Position numbers and translations under genes: made by a program | The notes under the pieces: generated by a model | The model's database searches: none | Seen by the model: the letters and a program-made list of their open reading frames with translations, nothing else | Told to the model about the DNA's origin: nothing | Origin: Iodobacter fluviatilis | Lineage (GTDB): Bacteria > Pseudomonadota > Gammaproteobacteria > Burkholderiales > Chitinibacteraceae | Direction: 5' to 3' | Length of the DNA stretch: 64,000 nt | Assembly: GCF_004194535.1 (NCBI RefSeq) | Contig: NZ_CP025781.1 | Location: 2,604,001-2,668,000 of the forward strand | In this document: in pieces, positions 1 to 64,000 of the stretch | How positions within the stretch are numbered: position 1 is the first letter of the stretch | How the letters are laid out: every line of letters begins with the position of its first letter

Positions 1-584
1 CTCTTTTGGCCGTATCTAAAGAAAATGCGCCGTTGCTTAAAACAGAAGCTGCACCCGTGGTGGCCTTGCACACTCCTGTTGCAGAGGCTAAACCTGCTGG
101 GCCTACACATACCGTGGCAGAGCCGGTGGGTAGCTCACGTTGGGGCGATGCGGTTGCGCAGCGGGTATCAATGATGTTGCAAGATAAGCATCAGCAGATT
201 GATATGCAGCTTAATCCACCGCATCTTGGCCCAATGGAAGTGCGTTTAACCATGTCGGGAGAGCAAGCGAGTGTGGTGTTTAGCTCGCAACATGCTTCGG
301 TACGTGAGGCGCTTGCTGCAGCTACACCTAGGCTAACAATGTTGCTGGCTGACCAAGGTATTCAGCTGAGTAATGTGCAAGTTGCCTCTGATTCATTAAA
401 TCAACATGCCCAGCAACAGGCGCAGCAGCAAGCTAGTAGTCAACAGATGGAGCAGCAGCAGCATCAATCTAGATCGAGGCAATTTGCTGGAAATCTGACA
501 GATAATTATAGCGATGGGTTGCCACGAGTGATGACGGATGTTCACGTACCTGTAGCGCGTAGCGGTCTAAATCTTTATGTTTAA
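1..584 (+). CDS. fliK: Flagellar hook-length control protein FliK, 3' part
   Basis: The gene is cut by the left window edge; the frame is open from base 3 and no genuine start is visible. The visible residues hold the FliK C-terminal domain: LNPPHLGPMEVRLTM near residues 70-84, then SVREALAAATPRL, LLADQGIQLSNVQV and a Gln-rich tail. FliK is secreted as a molecular ruler and its C-terminal domain switches the FlhB export gate from hook to filament substrates. It lies directly upstream of fliL to fliR in the same direction, the usual flagellar order. A strong hairpin with a T tract follows about 100 bases after the stop, so fliL onwards may have its own promoter. Confidence 0.93.
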   Translation, partial: LLAVSKENAPLLKTEAAPVVALHTPVAEAKPAGPTHTVAEPVGSSRWGDAVAQRVSMMLQDKHQQIDMQLNPPHLGPMEVRLTMSGEQASVVFSSQHASVREALAAATPRLTMLLADQGIQLSNVQVASDSLNQHAQQQAQQQASSQQMEQQQHQSRSRQFAGNLTDNYSDGLPRVMTDVHVPVARSGLNLYV

Positions 585-681
585 ACAAGGCGCGTCTTGT
601 TGTTTTGCAGCAAGAGCAGCGCCTTACTCTCTGTTTGTTAATGCTTTTTAAGCTATAATCAAATGACTTAATTCCAAGGCC

Positions 682-715
682 AGCGCCCCTCGCATTTTAT
701 TGGGGCGCTTTGTTC
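682..715 (+). terminator. Hairpin terminator after fliK
   Basis: AGCGCCCC at 682-689 pairs with GGGGCGCT at 702-709 around a 12-base loop, followed by a short T-rich run. The eight GC-rich pairs would make a stable hairpin that separates fliK from fliL. Confidence 0.65.
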
Positions 716-767
716 TGGTTTTTATTTTATTTTTTATCAAATATTTCAATCCATTCAAGGTGATGTC

Positions 768-1304
768 ATGTCAGATGCCAAAGTGGAAGCCGCGCCTAAA
801 GCGAAGAAAAATATTCTTTTATTTGCTGTGATTGGCTTATTAGTGGTCTTGTTAATCATTGTGGGGGGGGTGGCCGCGTTTTTGCTGACAAAAAGTAGCG
901 ATCCTGCTGCGGATGAAGTGGCGGCAGAAGCCACTGCACACGACGATGCAAAAAAGAAAAAGAAAGATCATAAAAAGAAAGAAGAGCACGCTGCTGTTTT
1001 TGAAAAATTGCCACAATTTACCGTTAACTTGCATTCGGAAGATGGCGATGGCATTTTGCAGACGGATATTTCTTTAGAACTGGGTGATCCAAAGTTAGCC
1101 GAAAAAATTAAAAGTTTGTCGCCTAAAATTCAAGGACAAATTAATAAGCTGCTTCGTGGTAAAACGATGGCAGAAGTAAAAGCACCCGACGGCACCGATA
1201 AGCTGGGTAAAGAAATTCGTGAAATGGTAAATAAAATTTTAGGGGCAGAGAGTGAAGATGAAGGGGTTATTTCAGTTAATTTCACATCATTTATTGTGCA
1301 GTAA
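768..1304 (+). CDS. fliL: Flagellar basal body-associated protein FliL
   Basis: A 178-residue single-pass inner-membrane protein that sits next to the stator units and supports motor torque. It has a short cytoplasmic N-terminus, one membrane helix at about residues 16-40, a Lys-rich charged linker (about 60-74) and a periplasmic FliL domain that begins near FEKLPQFTVNL. The start is supported by an AAGG ribosome site 7 bases upstream. It is the first gene of the fliLMNOPQR block. A 12-bp hairpin follows the stop. Confidence 0.95.
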   Translation: MSDAKVEAAPKAKKNILLFAVIGLLVVLLIIVGGVAAFLLTKSSDPAADEVAAEATAHDDAKKKKKDHKKKEEHAAVFEKLPQFTVNLHSEDGDGILQTDISLELGDPKLAEKIKSLSPKIQGQINKLLRGKTMAEVKAPDGTDKLGKEIREMVNKILGAESEDEGVISVNFTSFIVQ

Positions 1305-1317
1305 CTAAGTAAATAAT

Positions 1318-1352
1318 TGATGCTGGGTAGATGGTGTGTTTACCCAGCATCA
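1318..1352 (+). terminator. Stem-loop between fliL and fliM
   Basis: TGATGCTGGGTA pairs perfectly with TACCCAGCATCA across an 11-base loop. There is no T tract after it, so it may be an mRNA-stabilising or attenuating hairpin rather than a full terminator. Confidence 0.4.
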
Positions 1353-1446
1353 GCGAATGTGCTTTAGTTGCAAATATCTACAGCTCAGCCGAGTTGAATA
1401 CAAATTATATTAAATAACGGGTAATAGTTTATCCGGGCTAAGGATT

Positions 1447-2469
1447 ATGTCAGACGATATCCTTTCTCAGGAAGAGGTTGACGCGCTACTGCGTGGTGTG
1501 ACCGGTGAAGACGATTCTTCCGACGACGAGGTCGATGCTTCTGCTGTTCGCGATTATGACATTGGTCGCCAAGAGCGCATTGTTCGTGGGCGGATGCCTA
1601 CGCTTGAAATTTTAAATGAGCGCTTTGCACGTAATTTGCGCGTGGCCTTATTTAACTTTATGCGCCGCAATGCTGAAATTTCCGTTGGCCCCGTTCGGGT
1701 GCAAAAATATAGCGAATTTATTCGTAATCTGGTGGTCCCTACCAATTTAAATTTGATTCAAATGAAGCCGCTGCGCGGAACAGGATTATTTATTTTTGAT
1801 CCTGATTTTGTGTTTTTGGTGGTGGATAATTTATTTGGCTCGGACGGTCGTTATCATGTGCGGGTTGAAGGGCGTGATTTTACAGCCACCGAGCAGCGGA
1901 TTATTCAGCGTCTCTTGGATGTGGTTTTTGAAGAGTACGAAAAAGCGTGGGTTCCGGTTTTTCCTTGCGAATTTGTTTACATCCGTTCAGAAATGAATAC
2001 TCAGTTTGCTAATATTGCCACGCCAACTGAAGTAGTGGTGGCCTATACCTTTAAAATTGAATTGGGTGCGGGTGGTGGGGATTTTCATATCTGCTTCCCC
2101 TATTCAATGATCGAGCCTATTCGCGATGTGCTGTATAGCACGATGCAGGCTGACCGAATTGAAGTGGATAATCGTTGGACCACTTTAATGCAAAAGCAAA
2201 TTCAGCATGCTGAGGTTGATTTGGTGGCCACTTTGGGCAATGCCAAGGTCACTTTAGGAGAGATTTTAGAGCTGCAGCTGGGGGATATTATTTCTTTAGA
2301 AATCCCTGAGGCCATTATTGCTGCGGTAGATAATGTGCCCGTATTGGAGTGCAAATACGGCACTTTAAATGGGCAGTATGCTTTAAGGGTAAGTAAAGTA
2401 TTGGGTTCCGCTGAAGCTTTAACGGGGAGCGAAACAGAAAGCCAATTAAATGACGAGGAGCAGAAATAA
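1447..2469 (+). CDS. fliM: Flagellar motor switch protein FliM
   Basis: A 340-residue C-ring protein that binds phosphorylated CheY and sets the direction of rotation. The N-terminus has the conserved CheY-binding peptide (ILSQEEVDALLRG at residues 5-17). A CheC-like middle domain follows, with the RNLRVALFNFMRR and EFIRNLVVPTNLN stretches, then a C-terminal SpoA domain (about 250-325) that pairs with FliN. The length is normal for the family. An AAGGA site precedes the start. The fliN gene begins about 100 bases downstream. Confidence 0.97.
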   Translation: MSDDILSQEEVDALLRGVTGEDDSSDDEVDASAVRDYDIGRQERIVRGRMPTLEILNERFARNLRVALFNFMRRNAEISVGPVRVQKYSEFIRNLVVPTNLNLIQMKPLRGTGLFIFDPDFVFLVVDNLFGSDGRYHVRVEGRDFTATEQRIIQRLLDVVFEEYEKAWVPVFPCEFVYIRSEMNTQFANIATPTEVVVAYTFKIELGAGGGDFHICFPYSMIEPIRDVLYSTMQADRIEVDNRWTTLMQKQIQHAEVDLVATLGNAKVTLGEILELQLGDIISLEIPEAIIAAVDNVPVLECKYGTLNGQYALRVSKVLGSAEALTGSETESQLNDEEQK

Positions 2470-2565
2470 AAATATCTAGCGGCTAATGAATAGCAAATAA
2501 AAATACTTAGCCAAGGTAAATTGATCGTGGTTGAGATTAAATGGTAAGCCAATGAGGATTTTGTA

Positions 2566-2979
2566 ATGGCTGATGAAGATGAAATGGCAATGGATGATTG
2601 GGCTGCGGCCCTTGCCGAGCAAGATGTAGCCGATGCAGCATCGGCTTCTGGCCCTGAAGTGCAGGCTGCGGATATTTTTCAGCGTTTTGACGCAAGTGCA
2701 CCTATTGCTAATGCACCTAGCAATATTGATATGATTTTGGATATCCCTGTTTCACTGACTGTGGAGCTGGGGCGGACTAAAATTGCGATTCGTAGCTTAC
2801 TGCAATTAGCGCAGGGATCAGTGGTAGAGCTAGATGGGATGGCGGGGGAGCCAATGGATGTACTGGTGAATGGCTGCTTAATTGCCCAAGGGGAAGTGGT
2901 GGTGGTGAATGATAAGTTTGGTATTCGCCTCACCGATATTATTACCCCCGCAGAGCGAATTCGCCGCTTACATAAATAG
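2566..2979 (+). CDS. fliN: Flagellar motor switch protein FliN
   Basis: A 137-residue C-ring protein. The acidic, Ala-rich N-terminal third is variable. The SpoA domain covers about residues 55-132 (NIDMILDIPVSLTVELGRT, then GEVVVVNDKFGIRLTDII and a terminal RIRRL). FliN forms the base of the switch complex with FliM and docks the FliH-FliI export ATPase. The start is preceded by AGGA. It lies between fliM and fliO on the same strand; 126 bases separate it from fliO. Confidence 0.96.
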   Translation: MADEDEMAMDDWAAALAEQDVADAASASGPEVQAADIFQRFDASAPIANAPSNIDMILDIPVSLTVELGRTKIAIRSLLQLAQGSVVELDGMAGEPMDVLVNGCLIAQGEVVVVNDKFGIRLTDIITPAERIRRLHK

Positions 2980-3105
2980 CTTCGGATACTGTCAATGGCC
3001 CGCTGTCCTTTATTTGTTCAGAGATTTACAGCGGGTTGTTTATAGCGAGAGCGCTTTACAAAACTTCATTACTAATACATGCCTACACGATTATCGTGAG
3101 AATTT

Positions 3106-3549
3106 ATGAAATCTCTATGCTGCAAAGTGTTGTTTTTTTTCTGCTTTATGTTTGCCGGCTGTTTACCTGCTCATGCAAATGCGTCTTCCCCTGCTACCGC
3201 CCCCGCTTCAAGTTTAATGTCTATTGCTCAAGTAGTGTTGGCATTAGGTTTTGTTATTGCCCTGATTGTATTTAGTGCTTGGCTAGTGCGTAGGTTCTCT
3301 TTAATGCCTATGGGGGCTAAAGGGCAGGTATTAAAGGTGGTTACTGGTGTGATGGTAGGGGCTAAAGAACGGGTCGTTGTGGTGGAAGTAGAGGGGCGTT
3401 GGCTGGTGCTGGGCGTTACGGCTAATACCGTTAATTTATTACATAGCTTGGATGCACCTGAGCAAGCTGAGACAGTATTGGTTCCACAGGCTTTTTCTCA
3501 GCAATTTTCTGCTAAATTGGCCGCAGCTTTGCAAAGGGCACCACATTGA
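3106..3549 (+). CDS. fliO: Flagellar biosynthesis protein FliO
   Basis: A 147-residue membrane protein that helps assemble the FliP ring of the flagellar export gate. It starts with a signal-like hydrophobic stretch (residues 1-25, ending near AHANA). A membrane helix follows at about 38-62 ([24 protein letters not shown]), then a small beta-rich cytoplasmic domain with [19 protein letters not shown]. FliO is poorly conserved, and the call rests on this topology plus its position directly before fliP. Its stop overlaps the fliP start. Confidence 0.9.
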
Positions 3550-4301
3550 AACGCTTGATGATGGCTCTCTTGGGGATTTTATTTGGCTTATGCATTGCTG
3601 CCGTTGCGGGTGCTGCTGATCCGGGAATTCCCTTTATGACCGCCAATGCGCAAACAGGTGGTACACAATATAGCTTACCGATTCAAACACTATTATTTTT
3701 AACCGCCATTAGCTTTTTACCCGCTATATTGTTAATGATGACGGCATTTACTCGTATTATTATTGTATTGTCTTTATTGCGCCAAGCCCTTGGCACGATG
3801 CAAGCCCCGCCTAATCAAGTGATTGTCGGTTTGTCTTTGTTCCTTACTTTTTTTGTGATGTCACCAGTATTTGATAATATATACCAGGTTGCTTATCAGC
3901 CTTATGCAGAGCAAAAAATAGGTTTTAATCAAGCGGTAGAAAAAGGCGTAGTACCGTTAAAAGACTTTATGCTTAAGCAAACACGGCAAAAAGATTTGGC
4001 ATTTTTTATTGAATTATCTGACATACAAAAACCGAATGGCCCAGAGGATGTGAGTTTACGTATTCTGGTGCCCGCCTTCGTGACCAGTGAGCTTAAAACC
4101 GCATTTCAAATTGGCTTTATTGTTTTTATCCCATTTATTATCATTGATTTTGTAGTGGCGAGTATTTTAATGGCAATGGGGATGATGATGGTGTCTCCTG
4201 TGATTATTTCATTGCCTTTTAAGCTAATGCTATTTGTTTTGGTTGATGGCTGGACACTATTAATGGGCTCGCTAGTCCAAAGCTTTTACGTTTCAGGATA
4301 G
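3546..4301 (+). CDS. fliP: Flagellar export gate protein FliP
   Basis: A 251-residue core subunit of the FliPQR export gate. A cleavable signal peptide at residues 1-23 ends near AGAAD. Membrane helices and conserved blocks follow: [38 protein letters not shown] and [21 protein letters not shown] at 3546 is preferred because it overlaps the fliO stop (TTGA) and has an AAAGGG site 7 bases upstream. An ATG at 3558 is the alternative. Confidence 0.96.
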
Positions 4302-4303
4302 CC

Positions 4304-4573
4304 ATGACGCCAGAAACAGTTGTAACAGTGATTCAAAGGGCCATGGAAGTCATGGTGCTGTTAGGTGGGCCATTATTGCTAACCGCGCTAGTCGTTGGCT
4401 TGGTGGTGAGCATTTTTCAAGCTGCTACGCAAATCAATGAAGCGTCTTTATCCTTTATTCCCAAGCTGTTGATTACCTTTTTAGTCTTTGTACTGATTGG
4501 CCCTTGGATGATTGAAACGGCAATGGATTACACTATTCGCTTATTTCAAAGTATTCCGCAAATGATAGGCTAG
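4304..4573 (+). CDS. fliQ: Flagellar export gate protein FliQ
   Basis: An 89-residue two-helix membrane protein (helices about 16-40 and 50-75) of the flagellar type III export gate, with the family signature VSIFQAATQINEASLSFIPK. It starts two bases after the fliP stop, with a ribosome site (CAGGA) inside the end of fliP, so the two are probably translationally coupled. Length is exactly typical. Confidence 0.97.
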   Translation: MTPETVVTVIQRAMEVMVLLGGPLLLTALVVGLVVSIFQAATQINEASLSFIPKLLITFLVFVLIGPWMIETAMDYTIRLFQSIPQMIG

Positions 4574-4580
4574 GGGTAAC

Positions 4581-5381
4581 GTGAAGGATATTTGGACTGT
4601 TAGCCACGCGCAAATTGACCTCTGGTTGGGTATTTTTTGGTGGCCATTTTGTCGCATCTTTGGATTTTTATTATCCGACCCATTTTATTCCAGTAAAGCC
4701 ATATCCGTAAAAGTGCGCGTGGCAATTGCTATCTTTTTGTCATTAATTATTGGCCCAGTATTACCTGCTATGCCACAAGTACCGATTGTTTCCCCCGAAG
4801 GGATTTTAATCGTTATTAATCAACTACTCATTGGCATTGCAATTGGCTATGTGGTACGAATTATTTTTTCTGCCATGGAAATGGCTGGGCACTTATCCGG
4901 TTTGCAAATGGGCTTGGGCTTTGCTACGTTTTACGATCCCTTGCATGCTACGAGTGTGCCGATTGTGGCTCAGTTTTTAAGCTTAATGACCATTTTGGTA
5001 TTCTTGGCTTTAAATGGCCATCTATTGGTATTGCATACTTTATTAGATAGCTTTAATACCTTGCCTATTCGAGTGCAGCCTATTTCTGGATTAGGGTTTA
5101 AAATGCTGGCGGAATATGGGTCATTAATTTTTCGCTACGGCGTATTACTTGCTTTGCCGGTGGTTGGCTCTTTGTTGGTGACCAATTTAGCAGTGGGAGT
5201 GATGACGCGTGCCGCACCGCAGCTGAATGTGTTTGCTGTAGGTTTTCCTTTGATGATGGGCATTGGCTTAGGTGCGATGTATTTATCGCTGCCTTATATG
5301 CCTGCTCATATTGATATTATGTTGAGTGAAGGCTCGCGCTTTGTTGTTAAAATGTTGGCTGCGTTTGCTGGAAAAACCTGA
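4581..5381 (+). CDS. fliR: Flagellar export gate protein FliR
   Basis: A 266-residue polytopic membrane protein that completes the FliPQR gate, with about six hydrophobic segments and typical motifs ([17 protein letters not shown] near residues 105-121, [19 protein letters not shown] near 206-224). It starts with GTG, preceded by AGGGG, seven bases after fliQ. It is the last flagellar gene in the window; no flhB follows, and the next gene is folE2 with its own promoter-like sequence. Confidence 0.97.
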
Positions 5382-5453
5382 TATTTTCGATTAGCTCGTT
5401 GTTTTTTCTATATAAGTTTTTACCTATCAATCCTGTAGTTTTTTACAATAATT

Positions 5454-5490
5454 CCCGAGTGCTTTACTCGGGTATTCTCAGTGTTATAAT
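5454..5490 (+). promoter_or_regulatory. Hairpin and probable folE2 promoter
   Basis: CCCGAGT at 5454-5460 pairs with ACTCGGG at 5466-5472 and may end the fli transcript, although no T tract follows. A consensus TATAAT lies at 5485-5490 with a weak -35 (TTTACT, 5463-5468) 16 bases upstream. The -10 lies within GTGTTATAATCTCAC, whose left half resembles a Zur half-site. Zur control is known for some folE2 genes, but the right half is poor here. Confidence 0.4.
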
Positions 5491-5527
5491 CTCACCCATC
5501 AGAATTATTTTTTTGGAGTTATACCCC

Positions 5528-6319
5528 ATGACCATGGCGATTGCCGACGTGCAAAACACGGTGGATACCCGCAATATTGCGATCAATAAAGTGGGCATTA
5601 AGTCCATTCGTCACCCAGTTAAAGTAGCGGATCGTACCGATGGCGTGCAGCACACTATCGCCATGTTTGATATGTATGTGTTCTTGCCTAAGCAATTCAA
5701 AGGCACGCATATGTCGCGCTTTGTGGAAATCTTAAATAGCCACGAAAAAGAAATTTCGGTTGATTCTTTTGAAACGATTTTGCGTGAAATGTGCCAGCGT
5801 TTAGAAGCGGATTCAGGCTATTTGGAAATGCGTTTCCCTTATTTTATTAATAAAATAGCACCTGTATCCGGCGTACAAAGTCTAATGGATTACGATGTTA
5901 CGCTGATTGGCGAGCTTAAAAATGGCGTATTTGAGCAAAAGTTAAGGGTATTGGTTCCAGTAACTAGCCTATGTCCGTGCTCGAAAAAAATCTCAGCTTA
6001 TGGCGCGCACAATCAGCGCTCACACGTGACCGTGACAGCCACATTGGCGCAAAGCGTCTGGATTGAAGAAGTGGTGGCGCTGGTGGAAGCTGAAGCCTCT
6101 TGCGAGCTGTATGGCTTGCTTAAGCGCCCAGATGAAAAATATGTTACAGAACGTGCTTACGATAACCCTAAATTTGTAGAAGATATGGTGCGTGATGTTG
6201 CGGCACGTGTACTCGCTGATCCGCGTGTTAGCGCTTATGTGGTTGAATCAGAAAACTTTGAATCTATCCACAATCACTCCGCCTATGCCCTGATTGAGTA
6301 CGATAAGCGCGAAGCGTAA
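5528..6319 (+). CDS. folE2: GTP cyclohydrolase FolE2 (type IB)
   Basis: A 263-residue COG1469-family enzyme that converts GTP to 7,8-dihydroneopterin triphosphate, the first step of tetrahydrofolate (and queuosine precursor) synthesis. The conserved catalytic-site cysteines lie in [11 protein letters not shown], followed by [10 protein letters not shown]. The frame is open further upstream, but ATG at 5528 has GGAG 9 bases before it and gives the family N-terminus; a second in-frame ATG lies at 5534. FolE2 can use metals other than zinc and often backs up zinc-dependent FolE under zinc limitation. Confidence 0.95.
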
Positions 6320-6435
6320 TTGTTTCACGAGGTTTGGGATTTGTTTTTGCCACACTTTTCGGCGTATTTTAGTTGCAGGGTGTGTCAAAGTGCGTAAGTC
6401 TGGTATTTTGACAGCAGCACTTTTTTGCAGCGTAG

Positions 6436-6470
6436 TAAGCCTGTGAACATGATTACACAGGCTTATTTTC
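6436..6470 (+). terminator. Terminator after folE2
   Basis: TAAGCCTGTG (6436-6445) pairs with CACAGGCTTA (6456-6465) around a 10-base loop and is followed by TTTTC. It isolates folE2 from the cold-shock gene. Confidence 0.65.
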
Positions 6471-6583
6471 GTGTACCAGTTGACACTTAGATTTTGGCTT
6501 GGGTCTTTTTTTGTCTACGTCTAAGTAAACAATAAATGACGCTGCATAAACAAAGCTATCTAATAATCATCAGGGAATACAAA

Positions 6584-6796
6584 ATGTCTAGCAAAATGAC
6601 CGGTACTGTAAAATTCTTTAATACGGAAAAGGGATTTGGTTTTATCTCTCCTGTAGATGGCAGTAAAGATGTGTTTGTACATTTCTCTGCCATTCAGTCT
6701 ACGAGCTTTAAAACCTTGGATGAAGGGCAGCGTGTTGAGTTTACTATTGAGCAGGGGCAGAAAGGCCCCTCAGCTGCAAACGTAGTTGGTTTGTAA
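6584..6796 (+). CDS. Cold-shock domain protein (CspA family)
   Basis: A 70-residue single cold-shock domain: [20 protein letters not shown] with RNP1 (KGFGFI) and RNP2 (VFVHF). Such proteins bind single-stranded RNA or DNA and melt mRNA structure. The frame is open from 6536, but ATG at 6584 gives the canonical N-terminus, with CAGGGA about 8 bases upstream. More than 100 bases of untranslated sequence separate it from the previous terminator, which would allow a regulatory leader as in cspA mRNAs. Paralogue identity (cspA, cspD or other) cannot be fixed. Confidence 0.93.
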
Positions 6797-6837
6797 TAGC
6801 CCCAAAGCGGATGCCTAGTTTTAGATAGATTGAGATT

Positions 6838-6863
6838 AAAGCCCCGGCAACGGGGCTTTTTTC
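6838..6863 (+). terminator. Terminator after the cold-shock gene
   Basis: AAGCCCCG pairs with CGGGGCTT around a short loop and is followed by a T run. It ends 18 bases before the start of the next small gene. Confidence 0.8.
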
Positions 6864-6880
6864 AATTTGTGGGAGCGATA

Positions 6881-7063
6881 ATGTATATTATTTTGATTGG
6901 CTATTTATACGTGGTGCTGATGTTTTCTGCGGTGGCAGGCAGCATTGCTAAAGGCTTAACGATATTTTTTATTTTTGGTTTTTTGCCAACCATGTTGATA
7001 GTCTGGCTAAAGCGCGGCAAGCAGATCGTGAAAGAGCGTAAACGGGAAGAAGATAATGAGTAG
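6881..7063 (+). CDS. Small membrane protein of unknown function
   Basis: A 60-residue protein with two hydrophobic helices (about residues 2-23 and 28-45) and a very basic C-terminal tail (KRGKQIVKERKREE). ATG at 6881 is chosen because a GGGAG site lies just before it; an upstream in-frame start at 6830 would run through the terminator hairpin. A perfect GC-rich palindrome begins at the stop codon. No family is recognised. The compact start and ribosome site make it a plausible real gene. Confidence 0.55.
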   Translation: MYIILIGYLYVVLMFSAVAGSIAKGLTIFFIFGFLPTMLIVWLKRGKQIVKERKREEDNE

Positions 7064-7084
7064 GGGCACGGCATGCCGTGCCCC
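7063..7084. repeat. 22-bp perfect palindrome
   Basis: GGGGCACGGCA followed directly by its complement TGCCGTGCCCC. It abuts the inverted repeat element that starts at 7084 and could act as a transcript-ending hairpin. Confidence 0.7.
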
Positions 7085-7251
7085 TAGCAGCCTGTCGGAC
7101 TTAGACGGTCGAAGCGAAAAATCGCATGGTCGAGACCAGATTTTGCCGGATTTGCAGCGCCAATAACGAGTTATTGGTCAAAAATCTGGTGAAATATAGG
7201 CCGATCAGGTGATTTTGCAGCTGGCTGATGCTAAGTCCGACAGGCTGCTAG
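7084..7251. mobile_element. 168-bp MITE-like element with 21-bp perfect terminal inverted repeats
   Basis: Positions 7084-7104 (beginning CTAGCAGCCTGTCGGACTT) are the exact reverse complement of 7231-7251. The interior has further nested inverted repeats (ACCAGATTTTG with CAAAAATCTGGT; CCAATAAC with GTTATTGG) and no open reading frame. Non-coding DNA with long perfect terminal repeats is the usual form of a miniature inverted-repeat transposable element. CTAG flanks both ends but is part of the repeat, so a target duplication cannot be called. The parental transposase is not in the window. Confidence 0.65.
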
Positions 7252-7257
7252 GCTATT

Positions 7258-7479
7258 TTAGCAAGGGCATTTACTGATTTTGCCTGCACCTGGGAAGCGA
7301 GCTTCTAGGCAGTAGCGATAGAACTCATCGCGAGTTTTAGGCTCAATCTCTGGGTGATGCCCGTGCATATGCAGTAGATATGCATCGTAATCGTGGATGC
7401 CCACCATCAGGCGGCAGGTTTGTACCACGCGTTTGGCATTGGTTCTAAATGCTGATCCTGATTGTAAAAATTTAAGCAT
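7258..7479 (-). CDS. ybdD: YbdD/YjiX family small protein, CstA partner
   Basis: A 73-residue DUF466 protein with the family pattern LMVGIHDYDAYLLHMHGHHPE near residues 25-45, a DEFYRYCLEARFPG block and a terminal cysteine pair. In enterobacteria ybdD and yjiX lie directly after the peptide/pyruvate transporters cstA and btsT, and the same arrangement is seen here. The start overlaps the end of cstA by 8 bases and has a strong GGAGG site. It is probably an accessory factor of the transporter; its biochemical role is not clear. Confidence 0.9.
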   Translation of the reverse strand: MLKFLQSGSAFRTNAKRVVQTCRLMVGIHDYDAYLLHMHGHHPEIEPKTRDEFYRYCLEARFPGAGKISKCPC

Positions 7480-9538
7480 GGCCGGCCTCCGTGGTTAATG
7501 GTCCACCTACTTCATGCACCGATATTTCTTTATTATTTAGTGCTTTACGAATCTGAATAATGGTTGCAACTAGCATGGTGATCGCAACTAGCATAAAGAA
7601 GCTGCATAGCACCGCGTTGATCTGGTTATTGAAGACAATTCTTTCCATATCCGCAATGCTTTTTGCTGGGGCCAGTAGGGTGCCGTCATGAATGGCACTC
7701 TTAAAGCGGCTTGCCTGCGCTAGAAAGCCGATTTTAGGATTTTCATGGAAAATCTTTTGCCAGCCCGCCGTCATCGAGGTAATAAACAGCCATACGGTGG
7801 GCAGCAGGGTGACCCAAGCGTAGCGCTGTTTCTTCATTTTAAAGATCACAACGGTGCCTAGCAGCAGCGCCATTGTCGCCAGCATTTGATTGCCAATGCC
7901 AAATAGCGGCCACAGGGTGTTAATGCCACCTAGCGGATCGGTTACGCCTTGGTAAACAAAGAAGCCCCAGCCAGCAACAGCCACGGCGGTGCCGATTAAA
8001 TTGCCGACCCATGATTGGGTTTTTGCAAGGCCAGGAATAAACACGCCTACGGTGTCTTGCACCATAAAGCGGCAGGCGCGAGTGCCTGCGTCTACAGCCG
8101 TCAAAATAAACAGTGCTTCAAATAAAATCGCAAAGTGATACCAAAAGCCCATCATGGCGGTGCTGCCGGTAATGGTGCTGATGATATGTGCCATGCCCAC
8201 CGCAAAGGTTGGCGCGCCACCTGCCCGCGATAAAATTGAATGCTCGCCTACATCTTTAGCAATTTGCGTGAGGTACTCCGGCGTAATCACAAAGCCCCAG
8301 CCGTTGATTACGCTTGCTGCGTGCTCTACGGTGGTGCCGATCAGCGCTGCTGGCGAGTTCATGGCAAAGTAAACGCCAGGATCAAGTACCGATGCGCAGA
8401 TCAGCGCCATGAGCGCTACAAAGGATTCCATCAGCATCGAGCCATAGCCAATTAGGCGGATATGACTTTCTTTTTCGATTAGCTTAGGGGTGGTGCCGGA
8501 TGCGACTAGCGCATGAAAGCCAGAGATCGCGCCGCAGGCAATGGTGATAAACAAAAATGGGAACAGGCTGCCAGCAAAGACTGGGCCACTGCCGTCAATA
8601 AAGCGGCTGACGGCGGGCATTTTTAGCTCGGGTGCGGCAAAAACAATTCCAACAGCAAGGCCAGCAATTACGCCAATTTTTAGGAAGGTAGATAAATAAT
8701 CACGCGGTGCCAGCAGTAGCCACACCGGTAAAACTGAAGCAATAAAGCCGTAGATAATCAAGGCCCATGTTAGCTCAGTGCCACTCATGGTAAATAGCGG
8801 TGCCCACTCAGGGTTGGCCGCAATATCACCACCATACACAATGGCTGCCATCATCAGCACAAAGCCAATCAGCGAGATTTCACCAATGTGGCCTGGCCGG
8901 ATATAGCGCATATACACGCCCATAAATAGCGCAATTGGGATGGTCGCGGCAATCGAGAACACGCCCCATGGGCTTTCTGCTAACGCTTTAACCACCACCA
9001 GAGCCAGTGCAGACAAGATGATAATCATCACGCCCAGTGCGCCCAGCATCACAATCACCCCAGCAAAGGGGCCGAGCTCTTGCTTGGCCATCTCCCCCAG
9101 GGAGCGGCCATCGCGGCGGGTAGAGATAAATAAAATTAAGAAATCCTGCACCGCCCCTGCCAGCATTACGCCAACTAGAATCCAGATGGTGCCAGGCAAA
9201 AAGCCCATTTGTGCGGCCAAAATGGGCCCAACTAAGGGGCCGGCACCAGCAATGGCGGCAAAGTGGTGGCCAAACAATACCCATTTGTTGGTTGGCACAT
9301 AATCTAGCCCGTCGTTACGGCGGTAGGCGGGCGTGAGGCGGTTATCGTCGAGCTCGAACACTTTTTCGGCGATAAATTTAGAGTAAAAACGGTAAGCAAT
9401 GCTGTAGCAGGAGATAGCGGCCAGTACCAGCCAGACTGCATTAACATGCTCACCTCGGCTTAAGGCCAGCATGGCAAACGAGAATGCACCACCAAGTGCA
9501 ACCAGCAGCCAGACTCCCCATTTTTTAAAATGATTCAT
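7472..9538 (-). CDS. cstA: Carbon starvation protein CstA, pyruvate/peptide transporter
   Basis: A 688-residue inner-membrane protein with about 16-18 hydrophobic segments. Family signatures are visible: PTNKWVLFGHHFAAIAGAGPLVGPILAAQ near 82-110, then QDFLILFISTRRDGRSLGEMA and a GFHALVASGTTPK loop near 343. The family imports pyruvate or peptides during carbon starvation. Start ATG has a GGGAAG site. It forms a two-gene unit with ybdD. The 496 bases upstream would hold its promoter; no convincing CRP palindrome was seen there. Confidence 0.96.
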   Translation of the reverse strand: MNHFKKWGVWLLVALGGAFSFAMLALSRGEHVNAVWLVLAAISCYSIAYRFYSKFIAEKVFELDDNRLTPAYRRNDGLDYVPTNKWVLFGHHFAAIAGAGPLVGPILAAQMGFLPGTIWILVGVMLAGAVQDFLILFISTRRDGRSLGEMAKQELGPFAGVIVMLGALGVMIIILSALALVVVKALAESPWGVFSIAATIPIALFMGVYMRYIRPGHIGEISLIGFVLMMAAIVYGGDIAANPEWAPLFTMSGTELTWALIIYGFIASVLPVWLLLAPRDYLSTFLKIGVIAGLAVGIVFAAPELKMPAVSRFIDGSGPVFAGSLFPFLFITIACGAISGFHALVASGTTPKLIEKESHIRLIGYGSMLMESFVALMALICASVLDPGVYFAMNSPAALIGTTVEHAASVINGWGFVITPEYLTQIAKDVGEHSILSRAGGAPTFAVGMAHIISTITGSTAMMGFWYHFAILFEALFILTAVDAGTRACRFMVQDTVGVFIPGLAKTQSWVGNLIGTAVAVAGWGFFVYQGVTDPLGGINTLWPLFGIGNQMLATMALLLGTVVIFKMKKQRYAWVTLLPTVWLFITSMTAGWQKIFHENPKIGFLAQASRFKSAIHDGTLLAPAKSIADMERIVFNNQINAVLCSFFMLVAITMLVATIIQIRKALNNKEISVHEVGGPLTTEAGHA

Positions 9539-10034
9539 AGCCTTCTTCCCTTGTTAAAACTATTTTGTTTTAAATAACGGATACGATTGGGCAATATTTG
9601 AAAAACCACAAATCTTAGGGCTGCTACTTGCTGCGCCCTTGATTGAAATTGATGCGGAGTAAGTGTTTTTCTAATATCGCGGCATAACATCCGTTAAATT
9701 AGCGACGGGGGTTTAAAAAAAGTCTCTACTCAATAAGAAAAAACGCGCCTGAAAAATTGATCGCTATATGGGTTTGATATATAAGGAAAATTTTTTAAAG
9801 CTCAACGCTACTTTATGATGAGAGAGCGCTTTTTTGAAGCTCCCTTACCTTGTAGGCCGATAATGAAACGATGTAAGCCACCCGCCCATAGGTGCTTTCC
9901 CTAGGTGTCAGCTATTTAAGGATATTTCCTAAGTAGATACTGAAAATTGTTTTAAAACAGATGTGATTGGGTGTTGGAGTCGAGGCAGGGCTGGTTGTGA
10001 AAGTGTGGAATGAAGCGTGAGGGATGGGTTAGCT
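9539..10034. other. Intergenic region, no gene recognised
   Basis: AT-rich DNA between cstA (leaving leftward) and the end of yigZ. It must contain the cstA promoter on the minus strand. I see no tRNA, strong hairpin terminator or supported reading frame. A lone TGTGA-type half-site near 9962 is not enough for a CRP call. Confidence 0.5.
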
Positions 10035-10625
10035 CTAGCTACTTGTAAGTCGTAGCTGGCCTGAGCATAGATTCTTGATTTCTTGCAGGAGGGGAGCCGA
10101 CTGATCCTGCGCTAGCTGTAGCTGTAAAAAGGCCTCGATATTGCTGTAGTGCACGCCTAAAACCACACCATCATGCTGGGCTACAAAGCGGCGGATTCTT
10201 CCTTCTTCACTAAAGGGCAGGGCGATTTCGAGCTGGGCTTGAGCGATGTTACTAATGTATTCGGCCCCTAGCAAGGCGGTGGCAATGGCATCGGTATAGG
10301 CACGGGTCAGCCCACCAGCACCCAGCTTAATTCCACCAAAATAACGCACCACCACACCCAAAACGCCATCCAGATGTTTGTGCTGTAAGACATTCATAAT
10401 GGGCTTGGCTGCCGTACCGGATGGCTCGCCGTCGTCATTCATCCCTGATTCACCGCCCGCTAGCAGCGCCCAGCAAACATGGCGGGCTTCTGGATGCTGC
10501 TGCCAGTAAGCGTCCACCAGCGCTAGCGCCTCAGCGCGGCCAGAAACCGGATGAATATGGGCGATAAAGCGGCTTTTTTTAATGATAATTTCTGCAGAAA
10601 CCGCAGTGGCAATAGAGGTCGTCAT
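10035..10625 (-). CDS. yigZ: YigZ/IMPACT family protein
   Basis: A 196-residue protein of the UPF0029 (Impact N-terminal) family. The N-terminal domain (residues 10-115) carries the signature GEPSGTAAKPIMNVL followed by VVVRYFGGIKLGAGGLTRAY. The C-terminal DUF1949 domain covers about 130-190. The family is widespread and linked loosely to translation or amino-acid-stress control; its exact function in bacteria is unsettled. Length is normal. It follows the A2M gene on the same strand, but the ~200-base gap argues against tight coupling. Confidence 0.92.
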   Translation of the reverse strand: MTTSIATAVSAEIIIKKSRFIAHIHPVSGRAEALALVDAYWQQHPEARHVCWALLAGGESGMNDDGEPSGTAAKPIMNVLQHKHLDGVLGVVVRYFGGIKLGAGGLTRAYTDAIATALLGAEYISNIAQAQLEIALPFSEEGRIRRFVAQHDGVVLGVHYSNIEAFLQLQLAQDQSAPLLQEIKNLCSGQLRLTSS

Positions 10626-10824
10626 CAGGGTATTTTAACTGCTGGGAGGGGAAATGGGGAGTTGGGATTAGGGGGGCAGAGTAATTCCCGACTCCACTCC
10701 CCCGCATAAGGTTTCACATTCTTTATCGCACGTTATGCCTCGGCCTTGTTGCGCTCCGTGTTTTGTGTGCCCATATGCTAGGGCATTGCCACGCGAGGGC
10801 ACAAAATCGTGCCCACGCAATAGA
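10626..10824. other. Intergenic region with a decayed copy of the A2M gene end
   Basis: On the minus strand, bases near 10736-10766 read GAQQGRGITC, closely resembling the last codons of the upstream A2M gene (GTQQGRGVAG near 10853-10885). This looks like a short degenerate tandem duplication of the gene end. Nothing else is recognised. Confidence 0.4.
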
Positions 10825-13800
10825 TCATGGTTTTACAATTTCTAGCTTACCTGCTACGCCTCGACCTTGTTGCGTGCCGTACATGGCTTCAGCATAAGGG
10901 GCTGGGGTCTGGAAGATTCCGGCGTGGGTGGCGCGCAGGCGATAGACGAAGGTGGCGGCGTCTTTGCTGATGTTGCCATACAGCACGATTCTGTCGTCGC
11001 GCATATCTAGGTAATCTGGCCGCCAACTGGATTGTTTTTCTCCCAGCGGTGCTTGCCAAGTGGGGCGTTGTGGGTCGCCATCCCCTTCGCTTTCTCCTTC
11101 CAAGCTTGCCTGAGCTGGGGCGTCTTCTTTAGGTGATGGCACAATTTCTACCCCGCCTGGTAATAGCTCAACAATCGCCATTTGCGAGCCCTTTTGTTCT
11201 GAGCGCAGCCGTAGCCGCACTAAAAACTCTTCGCCAATTTTGACTTTGCTGATGACTTTTCCCGCAAGATCGGTGTATTCGCGGATGATCTCCACCCCTT
11301 GCTTAATGGCTGCCTTGGGTGGCAGCTTATCAAAGCCTGCTTCGCTTAAGAGGTAAAAGCCAGGTAGGGCGCCTTCCTTGCCAAAGCGTACTCTGTGAGC
11401 GGTGTTTGAAAGCATCGCCGTGTTGTCTAGTTTGCTTACCTTGCCGCTTTTATCCACTTCGGCCAGCGTAAATGTACCGGCATTATTGCTATAAGCCTCC
11501 AGCCCCAGCATTAAATACGCGGCAGAAAGCGAGTGGTAGTTCTGAGCGCTGATGGCATTGCCTAGCTGAGCTAGCTCGGCGGCTGGAACGCTGTTGAGCT
11601 GTTCTTTAAAGTGGCGTGATAGCAGATACAGCCGCTGTGCATCGTGTACCAGCGGGTTGTAGTAGCTCTCTCCGGTGCTTGGCGTGGCTTTTGCAAGCAA
11701 TAGCCAAGGTACAGTTTTAAATAGGCTTTTAGCCAGCGCATCTTGTTTTAGCAGCTTGTAGCTAGCGGCCAAATAGGCGGCGGTAAGGTCTTGTTGCCAT
11801 ACTTTGGCGTGGTGCGCTTCAAGCTCCTGCTGCAGTGCGGCAATCATGCCGCTGGTCATCACACCCTGACGGCTAAGTAGGTAAATAGCATAGGCTCGCT
11901 CCCTTGCTTCGCTTAAGTTTTCGCTGCTGCCGGTAGCCAGTGTTTCTAGCCAGCTATTGGCTCTTTTGAGCATGTCGTCTGAAACCGGCAGGCCACGTTC
12001 TTTGGCTTCAATTAAATAATGCACGGCATAAACCGAGGCAAAACGCGAAATATCCGGATTGCTGGCCCACAGGCCAAAGCTGCCCTCATCATTTTGCCGC
12101 TCGGCCAAGGTTTGCTTCAGCTTATTAAAGGCGGTTTGTGTTTTTGTGCGGTCTAAATTAGGCAAGAGCAGGGCAGGGAAGCCTTTGCTGATCACTTGCT
12201 CGGTGCAGCTGTAAGCATAGCCATCCAGATAAACCGCTAGACCTTGAGCCCAAACTAAGGGCGAGCCCGCCACACCGGCACTGACCTTTCGATACTCTTT
12301 AAATAAATCGCGGCTTAGCGCCACTTCCTGCGTGGCATGATCAAAGCGGCCAACGCTGAGTTTGGTGGAGTAAGGTACAGCGGGGCGAATGCTGACTGCG
12401 TCTCTGGCGATACCTTGCTTACTGCCACTGCTAGCGGTAAAGCGCAGGCTACCCGAGCCAAGCACGCTGTTGGCACGCAGGCGGAATTCTGCGCTGGCTT
12501 CGCGCTGGCTGGCGATGTTCAGCGTTTGCTGGGCAGGGGAGAGTAGGGTAAAGGCCACATCGGCATCTAGTTTGAGCTGTACGGGGGTTATGCCCGCTGT
12601 GCGTAGATTATTAAACACCCCTAAGCTCACGGTAAATTCATCACCAGGGGCCAAGATATACGGCACATTCGGGCTAAGAATTAAATCACCGCGTACCTGT
12701 GTGCCGCCTTCAAATACGCCGATTTTATCTGGCGTAACCGCTACGGCCATCAGCCGTAATTTGCCGTTAAAGGTATCCGGCACGGTGTAGCTCAGCGTTT
12801 TGCCCTGTGGCCCCACATCAATCAGCCCAGACCACCACGCCACGGCGCTCTGGCGTTTGCGTTTAAAGGGATTTAAGTGTTTGCCAAGCGCACCTGCTGC
12901 ATCGCCCCCCGGCGCTGCACCCTGCATCAGCCTTGCAAACTCCGGCAGAATTAAATCTAAAATCTGGCTGGTGCGTACGTCTAAGGCGCGTTTCTGGAAG
13001 AAAAAATCCAGCGGCTTGGGTGTGTTATATCGTGCCACTTGCAGTATGCCTTCATCCACTGCAAATACCACGATGCGCGCATCCTGATTGCTGGAGACTT
13101 TAAGCTCCAGTTTTTGCCCCGGTTTTACTTCCTTGGCATTGGCGATTTTTACATCTAGGCGTCTGGCGTCCAGATTCACCGCAAACGGCACTACGCCATA
13201 AGAAAGCGGGCTCATATAGACTTCATCGCTGCTTGGGCTGCGGATAAATTGCACCGAGATGTAACCATTGCCTTCAAAGTCTTTGGGCAGGGTAATTTTT
13301 TGTACCGAGCTGGTGGTATCCGCTTTAAACCAGATATGGCTATATACCTTGTCGCGCTCTATGGTGATGAGCCCCGCGCCGGTGTAGGGCGCGCGGATAT
13401 TCACTTCGATTTCTTCACCTGCTTTGTAGTCTTTTTTATTTAAAGTGAGCTGCAACTCGGCGTTGCGTTCTAAGGATCGGGCGATATTGGCTGCGCCCAC
13501 CACGGTGTATTCGATACGGTTGAGCTCTGCGCCATCCGGCCCTTTGATCACCAGCGCAAAATCACCTGGCTCGGCAGTTGGCAGCGTCAAATTGCTGCCT
13601 GAGGCGGGTAGGCTGAGTGGCTTGCTGTCGCGATTGATTTCTTTTTTACGTGATTGATATTTGAATGTAGCGTCGGGCTGCTTCACTAACACCGACACAT
13701 ATTTGCGCTCCACCCAGTTCACTGTAAGTTGCTCAGCAATAATGGGTTTTAGATCTGGGCCAAGAGCCAGCCAGTGCGCAGCACGTTTGGCATTGCGCTG

Positions 13801-16614
13801 GATATATGCCATCTCGCCATCGCTTTTTACCCCGATCAAATACGGAGCAGAGGATACCAGCACGGCGCTTTCTGCCGCCACGCCACGGCCACTACCCGCT
13901 TCGAAAGCGCGGGCGGTGAGATGCAGCTGGTAGGTGGATCGGGCAAAGCGCGCCAAATTAAGATTGAGCTCGGCGTCCCCCTGATCATTACTGGTGGCGC
14001 TGGGCAGCGCGTCTCTAAACGGCTCTTTTAACTGGCCCGCCTCGCTGAAGCGATAATCCGGGAAGGCGGCAAAGGCTGGCACGCTAGGCGTTAAGACCAT
14101 CTCGCCCTCTACCCGCCGCCCGCCCGCTGGGCTGCCAAATAGATGCATGACTTTTACATTCGCCTTAATATCTTCCGGCTTAATCCAGCCTGCTACTGGC
14201 GCATGGCTAAGCGTGGCGCTGACTTTCATCCGGTCTGGCTCAAACTCTTTAACCTTGATGCTGCCACTGCCGATCTGCTCGTGATCGTTTTTGCCTTTGA
14301 TTAGATAAACGCCAATCTGATAATCGCCGGTGGCTGAGGTATCGCTGCTGGCAAAATCAATACTTTCAAAACCAGAGCTGCTGAGCTTTATTCGTTCTTT
14401 TTTGACGGTTTGCCCACGCGGATCGGTGATTTCAATTTCCAGTGGCAGGCCAGTTAAAGAGCCCACCCAGTTAGCTGTGCGGGTAATACTATGGATATGC
14501 GCGGTTTCGCCTGGGCGATACATGCCGCGATCAGAAAACACAAAGCTGGATAACTGCTGCGCCGAGGCCGCATTGGCAATGCCGCCAATATCAAAGCGCG
14601 ATAGATCAAGCTGCCGATCGTAGCGGTTAATTGGCAGAAACGAGACATCGTCCCCCTTACTGACTAAATACATCAGCGGCGCTTTTTCACGGGTTAAATC
14701 TTTTAGTGCAGGCAGATGGGCGCGGCCGCTGCTGTCGGTAAGGCTGCTGGCAACGGTGAGGCCATTGCGACCTATCACATCAATTTTTACGCCATCAACT
14801 GCATTGCCACCGGAGATGGACTGCACAAATACATCATTGCTGCCGTCCACGGCGGTTTTGGCCAGTACGCCTAAATCAGAGACCAGAATAAAGCGGCTGT
14901 CACTGGTTTCCTCATCGCGGTTTTTAGGATGCTTAGGGTCAAAAGGCGTGAGCTTAAGCATAAATACACCACGCCGGTTGCCGGTTTTGTCGGCCAGATA
15001 GCGCGTCAGATCGATGCTGTCGTAGTAGGGCTTGCCAGGCTCGGTGGCAGGCAGGGTGCGCTCTTCAGTAAAACGCTCGACTAAGGTATCTAGATACTGA
15101 TCGGCTATCTCGGGCTTGGCAAAGTTGCCGCTGCTTTGGTCAACCAAATGGTGGAGCTGATTGGGCAATAAGCGCCCCACTTCAATCCGCACCCCTGGTA
15201 GGCCGCGCGCCACAAAGGCGATTTTTTTATCTGAGGCCATAGAGAGCAGCGCGCCATCGGATAACAACTTCACGGCCTTAGGATAGGGTGCTACTTGAAA
15301 CACACGGCTCATAATCTTGCCGGATTGATAGCCACCAAAAGCCTGCACGCCGGCATCTACCTGTAAAAACACCGAGCGCCCAACTGGGGCTGAGAAGCGC
15401 CAGCTATGTTGGGTGCCGTATTCATCGGCAGCAGGCAGGGCTTTAAGCGCTAGCTCTGTTGTTAGCTGGGCTTTGCCAACTTGACTTGCCCCCCACTGAT
15501 AGTTGCCATGTTGATCTTCTTTGGGCGTGTTGGGCGGGTACTCCGGCAAGAGCCAAGCATGGACTTTACCTTTTAGTGCGGCTTCAGAAACCGGCACATT
15601 GCTGGACATCATCACCACTTGTTCGGGTTCGTAGCGCTCGTTATCGGCCAGCAGCATTTGCACATTATCGAAACGCAGGCTGTAGAGGCCGGGCACGCTG
15701 ATTTGGCTGGTTAATTCTGCGTCTAGGGCATTGCCACCTTGGCTGGCTTTAGCGCCTTTTGCCAAAGTGAGCAGAATATCGCTGTCTTCTTTAGGCACGG
15801 TGAGCGGGGCGGAGTGAATAAAAGCGTTGAGCTTGGCTTTATCAAAGCTGATTGAATAGGGCGGCACTTTATCGCTCTGAAAGCCCAGCCCACCGCCTAA
15901 TTTTAGGTTGATGTTTTTTTGGATGCTGGCAGGGTCTACCGGATGACTAAAGTGCAGGGTGGCGACCAGCTTCTTAAGATTAGCATCCCTTGGATCTTGG
16001 TAAAATCGTGATTCGGCCACATTGGCGGCAAAGGGCGCGGTCTTGAAAGTAAAGCGGTATTCCTCCAGCTTTACGCTCTCTGCAAAGAGTTTTTTCTTGG
16101 CGAGTGTCACTTCAAACTCGGCATCAATTGGCCAGTCGGCTTTGGGGCTGAAAACCAGTTTTCTATCGCCTTCCCAAACCCAGCTGCCAGCCAAGGCAGG
16201 GGATAGTTGCACGCCATCGCCAGCGGGTTTGTCGATTTGCTTGAGTGGTGCTGTGGATTCGTTAAATTCCACCACCAGCGGCAAAGGCTGCGGCCGGTCT
16301 TTTTCGTCATAAGGCGTAAGCGCGGGTGCGGTCACTACATAGCTCACTCGCTGCTGCTTAGGCTGAGCCTGATACCAGCGCCAGCCCATCGTTCCTCCTG
16401 TTGCCAGCAGGGCAAAAGCCAGCAGGGCAATCCCGGCTTGCTTGGGCTTGGCGCGCATCCAGCGCACTGCCACCTCCAGCCAAAGCGCTAATTTTTTGAG
16501 CCAGCCCGGCGCTTGCCAGTTCACCTCGCCAAACAGCAACGTTAAAACCCAGGATATCCCGCGAGATAAAAGCTGGAAAGCGGGTAAGCAAATCTGCAAG
16601 GCTTTATTCATCAT
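10825..16614 (-). CDS. Large alpha-2-macroglobulin family protein, membrane anchored
   Basis: A 1929-residue bacterial alpha-2-macroglobulin, a protease trap thought to guard the periplasm against host or competitor proteases. An uncleaved-looking membrane helix lies at about residues 58-78 (AGIALLAFALLATGGTMGWRW). MG-type beta domains follow. The internal thioester motif C-T-E-Q is at residues 1470-1473 (cysteine codon at 12205-12207), and the alpha-helical TED domain continues to about 1700. There is no lipobox, unlike E. coli YfhM. The pbpC gene, the usual neighbour of the YfhM-type, is absent on both sides. Start choice (MMNK) has only a weak ribosome site. Confidence 0.93.
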   Translation of the reverse strand: MMNKALQICLPAFQLLSRGISWVLTLLFGEVNWQAPGWLKKLALWLEVAVRWMRAKPKQAGIALLAFALLATGGTMGWRWYQAQPKQQRVSYVVTAPALTPYDEKDRPQPLPLVVEFNESTAPLKQIDKPAGDGVQLSPALAGSWVWEGDRKLVFSPKADWPIDAEFEVTLAKKKLFAESVKLEEYRFTFKTAPFAANVAESRFYQDPRDANLKKLVATLHFSHPVDPASIQKNINLKLGGGLGFQSDKVPPYSISFDKAKLNAFIHSAPLTVPKEDSDILLTLAKGAKASQGGNALDAELTSQISVPGLYSLRFDNVQMLLADNERYEPEQVVMMSSNVPVSEAALKGKVHAWLLPEYPPNTPKEDQHGNYQWGASQVGKAQLTTELALKALPAADEYGTQHSWRFSAPVGRSVFLQVDAGVQAFGGYQSGKIMSRVFQVAPYPKAVKLLSDGALLSMASDKKIAFVARGLPGVRIEVGRLLPNQLHHLVDQSSGNFAKPEIADQYLDTLVERFTEERTLPATEPGKPYYDSIDLTRYLADKTGNRRGVFMLKLTPFDPKHPKNRDEETSDSRFILVSDLGVLAKTAVDGSNDVFVQSISGGNAVDGVKIDVIGRNGLTVASSLTDSSGRAHLPALKDLTREKAPLMYLVSKGDDVSFLPINRYDRQLDLSRFDIGGIANAASAQQLSSFVFSDRGMYRPGETAHIHSITRTANWVGSLTGLPLEIEITDPRGQTVKKERIKLSSSGFESIDFASSDTSATGDYQIGVYLIKGKNDHEQIGSGSIKVKEFEPDRMKVSATLSHAPVAGWIKPEDIKANVKVMHLFGSPAGGRRVEGEMVLTPSVPAFAAFPDYRFSEAGQLKEPFRDALPSATSNDQGDAELNLNLARFARSTYQLHLTARAFEAGSGRGVAAESAVLVSSAPYLIGVKSDGEMAYIQRNAKRAAHWLALGPDLKPIIAEQLTVNWVERKYVSVLVKQPDATFKYQSRKKEINRDSKPLSLPASGSNLTLPTAEPGDFALVIKGPDGAELNRIEYTVVGAANIARSLERNAELQLTLNKKDYKAGEEIEVNIRAPYTGAGLITIERDKVYSHIWFKADTTSSVQKITLPKDFEGNGYISVQFIRSPSSDEVYMSPLSYGVVPFAVNLDARRLDVKIANAKEVKPGQKLELKVSSNQDARIVVFAVDEGILQVARYNTPKPLDFFFQKRALDVRTSQILDLILPEFARLMQGAAPGGDAAGALGKHLNPFKRKRQSAVAWWSGLIDVGPQGKTLSYTVPDTFNGKLRLMAVAVTPDKIGVFEGGTQVRGDLILSPNVPYILAPGDEFTVSLGVFNNLRTAGITPVQLKLDADVAFTLLSPAQQTLNIASQREASAEFRLRANSVLGSGSLRFTASSGSKQGIARDAVSIRPAVPYSTKLSVGRFDHATQEVALSRDLFKEYRKVSAGVAGSPLVWAQGLAVYLDGYAYSCTEQVISKGFPALLLPNLDRTKTQTAFNKLKQTLAERQNDEGSFGLWASNPDISRFASVYAVHYLIEAKERGLPVSDDMLKRANSWLETLATGSSENLSEARERAYAIYLLSRQGVMTSGMIAALQQELEAHHAKVWQQDLTAAYLAASYKLLKQDALAKSLFKTVPWLLLAKATPSTGESYYNPLVHDAQRLYLLSRHFKEQLNSVPAAELAQLGNAISAQNYHSLSAAYLMLGLEAYSNNAGTFTLAEVDKSGKVSKLDNTAMLSNTAHRVRFGKEGALPGFYLLSEAGFDKLPPKAAIKQGVEIIREYTDLAGKVISKVKIGEEFLVRLRLRSEQKGSQMAIVELLPGGVEIVPSPKEDAPAQASLEGESEGDGDPQRPTWQAPLGEKQSSWRPDYLDMRDDRIVLYGNISKDAATFVYRLRATHAGIFQTPAPYAEAMYGTQQGRGVAGKLEIVKP

Positions 16615-16865
16615 GGGGCTCGGTCTGAGTTTGACTGACTGCGGGCAGGCTTATTTTGCCCTTTGAAATTGTAAGAGTTATTTGATTGTGCTGCTTGGGA
16701 ATGCGGTTTTTATGGCTATGGAGTGTGCAAATTCGCCCACTTGCTGCATTCCAGCCCGCGAAATATGCAGTCTGTTCTGCCTAAACGGTAATCTGTCTTT
16801 CTAACGTTTTAATTGATCCGCAATGGCGGCATACTGGGCTTATTCTAACCAAGAATATTGGATTT

Positions 16866-17201
16866 ATGATGAAAAAAATACTGATTTCATTATTACTTGT
16901 GCTGCTGGCGATTTATCTAGGGGCAGATTTCTTTAATCACAGCATGAACTTAAGTTTTAGTGGTGATGGGGATAATTGGGAATGGACGAGTCGTGGTGCT
17001 GATGCGCTGATCACTATTCCTGTTTTGTTGATTGTGGGTACAATTTTATTCTTTGTATTTTCTGGCGTGGCCTTACTTATTTTAGCAATTGGCTTGTTTG
17101 CCGTATTAGCCTGCCTGTTGCCTGCGCTGATTTCATTGGCCGTACCGGTATTGATGGTGTATTTACTTTATTTGCTGATTCGTAAAGCGAAGAGTGTTTA
17201 G
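16866..17201 (+). CDS. Hypothetical membrane protein
   Basis: A 111-residue protein with a signal-anchor-like helix (residues 4-22), a short polar stretch containing SFSGDGDNWEWTSRGADAL, and two or three tightly packed hydrophobic helices from about 50 to 106, ending in a basic tail. The family is not recognised. It stands alone between the divergent A2M gene and a convergent membrane protein gene, and ends in a clear hairpin. The composition and terminator support a real gene. Confidence 0.6.
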   Translation: MMKKILISLLLVLLAIYLGADFFNHSMNLSFSGDGDNWEWTSRGADALITIPVLLIVGTILFFVFSGVALLILAIGLFAVLACLLPALISLAVPVLMVYLLYLLIRKAKSV

Positions 17202-17214
17202 TGAATGAGGCTGT

Positions 17215-17255
17215 ATCAGCCCAAAGGGTCTCTCGTGGGGAGAGATTGGGCTGAT
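17215..17255. terminator. Stem-loop between convergent genes
   Basis: ATCAGCCCA (17215-17223) pairs with TGGGCTGAT (17247-17255); the interior TCTCTCG/GGGAGAGA can extend the structure. It could end transcription from either side. Confidence 0.55.
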
Positions 17256-17271
17256 GGCAGGCAATAAGAAA

Positions 17272-17772
17272 TTAATTATTTTTTTTGCGCTTAATGTAAA
17301 TAAAGGCCGCAAAGCTGCAAATGGCTAGCTCTAAAGCAAATGACCAATGAAGTATAAAATTAAGCCACCAGGGTTTATATAGGGCGTTTACTGTAAACAG
17401 AGCAAAAGGTTTATCAATGAGCGGAAAAAACCACCAGATATCCCCAACTACTGTATCTAAAATAATATGTATCATGCAGGATGAGAAAGCAATCAGCGAG
17501 AGGAGCCCCAGTTTTTTATGTGAAGAAAAAGCATAAATTAAGTATGAAATAAAAACCAAAGAAATCCAAAGCAAAGGCCAGTGAGTTATATATTTATGGT
17601 GGTGTGTCTGGCGATGGTCAATTAAATAAAAGTATATAAGGTCAAAATCAGGAAGAATTGAGCCTAGTACAGCAGAAAAAATAATAAGATGCGTTGGTAT
17701 CGCTATTTTCTTAATGCTTTTTATAATAGATACAGCGTAGATGTAGCCCGAAGGAATATGCGCTATGAACAT
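17272..17772 (-). CDS. Membrane-bound metal-dependent hydrolase-like protein (DUF457/YdjM family)
   Basis: A 166-residue polytopic protein with about four hydrophobic helices. The His/Asp-rich pattern is visible: AHIPSGYI at the N-terminus, SILPDFDLIYFY near 38-49 and DHRQTHHHKYITHWPL near 52-67. These match the YdjM/DUF457 family, annotated as membrane-bound metal-dependent hydrolases. No substrate is known. Base composition is more AT-rich than the neighbours, which may hint at transfer. Confidence 0.7.
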   Translation of the reverse strand: MFIAHIPSGYIYAVSIIKSIKKIAIPTHLIIFSAVLGSILPDFDLIYFYLIDHRQTHHHKYITHWPLLWISLVFISYLIYAFSSHKKLGLLSLIAFSSCMIHIILDTVVGDIWWFFPLIDKPFALFTVNALYKPWWLNFILHWSFALELAICSFAAFIYIKRKKNN

Positions 17773-17879
17773 AGTTTTTCTGTGCTTTTATGTAGTTTTA
17801 ATTAAGTTTGCTATTGCCGTTATATGTTTTTTTCTGGGTTCGATAAGATTTTATAGTCTGCAAATTATTGTTATCACAG

Positions 17880-17910
17880 GAAAACAAGAGCGCACCCTGT
17901 GCGCTCTTGG
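17880..17910 (-). terminator. Terminator of the transaldolase gene
   Basis: CAAGAGCGCA and TGCGCTCTTG form a 10-bp stem with a 5-base loop (17885-17909). Read on the minus strand it is followed by TTTTCC, fitting a Rho-independent terminator just after tal. Confidence 0.75.
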
Positions 17911-17929
17911 TGTTTCAAATAATCAAGAT

Positions 17930-19009
17930 TTAAGCAGTCAGTGCCAGTAGTTTTACAAAGGCATCATCAAATTGCTTCAGACCTTCGGTTTGTAGCTGTT
18001 CGCCTTGCAAGTTGTAGTTGATGCCTAGCTTGCGCAGTGCGGCCATATTGGCAACGGCTGTGTCTGTGCCCGTTTCAAGCGTTAGCGCGGCTACGCCGTG
18101 GTCGCGGAATAGATCGAGCGTTGCATCTGGCACGGTGTTTACTGTTTCTGGGCCGATCAGGTCTGCCACGTACATCACATCGCTATAGGCTTTATTTTTG
18201 GTGCCGGTAGAGGCCCACAACATGCGTTGCGGATTTGCGCCCAGTGCTTTTAGTGCAGCAAAACGTGTGCCGTGGAAGAGTTTTTTATAATGCTCGTAAG
18301 AGACTTTTACAAATGATTTGGCCACGGTCCCGCGTAGAGCTAGTGCTTCTGGAGTGCCAATCGCTTCCAGTTGTGGATCGATCAGGCTGTCTACTCGGGA
18401 TAAGAATACCGATGCTACGGCGTGAACGCGATCCACTGGCTGGCCAGCGGCGACGCGCGCTTCGAGGCCACGGATATAAGCGGTGAGCACTTCATCAACG
18501 TGTTTCAGGTTAAACATCAGAGTGACGTTGATATTCAGGCCAGAGGCAATTAGCTCTTCAATGGCGATGATACCTGCCGAGGTAGCAGGTACTTTAATCA
18601 TCAGATTAGGACGATTAATGGCGGCCCAGAGGCGTTTTGCATTAGAGATCGTACCCAGGGCATCGTGTGATAGTGTTGGAGATACTTCCAGCGATACATA
18701 GCCATCTTTACCGTTTGTTTCATCGTAAATGGCGCGGGTTACATCGCAAGCAGCTTGTAAATCTGGGATCACCAGCGCTTCGTAGCGTTGTTCTGCTGTG
18801 AGATCTTGTTTTTTTAATTCTGCTAGATCGCCGGTGTAAAGCGGGTCGGAGCTGATAGATTTAAAGAAAATCGCTGGGTTAGATGTCACCCCCACAATGC
18901 CATCTTCGCGCAAAATCTTGGCAAGATCGCCAGATTGAATCAGACCACGGGATAAATTATCCAACCAGATGCTTTGACCTAGGGGTTTAATAGCTGCGAT
19001 TTTGCTCAT
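17930..19009 (-). CDS. tal: Transaldolase
   Basis: A 359-residue enzyme of the non-oxidative pentose phosphate pathway that moves a dihydroxyacetone unit between sugar phosphates. Visible motifs are DGIVGVTSNPAIFFKSI near the N-terminus, the VSLEVSP block, and the Schiff-base lysine in LMIKVPAT. ATG at 19009 (MSKIAAIK) with GAGGTG upstream is preferred over an in-frame TTG at 19024. Length fits the longer actinobacterial/betaproteobacterial class. It has its own terminator and appears monocistronic. Confidence 0.95.
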   Translation of the reverse strand: MSKIAAIKPLGQSIWLDNLSRGLIQSGDLAKILREDGIVGVTSNPAIFFKSISSDPLYTGDLAELKKQDLTAEQRYEALVIPDLQAACDVTRAIYDETNGKDGYVSLEVSPTLSHDALGTISNAKRLWAAINRPNLMIKVPATSAGIIAIEELIASGLNINVTLMFNLKHVDEVLTAYIRGLEARVAAGQPVDRVHAVASVFLSRVDSLIDPQLEAIGTPEALALRGTVAKSFVKVSYEHYKKLFHGTRFAALKALGANPQRMLWASTGTKNKAYSDVMYVADLIGPETVNTVPDATLDLFRDHGVAALTLETGTDTAVANMAALRKLGINYNLQGEQLQTEGLKQFDDAFVKLLALTA

Positions 19010-19341
19010 GGGGTGACACCTCAAATAAAGAGATAGAAGGAAAGTGAGTACTCAACAGCAAATTATCCTCTATCCTCCGTGATTTAGCATTTGTCATCAT
19101 GCAATAATTATTACTATTTTTTAAGATTCACGAAGGTTGACAGGGGGGAATGCTTAAAATGGGTGTGCAGAATGGGATGAAGGTAAGGGGGAAAGGTGCT
19201 TTTTGTCCGCAAAATACACAAAAAACGCTTTAAAGCTGATTGTAGCGGATCTTTTCGATTGATAAACAAGCCACAATTTACGGCTTTATGTTCGTGATTT
19301 TCGTGGACTACGCATTTTTTAATCTTATTGCGTAACATCCG
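19010..19341. other. Intergenic region between phoR and tal
   Basis: No gene is supported. A 74-codon minus-strand frame here has no family resemblance and poor start context. The segment near 19288-19310 (GTGATTTTCGTGGAC) resembles a stretch near 22141-22168, suggesting a dispersed non-coding repeat. The tal promoter must lie here on the minus strand. Confidence 0.4.
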
Positions 19342-20628
19342 TCATTTAATGACTCGCTGTGGTGGAAACTTCACCGCAAATTGGCTGCCCGTGCCGGCTT
19401 GCGATTGCACAACCAGTTGAGCCTGATGGCGCTGAATAATGTGTTTTACAATGGCGAGGCCTAAGCCGGTGCCGCCAGTAGAGCGCGATCTGCCTCGGTC
19501 TACTCGGTAAAAACGCTCAGTTAGTCTGGGCACATGTTCGGGAGAAATACCAATGCCCGAGTCTTGCACGCTAAATACGCCGTGCTCGTCGATCAGATCC
19601 CAAGTTAGCGTGATTTTGCCTTCATTTGGGGTGTAGCGAATCGCGTTAGAGACCAAATTGCTAAAGGCAGAATGCAGCTCGTCGTGATTGCCAATTAAGC
19701 GGATCGAATCGAGTTGACCAATAGATACAATATGGCGGCCTTGGGATAGGCCTTCAGCCTCGGCGGCGAGTAGGCGTATTAGCTGCGGCACATCTACTTC
19801 TTCTTCACGCATTTGCTGGCCACTTTCTAAACGAGAAAGCGTCAGTAAATCATCAACCAAACGCTGCATACGCTGCGTTTGGTCATACATTAGCTGTAAA
19901 TGTTGACGGCGGACATTGGCATCCGTGTCAGGCATATCGATCATGGTTTCGATAAAGCCGCCCACTACGGTGAGTGGCGTGCGTAGCTCGTGCGATACAT
20001 TGGCAACAAAATCACGGTGTACGGTTTGTACGCGATCAAGTTGGGTGATATCGCGGGATAAAAGAAGCTTGCGGCTTGAGTCAAAAGGAACCAGTTGCAC
20101 CGATAACACCTGCTCTTGTGGCCTATGCGTGTGTAACACCAAAGGATGGGCAAAATCTTGACTGCGTAAGTATTCGCGCAGTGATGGATGGCGAACAATA
20201 TTGCTAATCACTTGCCATACATCGCTTACACGGTTGATGGCCATATGCGCCGCAGCGGAGCGATTACACCATTCGATGCGATCGTGCTCATCTAAAATAA
20301 CTACGCCATCGGGTAGCGCTTCGCTGGCATTGGTAAAGCGATCTAGCGTATTGGTGAGGCGTTCTTTGATCTTGCTTTGCAGCCTGACCTGGTTATAAAC
20401 CCGATCAAATACTTCCTGCCAAAGCAAAATACCGCTTGGGACATTATCAACGCGGGAGTTTTCTACCCAACGGTGTAAACGGCCAAGATTAATTAAGTGA
20501 TACAAAACCGAGAGCGATAACAGCCCAATTGCCGTGGCCATGCCATATATCAAACCGTAAATACCGCCAATTGCTGCAGAGAATAGAGCCATTGCCAAAT
20601 AATAAATCAGAGATCGTAGCCAAAGCAT
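19342..20628 (-). CDS. phoR: Phosphate regulon sensor histidine kinase PhoR
   Basis: A 428-residue membrane kinase. A hydrophobic N-terminal hairpin (about residues 5-48) is followed by a PAS domain (about 95-200). Next come the HisKA H-box VSHELRTPLTV near 212 and an HATPase domain with N-box NLVSNAIRYTP, G1 QDSGIGIS and G2 GGTGLGLAIVKH. It senses phosphate status with PstSCAB/PhoU and phosphorylates PhoB. It lies 128 bases downstream of phoB on the same strand. No pst genes are in the window. Confidence 0.95.
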   Translation of the reverse strand: MLWLRSLIYYLAMALFSAAIGGIYGLIYGMATAIGLLSLSVLYHLINLGRLHRWVENSRVDNVPSGILLWQEVFDRVYNQVRLQSKIKERLTNTLDRFTNASEALPDGVVILDEHDRIEWCNRSAAAHMAINRVSDVWQVISNIVRHPSLREYLRSQDFAHPLVLHTHRPQEQVLSVQLVPFDSSRKLLLSRDITQLDRVQTVHRDFVANVSHELRTPLTVVGGFIETMIDMPDTDANVRRQHLQLMYDQTQRMQRLVDDLLTLSRLESGQQMREEEVDVPQLIRLLAAEAEGLSQGRHIVSIGQLDSIRLIGNHDELHSAFSNLVSNAIRYTPNEGKITLTWDLIDEHGVFSVQDSGIGISPEHVPRLTERFYRVDRGRSRSTGGTGLGLAIVKHIIQRHQAQLVVQSQAGTGSQFAVKFPPQRVIK

Positions 20629-20756
20629 TTAGATTTGTTCCAAAGGAAAAGCGCTTACGAATGCAAGGCTATAAATCATTCATCATTTCTAGTTAAGTAT
20701 TTTAAAAAGCTTTGTGTAAGTATATCCCAGCTAGCTGCTGAGCATTGGCCAATCAT

Positions 20757-21449
20757 TTAATTGCTATGTGCAGAGAGGCGATAGCCTGTGCCACGCACAG
20801 TTTGGATCAGCCGATCAAAACAAGTTGATTCAAGCGCCGAGCGTAATCGGCGAATGTGTACATCCACGGTGCGTTCTTCCACAAATACATGATCGCCCCA
20901 AACATGATCAAGTAATTGTGCACGTGAATGCACTCGTTCTGGATGGGTCATAAAAAAGTGCAGTAGGCGGAATTCTGTTGGCCCCAGATCAATGGCGTCG
21001 CCATTGCCAGTGACACGGTGCGTAGCCGGATCTAGACGTAGGCCCTGTACTTCAACGGTGTCATCGGTAATTTGCGGTGCACGGCGACGCAGTACAGCCT
21101 TAATGCGCGCTTGCAATTCGCGTGGGCTAAATGGTTTAGTAATGTAATCATCCGCACCAGTTTCTAGGCCGATCACTTTATCTTGCTCGTCTGAGCGGGC
21201 GGTTAACATGATCAAAGGAATTTGCCGAGTGCGTTCTTCAGAGCGTAGCTTCCTGGCAAAATCGATGCCGCTCATGCCGGGCAGCATCCAATCGAGCAAA
21301 ATCAAATCAGGGAGGGCATTGCGGACGATGTTTTGCGCGCTTTCTGCAGAGTCGGCCCGCATCACATGGTGTCCTGCTTGAGACAGATTGAAAGCAATCA
21401 GCTCTTGAATGGCGGGTTCGTCTTCGACAAGTAAAATATTTGCAGGCAT
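20757..21449 (-). CDS. phoB: Phosphate regulon response regulator PhoB
   Basis: A 230-residue OmpR-type regulator. The receiver domain has the acidic pocket (VEDEP), phospho-acceptor Asp in LLDWMLPGM and Lys in DDYITKPF. The C-terminal winged helix has [14 protein letters not shown] and [16 protein letters not shown] at 21449 ([11 protein letters not shown]) with GAGGTC upstream is preferred over an upstream ATG at 21479. Phosphorylated PhoB activates phosphate-starvation genes. No convincing pho box was found upstream. Confidence 0.95.
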
Positions 21450-21663
21450 AGCGATTGACCTCGCGGAATGAAGTTCCACATTTGTTGCAAGATTAAGGCC
21501 TAAATATGTCTTTAATATTACAAGTCTTGAAGAAGTGGTCTTATTTTAAATTACCGTGGCGTATTTTTCACACTCAAAAGTAAATTCATAGCCCGCAAGC
21601 TGCTGACAGCAAAGTCCTGAAGCGGGGTATCATGCGAAGGTTCATTCAAGAGCGTCGTGACCC

Positions 21664-22035
21664 ATGGCCGGACTTAGCGCAACAACCCCGCAACCCAGCG
21701 AAATTAAACTGCATCAAGTCTCTAAAATACTTGAGATCCACTTTAATGATGGCTGTCATTTTGATTTATCTTGTGAATATCTGCGGGTATTTAGCCCCTC
21801 CGCCGAAGTGCGCGGCCACGGTGCTGGCCCTGGTACGCTGCAAGTGGGTAAGCAAGGTGTCAATATTATAGATATCGTACCCGTGGGCAACTACGCAGTG
21901 AAGTTGGTATTTGATGATGGTCATGATTCAGGTCTGTATTCTTGGGATCACCTCTATGAGCTGGGCCGTAATCGGGAAGCCAACTGGCAAGATTATCTTG
22001 CGCGTTTAGAGCAGGCAGGCGCTGCGCGGGCTTAA
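21664..22035 (+). CDS. DUF971 domain protein
   Basis: A 123-residue protein with a DUF971 (gamma-butyrobetaine hydroxylase N-terminal-like) fold: EIKLHQVSKILEIHFNDG, then CEYLRVFSPSAEVRGHG and the ending DSGLYSWDHLYELG. In betaproteobacteria this gene often precedes ubiE, as here. The domain may bind iron or zinc in other proteins; the Cys and His here are compatible but not proof. The ribosome site is weak. Confidence 0.88.
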   Translation: MAGLSATTPQPSEIKLHQVSKILEIHFNDGCHFDLSCEYLRVFSPSAEVRGHGAGPGTLQVGKQGVNIIDIVPVGNYAVKLVFDDGHDSGLYSWDHLYELGRNREANWQDYLARLEQAGAARA

Positions 22036-22238
22036 TATAAATAGTCTACGAAAAGCACTAAATATACGGAAAAAGTAATAAAACAGTAATGATACTTGCT
22101 GGATTGATTTTTAATCAGAATGGGAGCGCCCTTCCGTGTGTGATTTTTGTGTATTTCGTGGACGATGCATTCATCTTGCGGTGCAGTATTGCAAGTTTTA
22201 TGTTTTGTAAGAAATGTAATAATTGTTGAGAGTGAAAA

Positions 22239-22976
22239 ATGACTGATCCAAGTACCCATTTTGGTTTTAAAACGGTGAATGAATCCGAAAAAGCGCAAAA
22301 AGTCGCTGAGGTTTTTCATTCTGTAGCTAAAAAGTACGATGTGATGAATGATCTGATGTCGGGTGGTTTACACCGCATCTGGAAATTTTTCACTATTGAA
22401 ACCAGTGGTGTAAAAGCCGGTGACAAGGTGCTGGATATTGCCGGCGGCACAGGCGATTTATCTAAAGCTTTTGCTAAAAAAGTCGGCAAAACCGGTCAAG
22501 TTTGGCTGACAGACATTAATAGCTCGATGCTGGGTGTGGGGCGTGATCGTCTGTTGGATCAGGGCTATGCGCTGCCCGTTGCGCAATGTGATGCAGAGAA
22601 GCTGCCGTTTCCAGATCATTATTTTGACTGTGTGTCGGTGGCGTTTGGCCTTAGAAATATGACACATAAGGATGTGGCACTGAGCGAAATGTGTCGCGTA
22701 CTGAAGCCCGGTGGCCGTTTGCTGGTGCTTGAGTTTTCTAAGGTTTGGGCCCCGCTGAAGCCTGCTTACGATATTTACTCGTTTAAATTGCTGCCCTTTA
22801 TGGGCAAGCTGGTGGCTAATGACGCAGATTCTTACCAATATCTGGCGGAATCGATTCGCATGCACCCAGATCAAGAAACCTTAAAGCAAATGATGAAAGA
22901 TGCTGGCTTTGGCCGCGTCGATTTTCATAATATGACGGGTGGCGTGGTTGCCCTGCATAAAGGGATAAAAATCTAA
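22239..22976 (+). CDS. ubiE: Ubiquinone/menaquinone C-methyltransferase UbiE
   Basis: A 245-residue SAM-dependent enzyme that methylates the C2 position of the quinone ring. The signature [24 protein letters not shown] site [14 protein letters not shown] and [13 protein letters not shown] are all present. The start is supported by GAGAG upstream. It overlaps ubiJ by one base (TAATG), implying translational coupling. In this order, typical of proteobacteria, ubiB follows ubiJ, and the coq7 gene at 37922 serves the same pathway. Confidence 0.97.
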
Positions 22977-23536
22977 TGATACTGGCCGCCGTACTCAACC
23001 GCCTCTTGGCGCAGGACGCGGCCGCTAAGGCTGAGCTTGCGCAATTTGCTGGCCGCAGCATCAAGATCTCCCTGCCCTTGGTGAGCGAAACCTTGGTGCT
23101 GATGAATGATGGTCGCTTAGCAGAAAGCAAGGCCGAAGCAGAAGCCACACTCGATTTGCCGCTGAGCTTTTTTACCCAGCGCATGCATGATAAAACCGCT
23201 GCAGCCCGCCATGTGCGCCTCAGCGGTGATATGGAGTTCGCCAGCCGCATTGGCCATGTGCTGAGTGGCTTGCGCTGGGATGCGGCGGAGGAATTATCCA
23301 AATATCTTGGCGACGCTGCTACGCAGCGGGTGGTGAAGCTGGCGGGTAAAATTGGCGGGGTACCTGGCGCTATGGGGTCAAAAATGGTGGCCAATTTGGC
23401 CGAATATTGGCGCGATGAGTCCCCGTTGTTGGCGCATAAGCGCGATGTGAATCAGTTTTGCAATGAAGTGGATGAATTGCGCGATGCGTTGGCAAGGCTG
23501 GAAAAACGGCTGCAACTGTGTGAAAAAAATGCTTAA
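22976..23536 (+). CDS. ubiJ: Ubiquinone biosynthesis accessory factor UbiJ
   Basis: A 186-residue protein with an N-terminal SCP2 lipid-binding domain (about residues 10-105) and a C-terminal helix rich in charged residues (NQFCNEVDELRDALARLEKRL) that likely forms a coiled coil. UbiJ, with UbiK, holds ubiquinone intermediates within the soluble Ubi complex. Position between ubiE and ubiB is the standard one. Its ATG overlaps the ubiE stop. Confidence 0.93.
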   Translation: MILAAVLNRLLAQDAAAKAELAQFAGRSIKISLPLVSETLVLMNDGRLAESKAEAEATLDLPLSFFTQRMHDKTAAARHVRLSGDMEFASRIGHVLSGLRWDAAEELSKYLGDAATQRVVKLAGKIGGVPGAMGSKMVANLAEYWRDESPLLAHKRDVNQFCNEVDELRDALARLEKRLQLCEKNA

Positions 23537-23900
23537 TAAACCCAAGTCCTGAACCTGAGAGGGCACGGAATTTTACGGAGAAATACCGTTTTTTCATTAA
23601 GCTTTATATTTTTTTAAACTCAGTTCTCATTATTTTTATCTCGGTTCGTTGCATAGGGCTTTATAGCCCCCTTGAAGCACGCACAAGCGAGGAACAAGCG
23701 GGCGGGGTTTCGGCTAGGACTCTGTTTGAGCTAAGCGAGTTTCGCAGCCGCCGCTGCCCGCAGATGAGGGACCTTTGTGCTTCGTGGGGGAGCCTTTTTT
23801 GTCTTTGTTTTTTGTGAAGCAAGACAAGAAAGGAAGGTTCCGCGGTGGCTACCGCTCCTAAATTAATGTGCCGATGGCACTAAAATCTTAAGTTGAACCA
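23537..23900. repeat. Non-coding spacer with repeat-like content between ubiJ and ubiB
   Basis: The spacer is unusually long for the ubiJ-ubiB pair and is GC-rich from about 23670 to 23790. The right part (about 23795-23840) has CTTTTTTGTCTTTG followed by CAAGACAAGAAAGG, an imperfect inverted repeat of a kind seen in intergenic repeats of many beta- and gammaproteobacteria. GCGGT/ACCGC near 23853-23866 forms another small hairpin. No coding frame is supported. Other copies are not visible in the window, so calling it a repeat is an inference. Confidence 0.4.
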
Positions 23901-25415
23901 ATGCGTCTTTCTCGTTTGATTAAAATTGTCCGTGTGGTTTTTGGCTATGGTCTGGATGAGTTTTTACTCGGCCATGCGCGTGTGCGTGGTTTGGGTAAGT
24001 TGATTCAGTCGCTGCTGTATGGTCGAGATTTAACCGCGCCAAGGGCGCTTCGTTTGCGTTTGGCGTTGCAAGAGCTTGGGCCGATTTTTGTGAAGTTTGG
24101 TCAGGTTTTGTCGACCCGGCGAGATTTAATGCCGCTAGATATCGCTGATGAGCTGGCTAAACTACAAGACAATGTGCCGCCCTTTGCAGCCGCTACGGCT
24201 GTAGCGGTGATTGAGGCGAGCTTGGGCCGTAAACTCGATGAGTTGTTTGCTGAATTTGATCAAACGCCTGTTGCCAGCGCATCAGTGGCGCAGGTGCATA
24301 AGGCGCGCTTACATAATGGCCAGCAAGTGGCGGTTAAAGTCTTACGCCCTGATATCTTGCCGGTGATTGAGTCTGATCTGGCGCTGATGCGCATTATGGC
24401 GCTGCTGCTAGAGAAACTCTCTGCCGATGGCAAGCGTTTACGCCCTAGAGAGGTGGTGGCCGAGTTTGATCGCTATCTGCACGACGAGTTAGATTTAATG
24501 CGTGAAGCGGCTAACGCTAGCCAGCTGCGCCGCAACTTTTTAAATTCCCCACAGCTCTTGGTACCAGAAGTTTTCTACGATTTTTGTGCGCGTAATGTGT
24601 TTGTGATGGAGTGGATGGATGGCATTCCGGTTGGGCGCATCGATCAGCTGCTAGCAGCAGGGATGGATTTAAAAAAACTGTCGCGCTTTGGGGTGGAGAT
24701 CTTTTTTACTCAAGTGTTTCGTGATGGGTTTTTCCATGCGGATATGCACCCCGGTAATATCTTAGTGGCGGCAGATAATCGTTATATTGCGCTGGATTTT
24801 GGCATTATCGGCACCTTATCAGATAGCGATAAGCAGTACCTGGCGATTAATTTTTTAGCCTTCTTTAACCGTGATTATCACCGTGTTGCTACGGCGCATA
24901 TTGAATCTGGCTGGGTACCAAAAGACACGCAGGTAGAAGAGTTAGAAGCGGCGGTGCGCACCGTTTGCGAACCGATCTTTAACAAACCACTGTCGCAAAT
25001 TTCTTTTGGCCAAGTGCTACTGCGCCTTTTTGAAACCTCGCGCCGCTTTAATGTGGAAATCCAACCACAGCTGGTGCTTTTGCAAAAAACCTTGCTGAAT
25101 ATTGAAGGTTTAGGTCGTCAACTTGATCCAGATTTAGACTTGTGGCAAACCGCCATGCCGTTTTTAGAGCGCTGGATGCACGAGCAAATTGGCTGGCGTG
25201 GCATGTTGCGCAATCTAAAAAAAGAAGCACCGCAATGGGCCGCTTTATTACCGATGTTGCCACGGAAATTAGGCGTATTGCTCGATCAAAATCATACCGA
25301 GCTATTGATGGCAGGCTATAGCGGCTTGATGTGGGAGCAGAAAAAACGCAACTGGCTGCTGGGCGTGATCGCCGCGCTGTTGGCGGGTTTCTTGTTAACT
25401 TGGTGGTTTAAATAG
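23901..25415 (+). CDS. ubiB: Ubiquinone biosynthesis protein kinase-like UbiB
   Basis: A 504-residue ABC1/ADCK atypical kinase. The KxGQ motif region is [16 protein letters not shown] (about 55-71), the Ala-rich nucleotide loop is [21 protein letters not shown] holds the ATP-binding Lys, and the catalytic region is [12 protein letters not shown] then ALDFGIIG. Two C-terminal membrane helices are near 460-503 (ending LLTWWFK). It is an ATPase that extracts quinone precursors from the membrane for the Ubi complex. The start context is modest. Confidence 0.96.
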
Positions 25416-25920
25416 GTAGTTAGCCTGCTGGGGAAATTCGCTAGGTTTTGGCGTGAAAATCAAAAAAAGCGAATTTTACTAGTCCACTACAAGTGATTGT
25501 TTATAAACAGCTTCGTTATGTTTTTTGTACTTTTAATTATTCAGCTATTCTGCTGGATTCAGTTTTATTCCACGATTTATTCTTAGCCAAATTTTATGGT
25601 TTATATTGCTTGGCTTCTGCTCGATATTGAAGTCTGCCTTGCTCTGTACTATTTATTGCGGTGCTAAAAAACATGTTTAAATGGCTTCTATCCATTAGGG
25701 GGGGCAGATTTGCTCGGCTTATTTTAATACTAGGCTTGGCACTCCCTTTATTCCATGTTTTATGCAAAAACATGATAAATCACAGGCTACAGTGCGAGTT
25801 TGATGTATGTCCCTCGGTCCTTGCTAATGGTATAAACGCATTAGGCTGTATGCTATATAATTAAATTTTTATGGTTATCTAAACAATCATTTTTAGTATT
25901 TTGCATACTTGGAGTTTTAA
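25416..25920. other. Intergenic region upstream of the first solute-binding protein gene
   Basis: A stem-loop follows ubiB: AAATTCGCT (25434-25442) with AGCGAATTT (25468-25476), probably ending its transcript. The rest is AT-rich. A 67-codon frame at 25661-25864 starts with GTG, lacks a ribosome site and resembles no family, so it is not called. The promoter for the gene at 25921 must lie near its AT-rich 3' end. Confidence 0.45.
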
Positions 25921-26712
25921 ATGAAAAATTTATTCTTAGCTGCTTTGCTTAGTGCTTGTAGCATGCTGGCGCATGCAGATTTGGTGGATACCATTAAGGC
26001 CCGTGGTACTTTGTTGGCAGGGGTGCGGGCTGATATTCCGCCGTTTGGGCAAAGAAATAAAAATCAATCAGTTTCTGGCTATGATGTTGATTTTGCAGGG
26101 GCAATCGCTAAAAAGATGGGGGTTAAATTGGTGGTGCTGGATTTAGATCCCAATGAGCGCATCGCTGCCGTCAAATCAGGTAAAATTGATATTTTGGTTG
26201 CTACCTTTACTAAAACCCCTGAGCGCGAGCGCGAAGTAAATTGCAGTAGTGGCTACTTCGTTGCTGCACAAAAAGTGTTGTCTAAAAAAGGTAAGTTTCC
26301 AACCCCAGAATCCTTAGCCAAGGCTAATATTGGTGTGGCGCGAGGGACAACAGGGGCAGATTTGGTGCGCAAGCTCTATCCAAAAGCTACGGTTGTTGCT
26401 TTTGATGATATTCCTGAGGCGGTGCGTTTCTTAGAAGAAGGGAAAATTGATGCGGTGGTGGATGACGAACCATCGCTTGCACGTAATCTAAGCACAATGT
26501 CAAACAAGGCGCAGTTTGAATTATCAAGTTACGCCAATGCTACCGAGATCTATGCTATTGCCGCTAAGCTTGGTGAAAAACGTTTAATGAATATCATTAA
26601 CGAAACTTTACTTGAAATGGAAAAAACGGGCGAAGCAGAGCGTATTTTTAACCAATGGTTTGGACCACAAACAGCAACCCCATTTCCTCGTACATTTAAA
26701 ATTCGTGGGTAA
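25921..26712 (+). CDS. Family 3 extracellular solute-binding protein, copy 1
   Basis: A 263-residue periplasmic binding protein of a polar amino-acid ABC uptake type. A signal peptide at residues 1-19 ends at LAHA-D. The ligand-domain start TIKARGTLLAGVRADIPPFG, SGYDVDFAGAIAKKMGV, the TFTKTPERE Arg motif and GTTGADLV are typical. GGAG lies 6 bases before the start. No permease or ATPase gene is adjacent, so it must use a transporter coded elsewhere or act as a sensor. The ligand cannot be predicted safely. Confidence 0.9.
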   Translation: MKNLFLAALLSACSMLAHADLVDTIKARGTLLAGVRADIPPFGQRNKNQSVSGYDVDFAGAIAKKMGVKLVVLDLDPNERIAAVKSGKIDILVATFTKTPEREREVNCSSGYFVAAQKVLSKKGKFPTPESLAKANIGVARGTTGADLVRKLYPKATVVAFDDIPEAVRFLEEGKIDAVVDDEPSLARNLSTMSNKAQFELSSYANATEIYAIAAKLGEKRLMNIINETLLEMEKTGEAERIFNQWFGPQTATPFPRTFKIRG

Positions 26713-26963
26713 TTTAGCAACACTTTGCCTCGTTTATGACTAAGTTTGCTGAGTTAATTGTTTATGCTGATGTAATAAATGGAATGTTTGAGTGGGTGCT
26801 TTTACTTGTTTTGGTGTTGTTTGGTATGTGCACAAATTCTTACTTAGCACAGTTGGAGATTGTCGCAGTATAGAAGGCAAGCTAATGCGCTTTAAGATCA
26901 GAATATTCTAATCTGATATGGCAATGATGCGATCTAGAGGTGTCATTAGTCTGGAGCTTGATT

Positions 26964-27755
26964 ATGCAACGATTAATTCTGGCTGGTTTTTTGAGTGTTT
27001 GTAGCGTATTGGCCCACGCCGATTTAATTGATACGATTAAAGCTCGTGGGACCTTGGTCGCGGGGGTTTCGGCAGACGTACCCCCGTTTGGGCAAAGAAA
27101 TAAAAATCATACTGTTTCAGGCTATGACGTTGATTTTGCTGCCGCTATTGCAAAAAAACTCGGAGTAAAGTTGGTGGTGCAGGATGTTGACCCTGCAGAG
27201 CGTATACCTAGCGTTAAGTCTGGTAAGGTGGATGTGATTGTTGCGGCATTTACCAAAACGCCAGAGCGTGAGCGTGAAGTGGCTTGCAGCATTGGCTATT
27301 TTGTTGCCGCGCAAAAAGCTTTAAATAAAAAGGGTAAATACCCTAGTCCAGAGTCTTTAGCTAAATTACGCATTGCGGTTTCTAGCGGTACAACGGGTGA
27401 GGAGCTTTCCAAAAAGCTTTATCCTAAGGCGCAGATTACCGCTTTTTCTGATATTTCGAATGCAGTACGCTCTTTAGAGCAGGGCGGAGTGGATGTAGTG
27501 ATGGATGATGAGCCTACTTTAGCAGGCGCATTGAATATCATGACTACTAAAGCTCAGTATGAGATATCTAGTTATTCTAATGCCATTGAAATTCTTTCTA
27601 TTGCTGTTAAGTTAAATGAAAAGCGTTTACTTAATTTAGTTAATGAAACATTACTTGAAACCGAGAAAACAGGCGAGGCAGAGTTAATCTTTAATCGTTG
27701 GTTTGGCCCACAAAGTAATACACCATTCCCACGTACATTCCGTATTCAGGGGTGA
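26964..27755 (+). CDS. Family 3 extracellular solute-binding protein, copy 2
   Basis: A 263-residue close paralogue of the preceding gene. Long stretches are identical by eye (PPFGQRNKN, SGYDVDFA, AFTKTPEREREV, WFGPQ.NTPFPRTF). ATG at 26964 with GGAG upstream gives a clean signal peptide (MQRLILAGFLSVCSVLAHA). A GTG at 26940 is less likely. A 251-base gap separates the copies, so each may have its own promoter. The pair is a tandem duplication that has since diverged. Ligand unknown. Confidence 0.9.
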   Translation: MQRLILAGFLSVCSVLAHADLIDTIKARGTLVAGVSADVPPFGQRNKNHTVSGYDVDFAAAIAKKLGVKLVVQDVDPAERIPSVKSGKVDVIVAAFTKTPEREREVACSIGYFVAAQKALNKKGKYPSPESLAKLRIAVSSGTTGEELSKKLYPKAQITAFSDISNAVRSLEQGGVDVVMDDEPTLAGALNIMTTKAQYEISSYSNAIEILSIAVKLNEKRLLNLVNETLLETEKTGEAELIFNRWFGPQSNTPFPRTFRIQG

Positions 27756-27783
27756 TTATTTCTTAGTTTTATCGTGTTTTCAT

Positions 27784-27826
27784 ATAAAGCCCACAAAGCC
27801 TTTGGCTATGCGGGCTTTATTTATTT
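27784..27826 (+). terminator. Terminator after the second binding protein gene
   Basis: ATAAAGCCC (27784-27792) pairs with GGGCTTTAT (27812-27820), with a T-rich tail following. It closes the two-gene binding-protein region. Confidence 0.7.
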
Positions 27827-27957
27827 AAATAAAATTAATCTGCGCTGATATAAAGTAAAAAATCCCTATTATTGTTGGGAAAATTACACTTAGCTGGCCC
27901 ATAATTACCTAGTGTAGACTGCACATTCCATTTTATTGGCCGCGTAGGATATAAAAA

Positions 27958-28680
27958 ATGATAAATCCAAATAATAAGCCGATTGGTGTGATTGATGATG
28001 AGCAAGCGCTGGATATCGTGGGTGATGCGGTGCTTAAGCTGTGGGATGTAGTGGATGAATTGGCTCGCCTGCGCCCTGCGCATACGCCTGATTATCACGT
28101 TACTATTTTTGGCTCAGCCCGCATTCAAGAAGGCTCGGCAGCCTATGAGGCGGTTAAACAGCTTGCTAGTGAATTAGCCGCCATGGGCTGCCGTATTGTC
28201 ACTGGAGGTGGCCCAGGTTTAATGCAGGCTGCCAATGAAGGGGCGCGCGATGGTGCACCGGATCGTCCAGAGGCATCAGTAGGAATTCGAGTTGATTTAG
28301 ATTTTGAACAAAATGTGAACGATTTTGTCGGCAAAGTTTATGAACACAAAACATTCTTTTCTCGTTTGCATCATTTCATTTTGCGTTCTAATGCATTTAT
28401 TGTGACATCTGGCGGGATTGGTACTTTATTGGAATTAGCTATGGTGTGGCAGTTAATTCAGGTGCGTAAATTATATGATACTCCATTGATTTTAGTTGGT
28501 GAAATGTGGCACGAGCAAGTTGATTGGGCACGGCGTTATATGGTGGAAAATAACGCAGGGCTAGCGAGTGAAGTAGATATGCAGATTCCAATCGTGGTGG
28601 ATACGATTGAAGATGCTGTACAATTGATCCGTGAGCACCATGAAAAATGGCAGCAAACGGGGTATTCTTTGAATAATTAA
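27958..28680 (+). CDS. LOG family protein (cytokinin riboside 5'-phosphate phosphoribohydrolase type)
   Basis: A 240-residue TIGR00730/Lonely Guy family protein. The Rossmann motif GGGPGLMQAANEGA near residue 81 and the active-site motif SGGIGTLLELAMVWQL near 151 are visible; the usual PGG is SGG here. The family hydrolyses nucleoside 5'-monophosphates such as AMP to free base and ribose phosphate. AGGA precedes the start. It is convergent with mltD and shares a bidirectional terminator with it. Confidence 0.88.
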   Translation: MINPNNKPIGVIDDEQALDIVGDAVLKLWDVVDELARLRPAHTPDYHVTIFGSARIQEGSAAYEAVKQLASELAAMGCRIVTGGGPGLMQAANEGARDGAPDRPEASVGIRVDLDFEQNVNDFVGKVYEHKTFFSRLHHFILRSNAFIVTSGGIGTLLELAMVWQLIQVRKLYDTPLILVGEMWHEQVDWARRYMVENNAGLASEVDMQIPIVVDTIEDAVQLIREHHEKWQQTGYSLNN

Positions 28681-28689
28681 ATCAATAAA

Positions 28690-28722
28690 AAAATAAAAGC
28701 CCCAGTTGGGGCTTTTATTTTA
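28690..28722. terminator. Bidirectional terminator
   Basis: AAAAGCCCC and GGGGCTTTT flank a 4-base loop (28695-28716). Runs of A before and T after allow it to work for both converging genes. Confidence 0.88.
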
Positions 28723-28736
28723 TGCTTAATATTAGC

Positions 28737-30293
28737 TTAATAAATAACTAACTTAGTACCCGCTTGAATCGGCTTGGCGTTATTCCATCTTTTTAGGTCG
28801 GTAGCAGCGACATTATAGCGCTTAGAAATCGATGAAAAAGTGTCGCCACGCTTTGCTGTGTATTTGCGGCCATCTTTGCCTGAAACAGCACTTTCTGTTT
28901 TAACCGAGACACGTAAGATTTGACCTAGCTGTACTTGCCCATCCGAGATGTTGTTCATGCTTTGTAGGGAGGCAATATTCATTCCGTAGCGCTTAGCAAT
29001 ATTATAGGCAGTATCACCTTTGCTAACGCGATGCTCGCTACTGGCAATAATCGGAGCGTGCGGTTTATCGTTTGCACCGGTATCAATGGCTTCTACGCTT
29101 CGGTTAGCGGCTAAAGCAGTTAAGGTTTGTCGGTCAGAAACATCTAGGCCGCTTATTTTAGGAACAAGAATAGTTTGCCCACGGGCTAGGCGATCACGGC
29201 TCGAGATATCATTGATGTCTTTAAGCTCGTTCGCGGCTACGCCAAAGGCTTCTGCTAGCTTATCGAAAGACTCACCTTGTTTGGTTACATAAGGCTGCCA
29301 GTTCAGCAGTGGCTTTTCGTATTCAGCAAGGTTTTTTTGAAATATTTCAACTTGAGCGATGGGCAAAACTAAGGCTCGGTCATCTTTATAGGCAATCACT
29401 GGACGGATAAAGCCAGGGTTGAGTTTAAGTAATTCTTCAACCGGCGTTTCAGCCAGCTCAGCGGCCACTTTTACATCCATATGTTTGCCAACGGTTAGCG
29501 TGGCAAAATAGGGCTTATTAGGTAGGGAGGTTAAGGTCACGCCGTAGGCTTGTGGATTGGCGATGATATTGCGCACGGCTAATAGCTTAGGCACGTAATT
29601 ACGCGTTTCGTCTGGCATGCGTAAATCAATAAATTGGGTACCAAGATTGGCGGCTTCATTTTTGGCAACCGCACGTGCCACCGCTGTTGGGCCCCAGTTA
29701 TAAGATGCCAAGGCCAGTTGCCAGTCGCCAAACTGCGTATAACTCCCATTTAGATAATCCAAAGCGGCGCTGGTGGCGGCTACAACATCACGGCGCCCGT
29801 CGTACCACCAAGTGCGCTCTAGGCCGTAATCTTTGCCTGTGGCAGGCATAAATTGCCACATTCCCACCGCTTTTACCGATGATTCTGCTCTTGGATTAAA
29901 AGCAGATTCAATCATGGGTAAAAGCGCTATTTCCATTGGCATGCCGCGTTTCTCAACTTCATTCACCACATAATACAAATAGGGCGTGCCACGTTTGATA
30001 ATTCGGTTGAGATACTCTGGGCGGCTGGCGTAGTAGTTTTCCCATTTCTTAACCAGCTGATGCTCTAGCTCAGGAATTGTAAAGCCGGTACGAACGCGCT
30101 CCCATAAATCCGCGTATTCAGGCGCCATTACTGCGTCAGAAAACAAGGCGTTAATGGTGCGATTTGTATCGTCAGGGGAGATAAAAGTGGGGTTATGCAG
30201 CTGGTAATCGATTTTGGCTGGAGTAATGGTTTCTGCGTGTGAACCCAAGGCACATAGACCTGTAATAAGGCCAACAAGGAGTCTTTGTTTCAT
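28737..30293 (-). CDS. mltD: Membrane-bound lytic murein transglycosylase D
   Basis: A 518-residue murein hydrolase. A signal peptide (MKQRLLVGLITGLCALGSHA) is followed by a GH23 SLT domain with catalytic Glu in MIESAFNPRAES and SAALDYLNGSYTQFGDW downstream. Three C-terminal LysM repeats bind peptidoglycan (about 335-375, 420-465, 477-518). ATG at 30293 gives a clean signal peptide; an upstream ATG at 30308 lacks a ribosome site. No lipobox cysteine is visible, so it is probably secreted rather than a lipoprotein. Confidence 0.94.
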   Translation of the reverse strand: MKQRLLVGLITGLCALGSHAETITPAKIDYQLHNPTFISPDDTNRTINALFSDAVMAPEYADLWERVRTGFTIPELEHQLVKKWENYYASRPEYLNRIIKRGTPYLYYVVNEVEKRGMPMEIALLPMIESAFNPRAESSVKAVGMWQFMPATGKDYGLERTWWYDGRRDVVAATSAALDYLNGSYTQFGDWQLALASYNWGPTAVARAVAKNEAANLGTQFIDLRMPDETRNYVPKLLAVRNIIANPQAYGVTLTSLPNKPYFATLTVGKHMDVKVAAELAETPVEELLKLNPGFIRPVIAYKDDRALVLPIAQVEIFQKNLAEYEKPLLNWQPYVTKQGESFDKLAEAFGVAANELKDINDISSRDRLARGQTILVPKISGLDVSDRQTLTALAANRSVEAIDTGANDKPHAPIIASSEHRVSKGDTAYNIAKRYGMNIASLQSMNNISDGQVQLGQILRVSVKTESAVSGKDGRKYTAKRGDTFSSISKRYNVAATDLKRWNNAKPIQAGTKLVIY

Positions 30294-30393
30294 GGGTACC
30301 TGCGCCATTTAAAATCTAATAATCAAGCGATGCTGCCGCTGCTGTCTAATCTTGTCAATCTGTTTATGCCTAATGGAGGATATTCCTTTGAAA

Positions 30394-31146
30394 TCAACGG
30401 AAGTTATCTTTCCATTTGCGCAGCGCAGCAAAAACATCCACAGTGGATTTTGCCTGTGGATTTTGTGTTTGAGCGGCGGCAATGACATCACTATGCTCGC
30501 AGCGCAAAAAGGGGTTAATAGCTTTTTCTTGGCCAATGGTGGAGGGTAAGGTGGATAAGTTTTGCTGACGGAGTGTGCTAGCGCTTTGCATTCTTGCTAT
30601 CAGTGCCGTGTTATTAGGCTCAACACTAAGGGCAAAGTTGAGATTGCTTAGGGTATATTCGTGCGTACAGCAAACAAGGGTTGAATCAGGATAGGCCGCT
30701 AGTTTTTGTAGGGAGGCGTGCATTTGTGCTGGGCTTCCTTCAAATATCCTGCCGCAGCCGCTCGCAAACAGCGTGTCGCCACAAAATAGCGCGTCGGCTG
30801 CCAAATAGCTAAGGTGATCTAAAGTGTGGCCTGGGGTGGCTATTACCTGAATATGGGTATCCAGTAGCCGTAACGTTTCCCCTTCTTTTACGGGGTTGGA
30901 AACATTTTTAATGCCAGCAGGTCCATATACGGGCATCTGGTAGTGAGACCAGAGCACAGGCAGGCCATCGATATGATCGTGATGGTGATGTGTAATCAAT
31001 ACTGCAGTCAGTTCTAGGCCATTTTCTTTAAGATAATGAATAAGGGGAAGTGCGTCGCCGGGGTCTACTGCGATGGCATGCGTGCCTAGTTGCAAAACCC
31101 AGATATAATTGTCTTCGAAAATTGGCACAGCGCTAATGCGGATCAT
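30394..31146 (-). CDS. gloB: Hydroxyacylglutathione hydrolase (glyoxalase II)
   Basis: A 250-residue metallo-beta-lactamase-fold enzyme that hydrolyses S-lactoylglutathione to lactate and glutathione in methylglyoxal detoxification. The metal site ITHHHHDHIDG (about 51-61) and the later TPGHTLDHLSY and CGDTLFASGCGR motifs are intact. The start lies only 6 bases from the start of the divergent methyltransferase gene, an arrangement common in proteobacteria, so the two promoters must overlap the opposite coding region. Confidence 0.95.
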   Translation of the reverse strand: MIRISAVPIFEDNYIWVLQLGTHAIAVDPGDALPLIHYLKENGLELTAVLITHHHHDHIDGLPVLWSHYQMPVYGPAGIKNVSNPVKEGETLRLLDTHIQVIATPGHTLDHLSYLAADALFCGDTLFASGCGRIFEGSPAQMHASLQKLAAYPDSTLVCCTHEYTLSNLNFALSVEPNNTALIARMQSASTLRQQNLSTLPSTIGQEKAINPFLRCEHSDVIAAAQTQNPQAKSTVDVFAALRKWKDNFR

Positions 31147-31152
31147 AAAAGA

Positions 31153-31904
31153 ATGCCTTTAAATGTTAATGCTCGATTGAACCACTTTGCAGATTGGCTC
31201 GCCACCCCATTAGGTCACTATTTGGCTAGTGCAGAGATGGATTGGTACGATCGCACCGTGACAGATATCTTTGGCTACAAAGCGGTGCAGCTAGAGTTGC
31301 CACAGCTCGATTGCTTGCGGGCTAATCGTATGGCATGGCATTTGTGCGCTGGGCAATCGCTAGGCGTGGATTTGCGCTGCATGGGCGAATCTTTGCCGTT
31401 TGCCAGCCAAAGTCTAGATCTCTTGGTGCTACCGCATGTGCTGGATTTTGCCGCCAACCCCCAAGCCGTGTTGAATGAAGCTGAGCGGGTATTAATGCCT
31501 GAGGGGCGTTTATTGATTACGGGGTTTAATCCTTGGAGCCTTTGGGGCTGCGCCGTTTAAGAAATGGTTCGCATCCTGCGCCTTGGCGGGGCAATTTTGT
31601 GGCTTTGCCTAGGTTGAAAGATTGGTTAGCAAGTTTGGGTTTTGAAACAATGCAGGGTGAGTTCCTTTGCTATGGCTTGCCAGTGCAGCGTGAAAAATGG
31701 CTATCTAGAAGCCGTTTTTTAGAAGATGCGGGCGATCGCTGGTGGCCAGCCGCTGGTGGGGTTTATTGCATTGATATGGTGAAGCGTGTGCATGGTATGC
31801 GTTTAATTGGGCCAAAATGGCGCAATGTGCCGGTGGTTGCGGGGGCGGTGAGGGCTACAGGGGCAGATAAGAGCATCGTGCTCAAAAAAGACCTTCAACG
31901 TTAA
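31153..31904 (+). pseudogene. SAM-dependent methyltransferase, frameshifted
   Basis: Two frames together make one methyltransferase of about 250 residues. Frame one runs from 31153 to a stop at 31558-31560 and contains GESLPFASQSLDLLVLPHVLDF and EGRLLITGFNPWSLWG. The remainder (LRRLRNGSHPAPWRGNFVALPRLKDWLASLGF onward) continues in another frame to 31904. One extra G in the GGGG run at 31544-31547 would restore NPWSLWGLRR, the usual family sequence. It is therefore a one-base deletion: a genuine inactivation, phase variation or a sequencing error. The gene is normally divergent from gloB and upstream of rnhA, as here. Confidence 0.85.
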
Positions 31905-31913
31905 TTTGTGGCT

Positions 31914-32204
31914 TTACTTGTGCATATTGGGCAAGTCGCAGCGGCGTGCAGCTTCGCTCATCTCTTGCAGAATTTTCTGCCCTTCAGCACGATTTTTGAT
32001 GGCGGTTTTGATTTCATGGCCACTGCCTAAGTTACCGCCACCAAAAGCCACTTTTATTTCCTCGTCGTTGATATCAATAGTTTGTACCACGGTGAGATTG
32101 ATAAATCGTTTGCTATCGCTACCTGGTACAGGCCAAGGGCAAAAGGGTGAGGCGAGGGCTGTTTGGCAAAGTATTAGTGATATAAGCATAAAGCGTCGTT
32201 GCAT
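31914..32204 (-). CDS. Hypothetical secreted protein
   Basis: A 96-residue protein with a signal peptide (residues 1-18, ending ALA-S). A short mature part has two cysteines (one at about residue 22, one near the end) that could form a disulfide. It lies on the strand opposite to the methyltransferase and rnhA, between them. No family is recognised. The signal peptide and strand context support a real gene, but the length is short. Confidence 0.6.
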   Translation of the reverse strand: MQRRFMLISLILCQTALASPFCPWPVPGSDSKRFINLTVVQTIDINDEEIKVAFGGGNLGSGHEIKTAIKNRAEGQKILQEMSEAARRCDLPNMHK

Positions 32205-32305
32205 CGTGTGTTTTCCATGAGCTTAGGCATCAATAAGATGGCGGGTTTGTTTGAGCCACATGTAACAAGCGTAGGTCTAATAGTGCGTTTTTCCAGGAAA
32301 TAAGC

Positions 32306-32749
32306 ATGAATAAAGTAGTGATTTACACCGATGGCGCGTGTAAAGGTAATCCCGGTCCTGGCGGCTGGGGTGCGTGGTTACAGTATGGCGATAAAGAAAA
32401 AGAGCTGTGCGGTGGCGAGCTAGACACCACTAATAATCGCATGGAATTAATGGGCGTGATTAAGGCGCTGGCGATTTTAAGCCGCCCTTGTGATGTGGTG
32501 ATTTGGACCGATTCGCAATATGTTAAGAATGGCATCAGCACTTGGATCCACGGTTGGAAGAAAAACGGTTGGAAAACTGCGGCGAAGCAGCCGGTTAAAA
32601 ACGCTGATCTTTGGCGCGAGCTGGATGCTGCTGCAGCACAGCATCAGATCGAATGGTGCTGGGTGAAAGGCCATGCGGGGCACGAAGGCAATGAGCGTGC
32701 CGATCAGCTCGCCAATAAAGGTGTGGAAGTTGCACTGGGGCGTGGATAA
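32306..32749 (+). CDS. rnhA: Ribonuclease HI
   Basis: A 147-residue enzyme that cuts the RNA strand of RNA-DNA hybrids. The catalytic carboxylates are seen in [29 protein letters not shown] and [11 protein letters not shown], with the closing [15 protein letters not shown]. An AGGA site precedes the start. Its stop overlaps the dnaQ start by one base. Pairing with dnaQ is standard in proteobacteria. Confidence 0.97.
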
Positions 32750-33468
32750 TGCGGCAAATTATTTTAGATACCGAAACAACGGGTTTACGCGTTGATGACG
32801 GCAACCGCATTTTGGAAATTGCTGCGGTTGAAATGATAGACCGACGTTTATCCTCGCCAGACCGGCATTTTCACTGCTATATCAACCCAGGGCGTGACAG
32901 TGAAGAGGGCGCACTGAATGTGCACGGCTTAACCACGGAGTTTCTATCAGATAAGCCAAAGTTTGCGCAAATTGCGGATGAGTTTTTAGATTTTGTTGCC
33001 GGTGCCGAAGTCATTATCCATAACGCACCATTTGACTTGGCCTTCTTGAATATGGAAATGGCCAAGCTAGGGCGAGGCAAGTTTCAAGAGCACGTGGGCA
33101 ATGTGATTGATACTTTGGCCATGGCCAAAGATCAGCGGCCAGGTAAGCGTAATAACTTGGATGCGCTGTGCGATTTTTTTGATATCGACCGCAGTAACCG
33201 TACCCTGCACGGGGCGCTGATCGATTGCGAATTATTGTCTGAAGTGTATCTGGGTCTGACCCGTGGTCAAGATAGCCTGATGATTGATTTTGACCCTTAC
33301 GCAGGCAACGATGCGGCGTTGGCTTTTGCCAAAAGTAATCGTAAGCCATTGCGAGTTGTGAGCGCTACCGCTGCCGAGCTGGCTGAGCACGAGGCTTATC
33401 TTGCTGCTTTGGATAAAAGCGTGAAGGGTGAGTGCCTGTGGCGGCAAATGGGAAAAAGCGGCTTATGA
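32749..33468 (+). CDS. dnaQ: DNA polymerase III epsilon subunit (proofreading exonuclease)
   Basis: A 239-residue DEDDh 3'-5' exonuclease that proofreads for the replicative polymerase. ExoI is ILDTETTGL at residues 5-13. IIHNAPFDLAFLNME is ExoII, and LHGALIDCELLSEVYL is ExoIII with the catalytic His/Asp. The C-terminal part binds the alpha subunit. It is coupled to rnhA at the start and overlaps ispD (ATGA) at the end. Confidence 0.97.
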   Translation: MRQIILDTETTGLRVDDGNRILEIAAVEMIDRRLSSPDRHFHCYINPGRDSEEGALNVHGLTTEFLSDKPKFAQIADEFLDFVAGAEVIIHNAPFDLAFLNMEMAKLGRGKFQEHVGNVIDTLAMAKDQRPGKRNNLDALCDFFDIDRSNRTLHGALIDCELLSEVYLGLTRGQDSLMIDFDPYAGNDAALAFAKSNRKPLRVVSATAAELAEHEAYLAALDKSVKGECLWRQMGKSGL

Positions 33469-34157
33469 ATATTGCCTTGGTTCCTGCTGCGGGTAGTGGC
33501 TCGCGCATGGCGTCGGTCACGCCTAAGCAATACCTTGATTTGGCGAGCAAACCGCTGATTTGGCATACCCTGTCTGCCTTAGCCAAGGTGGCCGAGCTGG
33601 ATCGCATTGTGGTGGTGATTTCGCCGGAAGATGAATGGTGGGATAGCTTTGATTGGAGCGAGTTCAAGCGCCTAGAAGTGCTGCGCTGCGGCGGGGCCAG
33701 CCGTGCCGAATCGGTGCTCAATGGCTTGCAAACTTTGCAAGCGGGGCCTGAGGACTGGGCCTTGGTGCATGATGCCGCAAGGCCTTGCTTAGATCCTGCC
33801 TTGGTTAGTCAAATGATTATCGAGCTGGTCAATCATCCCATTGGCGGTATTTTGGCCGTGCCGGTGGCAGACACCTTAAAGCTGGCACAGGCTGGCCAGC
33901 ATATTGCCCATACTCATCCAAGAAATGGACTGTGGCAGGCACAAACGCCACAGATGTTCCGTGTAGCGCAGTTGGCTCATGCTCTTGCCGCAGGAATGGG
34001 GCCGGATATTACCGATGAAGCAAGTGCCATAGAGAAACTTGGCTTGCAGCCAAAATTAGTCATGGGCAGCCCATGGAATTTGAAAGTGACTTATCCACAG
34101 GATTTACGCTTGGCTAAGCTGATTTTGGCGGCTACTGGTGATAACTCGGAGATATAA
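33465..34157 (+). CDS. ispD: 2-C-methyl-D-erythritol 4-phosphate cytidylyltransferase
   Basis: A 230-residue enzyme of the MEP isoprenoid pathway that joins MEP and CTP. The nucleotide-binding N-terminus is ALVPAAGSGSRMASVTPKQYLDL, and VHDAARPCL near residue 101 is the second conserved block. ATG at 33465 overlaps the dnaQ stop; a start further upstream at 33432 is inside dnaQ and unlikely. The ispF gene follows after one intervening gene. Confidence 0.96.
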   Translation: MNIALVPAAGSGSRMASVTPKQYLDLASKPLIWHTLSALAKVAELDRIVVVISPEDEWWDSFDWSEFKRLEVLRCGGASRAESVLNGLQTLQAGPEDWALVHDAARPCLDPALVSQMIIELVNHPIGGILAVPVADTLKLAQAGQHIAHTHPRNGLWQAQTPQMFRVAQLAHALAAGMGPDITDEASAIEKLGLQPKLVMGSPWNLKVTYPQDLRLAKLILAATGDNSEI

Positions 34158-34160
34158 ATA

Positions 34161-34529
34161 ATGGCTTATGAAAAACTATTATCTGATTATAAAAATGCCT
34201 TAGCCACTCAGGACTGGAATAAAGTGGCCCCGCTGATCCATCAGGATGCATGCTTTATTTTTAGTGAGGGCACTTATTTGGGTAAGGCTGCAATTGAAGC
34301 TGCCGTGACTAAGACTTTTGACTTAATTAAAAGCGAACATTATTTAATTAAAAACCTTGTCTGGATCTATGTCAGTGATCTTTGTGCGACTTGTACTTAT
34401 GAGTTTAATTGGTCTGGCCTGATTGATGGGGTGAGCGAGCAGGGTAGTGGGCGAGGAACAACCGTTATTGTGAATGACAGTGAGAAGTGGGTCATTATTC
34501 ATGAGCATCTGGGCCCATCGGCAAATTAA
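34161..34529 (+). CDS. SnoaL/NTF2-like fold protein of unknown role
   Basis: A 122-residue protein with the cone-shaped NTF2-like pattern: an N-terminal helix (LLSDYKNALATQDWNKVAPLI), a beta segment with CFIFSEGTYLGKAAIEAAV, and a terminal strand block EKWVIIHEHLGPS. It resembles DUF4440/SnoaL-like ketosteroid-isomerase-fold proteins. It begins 3 bases after ispD and ends 12 bases before ispF, so it is cotranscribed with the two MEP genes, although these are usually adjacent or fused. No role in the pathway is known. Confidence 0.75.
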   Translation: MAYEKLLSDYKNALATQDWNKVAPLIHQDACFIFSEGTYLGKAAIEAAVTKTFDLIKSEHYLIKNLVWIYVSDLCATCTYEFNWSGLIDGVSEQGSGRGTTVIVNDSEKWVIIHEHLGPSAN

Positions 34530-34541
34530 CAAGAGAAAACA

Positions 34542-35015
34542 ATGAGAATAGGGCAAGGTTGGGACGTACATCGTCTGGTTGAAGGGCGTAAATTAATTTT
34601 GGGTGGGGTGGATATCCCCTTTGATAAGGGATTGTTTGGCCATTCTGATGCCGATGCGCTACTGCATGCGATTACCGATGCGGTACTGGGGGGCGCAGGC
34701 TTGGGTGATATTGGCCGGCATTTTCCCGATACCGCCATCGAATTTAAAGGCGCGGATAGCCGAGTCTTGCTGCGCGAGGCGGTGCGCCGCGTGCGGGAAG
34801 CAGGCTGGAGGGTGGGCAATGTGGATGCGTCTATCTTGATACAGCAACCAAAAATGGCTCCGCATATTGCTGCGATGGTGGCTAATATCGCCAGCGATTT
34901 GGGCGTGTCATCGGGGCAAGTTAATGTAAAGGCGAAAACATACGAGAAGCTGGGGCCAGTGGGGGCCTCAGAAGCGGTTGAGGCCCAGGCGGTGTGCTTG
35001 CTCTTGCTTTTGTGA
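34542..35015 (+). CDS. ispF: 2-C-methyl-D-erythritol 2,4-cyclodiphosphate synthase
   Basis: A 157-residue zinc enzyme that cyclises CDP-ME 2-phosphate and releases CMP. The metal-binding DVHRL at residues 8-12 and [18 protein letters not shown] are intact, as are [10 protein letters not shown] and the C-terminal [17 protein letters not shown] precedes the start. The enzyme is the normal partner of IspD, coded slightly upstream. Confidence 0.97.
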
Positions 35016-35029
35016 TGTGAGGAAGGCTT

Positions 35030-35746
35030 ATGCGTTTTTTCTTACTGACTTGTGTATTGTCATCTCTCGCATTTGCTGATCAGCTAGATACGCTGGTCTT
35101 ACAGCATCAAGTGCCGGATCAACTTGTGCCTATATTACGTGAGGCTTTTCCTGACGCATCAATCCAAGGGATTCAAGGGCAATTATTGATTCGGGCCGCG
35201 GATCAGGCCAGTTTTGATCGAATTGCAGCGATGGCGCGCAAGCTGGATCAGCCCAGCCGCCGTTTGCAAATTAGCGTGCAGCAGCGGGATGGCACATCAT
35301 CCGCACAATGGGTACTGGATGGGCGGGCGGTGATCTCTCATCAGGGAATAAGAGGCGGAGTACAAATTTCTGCTGATGATCAGGCATCTTCTCAGCAGTC
35401 TTTGCAAACCCTGCGCGTGATGGATGGTGGCCGAGCCTTGATAGAGCTGGGAAGTGAGCGCTTTGTACCGGCTTGGCGCTCAGGCTTTGTGGGGGAGTGG
35501 CAAACGGCTGCGAGTGGTTTTTGGGCAGAGCCTCGTTTAGTGGGAGATACCATTCACTTACGTATTTTTCCAAAAAGCAGTCGGTTTGAGCGTGATGATA
35601 GTGTGGTCATACACCGGATGAGCAGCGATCTTTCTGCCCGATTGGGTGAGTGGGTATTGGCTGGCGAGACCATACAAGCCACAACAGGCTCGCAGTCTAA
35701 AGGGCAGAGGCAATATCAGGTGTGGCTTAAGGTTGATGCAGATTAA
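35030..35746 (+). CDS. Secretin N-domain-like secreted protein, function unknown
   Basis: A 238-residue protein with a signal peptide (residues 1-16, ending AFA-D). The next 60 residues (LVLQHQVPDQLVPILREAFPDASIQGIQGQLLIRAADQASFDRIAAMARKLD, read in pieces) match the N0/N1 (NolW-like) domain of type II/III and pilus secretins, which ends in the typical DQPSRRLQISVQQ. No secretin pore domain follows. GAGGA precedes the start; it lies 14 bases after ispF, in the same operon. It may bind another periplasmic protein. No true secretion cluster is near. Confidence 0.7.
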   Translation: MRFFLLTCVLSSLAFADQLDTLVLQHQVPDQLVPILREAFPDASIQGIQGQLLIRAADQASFDRIAAMARKLDQPSRRLQISVQQRDGTSSAQWVLDGRAVISHQGIRGGVQISADDQASSQQSLQTLRVMDGGRALIELGSERFVPAWRSGFVGEWQTAASGFWAEPRLVGDTIHLRIFPKSSRFERDDSVVIHRMSSDLSARLGEWVLAGETIQATTGSQSKGQRQYQVWLKVDAD

Positions 35747-35750
35747 GCTA

Positions 35751-36509
35751 TTAAAATGGTGAACCATCAAGCTGATGCATGCTGATATTGTTATTCTTAA
35801 GCTTTAAATAGCCGCCTTGTCCCTGATACCAGTCGGGAATGACCCAGCGTTGCCCTTGCGGGAGTATGTGCATGGCTGGGCGATGCGTATGACCATGAAT
35901 CAGTGTTTGAACGTGGTGCTGCGCCATCAGTTGTTCTACCGCTTGTGCGTTGACATCCATCACTTCGCTGCGCTTCATTTGATTGGATGCTTTAGAGCGC
36001 TGGCGTAGTTTTTCGACCTGACCTTGCCGCCAGCGGCGTGGCAGTGCCAAAAATAGGGTTTGCACCACTGGGTGCCTGACGATGCGGCGAAAGCGCTGGT
36101 AAGCCAGATCGTCGGTGCATAGTGCGTCGCCGTGGCTGATGAGTACGGCTTGCCCGTTCAGATCAATGAGGCTGGGATCCGCTAATAGGGTAAGCCCGGC
36201 AGCCGATGCAAAGCGCTGGCCCGGTAAAAAATCACGATTGCCGGCGACAAAAAAAATGTTGACGCCTTGCTTGGCCAATTGGGCGATCGCCGCAACAATT
36301 TCGGCATTAAATACTTCATCTAAGCTATCGTCACCGATCCAAAATTCAAATAAATCGCCCAAGATATACAGCGCGCTGGCATGCATTGCTGGGCCTTGTA
36401 AAAAGGCATGAAAAGCCGCTGTTGTGGCCGGGTCTTCCGGTGACAAATGCAGATCAGAGATAAATAAAATGGGAGAAGGCATAGATATGGGCGGGGTCTG
36501 TGTGCCCAT
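35751..36509 (-). CDS. lpxH: UDP-2,3-diacylglucosamine diphosphatase
   Basis: A calcineurin-fold enzyme of lipid A synthesis that cleaves UDP-diacylglucosamine to lipid X and UMP. Metal-binding motifs are visible: FISDLHLSPED, LGDLFEFWIGDD, VAGNRDFL and HGHTHRPAMH. The frame gives 252 residues from 36509. An internal ATG at 36482 (MPSPILFISDLHL) matches the E. coli N-terminus better; neither has a good ribosome site. It converges on the operon containing ispF. Confidence 0.94.
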   Translation of the reverse strand: MGTQTPPISMPSPILFISDLHLSPEDPATTAAFHAFLQGPAMHASALYILGDLFEFWIGDDSLDEVFNAEIVAAIAQLAKQGVNIFFVAGNRDFLPGQRFASAAGLTLLADPSLIDLNGQAVLISHGDALCTDDLAYQRFRRIVRHPVVQTLFLALPRRWRQGQVEKLRQRSKASNQMKRSEVMDVNAQAVEQLMAQHHVQTLIHGHTHRPAMHILPQGQRWVIPDWYQGQGGYLKLKNNNISMHQLDGSPF

Positions 36510-36540
36510 TGGGCGGGAGGAGCAGGCTTGGGCTGGTACT

Positions 36541-36589
36541 TAGGCTCTGTTAACGCTTGATGTACTCTTAACAAGGTCAACAGAGCCTA
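36541..36589 (-). terminator. Stem-loop between ppiB and lpxH
   Basis: TAGGCTCTGTT (36541-36551) pairs with AACAGAGCCTA (36579-36589) around a 27-base loop. It follows the end of ppiB on the minus strand and may end that transcript or separate it from lpxH. Confidence 0.5.
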
Positions 36590-36595
36590 TAAACA

Positions 36596-37099
36596 TTAAG
36601 CTAAAATTTCAGCCTTAATGATCATGACATCTTCTTTAGGCACATCTTGGTGAAAGCCTTTGCTGCCAGTTTTAACATTTTTTAGCTGATCAACCACTTC
36701 CTTGCCTTCGATAACCTTAGCAAATACGCAGTAGCCAAAGCCTTGTGCGGTAGCGCTCTGATAATTTAGGAAATCGTTATTAGCAACGTTGATAAAAAAT
36801 TGTGAAGAAGCGGAGTGTGGATCTGGAGTGCGTGCCATTGCTAGTGTGTAAGCGTCGTTTTTTAGACCATTGGCGGCTTCGTTTTTGATTGGAGCACGCC
36901 CTTCTTTCTTTTCGTCCATACCTGGCGCAAAACCACCGCCCTGCACCATGAAGCCATCAATAATGCGGTGGAAAATCGTGCCGTCGTAATGGCCTTCTTC
37001 AACGTATTGCAAGAAGTTAGCAACGGTTAGCGGTGCTTTTTCTGCGTTCAGTTCAACGATGATATCGCCAAAAGTGGTAGTGAGTTTTACATTGCTCAT
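36596..37099 (-). CDS. ppiB: Peptidyl-prolyl cis-trans isomerase B, cytoplasmic cyclophilin
   Basis: A 167-residue cyclophilin without a signal peptide. Active-site blocks are present: [19 protein letters not shown], then [18 protein letters not shown]. It speeds proline isomerisation during folding. It lies 105 bases downstream of a periplasmic paralogue on the same strand; the pair gives one cyclophilin in the cytoplasm and one in the periplasm. Confidence 0.95.
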
Positions 37100-37203
37100 G
37101 GTGTTTTTCCTTTTGAGTAATCATTCTGGTTAAGTTTGAATGAGAAATAAATAAATGGTTTCAATTAAAGCCAAAATCACTGAAATCAGATGCGCTAGAA
37201 AAA

Positions 37204-37773
37204 TTATTTGTCTGACTTTTTGCCAAGTTCGCGTACAGATTGAATGGTAATGGTATTAATCGGTACATCACCTGGCGCAGTTGGACTAACGTTGATTTGA
37301 TCAACCACAGGCAAGCCAGAAATGACTTTGCCAAATACGGTGTAGCCAAAGCCATCACGGCTTGGGTAGTTTAAAAAATCGTTGTTCTTCGAGTTAATAA
37401 AAAATTGTGCGCTGGCGGAGTCAGGATCGGCAGTTCTGGCCATAGCAATGGTGCCGCGATCATTTTTCAAGCCTTTTTCAAAAGCAATTTTGGCTTCATT
37501 TTTAACCGGTGGGCGCGTTGGCTTTTCAGCCATTTTGTCGTTCATGCCACCACCTTGAATCATAAAATCTTTAATTACACGGTGAAAAATAGTGCCGTCG
37601 TATTGTTTATCTTTAACGTATTGCAAAAAATTTGCCACGGTAAGTGGGGCTTTTTCGGGATAAAGCTCAATCACGACCTTACCTTTTGACGTGATCAATT
37701 CTACCTGTGGATTCGCGGCAAATACGCTCAGGCTAGCTAAGACAAGGCTCGTTGCAATAATAAAACGTTTCAT
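37204..37773 (-). CDS. ppiA: Periplasmic peptidyl-prolyl cis-trans isomerase (cyclophilin A type)
   Basis: A 189-residue cyclophilin with a signal peptide (MKRFIIATSLVLASLSVFA-A). Core motifs are [19 protein letters not shown] and MARTADPDSASAQFFIN. ATG at 37773 has AGGA upstream and gives the clean signal peptide; the longer frame from 37842 has no such support. It is followed by ppiB, probably in the same transcript. Confidence 0.93.
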   Translation of the reverse strand: MKRFIIATSLVLASLSVFAANPQVELITSKGKVVIELYPEKAPLTVANFLQYVKDKQYDGTIFHRVIKDFMIQGGGMNDKMAEKPTRPPVKNEAKIAFEKGLKNDRGTIAMARTADPDSASAQFFINSKNNDFLNYPSRDGFGYTVFGKVISGLPVVDQINVSPTAPGDVPINTITIQSVRELGKKSDK

Positions 37774-37921
37774 CGTGCATTCCTGCAAAAAGGATTGAGG
37801 TGAAAATTCGGGGCAATTATAGCAGACCTTCTCCCTCAGCAAGCCAAGCCGGTCTTTGCTGTGCTCGGTATCTGCGGCTTTTCTGGGGTAAAATCACAAT
37901 ATTCCAAGGATAGTGTCCACC

Positions 37922-38557
37922 ATGCTGAAATTACCTTCAATCGATCAGTTTATTTCTGAATTTGATACCGTGCTTAGAACCCTAGCCGCGTCTGCACAGA
38001 GCGAGCGCCCTCATCCTGATGCCAGCGTTGCCGAGTTGGAAATGAGCGCTGCAGATAAGCAACATGCTGCGGGTTTGATGCGGGTTAATCATTGTGGCGA
38101 GGTGTGCGCTCAAGCACTTTATCAAGGCCAAGCCCTCACCGCGCGTAATCCTGCTACCCGTGATGCACTGCGTGAAGCGGCACACGAAGAAGTTGAGCAT
38201 CTGGCTTGGACTGAGGCAAGGATTGCTGATTTAGGTAGCCATAAAAGCTTGCTCAACCCACTGTGGTACGCCGGCTCGTTGGCGATTGGGATTGCAGCGG
38301 GGGTGATCGGGGACAAGTGGAATCTGGGCTTTTTGGCTGAAACTGAGCGCCAAGTTGCAGAACACTTGCAATCGCATCTGAGCCAGCTACCAGAACAAGA
38401 CGCAAAAAGCCGCGCGATTGTGGCGCAAATGCATATTGATGAAACGCATCATGCCGAAAAAGCCGAAGAGCTAGGTGCGGCAGCGCTGCCATTTCCGATA
38501 GCAAAAGCGATGCAACTCAGCTCAATTGTGATGACTTCACTTTCTTATCGTGTCTAA
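37922..38557 (+). CDS. coq7: 2-polyprenyl-3-methyl-6-methoxy-1,4-benzoquinone monooxygenase Coq7
   Basis: A di-iron carboxylate hydroxylase of about 211 residues acting late in ubiquinone synthesis. Iron ligands are visible in NHCGEVCAQALYQGQ, HEEVEHLAW and HIDETHHAEKA. ATG at 37922 has AAGGA about 11 bases upstream; GTG at 37913 would be too close to it. Many betaproteobacteria use Coq7 in place of the flavin enzyme UbiF, as here. It works with UbiE, UbiJ and UbiB coded at 22-25 kb. Confidence 0.95.
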   Translation: MLKLPSIDQFISEFDTVLRTLAASAQSERPHPDASVAELEMSAADKQHAAGLMRVNHCGEVCAQALYQGQALTARNPATRDALREAAHEEVEHLAWTEARIADLGSHKSLLNPLWYAGSLAIGIAAGVIGDKWNLGFLAETERQVAEHLQSHLSQLPEQDAKSRAIVAQMHIDETHHAEKAEELGAAALPFPIAKAMQLSSIVMTSLSYRV

Positions 38558-38685
38558 AATTTGCGCTAAATCAGAGCAAGTTTAAATAGGGTGTATGACG
38601 AGTAAATAGTTTACAGATTTGTAGCTAGGCTTACAGATATAACGCTGATTAACGATTCACGTTATTACGTTATTTGGGGCTATTT

Positions 38686-39534
38686 ATGTCGGAAATGAAT
38701 TCACCTGCACAGGTTGTTGATTATGTCGATCACGCTGCGTCAGAGAAAGCTGCACTACCTTTTTCCAGATTGCTGGTGATGGCCATTATGGGAGGCGTGT
38801 ATATCGGGCTGGGCGGCCTGTTAGCCTTAGTGGTTGCGGGGGGCTCACCTGCTCTGCAAGCAAGTAATCCTGGGCTGGTTAAACTGTTGTTTGGCGCCGT
38901 TTTCCCACTGGGGTTTATTGCGGTGGTGTTAACTGGTACTGATTTATTTACATCTAATTGCGCTACGCAAGTGGTGGCTTTATGGCGTAAAAATGTCAGC
39001 CCTAAAACGGTTGTGCGTGTTTGGTGTGTTTCCTATTTAGGTAATTTTATGGGCGCATGCTTTGCAGCATGGGCTTACACCAGCGCTACCGATCTATTTA
39101 CCCCTGATCAGCCGTGGACTCAATATCTGCTGAGTATGGCGCACCACAAATTAGAAAACCCCTTTATGGTGAGCTTTATGCGCGGGGTGTTAGCTAATCT
39201 TTTGGTCTGTATTGCAACGTGGCAAGGTTATTCGGCTAAAGATACTTTAGGCAGGATGGTGGGGATTTGGCTGCCGGTGATGGGCTTTGTGGCTTTAGGC
39301 ATGGAGCACAGTATTGCAAATATGTTCTTTATTCCTGCGGCGATGTTGGCGGGTTTTGATGTGACTTGGAGCCACTTTTTCATAGCTAACTTAGTGCCCG
39401 TTACCTTGGGGAATTTAGTTGGCGGGGCTATTTTTGTCGGTTTGCCCTATGTGTGGCTATATACCAAATCTGAAAGAAATACCGAGCCTGAAAAAATACA
39501 GTCTCTTGTTAAAAGAATAGACGCAGGTCATTAA
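38686..39534 (+). CDS. Formate/nitrite transporter family channel
   Basis: A 282-residue inner-membrane channel of the FocA/NirC family, with six hydrophobic helices. The family stretches GVYIGLGGLLALVVAGG, GTDLFTSNC and WCVSYLGNFMGA are visible, with GMEHSIANMFFIPAAM near residue 200. It transports formate, nitrite or related small anions. ATG at 38686 follows a GGGGC site; TTG at 38674 is less likely. No pflB or nitrite reductase gene lies nearby, so the substrate is open. Confidence 0.92.
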   Translation: MSEMNSPAQVVDYVDHAASEKAALPFSRLLVMAIMGGVYIGLGGLLALVVAGGSPALQASNPGLVKLLFGAVFPLGFIAVVLTGTDLFTSNCATQVVALWRKNVSPKTVVRVWCVSYLGNFMGACFAAWAYTSATDLFTPDQPWTQYLLSMAHHKLENPFMVSFMRGVLANLLVCIATWQGYSAKDTLGRMVGIWLPVMGFVALGMEHSIANMFFIPAAMLAGFDVTWSHFFIANLVPVTLGNLVGGAIFVGLPYVWLYTKSERNTEPEKIQSLVKRIDAGH

Positions 39535-39535
39535 G

Positions 39536-39564
39536 AAAAAAACGCGCCAATGGCGCGTTTTTTT
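39536..39564. terminator. Bidirectional terminator
   Basis: An 8-bp-class GC stem (ACGCGCCA with TGGCGCGT) is flanked by A and T runs on both sides. It serves both the channel gene and the converging osmC-like gene. Confidence 0.88.
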
Positions 39565-39982
39565 ATGCAGCTTCAAGTATTTCAAAATCGTGTGTAATCA
39601 GCACACTTTTTGCTAGCATAATCGAGGCCGAGCAATATTTTTCAGCAGAAAGCTTGATGGCTCTTTCCACTTGTTCTGGCTTTAAACCTTTGCCAGTAAC
39701 GGTGTAATGTAAATGAATTTTAGTAAACACTTTAGGCTCGGTTTCTGCGCGCTCTGCATCAACGTCTACTACGCAGTCCCTAACATCGGCACGGCTCTTC
39801 TTTAAGATATGGATCACATCGTAGGTCGAGCATCCTGCCGTGCCCATCAGCACCATTTCCATCGGTCTTGGGCCTAAATTGCGGCCCCCACCCGCTGGAG
39901 GGCCATCCATTAGTACCGAATGACCCGATTCAGACTGTGCTAAAAAGCTCACTTCTTCTACCCATTTCACGCGTACTTTCAT
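39563..39982 (-). CDS. OsmC-like protein (YhfA type)
   Basis: A 139-residue OsmC/Ohr-superfamily protein. The two redox cysteines are in GTAGCSTYDVIHIL and EKYCSASIMLA. The domain order fits the YhfA subgroup more than Ohr peroxidases. Such proteins reduce organic hydroperoxides with thiol cofactors, but YhfA itself is not well characterised. The start is near an AGGGAGAAG site. Divergent from the candidate sRNA and rplM. Confidence 0.88.
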   Translation of the reverse strand: MKVRVKWVEEVSFLAQSESGHSVLMDGPPAGGGRNLGPRPMEMVLMGTAGCSTYDVIHILKKSRADVRDCVVDVDAERAETEPKVFTKIHLHYTVTGKGLKPEQVERAIKLSAEKYCSASIMLAKSVLITHDFEILEAA

Positions 39983-40079
39983 GTGCTTCTCCCTTTATTA
40001 GCGGGGATTTTAACGCATGATTCATCTCATTTGCTGCATGCAAATTGCGACACTTAGTCTTTTGCATTACAAAAATGTC

Positions 40080-40108
40080 TTGTCATGCTTTCTGTCTCAC
40101 GCGATAAT
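40080..40108 (+). promoter_or_regulatory. Promoter of the candidate small RNA
   Basis: TTGTCA (40080-40085), a 17-base spacer and GATAAT (40103-40108): a near-consensus sigma-70 promoter. A start near 40115 is expected. The only downstream gene within reach is rplM, which has its own promoter beyond the terminator at 40176. Confidence 0.65.
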
Positions 40109-40114
40109 GCGCCT

Positions 40115-40204
40115 AACATCAGAGTGTTTTTTACTTTGTTGTTGTCTCCTCCATCCTCCATTTTGGTGGGATTTCACGCAATCCAATTGGGTTGCGTTTT
40201 TTTT
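40115..40204 (+). ncRNA. Candidate small regulatory RNA with anti-SD motif
   Basis: About 90 nt between its own promoter and a Rho-independent terminator, with no open frame. The RNA has a U-rich 5' half, then CUCCUCCAUCCUCCA (40145-40159), complementary to Shine-Dalgarno sequences. The second CCUCC can pair with UGGUGGGAU just downstream, leaving the first exposed in a model by eye. Similar C/U-rich loops occur in Hfq-dependent anti-SD sRNAs. An alternative is a terminated leader of rplM, but rplM has a better promoter downstream. The 5' end is inferred. Confidence 0.5.
40176..40204 (+). terminator. Rho-independent terminator upstream of rplM
   Basis: ACGCAATCC and GGGTTGCGT form a stem of 8-9 pairs with an AATT loop, followed by eight T (40197-40204). 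The T tract on the plus strand means it ends a plus-strand transcript that starts upstream, in an interval with no annotated plus-strand gene. Confidence 0.85.
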
Positions 40205-40253
40205 AGACGTGGTCAATTTTGGAACATATTTTCAAAATGGCACGTCACCAGAT

Positions 40254-40283
40254 TTGACAAGTGAATGCGGATTCAGATAAAAT
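40254..40283 (+). promoter_or_regulatory. rplM-rpsI promoter
   Basis: A perfect -35 TTGACA (40254-40259), an 18-base spacer and TAAAAT (40278-40283). It lies about 40 bases before the rplM start and is the expected strong ribosomal protein promoter. Confidence 0.8.
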
Positions 40284-40321
40284 CCGCGACTTTCTCAAAA
40301 TCGTAACGTGGAAGAGCAGTC

Positions 40322-40750
40322 ATGAAAACCTTTTCTGCCAAGCCGCACGAAGTTAAGCGCGAGTGGTTCGTTGTTGATGCTACCGATATGGTTCTCGGTC
40401 GTCTCGCGGCTGAAGTCGCTAAACGCCTGCGTGGCAAGCACAAAGCCGAGTACACCCCTCACGTAGACTGTGGTGACCACATCGTGGTGGTGAACGCAGA
40501 CAAGATCCGCGTAACCGGCAACAAAGCAACAGATAAAATTTACTACCGCCATACTGGTCACCCAGGTGGTATTTACCAGCGCACCTTTTCCGAGATGCAA
40601 GAAAAATTCCCGGGTCGCGTGCTAGAAATGGCTGTTAAGGGCATGCTTCCAAAGGGTCCTCTCGGCTACGCTATGATCAAAAAGATGAAGGTTTATGCAG
40701 GTAGCGAACATCCGCATACCGCGCAACAGCCTAAAGCCTTTTCTATCTAA
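40322..40750 (+). CDS. rplM: 50S ribosomal protein L13
   Basis: A 142-residue early-assembly protein of the large subunit that binds 23S rRNA. Typical blocks are [50 protein letters not shown] and [26 protein letters not shown] site precedes the start. Codon use is biased towards preferred codons compared with neighbours, as expected for a highly expressed gene. Followed by rpsI after 34 bases in the universal pair. Confidence 0.98.
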
Positions 40751-40784
40751 GCGTTAACGCGTTTTCTACTAAGGAATTTGTATC

Positions 40785-41177
40785 ATGGTAGGTAAATACT
40801 ATTACGGTACCGGCCGTCGCAAGAGCGCAGTTGCTCGTGTGTTCGTAGCCAAGGGTAGCGGCAATATCATAGTCAACGGCAAGCCGGTTGATTCTTACTT
40901 TCCTCGCGAAACTAGTCGCATGGTCGTTCGCCAGCCTCTAGAATTGACCGCAAACCTCGAATCCTTCGACATTATGGTTAATGTTGTTGGTGGTGGTGAA
41001 ACCGGCCAAGCCGGTGCGATCCGTCACGGTGTAACTCGTGCTCTGATTGAATTTGATGCAGCTCTTAAAGGCAGCCTCAAAGCAGCAGGTCTTGTTACTC
41101 GCGATGCTCGTGAAGTTGAACGTAAGAAAGTGGGTCTGCACGGCGCTCGTCGTCGCAAACAGTTCTCCAAGCGTTAA
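40785..41177 (+). CDS. rpsI: 30S ribosomal protein S9
   Basis: A 130-residue small-subunit protein whose C-terminal tail reaches the P-site tRNA. Visible are [16 protein letters not shown] at the N-terminus, [19 protein letters not shown] in the middle and the universal basic tail ending [14 protein letters not shown] precedes the start. It ends the two-gene operon; a strong hairpin follows. Confidence 0.98.
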
Positions 41178-41197
41178 TTCGCTGGTACTGCTTTCTA

Positions 41198-41224
41198 CAA
41201 AAGCCACCCTCGGGTGGCTTTTGT
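41198..41224 (+). terminator. Terminator of rplM-rpsI
   Basis: AAAAGCCACCC pairs with GGGTGGCTTTT around a very short loop, followed by a T-rich tail. Confidence 0.85.
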
Positions 41225-41363
41225 GTTTTGTACTGTTTAGAAATTTTATTCTAAAACAAATTCACTTACAAACTAGACGCGCTTACAGGTTCGGCTTTAT
41301 ATTCCCTTGTATCGGGCAAATACAGCCTGTATTTGCCAAATCTAGCAAAAGAGACGACAAAAC

Positions 41364-42392
41364 ATGATTAAGGTGGGGATTGTTGGTGGTACGGGTTATA
41401 CCGGTGTAGAGCTACTACGCTTGCTGGCCCGTCATTCGGGTGTGAGCTTACAAGCCGTGACTTCACGTAAAGAAGCCGGTATGAAAGTGGCCGAAATGTA
41501 CTCAAGCCTGCGTGGCTGGGTCGATTTGGTCTTCTCTACGCCTGAAGAAGCCCGCCTTACTGAGTGCGATGTTGTGTTCTTTGCCACCCCCAATGGCATT
41601 GCCATGCAGCAAGCGCGTGAGCTGCTAGATGCTGGTGTTAAAGTGATTGATCTGGCGGCAGATTACCGTATTAAAGATCTTGCCGAATGGTCTAAATGGT
41701 ATGGCATGCAGCATGCCTCGCCAGAGTTAGTTGAAGAAGCCGTCTATGGCTTGCCAGAAATCAACCGTGCTGCAATCAAAGGCGCTCGCTTAATTGCTAA
41801 TCCTGGTTGTTACCCAACGGCCGTGCAGCTTGGCTTTTTACCGCTGATTGAGGCGGGTGTGATTGATACGACTAGCCTGATTGCTGATTGCAAGTCTGGA
41901 GTATCGGGCGCCGGGCGTAAAGCCGAAGTAGGCTCTTTATTTGCTGAGGCTGGGGACAATTTTAAAGCCTATGGCGTGGCTGGGCATCGGCATTTGCCGG
42001 AAATTCGCCAAGGTTTAGCACGTGCAGCAGGGGCTTCGGTAGATTTAACTTTTGTTCCGCATTTAACGCCGTTGATTCGTGGCATTCACGCTACCCTCTA
42101 TGCAAAGCTCACTAAAGACGTTGATCTGCAAGCCTTGTTTGAGCTGCGTTATCAAAATGAAGCCTTTGTGGATGTGTTGCCTGCGGGCTCGCATCCAGAA
42201 ACACGCTCAGTACGCGGTGCAAATACTTGCCGGATAGCGGTGCATCGCCCACAGGGGGGAGATACTGTGGTGGTCTTGTCTGCAATCGATAACCTTGTGA
42301 AAGGTGCTGCAGGCCAGGCCGTGCAGAATATGAATATCTTGTTCGATCTACCTGAAAGTATGGGTCTCGACATCGTTCCATTACTGCCTTAA
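41364..42392 (+). CDS. argC: N-acetyl-gamma-glutamyl-phosphate reductase
   Basis: A 342-residue NADP-dependent enzyme of arginine synthesis. The dinucleotide-binding motif is [18 protein letters not shown] at the N-terminus. The catalytic Cys lies in NPGCYPTAV near residue 149, and the later GHRHLPEI block carries the catalytic His. Length is typical. The next gene starts directly after its stop, so the downstream membrane protein and bactofilin are likely in the same transcript. Confidence 0.97.
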
Positions 42393-43106
42393 GTGCCTAT
42401 TAAACGTTTTTATCGTTTACAACGAGCTCGGCTCACCGCCGCGCCTTTGTCGCTGCAGCCGGTAATAGGTTGGCGTGGTCGCTTACTGCGTATTTTTTTC
42501 TTGCTCTGTATTAGCGCTTCGCTCTTGGGTTTGGGGGGCTATTTAGGCTTCCAATATGCATTGAATCGTAATGCGCTTAGCGCTGCCGAAAAAGTGCAAC
42601 GTTTAGCTAGTCAATCCGAGCAACTGGGCGCGGTGCAGGCCAAACAGCAGTTGCTAGAGCAGCAAATTAAAGTAGGGCAAGGCGAGCGTAATGGCTTGCT
42701 ACAAGCATTGACCGCGGCTCAAGGCGAGTTGGCGGGCAAGCAAGAAACCTTGGCTTTTTTTGAATCGCTATTGCAAAGCAATGATCGTAGTCGAGCGGTT
42801 AGCTTTAGCGCATGTGAGTTGCAATCTGTAGGAGCTGGGCGTTGGCGCTATCGACTCTTATTAGTGCAGGGTATGGATCGTAGCACTGAGTTTGCTGGCC
42901 GCTTGCAAGCGAGTGTGCAGTTTCAAGAGCACGGTAAACGTCAGAGCCAGCAGATTGAGCCTTTAACTGTAAAGTTTAGTCATTATTTGCGGCAAGAAGG
43001 CGAGCTCACTTTGCCGGTTGGCGCAGTGCCACAAGTATTTGAAGCGCGTGTATTTACCGATAGTAATAAGCAGGCGATTGCCAGCTGCCAAAAGAAAGGA
43101 GGATGA
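42393..43106 (+). CDS. DUF6776 family membrane protein
   Basis: A 237-residue protein with one membrane helix at about residues 25-48. A periplasmic coiled coil follows (about 60-130, rich in Gln, Glu and Ala), then a beta-rich C-terminal domain (SACELQSVGAGRWRYRLLLVQG). It starts with GTG right after the argC stop and ends 4 bases into the bactofilin frame. In many betaproteobacteria this family precedes a bactofilin gene, suggesting a shared role at the cell envelope. No biochemical function is known. Confidence 0.8.
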   Translation: MPIKRFYRLQRARLTAAPLSLQPVIGWRGRLLRIFFLLCISASLLGLGGYLGFQYALNRNALSAAEKVQRLASQSEQLGAVQAKQQLLEQQIKVGQGERNGLLQALTAAQGELAGKQETLAFFESLLQSNDRSRAVSFSACELQSVGAGRWRYRLLLVQGMDRSTEFAGRLQASVQFQEHGKRQSQQIEPLTVKFSHYLRQEGELTLPVGAVPQVFEARVFTDSNKQAIASCQKKGG

Positions 43107-43108
43107 TC

Positions 43109-43513
43109 GTGTTTAAAAATAAAAAAGGCTCGACCAAAATTGATAGCCTGATCGGCCAAGGCACAACGGTGACCGGCGATATTAGTTTTACTGGCGGCTT
43201 AAGAATTGATGGTACGGTGCTTGGCCGTGTTTCAGCGAGTGACGCTAAAAATGGTACTTTGGTAGTCAGTGAAAAAGCACGTATTGAAGGAAGCGTGCAG
43301 TGCTCTCATCTTATCCATAATGGAGCAATTATTGGGCCGATAGAAGTCACTCAGTACGTTGAATTACAAGCCAAGGCGCGCATTATTGGCGACTTAAGTT
43401 ATAAAACATTAGAAATGCACGCTGGTGCGATGATCGAGGGCAAATTGCTATATTTAAGCAATGGCCAGCGTGAGGAAGTCGAGCTAGCTAGTGTGGCTAC
43501 ACTGAAAGATTGA
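43109..43513 (+). CDS. Bactofilin (polymer-forming cytoskeletal protein)
   Basis: A protein of about 134 residues with a right-handed beta-helix core (DUF583): SLIGQGTTVTGDISFTGGLRIDGTVLGRV, repeating hydrophobic strands, and KTLEMHAGAMIEGKLL. Bactofilins polymerise into membrane-associated filaments that position cell-wall enzymes. The frame has an ATG at 43103, but AAGGAGG at 43096-43102 abuts it and is ideally spaced for GTG at 43109, which I prefer. It is coupled to the membrane protein before it; erpA follows. Confidence 0.92.
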   Translation: MFKNKKGSTKIDSLIGQGTTVTGDISFTGGLRIDGTVLGRVSASDAKNGTLVVSEKARIEGSVQCSHLIHNGAIIGPIEVTQYVELQAKARIIGDLSYKTLEMHAGAMIEGKLLYLSNGQREEVELASVATLKD

Positions 43514-43600
43514 CCGTTACCACTAGCCAAGATTGACCGCTGTGGCTTGCACGGTAGATAATACCTTATCCTTTTAGTCAACTATTTTTTGGAGTGTCCC

Positions 43601-43951
43601 ATGAACACTGTGACCGACATGCCAATCCCCTTTGTTTTCACTGATTCTGCTGCGGAAAAAGTGCGCGATCTGATTATCGAAGAAGGCAATCCGGATCTTA
43701 AACTTCGTGTATTTGTAACCGGCGGCGGCTGTTCTGGCTTCCAGTATGGTTTTACTTTTGACGAAATCACCAATGAAGACGATACCCCCGTCGAAAAAAA
43801 CGGTGTGACTCTGCTGGTTGATCCAATGAGCTATCAATACTTGGTAGGTGCTGAGATTGATTACGTGGAAAGCCTTGAGGGCTCGCAGTTCACCATCAAA
43901 AACCCGAATGCATCGACTACCTGTGGATGTGGTTCTTCATTTTCGGTTTAA
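43601..43951 (+). CDS. erpA: Iron-sulfur cluster insertion protein ErpA
   Basis: A 116-residue A-type carrier that delivers Fe-S clusters to target enzymes, including those of isoprenoid synthesis (IspG/IspH). The three ligating cysteines are in [10 protein letters not shown] and near the C-terminus in [11 protein letters not shown] at 43601 follows GGAG; an in-frame start at 43589 lies upstream of this site. A hairpin terminator follows. Confidence 0.96.
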
Positions 43952-43970
43952 ATCGCTTTGTGGCGGTGCA

Positions 43971-43999
43971 AAAAGGGAAGCTTGCTTCCTTTTTTTTCG
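43971..43999 (+). terminator. Terminator of erpA
   Basis: AAAAGGGAAGC with GCTTCCTTTTT forms a stem with almost no loop, followed by a long T run. Confidence 0.85.
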
Positions 44000-44094
44000 T
44001 CTGTAGTTCGCTGGTTTAGGTTAAGTCATATTGGGGCTGGTGTAGTTCCGTACTCCTGACTGATAATGAGCTTACTCAACTCAGGGGTTAGGCT

Positions 44095-45591
44095 ATGTTT
44101 GAATCTGCACAGTTAGGCCATAAAGTAGATAAAGTCGTTTATAAAGAGCAAGAGCCTTTATTGCGCGAAGCGTTGCTCGCCGTGCAATATCAATTGAAAG
44201 AGCAGGCTAATTTCCCTGTGGTGATTCTATTGGGAGGCGTGCCCACTGCGGGTAAGGCAGAAACGGCTAATTTATTACTGGAGTGGCTAGATCCTCGGTT
44301 GATTGAAAGTCATGCCTTTGGGGTAAAAAGTGATGAAGAGCTAGCAAGACCTGCAATGTGGCGCTTTTGGCGAGCACTGCCGCCTAAGGGAAAAATTGCG
44401 CTGATGTTTGGTGGCTGGTATGCGGGGCCGATGTGGGATTACTTGCAAGAGGCTTACTCTGGGCAGTTTGAGCATGAGGTAGAACGCATTGCGCGTTTTG
44501 AAAAAATGCTTGCTGATGAAGGCGTATTGCTGCTGAAGTTTTGGTTACACCTTCCCAAGGACGAGTTGAAAAAGCGTATTAAAAAGCTAGAAGCTGACGA
44601 TCGCACCGCGTGGCGGGTGACTGAGCAAGATCGGCAATTTTTAAAGTATTACGATCAGATTATGAAGGCGCAGTTGGCGATGGTAATGCGCTCTAATCTG
44701 GCCGATGCGCCATGGCGAGTGATTGAAGGCTCCGACGCAAACTACCGCTCGCTAACGGTGGGAAAGCAAGTTGAAGAAGCAATCAAGCATCATTTAGAGC
44801 GTGGCACACAAATGCAAAAGCGTGTTGAAGCTGCGCCACTCTTACCCTCAATCGATGGGTTGCGATTACTTGATAAATTAGAATTAGGCAGTAATCTAAG
44901 TAAGGCTGAATACACAAAAAAATTAGAGGATTTGCAAGGGCGCTTAAATCTATTAACCCGGCACCCTAAATTTAAACAAATGTCGGTCACGTTGGTGTTT
45001 GAAGGCATGGATGCTGCTGGTAAAGGGGGCAGTATTCGGCGTATCACTGCCGCCTTGGATGCAAGGCAGTATCGAGTAATTCCGATTGCCGCGCCTACTG
45101 AGGAAGAACGTGCTCAGCCCTATTTGTGGCGTTTTTGGCGGCATGTTCCGCAGCATGGGCGCATGACTATTTTTGATCGCTCATGGTATGGCCGCGTATT
45201 GGTGGAGCGGGTAGAGGGCTTTGCAGCTCGGGCCGATTGGATGCGTGCGTATAACGAAATTAACGATTTCGAAGCCGAGCTAGATGCCGCGAACAGCATT
45301 GTGCTGAAATTCTGGTTAGCTATTAGTAAAGATGAGCAATTAAAGCGTTTTGAAGAGCGCGAAAAAATTGAATTTAAACGTTTTAAAATCACTGATGAGG
45401 ATTGGCGTAATCGCGATAAATGGGATGAATATATCGTGGCTGCTAGCGATATGATTGATCGTACCAATACCTTGAGTGCGCCTTGGCACATGATTGGGGC
45501 CAATAATAAATATCAAGCCCGTATCAGTATTTTAGAAAAACTCTGTGAGGCTTTAGAGTCTCGCTTACAACGCAAGGATAAAAAACGATGA
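44095..45591 (+). CDS. pap: Two-domain PPK2, polyphosphate:AMP phosphotransferase
   Basis: A 498-residue protein made of two fused PPK2 domains. The N-terminal copy has [19 protein letters not shown]. The C-terminal copy carries the intact Walker A ([17 protein letters not shown], about 302-318), Walker B-like [19 protein letters not shown] and the lid region. Tandem PPK2s (class II) make ADP from AMP with polyphosphate. The N-terminal copy has a degenerate loop, as is usual. Its stop overlaps the start of the following nitroreductase gene (ATGA). Confidence 0.9.
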
Positions 45592-46178
45592 CTTTGAGTA
45601 TCGATGCAAAAGCATGCGCACAATTATTTACCGAAGCTCGCACTCACAATGCTTGGCAAGATAAGCCGGTGAGTGATGAAATATTGCAGCAGTTATATGA
45701 TTTACTAAAGTGGGCGCCTACTTCAGCCAATGCAGCGCCTGCACGGTTTATTTTTGTTAAATCGCCAGAGGCAAAAGCGAAATTAAAGCCAAGCTTGAGT
45801 GAAGGCAATGTTGAAAAAACCATGTCGGCACCTGTTACCGTGATCGTAGCGCATGATTTAGAGTTTTATGAACAACTTCCCTCGCTGTTCCCACAAGCAG
45901 ATGCCAAAAGCTGGTTTGCTGGTAATGAAGCGGCAATAAATAGCACGGTGCAAAGAAATGGCAGTTTGCAAGGTGCTTATTTAATTATGGCGGCGCGTGC
46001 ATTAGGTTTAGACTGCGGCCCAATGTCAGGTTTTGATCAAGCGAAAGTAGATGAGATATTTTTTGCCGGTAGTCAGTGGCGCGCTAATTTCTTAATTAAT
46101 TTAGGCTATGGGGATAAGACTCAGCTATATCCAAGAAATCCACGTTTAGATTTTGCACAGGCTTGCCGAATTGAGTAA
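45588..46178 (+). CDS. Nitroreductase family protein (RutE/HadB-like)
   Basis: A 196-residue FMN-binding protein. Features are [37 protein letters not shown] with the FMN phosphate site, then [14 protein letters not shown]-like ([18 protein letters not shown]) and [10 protein letters not shown] at the end. This pattern matches the malonic semialdehyde reductase (RutE) group, but no rut genes are near, so the substrate is uncertain. It is translationally coupled to the PPK2 gene. Confidence 0.85.
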
Positions 46179-46259
46179 TGCTGAAAAGCCTAACGGGGCG
46201 TGAGTGATCACGACTTTAATTTTTTTTTGATAATGATGTAATTAAGCATGAGGAAAATA

Positions 46260-47336
46260 ATGGCGGAATGGGGTGTTTGGAAAGCGTTGGAGCAGGCTAG
46301 GCAAAAAAAGCGCGAGCTTGATCCGCTATTTGCCCGGGCAGGAGTTGCGCCAGAGCTGGAAACGAATGCAAATCGCATTTGTTTGGATTTAAAGCGTTCT
46401 CCCCCTACTCCGCCTTTATTAACTGGCGATAAAACGCGTGATGCTGAAGCAATGGGCATGTATTACGACGGCTATGCCCGTCAATACGAAGAAGCCTTTT
46501 ATAAGGCAGAAAACCTATTACGTTTTGCATGGGTGCCAGAAGCTGCGCCAATTGGGGCTGCCATCACCGAGGAAGTCGCACGGTTACGCAATCAACTCAA
46601 AAATGAGCAGGGTAAGACGCCAGATTTCTCTATGATGGAAAAACTGCTGTTTCATTATGTTCGCCTTGATCACCCTGACTTAGCACTCGCACCTGATTTA
46701 TTGTCTAATCGCCGTCGTGAGTTGACCGATGTGGCCGGTTACCCTTTGCTGGTTGAGCATGCGCATGGCGAATCACAAAATGACAGCGTGCCCCCCTTGC
46801 TTAGCGAAGCCTTTCGAGTGCAGTTAAGCGAGCATATGCAGCGCTATCTTGCTTCTCCTTGGTTGTATTGCCCGTTGATTTCACAGTGGTACGTCACGCT
46901 GGCATTGGATACGGGGTTGGCACGTAAAAAACATGATGCACTAGACGATCAACTGACCGCTTCTTTACTAAAGCGCCGTTGGCCTTCTTTATCTAATTGG
47001 CTGCCAAATTTTGAATTTGCAGATCAGTGTTGGTATATAGGCTTGGCCCTATTGGCCTTGATTTGTTTATTTATGGAGTGGTGGTGGGCAGCCGCGCCCT
47101 TAGTCATTTGGCTGCATTTATCACGCGGGGCGCATCAGCGGGAAAGAAAAGAAGTAGAAGACCGGCGCGCTTTTTATCTAGGCCAGGCACAACAGCTTAA
47201 AAGAACGCGTGATCGCTTTGCTGTTGGGCAGATTTCCTTAGAAAAGCTCGCTTTTCAATTGCGGCATTGGGATGAAAAAGGCGAGTATTTTGAGCCTGAG
47301 CTCTTTGATCTATTAGCCTTACATCAGCATCAATGA
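46260..47336 (+). CDS. Hypothetical protein with C-terminal membrane segments
   Basis: A protein of about 358 residues with no recognised family. A polar helical N-terminal part (residues 1-270) has several Arg/Glu-rich stretches. Two adjacent hydrophobic segments, rich in Trp, follow at about 270-300 (IGLALLALICLFMEWWWAAAPLVIWL), then a charged C-terminal helix. ATG at 46260 has AGGA 6 bases before it; ATG at 46248 lies just before that site. It is in the same direction as the pap genes and dinB, about 70 bases from each. Codon use is like its neighbours. Confidence 0.75.
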   Translation: MAEWGVWKALEQARQKKRELDPLFARAGVAPELETNANRICLDLKRSPPTPPLLTGDKTRDAEAMGMYYDGYARQYEEAFYKAENLLRFAWVPEAAPIGAAITEEVARLRNQLKNEQGKTPDFSMMEKLLFHYVRLDHPDLALAPDLLSNRRRELTDVAGYPLLVEHAHGESQNDSVPPLLSEAFRVQLSEHMQRYLASPWLYCPLISQWYVTLALDTGLARKKHDALDDQLTASLLKRRWPSLSNWLPNFEFADQCWYIGLALLALICLFMEWWWAAAPLVIWLHLSRGAHQRERKEVEDRRAFYLGQAQQLKRTRDRFAVGQISLEKLAFQLRHWDEKGEYFEPELFDLLALHQHQ

Positions 47337-47402
47337 TGATCATGCTGACATTTTTATAGAACGATCGTACAATAATGGCACAGATTCCCCTTGGATTATG
47401 CC

Positions 47403-48461
47403 GTGTACGCTCAGCGCAAGATTATCCATATTGATTGCGATTGCTTTTACGCTGCGGTAGAAATGCGCGATCAGCCAGCTTTGCGCGATGTGCCGCTTGC
47501 TATTGGTGGAGCCGCCGATCGGCGTGGCGTGATTGCAACTTGTAACTATCCAGCGCGTGAGTTTGGCGTGCATTCGGCGATGTCCACTTATCGGGCGCAG
47601 CAAGCCTGCCCAAATTTAGTTTTGCTTCCTCCTGATTTCCCCCGCTACCGTGCCGCATCGCAGGCCATGCGAAGCATCTTTGCAGATTACACCGATAGAA
47701 TCGAGCCTTTGTCTTTAGATGAAGCCTACTTAGACGTAACGGGCCTATCCAACTGCCAAGGCAGCGCTTCTAGAATGGCACTAGAGATTCGTAAGCGTAT
47801 TGCTGCCGAAGTGGGCATCACCGCCAGCGCAGGGATAGCGCCTAATAAACTGTTGGCTAAAATTGCCAGTGATTGGCACAAGCCCAACGGCCAGTTTGTG
47901 ATCCGCCCTCAAGATATTGATGCTTTTATGCTGAGTCTGCCGCTGAAAAAACTATGGGGTGTTGGCAAGGTAACGGCTGCTCGGTTAGCAAGGCAGGGCG
48001 CACACTGCTGTGCCGATTTACAGGCTTGGCCATTAGAGCGATTACTGCGTGAGTTTGGTAAATTTGGTAGCCAGCTATTTGAGCAGTGCCGAGGCGTTGA
48101 TTTGCGCCCAGTTGCTGCTGATGAGCGGCGAAAATCACTCTCTGTAGAAAACACGTTTAATCATGATCTGCCTGATTTAGCGGCCTGCTACCAAGCTTTG
48201 CCCGCTTTAGTGAGTGATTGGCAGCTGCGTATGCAGCGTGCCAGTGGCGATCGTCAGCATAAGGCCTTTGTAAAAATAAAATTTAATGATTTTAGCCAAA
48301 CCACGGTCGAGTGCGTTTGCCTGCATCCTTCGATAGAAACATTTGGGCTGTTATTGGCTGAGGGCTTTGAGCGTGGTAAAAAGCCAGTGCGCCTACTGGG
48401 GGTTGGGGCAAGATTTGAGGAGGAAAGGTTGCAGCCCGAGCAGCTTTGCCTGTGGCCTTAG
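47403..48461 (+). CDS. dinB: DNA polymerase IV
   Basis: A Y-family translesion polymerase of about 352 residues. Catalytic acids are in IHIDCDCFYAAVEMRD and SLDEAYLDVTG; the HhH thumb region has LWGVGKVTAARLARQG. The little finger follows from about residue 235. GTG at 47403 gives the family N-terminus (YAQRKIIHID). An in-frame TTG at 47391 is the alternative. No LexA box could be confirmed upstream. No beta-clamp motif was clearly recognised at the C-terminus (QPEQLCLWP is a candidate). Confidence 0.94.
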   Translation: MYAQRKIIHIDCDCFYAAVEMRDQPALRDVPLAIGGAADRRGVIATCNYPAREFGVHSAMSTYRAQQACPNLVLLPPDFPRYRAASQAMRSIFADYTDRIEPLSLDEAYLDVTGLSNCQGSASRMALEIRKRIAAEVGITASAGIAPNKLLAKIASDWHKPNGQFVIRPQDIDAFMLSLPLKKLWGVGKVTAARLARQGAHCCADLQAWPLERLLREFGKFGSQLFEQCRGVDLRPVAADERRKSLSVENTFNHDLPDLAACYQALPALVSDWQLRMQRASGDRQHKAFVKIKFNDFSQTTVECVCLHPSIETFGLLLAEGFERGKKPVRLLGVGARFEEERLQPEQLCLWP

Positions 48462-48542
48462 CTGGGTGAGTGGATGTTAAAAAAGGAAAGGCCGCGAAGA
48501 AAATCACTTTTCTGCACGGCCTGTTGTACGGTAGAGGCGAGC

Positions 48543-49424
48543 TTACTTACTTAGCGCCAGTGCTTTTTGTTTTTCTAGCATTTTTTGTTTGATGTCAGAA
48601 ATAGAAGCCAGTGCGGCTTTTTCGCCTTCTAAAATGGCCACGTTTTTCTGATCAAAGTCTGCTGGACCAATTTTTCCGACTTTAGGGCGCAGGACCACGT
48701 CGGCGCGGATCATTTCTTGCTCGCCTAGTTTCTGCCCCATAATCATTACGGCTTGATTGACGATGCCAAACATATTACTGGGCGTGTTTTTACCGTTGGC
48801 TTTTGATGAAATATCGACGGCAATAATAAAATCCGCCCCAAGTTCTTTAGCGGCATCAACCGGTACGGGGCTAATGACGCCTCCATCTACATAGCGTCGT
48901 CCGCTGATCATCACTGGTTCAAATACGCCTGGAATGCTGGATGATGCGCGCACCGCCTGCCCGGTATTACCGCGTGCAAAAGAAATCCGTGTACCGGTAT
49001 CTAGTTCTGTAGCAACCGCTGCAAAGGGTTTGTTGAGCTTATCTAAGGGGCGATTATCGACTAACTTATTAACGTAATCTTGTAGTTTCTGCCCTTTGAC
49101 TAAGCCGCCTGAAAGCAGGCTGATATCGCGGATTTGTGATTCATCTAGGCCAAAAGCGCGCTCTTGCAGGGTAAAGCCATCCATGCCTGATGCGTAAAGA
49201 GCGCCAACCACGCTACCCGCACTGGTGCCCGAAACCACGTCTGGCACAATACCGTTGGCTTCGAGCATTTTAATTACCCCAATATGGGCAAAGCCTTTGG
49301 CCGCTCCTCCCCCAAGCGCCAGGCCAATTTTTAGTTTGGGTAGGGGTTTGGGGGCAGGGGGAGGGTTGGTCGTGCAAGCTGCCAAAAAGCTCAGTGTGAT
49401 CAGGCTGCTTAGTAACTTCTTCAT
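48543..49424 (-). CDS. Patatin-like phospholipase lipoprotein (RssA family)
   Basis: A 293-residue protein with a lipoprotein signal ending LAAC-TT at about residue 17. The oxyanion loop is LGGGAAKGFAHIGVI, the nucleophile elbow is SGTSAGSVVGALY, and the DGG catalytic Asp is in VDGGVISPVPVDAAKEL. It likely hydrolyses lipid acyl esters at the outer membrane or periplasm. ATG at 49424 follows GGAG and overlaps the trmO stop (ATGA), so the two are coupled; the longer frame to 49475 is not needed. Confidence 0.9.
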   Translation of the reverse strand: MKKLLSSLITLSFLAACTTNPPPAPKPLPKLKIGLALGGGAAKGFAHIGVIKMLEANGIVPDVVSGTSAGSVVGALYASGMDGFTLQERAFGLDESQIRDISLLSGGLVKGQKLQDYVNKLVDNRPLDKLNKPFAAVATELDTGTRISFARGNTGQAVRASSSIPGVFEPVMISGRRYVDGGVISPVPVDAAKELGADFIIAVDISSKANGKNTPSNMFGIVNQAVMIMGQKLGEQEMIRADVVLRPKVGKIGPADFDQKNVAILEGEKAALASISDIKQKMLEKQKALALSK

Positions 49425-50098
49425 GCAACTTTCTCCAGGGCGATGACGTAGGTAGTTTGCCCGTCGCAGCGCCACTTCACATCATATTGATAAAGCCTTA
49501 CGCCATAGATGCGCTCTGCATCATTGGCGTAGGCTGGGCGTGGGTCTTGTTTTAAAACGTCTTCAATGAGCGCGCGTAGCTCTGGTTTTAAGCGGGATTC
49601 GGCTTCAGGGCTAAATATCACCGCCAGCTCTGGCGGTGGGCTGCCTGCAAAGCCGCCACGCGCAGTGGGAATACTTTCTGCGTAAGGAATATAGGGCTTG
49701 ATATCTAAGATGGGCGTGCCATCGACTAAATCAATCCCTTTAAATGTCAGGGCAACGCCAGAATCTGTGTCAATTTTAATCAGCTCAACTAAAGATAAGC
49801 CAATTGGGTTAGGTCGAAACGGTGAGCGGCTGGCAAAAACACCGATCCGCGTATTGCCACCCAGCCGTGGTGGGCGGACCGTTGGTTTCCAGTCGCTGGC
49901 GCTTTGGTGAAACACAAAAGTAAGCCAGACGTGCGAAAACGCTTCTAAGCCTCGCACCGCTTCGGCTCGGTTATAGGGGGAAAGTAGCTTGAGTACACCT
50001 TGTGCATGAGGAGCAAGGTTGGGCTGGCGTGGAATGCCAAATTTATCTGCAAAGGGAGTTGCGAGATAGCCGATGGGCTGAAAGTTAAAACCACTCAC
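49421..50098 (-). CDS. trmO: tRNA (t6A37) N6-methyltransferase TrmO
   Basis: A 225-residue TsaA/YaeB-family enzyme that methylates N6-threonylcarbamoyladenosine at tRNA position 37. The N-terminal beta-barrel domain holds GYLATPFADKFGIPRQP, SHVWLTFVFHQ and the SAM-site motif RSPFRPNPIGLSLVEL. The C-terminal part matches the family extension. It starts with GTG and is coupled to the patatin gene downstream. Confidence 0.92.
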   Translation of the reverse strand: MSGFNFQPIGYLATPFADKFGIPRQPNLAPHAQGVLKLLSPYNRAEAVRGLEAFSHVWLTFVFHQSASDWKPTVRPPRLGGNTRIGVFASRSPFRPNPIGLSLVELIKIDTDSGVALTFKGIDLVDGTPILDIKPYIPYAESIPTARGGFAGSPPPELAVIFSPEAESRLKPELRALIEDVLKQDPRPAYANDAERIYGVRLYQYDVKWRCDGQTTYVIALEKVA

Positions 50099-50119
50099 GC
50101 AGGTGTTCCGAAAAATTAA

Positions 50120-50150
50120 AAAAAGCGGGGCTAAAGCCCCGCTAGATTAT
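50120..50150 (-). terminator. Terminator of the NSS transporter gene
   Basis: AGCGGGGC and GCCCCGCT pair around a 4-base loop (50124-50143). On the minus strand a run of T follows, so it ends the transcript of the transporter gene and separates it from trmO. Confidence 0.85.
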
Positions 50151-50170
50151 ATGTGAATTTACTTCTGACT

Positions 50171-51490
50171 TTACAGATTATGTACCCAGATTACGCCGAT
50201 CATGACTGGTGCAATCACGGCACAAATACCACGGAAAGCTGGAATCCAGCGTCCGCCACCATTGCTGAGCAATTCGCTGTGAATGCGAGGCCAGATGATC
50301 CAGCCTGCAAAAATGGCAACCAAGATACCGCCTGCAGGCATCATGATATTAGACGTTGCGTAATCCATTAGGTCAAAGGCCGTTTTACCAAATAGTTTGG
50401 TTTCTGCCATCGGGCCAAAGGATAGTGCTGCTGGAATACTGGCGATAAAAACAGCCGCAGTAGTGATATAGGCCGCACGGCGACGTTCCCAGCCAAACTC
50501 ATCAATAAAGTAGCTGACAATAGGTTCAACAATGGATACTGATGAAGTCAGTGCGGCAAATAACAGCAGCAAGAAGAAGGCAATCGCCCATGCTTGGCCA
50601 AATGGCATTTGTGCAAAAATAGCGGGCATGGTGATAAAAGTCAGCCCTGGGCCAGCGGCTGGATCAACCCCAAATGCAAATACCGCAGGCAAGACCATAA
50701 AGCCTGCGAGTACGCTGGCTAAGGTGGCTAAGATAGAAATCCAGAGCGTTGCGCCAGCCAAGTTAGTGTCTTTATCTACATAAGAGCCGTAGGAAATAAT
50801 AATTCCCATGCCCAGTGATAAGGAAAAGAACGCCAGCCCAAGTGCATCTACCACCATGGCAGAAGTCAGTTTGCTAAAGTCTGGTGTAATAAAGTAGCGA
50901 ACCCCTTCCCATGCGCCAGGCAAGGTAAGCGAGCGGGCAATTAGCACTAGCATTAGGATAAACAGCGCTGGCATCAGTACCTTGCTCATGCGCTCAATGC
51001 CTTTTTGTACTCCGCCTAAAACAACGGCAACGGTCACCCCTAAAAATAGTGCGGTATAAAAGAGCGAGCTGGCAGGGTCGGCAATAAATTTGCTGAAGGC
51101 GGAGCTTAGTTCTGTGGTGCTATGCCCAAGAGCTTCACCGGTAATTGATTTACCAATGTAAGCAATCACCCAGCCACCAACCACGCTGTAGTAAGCCATC
51201 ACAATAAAAATACAAAGCACGGATAAACGTCCGGCCCACGGCCATAAGCCGCCTTTTAAATCACGAAATGCCGTGGTTGCAGAGCGGTTGGCGGCGCGGC
51301 CAATCACCATTTCTGCTAGAAGGAGGGCAATACCAACGGTGAATACGCATGCTAAGTAGGCGAGCAGAAACACGCCGCCGCCATTTTTACCTGCTACATA
51401 AGGAAACTTCCAGATGGCACCAAGGCCAACGGCAGAGCCGGAGGCGGCCAGAATAAAGCCGAGGCGTGAACCCCAATTTGCACGAGACAT
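50171..51490 (-). CDS. Neurotransmitter:sodium symporter family transporter
   Basis: A 439-residue membrane protein with about 11 helices. The N-terminal LeuT signature (NWGSRLGFILAASGSAVGLGAIWKFPYVAGKNGGG) holds sodium and substrate sites, and GMGIIISYGSYV lies in TM6. Members import amino acids or related compounds with Na+. Start ATG is followed by a typical N-terminus. The neighbours do not suggest a substrate. Confidence 0.93.
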   Translation of the reverse strand: MSRANWGSRLGFILAASGSAVGLGAIWKFPYVAGKNGGGVFLLAYLACVFTVGIALLLAEMVIGRAANRSATTAFRDLKGGLWPWAGRLSVLCIFIVMAYYSVVGGWVIAYIGKSITGEALGHSTTELSSAFSKFIADPASSLFYTALFLGVTVAVVLGGVQKGIERMSKVLMPALFILMLVLIARSLTLPGAWEGVRYFITPDFSKLTSAMVVDALGLAFFSLSLGMGIIISYGSYVDKDTNLAGATLWISILATLASVLAGFMVLPAVFAFGVDPAAGPGLTFITMPAIFAQMPFGQAWAIAFFLLLLFAALTSSVSIVEPIVSYFIDEFGWERRRAAYITTAAVFIASIPAALSFGPMAETKLFGKTAFDLMDYATSNIMMPAGGILVAIFAGWIIWPRIHSELLSNGGGRWIPAFRGICAVIAPVMIGVIWVHNL

Positions 51491-51874
51491 AGATCATTTT
51501 CCGAAATGGGTACTGCTGAAAAAAAGGACATATGAATACCCCGTCATTTTTTTGAAAGACAGATTTCGAAAAGATTGCATCAATAAGCGGATTTGCTGAA
51601 TGGCTATCTTTAATAAACCAATAAAGGCTTGTGGCTTTTTATGATTTAAGTGGGTAACTGTATATTAAGCCTGACTCGTTATTTTTTTTCCTAATTGAAT
51701 AGTTACTTGACTTTTCGTTTGTTTTTGTGATTTTTTATTTTTACTAATTGCAATTGCTGCTGGCAGAACGAAGCTCAAGCTTGCCTGAGATCGTGAAAAG
51801 GCGTGAATCTAGTGTGTTTGACTTGCCAAGGTAGAAACAAGACGCGACACTAGTCGCTCTTTTGTGAGGTAACC
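51491..51874. other. Intergenic region, no gene recognised
   Basis: AT-rich between the transporter (leftward) and a small membrane protein (rightward). GCGAC/GTCGC at 51844-51856 makes a small hairpin just upstream of the GAGGT ribosome site of the next gene and could hide or expose it. No tRNA or reading frame is supported. Confidence 0.4.
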
Positions 51875-52216
51875 ATGTCTTTTTATTTCCGCTCTGATAA
51901 TGTTCCTGAACTCGATGGTTTAAGCCGCTGGGAGCAGCGTGTTTTGTTGCGCGGTACATTTTTAAAAGAACGTGCGATGTCTACGCTGGTTTTATTGGTG
52001 TTAGTCATTGGGAGCGTGCAGTTTTTGATTAACCCACTTTTGGCGTCGATCTGGCCCAATTTTCAAAGTAATAGTATGGCTTATGGTGGCGTGTTGGTGG
52101 TATGGCTACTGCTGTTGATGTGGTTGCGTGATGTAGTGATGATGAACGTGCTGCGCCCGAAAATTGCTATTAAACGTGCTGAGAAAATGAATGCGGCTAC
52201 TACTGAGTCTGCTTAG
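51875..52216 (+). CDS. Hypothetical membrane protein
   Basis: A 113-residue protein with two strong hydrophobic helices (about 37-58 and 70-90), a polar N-terminus (FYFRSDNVPELDGLSRWEQRVLLRG) and a basic C-terminus. GAGGT precedes the start. Its last 26 bases overlap the amidase gene, so the two are probably one transcript. Family not recognised. Confidence 0.7.
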   Translation: MSFYFRSDNVPELDGLSRWEQRVLLRGTFLKERAMSTLVLLVLVIGSVQFLINPLLASIWPNFQSNSMAYGGVLVVWLLLLMWLRDVVMMNVLRPKIAIKRAEKMNAATTESA

Positions 52217-52877
52217 TTTTAGTTATGCCTGTTCGGTGCAATCTGCCACCATTGCCGTGGATGTCGGCCATCATTTGGCCGCACCCGGCGCAATAAGTGC
52301 TTATGGTGTGGGCGAGTTCAACTATAACCTAGCGCTAGCCCGTAGCGTGCAAAGCACGCTGCAGGCGGCTGGGCACCAGGTTAATCTGATTAATGGCGAT
52401 GGGCAGATGCGTGAATTACGCGCGCGCGTACAAGCGGCGGCAGGGGCGGATTTACTGATATCCATCCATCATGATTCTGTACAGCCGCAGTATCTTCAGT
52501 TATGGGATGTGGCGGGTAAAAGCCAGCGTTATGCCGATCAGTTTAGTGGGTATTCTTTATTCGTGCATTCGCAGAGCGCCCAGTTTGGCCGCTCACTGGC
52601 TTGTGCACAGGCAATGTCGCAATCTTTACAGGCTAAGGGCTTTAAGCCAACAAATCATCATGCTCCTGGTGTCGCTGGTGAAGATCGCGTTCAGCTTGAT
52701 CCGCTGCTTGGTATTTATGATGCTGATTTTGTGGTGGTTCGCTTGGGGAAAACGCCTGCTATTTTATTTGAAGCGGGTGTGATCGTGAACCGTGCAGAAG
52801 CGCTGACTCTGCAAGAGCCTGCCACCCAAGCTCAGATGGCCGCAGCTATTTTGAATAGCCTTTCCTGCCTGAAGTAA
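52191..52877 (+). CDS. N-acetylmuramoyl-L-alanine amidase (Amidase_3)
   Basis: A 228-residue secreted murein amidase. The signal peptide covers residues 1-19 (ending VQSA-T). Zinc ligands are likely the His in VDVGHH, Glu in GVGEFNYNL and His in ISIHHDS; the catalytic Glu is in ILFEAGVIVN near the end. It lacks the AMIN targeting domain of AmiA/B/C, so it is a minimal amidase. The start lies within the end of the preceding gene. Confidence 0.9.
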   Translation: MRLLLSLLSFSYACSVQSATIAVDVGHHLAAPGAISAYGVGEFNYNLALARSVQSTLQAAGHQVNLINGDGQMRELRARVQAAAGADLLISIHHDSVQPQYLQLWDVAGKSQRYADQFSGYSLFVHSQSAQFGRSLACAQAMSQSLQAKGFKPTNHHAPGVAGEDRVQLDPLLGIYDADFVVVRLGKTPAILFEAGVIVNRAEALTLQEPATQAQMAAAILNSLSCLK

Positions 52878-52903
52878 CTAATTTATGAAATGTGTGAGCA
52901 AGG

Positions 52904-52932
52904 TTGGCACACAAGTAGGTCTATCGTTTAAA
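52904..52932 (+). promoter_or_regulatory. Possible proS promoter
   Basis: TTGGCA (52904-52909) with a 17-base spacer to TTTAAA (52927-52932), about 38 bases before the proS start. A moderate match to a sigma-70 promoter. Confidence 0.35.
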
Positions 52933-52969
52933 ATCCCTTTTTTGTTTTTAAATGAACTCGGTTGCCGCC

Positions 52970-54676
52970 ATGCGCACGTCACAATTTTATTTCTCGACTT
53001 TAAAAGAAGCGCCTTCCGAGGCCGAACTGATCTCGCACAAGCTGATGCTGCGCGCAGGCTTAATCAAGCGCCTTGGTTCTGGCCTCTATACATGGATGCC
53101 GCTGGGCTTACGCGTACTGCGTAAAGTTGAAGCCGTGATCCGCGATGAAATGAATAAAGCGGGCGCGCAAGAGTTGCTAATGCCTGCAGTGCAGCCCGCT
53201 GAGCTGTGGCAAGAAACGGGCCGCTGGGATGTGTTCGGCCCGCAAATGCTGAAAATCACCGATCGCCACGAGCGCCAGTTCTGTTTTGGGCCAACTCACG
53301 AAGAAGTCATTACCGACATCGCCCGCTCAGAATTGCGAAGCTATAAGCAATTGCCAGTGAGCTTTTATCAGGTTCAGACCAAATTCCGTGATGAAATCCG
53401 CCCGCGCTTTGGCGTGATGCGCGCACGCGAATTCACCATGAAAGATGCTTATTCTTTTCATGCTACTCATGAGTCACTGCAAGAAACTTACGGCTTGATG
53501 TATCAGAGCTACTCAAAAATCTTTACGCGTCTAGGTTTGAAGTTCCGTGCTGTTGCGGCAGATACCGGCGCAATTGGCGGCTCCGGCAGCCATGAGTTTC
53601 ATGTGCTGGCCGATGCTGGTGAAGATTTGCTCGCTTATTGCCCAGATTCTGATTACGCGGCGAATACGGAGCTGGCAGAAGCATTTGCACCTGCGGCACC
53701 TCGTGCGGCGGCGCTTGAAGCCATGCGTGATGTAGATACTCCAAAGCAAACCTCATGCGAAGCGGTTGCGGCGCTGCTCGATATCAGTATCGAGCACACA
53801 GTGAAGTTGCTGGCGCTGATGACCACTACTCAAGAGTTAGTGATTGCCTTATTGCGCGGTGATCACAGCTTAAATGAAGTGAAGTTAGGTAAGATTGAAG
53901 GCATGGCGGATTTCCGTTTTGCTACTGATGAAGAAATTCGTGCTGCATTTAACTGCCCACCAGGTTTTCTCGGTCCAGTTGGCATTCCTGCTGGCATGCG
54001 TGTTATCAGTGATCGTACCGTGGCTGTAATGAGCGATTTTGTTTGTGGCGCTAATAGGCCAAAATTTCACTTGGCTGGCGTTAACTTTGGCCGTGATCTA
54101 CCAGAGCCAAGTATCGTTGCCGATATTCGTAATGTTGTAAACGGCGATGCCAGCCCAGATGGCAAAGGCACATTAGAAATCTGCCGTGGTATCGAAGTGG
54201 GGCATATCTTCCAACTGCGCAGCACTTACACAGAAAAGATGAAGTGCCAGTTTACCGATGCCGATGGCTCTCTAAAAAACATGGAAATGGGCTGCTATGG
54301 TGTTGGCGTATCGCGTATCGTTGCCGCTGCCATTGAGCAAAACCATGACGAACGCGGTATTAAATATCCAGCAGCGATCGCACCATTTACCGTCGCGATT
54401 GTGCCTATGGGCTATCACCGCTCAGAAACTATTAAAGCTGCGGCCGATGCGCTGTATGCCGAATTTGTTGCAGCAGACGTTGATGTCTTGCTGGATGACA
54501 GAAATGAGCGTCCGGGCTCGATGTTTGCCGATATGGAGTTAATCGGCATCCCGCATCGCATTACCATCGGTGAAAAAGGCTTGGTTGATGGAATGGTCGA
54601 ATACATCGCCCGTGCCGGTGGCGAGATGGAAAAAATCGCTCTAGCCGATGTGGTCCGTGTTTTAAGCGAAAAGTAA
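52970..54676 (+). CDS. proS: Proline--tRNA ligase
   Basis: A 568-residue class II synthetase of the bacterial type with an INS editing domain. The N-terminus [42 protein letters not shown] matches the family (shown in pieces). Motif 2 is [17 protein letters not shown], the editing domain spans about 225-400, and motif 3 ([18 protein letters not shown]) lies near 440. ATG at 52970 is chosen by family N-terminus over 52952; neither has a strong ribosome site. Terminator follows. Confidence 0.97.
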
Positions 54677-54691
54677 GGATGTAGCTAATAA

Positions 54692-54726
54692 GAAAAGACG
54701 CTGTATATATACAGCGTCTTTTTTGT
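54692..54726 (+). terminator. Terminator of proS
   Basis: AAGACGCTGTATA and TATACAGCGTCTT form a perfect 13-bp stem, then a T tract. Confidence 0.9.
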
Positions 54727-54899
54727 ATCTATCGCATGGAGGGGGGGCGTGGCAGCCGGATAGTTTGTATATTTCTTGGCTTTTTCATGCGTGGTGCTGT
54801 CATTTTTATTGGTTTAAGCGCCATCTATGGAAGAGGGGCGTTGATGTGAGCAAGCAATTCAACAAATTAGTAATCTATTAAATCATATACTTACAGTAT

Positions 54900-55022
54900 T
54901 ACTACGCTTTTTTTGTACGGTAGTGGTTGACCTAGTCCGGCTAGGGCCGTATATTTCGGCCTCTCGCTGCAGCACACACAGCAACACGGTGTTCTAGCAG
55001 TAGCGAATGATCTTTAAAAAAA
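54900..55022 (+). promoter_or_regulatory. rRNA operon P1-like promoter and leader with box A
   Basis: TTGACC (54927-54932), a 17-base spacer and TATATT (54950-54955). An AT-rich block upstream (about 54865-54925) could serve as an UP element. The leader has ATGATCTTTAAAAAA near 55008-55022, a box A-like antitermination site; a second copy lies in the spacer before 23S. The C-rich discriminator after the -10 suits growth-rate control. Confidence 0.75.
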
Positions 55023-55045
55023 TACAGTCGATGAGTGTGAGTGCT
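55023..55045 (+). other. 5' arm of the 16S processing stem
   Basis: CAGTCGATGAGTGTGAGTGC upstream of 16S is complementary to ACTCACACTCATCGACTG after 16S (about 56698-56717). The pair would form the long RNase III substrate that frees the 16S precursor. Confidence 0.75.
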
Positions 55046-55139
55046 TGATTCGGAAGCGAACAAGTGCTTGCATTAGTAAGGAGTGACCAGCGATGGTTGC
55101 TCTGAATAAAGTAAGCCAGTAAGTACTAGCTTAGAGATT

Positions 55140-60009
<4,870 letters not shown>

Positions 60010-60140
60010 TATAACCTGAAGCGCGTGTGTGCGACGGTATAATCTACCCAGATTAGAGTTAAATTTGAGTATTGAATTACTTCTTCTATTGAACTGAACG
60101 CGTTGCAGAGCAATAAGTGCAACGAGTTAACCCGTTAAAG

Positions 60141-60253
60141 TCTGGTGACCATAGCGAGGTGGCCCCACTCCTTCCCATCCCGAACAGGACAGTGAAACAC
60201 CTTAGCGCCGATGATAGTGCAGATTACCTGTGTGAAAGTAGGTCATTGCCAGA
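60141..60253 (+). rRNA. rrf: 5S ribosomal RNA
   Basis: About 113 nt starting TCTGGTGACCATAGCGAGG with the conserved CCCATCCCGAACAGG loop; the terminal TCTGG pairs with CCAGA at 60249-60253. It ends the rRNA operon. Confidence 0.95.
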
Positions 60254-60270
60254 CACCCTAAGCCGTAAAC

Positions 60271-60306
60271 AAAACCCCCGTACTCGAAAGAGGCGGGGGT
60301 TTTGCT
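60271..60306 (+). terminator. rRNA operon terminator
   Basis: AAAACCCCCG pairs with CGGGGGTTTT around an 18-base, partly paired loop. T residues follow. Confidence 0.85.
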
Positions 60307-60410
60307 TTGGGCGGAAAAAATGGCGGCAGTGGTAAGAATGCACTAATTTTTATCTGTATGTGTTTCTCGATATCTTCAGCCGAAAAATGGTCGGCTGGCA
60401 GGTGTACGCA
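60305..60410. other. Short spacer between rrn terminator and mobile DNA
   Basis: About 105 bases with no recognised feature; the decayed IS21 copy begins at 60411. Confidence 0.4.
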
Positions 60411-60494
60411 TGTTGACGCCGACCGAAAACTGACCCAGGTGCTTTACTTATTCTGCTTAACTCTTGAGCAGAGGATAAAAGGTGATCACCATGG
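60411..60494 (+). mobile_element. Decayed IS21-family copy, left fragment
   Basis: This segment equals the istA-side end of the complete element, in opposite orientation: terminal repeat TGTTGACGCCGACCGAAAAC, the AGGTGCTTTACTTATTC leader and the istA start ATGG at 60491. It lacks 34 bases lying between two TGACCC repeats of the complete copy, consistent with recombination between them. It is cut by the newer insertion and continues at 63066. Confidence 0.85.
60487..60494. repeat. 8-bp target duplication, left copy
   Basis: CACCATGG directly before the TGTTCACGCC end of the complete IS21-family element; repeated exactly at 63066-63073. IS21 elements make duplications of 4-8 bp. Confidence 0.85.
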
Positions 60495-60637
60495 TGTTCA
60501 CGCCGATTGAAATTTGACCCACCCTGCCGATCGAATTTTGACCCAGGGCCGAGCGTTGCTTTTTATCGGAGCAACTGTGCATAAGTCTAGCAAATAGCGG
60601 GCCACTCACCCGCTATTTTTACGCCTTCAGGTTCGGC

Positions 60638-61438
60638 TTAAAACCGCTCAGCCTCGGTACGCGCTTCCTCCTTTCTGCTTTGCTCCCTTTGTTTTATCTT
60701 CGTTTTTGCTGCTAAGCTGCTGTGCTGGAAACGGTAGGAGTCATTCCCCGTTTCTACAATGTGGCAATGGTGCGTCAGCCGATCCAACAACGCCGTCGTC
60801 ATCTTGGCATCGCCAAATACACTCGACCATTCCGAGAAGTTCAGATTCGTGGTGATGATGACGCTGGTGTGCTCATAGAGCTTCGACAACAAATGAAACA
60901 GCAATGCGCCTCCGGCCTGACTAAAGGGTAAGTAGCCCAGTTCATCCAAAATCACCACATCCACTCGCATCAGCGCGAGTGCAATACGACCTGCTTTGCC
61001 TTCACGTTTTTCTTTTTCCAGTAAATTGACCAAATCCACGGTCGAATAAAAACGGCCGCGCTTGCCGTGATGCGTGATCCCGCCGATCGCTAACGCCGTG
61101 GCCAAATGTGTTTTACCCGTGCCTGGGCCGCCAATCAGTACGGTATTTTGTGCCGTGTCGGTAAAGGCCAATGTCGCCAGTTGATTGACCAGTGCTTGAT
61201 CTGCCTTGCTCGCGCTAAAGTCAAATCCCGCTAAATCACGATGCACGGGAAACTTCGCTGCGCTCATTTGATGCTGAATCGAGCGCACCTTACGATCGCT
61301 GTGTTCTGCTTGCAATAAATGCTCAATCAGCCAGCCACACGTTTCCATACTCTGGCCGCCCTGGCTCTTCAGATCCAGCCAAGCGGCCGCCATCCCATGC
61401 AAGCGCAAGGCTTTGAGTTCAACACTCATCTCATGCAT
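60638..61438 (-). CDS. istB: IS21-family helper ATPase IstB
   Basis: A 266-residue AAA+ ATPase that selects the target and activates the IstA transposase. The Walker A motif is [13 protein letters not shown], Walker B is [13 protein letters not shown], and the sensor region is [15 protein letters not shown] at 61438 ([15 protein letters not shown]) overlaps the end of istA by 8 bases, as usual in the family; the frame extends to 61480 inside istA. No defects are seen. Confidence 0.95.
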
Positions 61439-62951
61439 GGCTCGACTCCTCGTGGTCGCTGTCGAACTCGCTCGCTGCACGCAAGCCGTCGTAACGCTGG
61501 GTGTTCGCCTGCGGTTCTTCTACTAATTGCAGCTGCGTTTCAGCGCTAATAGCGGACGGTGGGTCATTCAATCGCGCCACTACATTTAAAATGTGTTCAA
61601 TGCTGATGACGCCTGACTCCAGTACCAACTCAACCGCAACCAGTACTGCATCCAAACCCGCCACCGGAACCGTGGCCAGCACTTGCGCCATCACCTTGTC
61701 TCCCCCGTTACGCCGTAACAACCTTTCCTTGAGCTGCAATAAGGGCGCAGGCATCGACGTAAAGGGCGCACCATTGCGTAAGGCCCCCGGCTTACGGGCA
61801 ATCAGCGGAATATAGTGCAGCCAATCAAAGCTCACCTGCTGTTGCCCCGTCAGCCGCTGATGTCGGGCCATGATTTCATTATTCGCCACCACCACAACTT
61901 GCGTGGGATACAAGCGCACACTCACACGCTGCCGCGACCATTCACAAGGCACCGAGTAACGATTGCGCGCGACGGTGATTAAACAGGTGCTGGAAACCCG
62001 AGCCAGATGCTCAACGTAACCATCAAACGGGGTCGGCATCGGCATCATTTCTAAACGCTCTTGCTCCAACATCTCGGCAATGCTCAGACCTTTGAATTCG
62101 GGATGCCTGAGCACGCCCCATAAGACGCGACAACGCTCGGCCAGCCACGCATTCAATGCGTCAAAGGTACTGAACTTGATGCTTTGCGCCTCCAGCCAGA
62201 TTCGCCGCCGACTATCTTGGACATTCTTTTCAACCACGCCTTTTTCCCAGCCAGAGGCGACATTGCAAAAGTCGGGATCAAACAAATAATGGGCGCACAT
62301 CACCGAGAATCGGGCATTCACGATCCGGCCTTTGCCTTTCAATACCTTATCAACAGCGGTCTTCATATTGTCGTAAATGCCTCGGCGCGGCACACCCCCT
62401 AAAGCCGCAAAGGATCGAGTATGCGCATCGAACAACATTTCATGCCCTTGACTGGGATAGGCCACTAACCAGAAGGCGCGACTGGCACACAATTTCAGAT
62501 GGGAAACTTGAATGCGCCGATAAATACCACCAATAAGTAGATGCTCCTCACTCCAATCAAATTGAAAGGCTTCGCCCAAAGCAAATTGCAAGGGCACAAA
62601 ACCCTGTGGGGTCTTACCGGCTTTGCCCCGCCAAGCACGAACGAAATCAGTGACGCCACTGTAAGCCCCTGTATAACCCTCAGCTTGAATCTGCTCAAAC
62701 AAGGCTTTGGCGGTGCGACGATTCTGCTTGGATCGGAAGGAGTCGGCAGTCAGGGCTTGTTCTAGAGTGGCATGATAGGGCGTCAGTTTGCCAGGCTTAC
62801 GCTGCCGTACGTATTGCGGCTCAGCCTTGGCAGCGGGTTTGCGAACCCAAGCGCGAATAGTGTTACGCGCCAGCCCCGTGCGCTTGGTGATTTCGTGCAG
62901 CGACAGATTATCGCGAAAATACATCCTGCGGATTTTGCCCATCATTTCCAT
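61431..62951 (-). CDS. istA: IS21-family transposase IstA
   Basis: A 506-residue DDE transposase. An N-terminal helix-turn-helix ([21 protein letters not shown]) binds the terminal repeats. The rve core has its acids in [27 protein letters not shown] and [19 protein letters not shown] at 62951 is in the same context as that of the older copy; GTG at 62960 is the alternative. The gene overlaps istB. It appears functional. Confidence 0.95.
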
Positions 62952-63065
62952 GGTGATCACCTTTTATCCTCTGCTCAAGAGTTAAGCAGAATAAGTAAAG
63001 CACCTGGGTCAATTTTGGATCGGCAGAACTAGCTGTGGTGGGTCAGTTTTCGGTCGGCGTCAACA

Positions 63066-63165
63066 CACCATGGAAATGATGGAAATCACCACGCGCACAG
63101 GGCTGGCGCGTAACACCATTCGCGCTTGGGTTCGCAAACTCGCTGCCAAGGCTGAGTCGCAATAC
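63066..63165 (+). mobile_element. Decayed IS21-family copy, right fragment (istA 5' part)
   Basis: Starting with the second CACCATGG duplication, the plus strand reads an istA beginning ([28 protein letters not shown]) nearly identical to that of the intact copy but missing about 45 bases (15 codons) after MEMM. Similarity stops at about 63165. With 60411-60494 it is one older element split by the newer one. Confidence 0.85.
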
Positions 63166-63202
63166 CGAGGGCTGCGTCAATCACGGACACCACGCTTTGG
63201 GT

Positions 63203-63639
63203 TTATTCCTGATTTGCTAGCTCAAATTGCTTGGCAAATACTGCTGGCTCTTCATCGTTCAAACGTGAATGACGGCGAATTCGGTTGTAAAAAATTTCAA
63301 TATATTCGGTGATTTCCTCCTGCGCTTCCACTCGTGTTTTGTAGCTACGGTGATGAACCAATTCATTCTTCAATGAGCCCACTTTCCATTGGCGCATTGT
63401 CATAGCAGTTCCCTTTGCGTGACATAGACCCCCGCAAGCCCGCCAATGCCACTTGCCTGGCTCCCTCGATCCGAATGTAAAATCAATCCTTCCTTAGGTC
63501 GCTTTTGCGCCAAGGCCAGCTTCAATGAGGCACTCACCAACTCTTTTGTCATTCGACTACCCATCGCATAACCGACGATTTCACAAGTAAACACATCCTT
63601 GATTCCAGCCAAATAAAGCCAGCCTTCTGTGGTCGGAAG
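63203..63639 (-). pseudogene. IS3-family transposase remnant
   Basis: Pieces of the C-terminal half of an IS3-type OrfB (rve core) lie in different frames. PTTEGWLYLAGIKDVFTCEIVGYAM and GLILHSDRGSQ (63637 down to about 63460) form one frame. MSRKGNCYDNAPMES, in another frame, follows a deletion. LKNELVHHRSYKTRVEAQEEI to YNRIRRHSRLN (to 63203) is in a third. The N-terminal half would lie beyond the intron end at 63640. It is clearly inactive. Confidence 0.85.
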
Positions 63640-64000
63640 TGGAGTAAGAGACGGGGCGTAGTCGTACTATTTCCCCGTCTCTCCTCTCCGAACCGGACTT
63701 GCACCTTTCAATGCATCCGGCTCTTCATCTAAGTGCTGCTCATCGCAAAGGCAACCTCACCATACCTCGACTCCATGGTGCTGATCGGCTCGTCGTGCAA
63801 TATGAATGGATTTTCAGTCAAGGTTCGCCATTTGAACCGACTCTTCCGGCTTGTAATCAGCCGCCGGAGTGTGAGGGCTCCATACTAGCCATGAGTGTTT
63901 TGCCCTCCAATCAACCAAGTTTTAGCGACACCGTTTGCTGGCGATTTAACATAATCTCGCATGAGCGATCTAAAGCCGCGTCGGTATTTACGCGCCAGCC
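63640..64000 (-). mobile_element. Group II intron, 3' end (domains V and VI), cut by window edge
   Basis: On the minus strand 63723-63690 forms a standard 34-nt domain V: GAGCCGGAT, a GAAA tetraloop and the closing AAGTCCGGTTC. Domain VI follows (GAGACGGGG with CCCCGTCTC) and the intron ends near CTTACTCCAC at about 63640. Past this boundary the IS3 transposase coding sequence begins, so that gene seems to be the target. Domains I-IV and most or all of the maturase lie outside the window. A short frame at 64000-63880 (ending LIGGQNTHG) is not assigned. Confidence 0.8.

Follow-up and report, generated by a model that had tools for sequence, protein, structure and literature searches.

Does the intergenic DNA between an osmC-like gene and rplM of Iodobacter fluviatilis encode a free-standing anti-Shine-Dalgarno (anti-SD) small RNA, and to which family, if any, does it belong? 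A first-pass annotation of the window, that is, the whole 64,000-nt stretch of DNA analysed, had described here a promoter, a terminator with an eight-T tract, and, past this terminator, a separate promoter of rplM, and all three signals were found again (Table 1). The region 40115–40204 was confirmed as a real, unannotated anti-SD sRNA gene. The reading that it gives a stand-alone RNA of ~90 nt, orthologous to the rplM-linked members of the Rfam family RF02278 and repressing SD-bearing mRNAs in trans, is assigned a probability of about 0.82.

Table 1. Features of the sRNA locus, its neighbours, and other RNA elements in the window
Feature	Position	Strand	Details
coq7, member of the conserved neighbourhood	37913..38557	+	Pfam PF03232
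OsmC-like protein gene, divergent upstream neighbour	39563..39982	-	Pfam PF02566
sRNA promoter	40080..40108	+	TTGTCA 40080-40085, N17, GATAAT 40103-40108; 10/12 consensus match by scan
5′ hairpin SL1	40114..40144	+	UAACAUCAGAGUG ... ACUUUGUUGUUG; compensatory changes in other genera
Predicted full-length sRNA, ~90 nt	40115..40204	+	putative 5′ end, 6-8 nt past the -10 box
Anti-SD stretch, two CUCC sites	40146..40160	+	CUCCUCCAUCCUCCA (CTCCTCCATCCTCCA); from the sequence
Weak hairpin SL2	40150..40172	+	3′ strand TGGTGGGAT (UGGUGGGAU) 40164-40172 pairs with either CUCC copy; from the fold
Intrinsic terminator	40176..40204	+	9-bp stem ACGCAATCC/GGGTTGCGT 40176-40197, loop AATT, T8 40197-40204
rplM promoter, separate	40254..40283	+	TTGACA 40254-40259, N18, TAAAAT 40278-40283; 11/12 consensus match
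rplM, ribosomal protein L13, downstream neighbour	40322..40750	+	Pfam PF00572
rpsI, next after rplM	40785-41177	+	Pfam PF00380
cspA thermoregulator 5′ UTR	6419-6863		125 bits
Complete rRNA operon	55140-60254		
Group II intron RNA match	63639-63725	-	58.8 bits

The anatomy by itself argued little for a gene, since the counts of promoter-like sites (5 vs. 3.3) and terminator-like sites (3 vs. 2.7) in the region were judged no higher than in shuffles. Shuffled CU-rich RNAs also matched ribosome-binding sites equally well, and both results would fit a chance combination of a promoter, a CU-rich stretch, and a terminator that serves an upstream transcript. However, the upstream gene osmC is divergent, and the predicted RNA fold had a z-score of -5.5, with 0/200 shuffles as good. 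Conservation in related genomes, a check proposed by the first-pass annotation, was clear. Among nine species of the genus, the sRNA was invariant at 87/91 positions (96%), and its promoter at 6/6 positions of the -35 and 5/6 of the -10 box, vs. 21/78 (27%) of the flanking intergenic positions upstream and 22/48 (46%) of those from the terminator to the rplM promoter, so that genus-level conservation was confined to promoter, RNA, and terminator. An alignment of 27 sequences, drawn from genera throughout the family, showed changes on both sides in 8 of the 12 SL1 pairs with 97% of the cells paired, while sliding the pairings of the whole structure as a control lowered the paired cells to 37–45%. 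The terminator helix showed compensatory change in 8/8 pairs among copies from other orders (alignment of model R2, see below), and the anti-SD stretch was nearly invariant across Chitinibacteraceae and these orders. Further, a covariance model built from Chitinibacteraceae copies (R1) matched 41/43 family genomes. The fold z-score, the genus-level invariance, the SL1 covariation, and the family-wide model matches thus outweigh a chance anatomy, which is extremely improbable and refuted unless the alignments are wrong.

Two open frames, of 87 and 59 amino acids, do span the element, but small ORFs across it were ruled out as coding, because in congeners the SL2 loop carries indels of 1 nt and 4 nt that break the frame. 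The suggestion that one CUCC copy is sequestered held in that the 3′ strand of SL2 pairs with CUCC, but either the first or the second copy can be the partner. The two pairings differ by only ~1 kcal/mol, indicating that sequestration is dynamic and the sites open and close; folding predicted both to be partly accessible. A counterpart hairpin of SL2 is present in the R2 alignment of copies from other orders, and RNAalifold gives SL2 a pairing other than that of R2, the data fitting both.

The gene order at the locus is coq7, a formate/nitrite transporter gene, osmC (divergent), the sRNA, rplM, rpsI, and argC. From coq7 to argC this order is kept in the family, with the transporter often absent, and osmC keeps the same place in family loci and in many loci of the order. 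The arrangement osmC–sRNA–rplM was also found in loci of Burkholderia, Paraburkholderia, Cupriavidus, Pandoraea, Herbaspirillum, Noviherbaspirillum, Thauera, Azonexus, Dechloromonas, and Tepidiphilus. The first three of these genera have osmC between two non-coding RNA genes, the sRNA and the RNase P RNA; the latter gene lies just beyond osmC in the loci L113 (1525-1936), L103 (1856-2268), and L083 (1932-2275).

Such a constant site, mostly 90–480 nt ahead of rplM and in the same orientation in several orders, could also mark a cis-acting rplM leader or attenuator, whose transcription would begin at 40115 and mostly end at 40204, with regulated read-through into rplM-rpsI. A leader of this kind would be co-transcribed with rplM and always adjoin it. 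Instead, the rplM promoter, TTGACA followed by a TAnnnT-like -10 box, was kept past the terminator in 23/23 family loci checked, and the two family genomes without the sRNA (G011 and G012) retain the rplM promoter and leader directly after osmC. Copies also occur far from rplM: some genomes carry 4–9 of them, in some loci the sRNA stands beside coq7 and osmC with rplM not within reach, and the NmsR RNAs of Neisseria lie elsewhere. In addition, the relatives act in trans (PMC5688073, PMC11722255, PMC5362039). The conserved rplM promoter, the copies away from rplM, and the rplM genes without the element indicate that the sRNA is an independent gene and no rplM leader, and a cis-acting role is quite improbable. 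The free-standing anti-SD sRNA, as the first-pass annotation had proposed, is by far the best reading.

The annotation had been unable to tie the RNA to a known family. The Rfam search that it had recommended returned a full-length match to RF02278 ('Betaproteobacteria toxic small RNA') at 40143..40205 (+), with 43.6 bits and E 8.1e-8 over model positions 1-64 of 64, below the gathering cut-off of 50 bits, and the RNA belongs with this family. RF02278 reportedly goes back to Kimelman 2012. The copy, the only RF02278 match in the Iodobacter genome, has the family layout of a 5′ CUCCUCC, a CU-rich hairpin, a GC-rich terminator, and a U tract; some members carry GUCUCC in the motif. RF02278 matched 37/43 family genomes, eight of them above the cut-off, and the same-slot orthologues L002, L003, L005, L006, L007, L009, and L010, from sister genera, reached it. 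Accepted members share the genomic slot, with osmC–sRNA–rplM in L113, L103, L083, L134, and others above the cut-off. By the letter of Rfam, the Iodobacter copy is not an accepted member; judged by homology and position, that is, by model score and synteny, it is the orthologue of accepted, rplM-linked ones.

A class-wide genome sample was then searched with RF02278, sub-threshold matches included, which gave 54 sub-threshold matches in 49 genomes of other orders. Thirty-six of the 54 (35 genomes) lay on the rplM strand, 94–690 nt upstream of the gene, a placement with a chance of ~1e-4 per match. The core of these copies, GACUCCUCCAUCCUCCUUUGGUGG with a GC-rich terminator, varied little and was usually preceded by a TTGACA promoter and a 5′ hairpin; none of those checked reached the RF02278 cut-off or matched another Rfam family. 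Model R2, built solely from 24 other-order copies, found the Iodobacter copy at 48.7 bits (E 1e-9; short calibration makes the E-values of both R1 and R2 approximate), and also detected the betaproteobacterial copies and, at 30–34 bits, the Neisseria NmsR loci. It matched 70/183 sampled genomes of other orders. Among the genomes found by R2 and missed by RF02278 in which rplM was matched, 13/19 had a copy ≤500 nt upstream of rplM, bringing the other-order genomes with a relative just upstream of rplM to 48. Their hosts appear to be classical Gammaproteobacteria, a term that follows the taxonomy used, in which the order of Iodobacter includes the Neisseria and Burkholderia relatives. A shallow phylum-wide sample contained no relative outside the class, and plasmid and viral collections gave no match.

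The rplM-linked copies in other orders and the reach of R2 to NmsR suggest that the 'betaproteobacterial' RF02278 is a single anti-SD RNA of greater age, linked to rplM. From its distribution, the gene would have stood upstream of rplM since before the split of the betaproteobacterial and other gammaproteobacterial orders. Common ancestry of NcS27, S17, NmsR, and the uncurated rplM-linked copies of other orders is well supported. The broader proposal, that all of them go back to a single anti-SD sRNA and that its lasting position before rplM-rpsI reflects a functional link, is unlikely as a whole; if the link were true, the RNA would act as a global translation-initiation brake tied to the supply of L13 and S9, e.g., by read-through or shared growth control. 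No earlier report of a wider rplM-linked family was found in the literature outside subscription papers, and the S17 and NgncR papers name neither each other's RNA nor any gammaproteobacterial relative. What appears new here is the age and spread of the family, both apparently greater than the catalogue implies, and its constant position before rplM. As the R2 matches in other orders suggest, the RF02278 cut-off may hide a large older family, which would join three separately studied regulators (NcS27, S17, and NmsR) and provide new model organisms for anti-SD control of metabolism. The unannotated sRNA, in turn, can be assigned to a named family and a fixed genomic position, and its 5′ hairpin is open to testing.

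Sibling copies were observed in L217 (two matches 131 nt apart), L257 (1129-1336), and the genomes of family f7 (up to 9), suggesting that tandem or multi-copy anti-SD sRNAs formed repeatedly in some lineages. In the Iodobacter genome, a second, weak R1 match of 36.2 bits lies at G000:C1:1047891-1047980 (L206 about 1992-2081, minus strand), where UUUCAUCUCUCUCCUCUGUAUGUAUUU is followed by a strong terminator before an rsuA-like gene. This site is kept in two congeners (G028 and G032), R2 gave no match to it, and it is a possible candidate for a CU-rich sibling sRNA.

The stand-alone sigma-70 gene would yield a ~90-nt RNA with three hairpins: SL1 at the 5′ end, the weak SL2, in which the two CUCC sites lie, and the terminator. 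The 5′ hairpin may be trimmed as in NcS27 and S17 to a form starting near 40143, in which case the RF02278 region 40143-40205 would correspond to the short processed form of these two RNAs. By analogy with NcS27, S17, and NmsR, the exposed CUCCUCC/UCCUCC is predicted to act in trans by pairing with the Shine-Dalgarno sites of a group of mRNAs for metabolism and transport, probably helped by Hfq, as work on S17 and NmsR suggests; covering of the SD would lower translation of these targets. In an RNAduplex scan that covered 1.2 Mb of its own genome (941 predicted genes), the sRNA scored no higher than shuffled CU-rich RNAs, which gave an equal peak at ribosome-binding sites, so the sequence does not single out any target. 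Exact GGAGGAGAC sites numbered 23, nearly all in rRNA operons. The 23S rRNA gene of each operon carries GTCTCCTCC twice, 264 nt apart (window about 59098 and 59362), the same nonamer as in the sRNA core, probably by coincidence.

The near invariance of ~25 nt, more than plain anti-SD pairing requires, might mean that the main partner of the same sRNA is one or a few mRNAs, with the anti-SD stretch merely a seed. This has a low probability, as S17 and NmsR both have many targets (PMC11722255, PMC5362039). For broad repression through the anti-SD stretch, mutations of this stretch in NmsR abolish the repression of most targets (PMC5362039). S17 of Bordetella pertussis is Hfq-dependent, trimmed by RNase E, and directly represses a sigma-54 activator (PMC11722255), and NcS27 also has a short processed form (PMC5688073). 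Growth inhibition on overexpression has been reported for other RF02278 members, e.g., NcS27, the overexpression of which slows growth while an antisense to it speeds growth (PMC5688073). S17 is not clearly toxic in E. coli, indicating that behaviour varies among members (PMC11722255).

Compared with RF02278 (the double-hairpin RNAs NcS03, NcS05, NcS27, and NcS62 of Burkholderia cenocepacia; PMC5688073), the Iodobacter sRNA has the same UGUCUCCUCC start, CU-rich hairpin, and terminator, but its hairpin carries AUCCUCCA instead of ACCCUCCUCC, it is single, and its conserved extra 5′ hairpin lies outside the Rfam model. It shares the rplM-linked slot with Burkholderia aenigmatica L113 (RF02278 74.6 bits), probably the slot of NcS27 judging from the position by BCAL3348a/3349. 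CU-rich sRNAs of alphaproteobacteria resemble it in their exposed CCUCCUCC-type loops. S17 is similar in its CU-rich Sites 1 and 2 at ribosome-binding sites, its terminator, and the coq7 neighbourhood, while S17L is 190 nt long and S17 adjoins coq7, not rplM (PMC11722255). NmsRA/NmsRB of Neisseria (NgncR_162/163; RF02877 = NmsRb) form a tandem pair elsewhere in the genome and have the sequence UCUCCUCUAUUUCUCC; upstream of rplM, the Neisseria sp. slot holds 6S RNA (L076 3083-3260, L082 3103-3283). The Iodobacter genome has a single RF02278 copy and no such tandem sibling, the weak R1 match elsewhere being unconfirmed. The hint at Neisseria in the first-pass annotation was borne out by R2 and by a weak full-length match of the NmsR model RF02877 to the Iodobacter copy (27.9 bits, E 0.013; gathering cut-off 52, not reached). 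Like NmsR, the Iodobacter sRNA has three stem-loops and two anti-SD stretches, one single-stranded between SL1 and SL2 and the other within SL2 (PMC5362039, PMC9973317).
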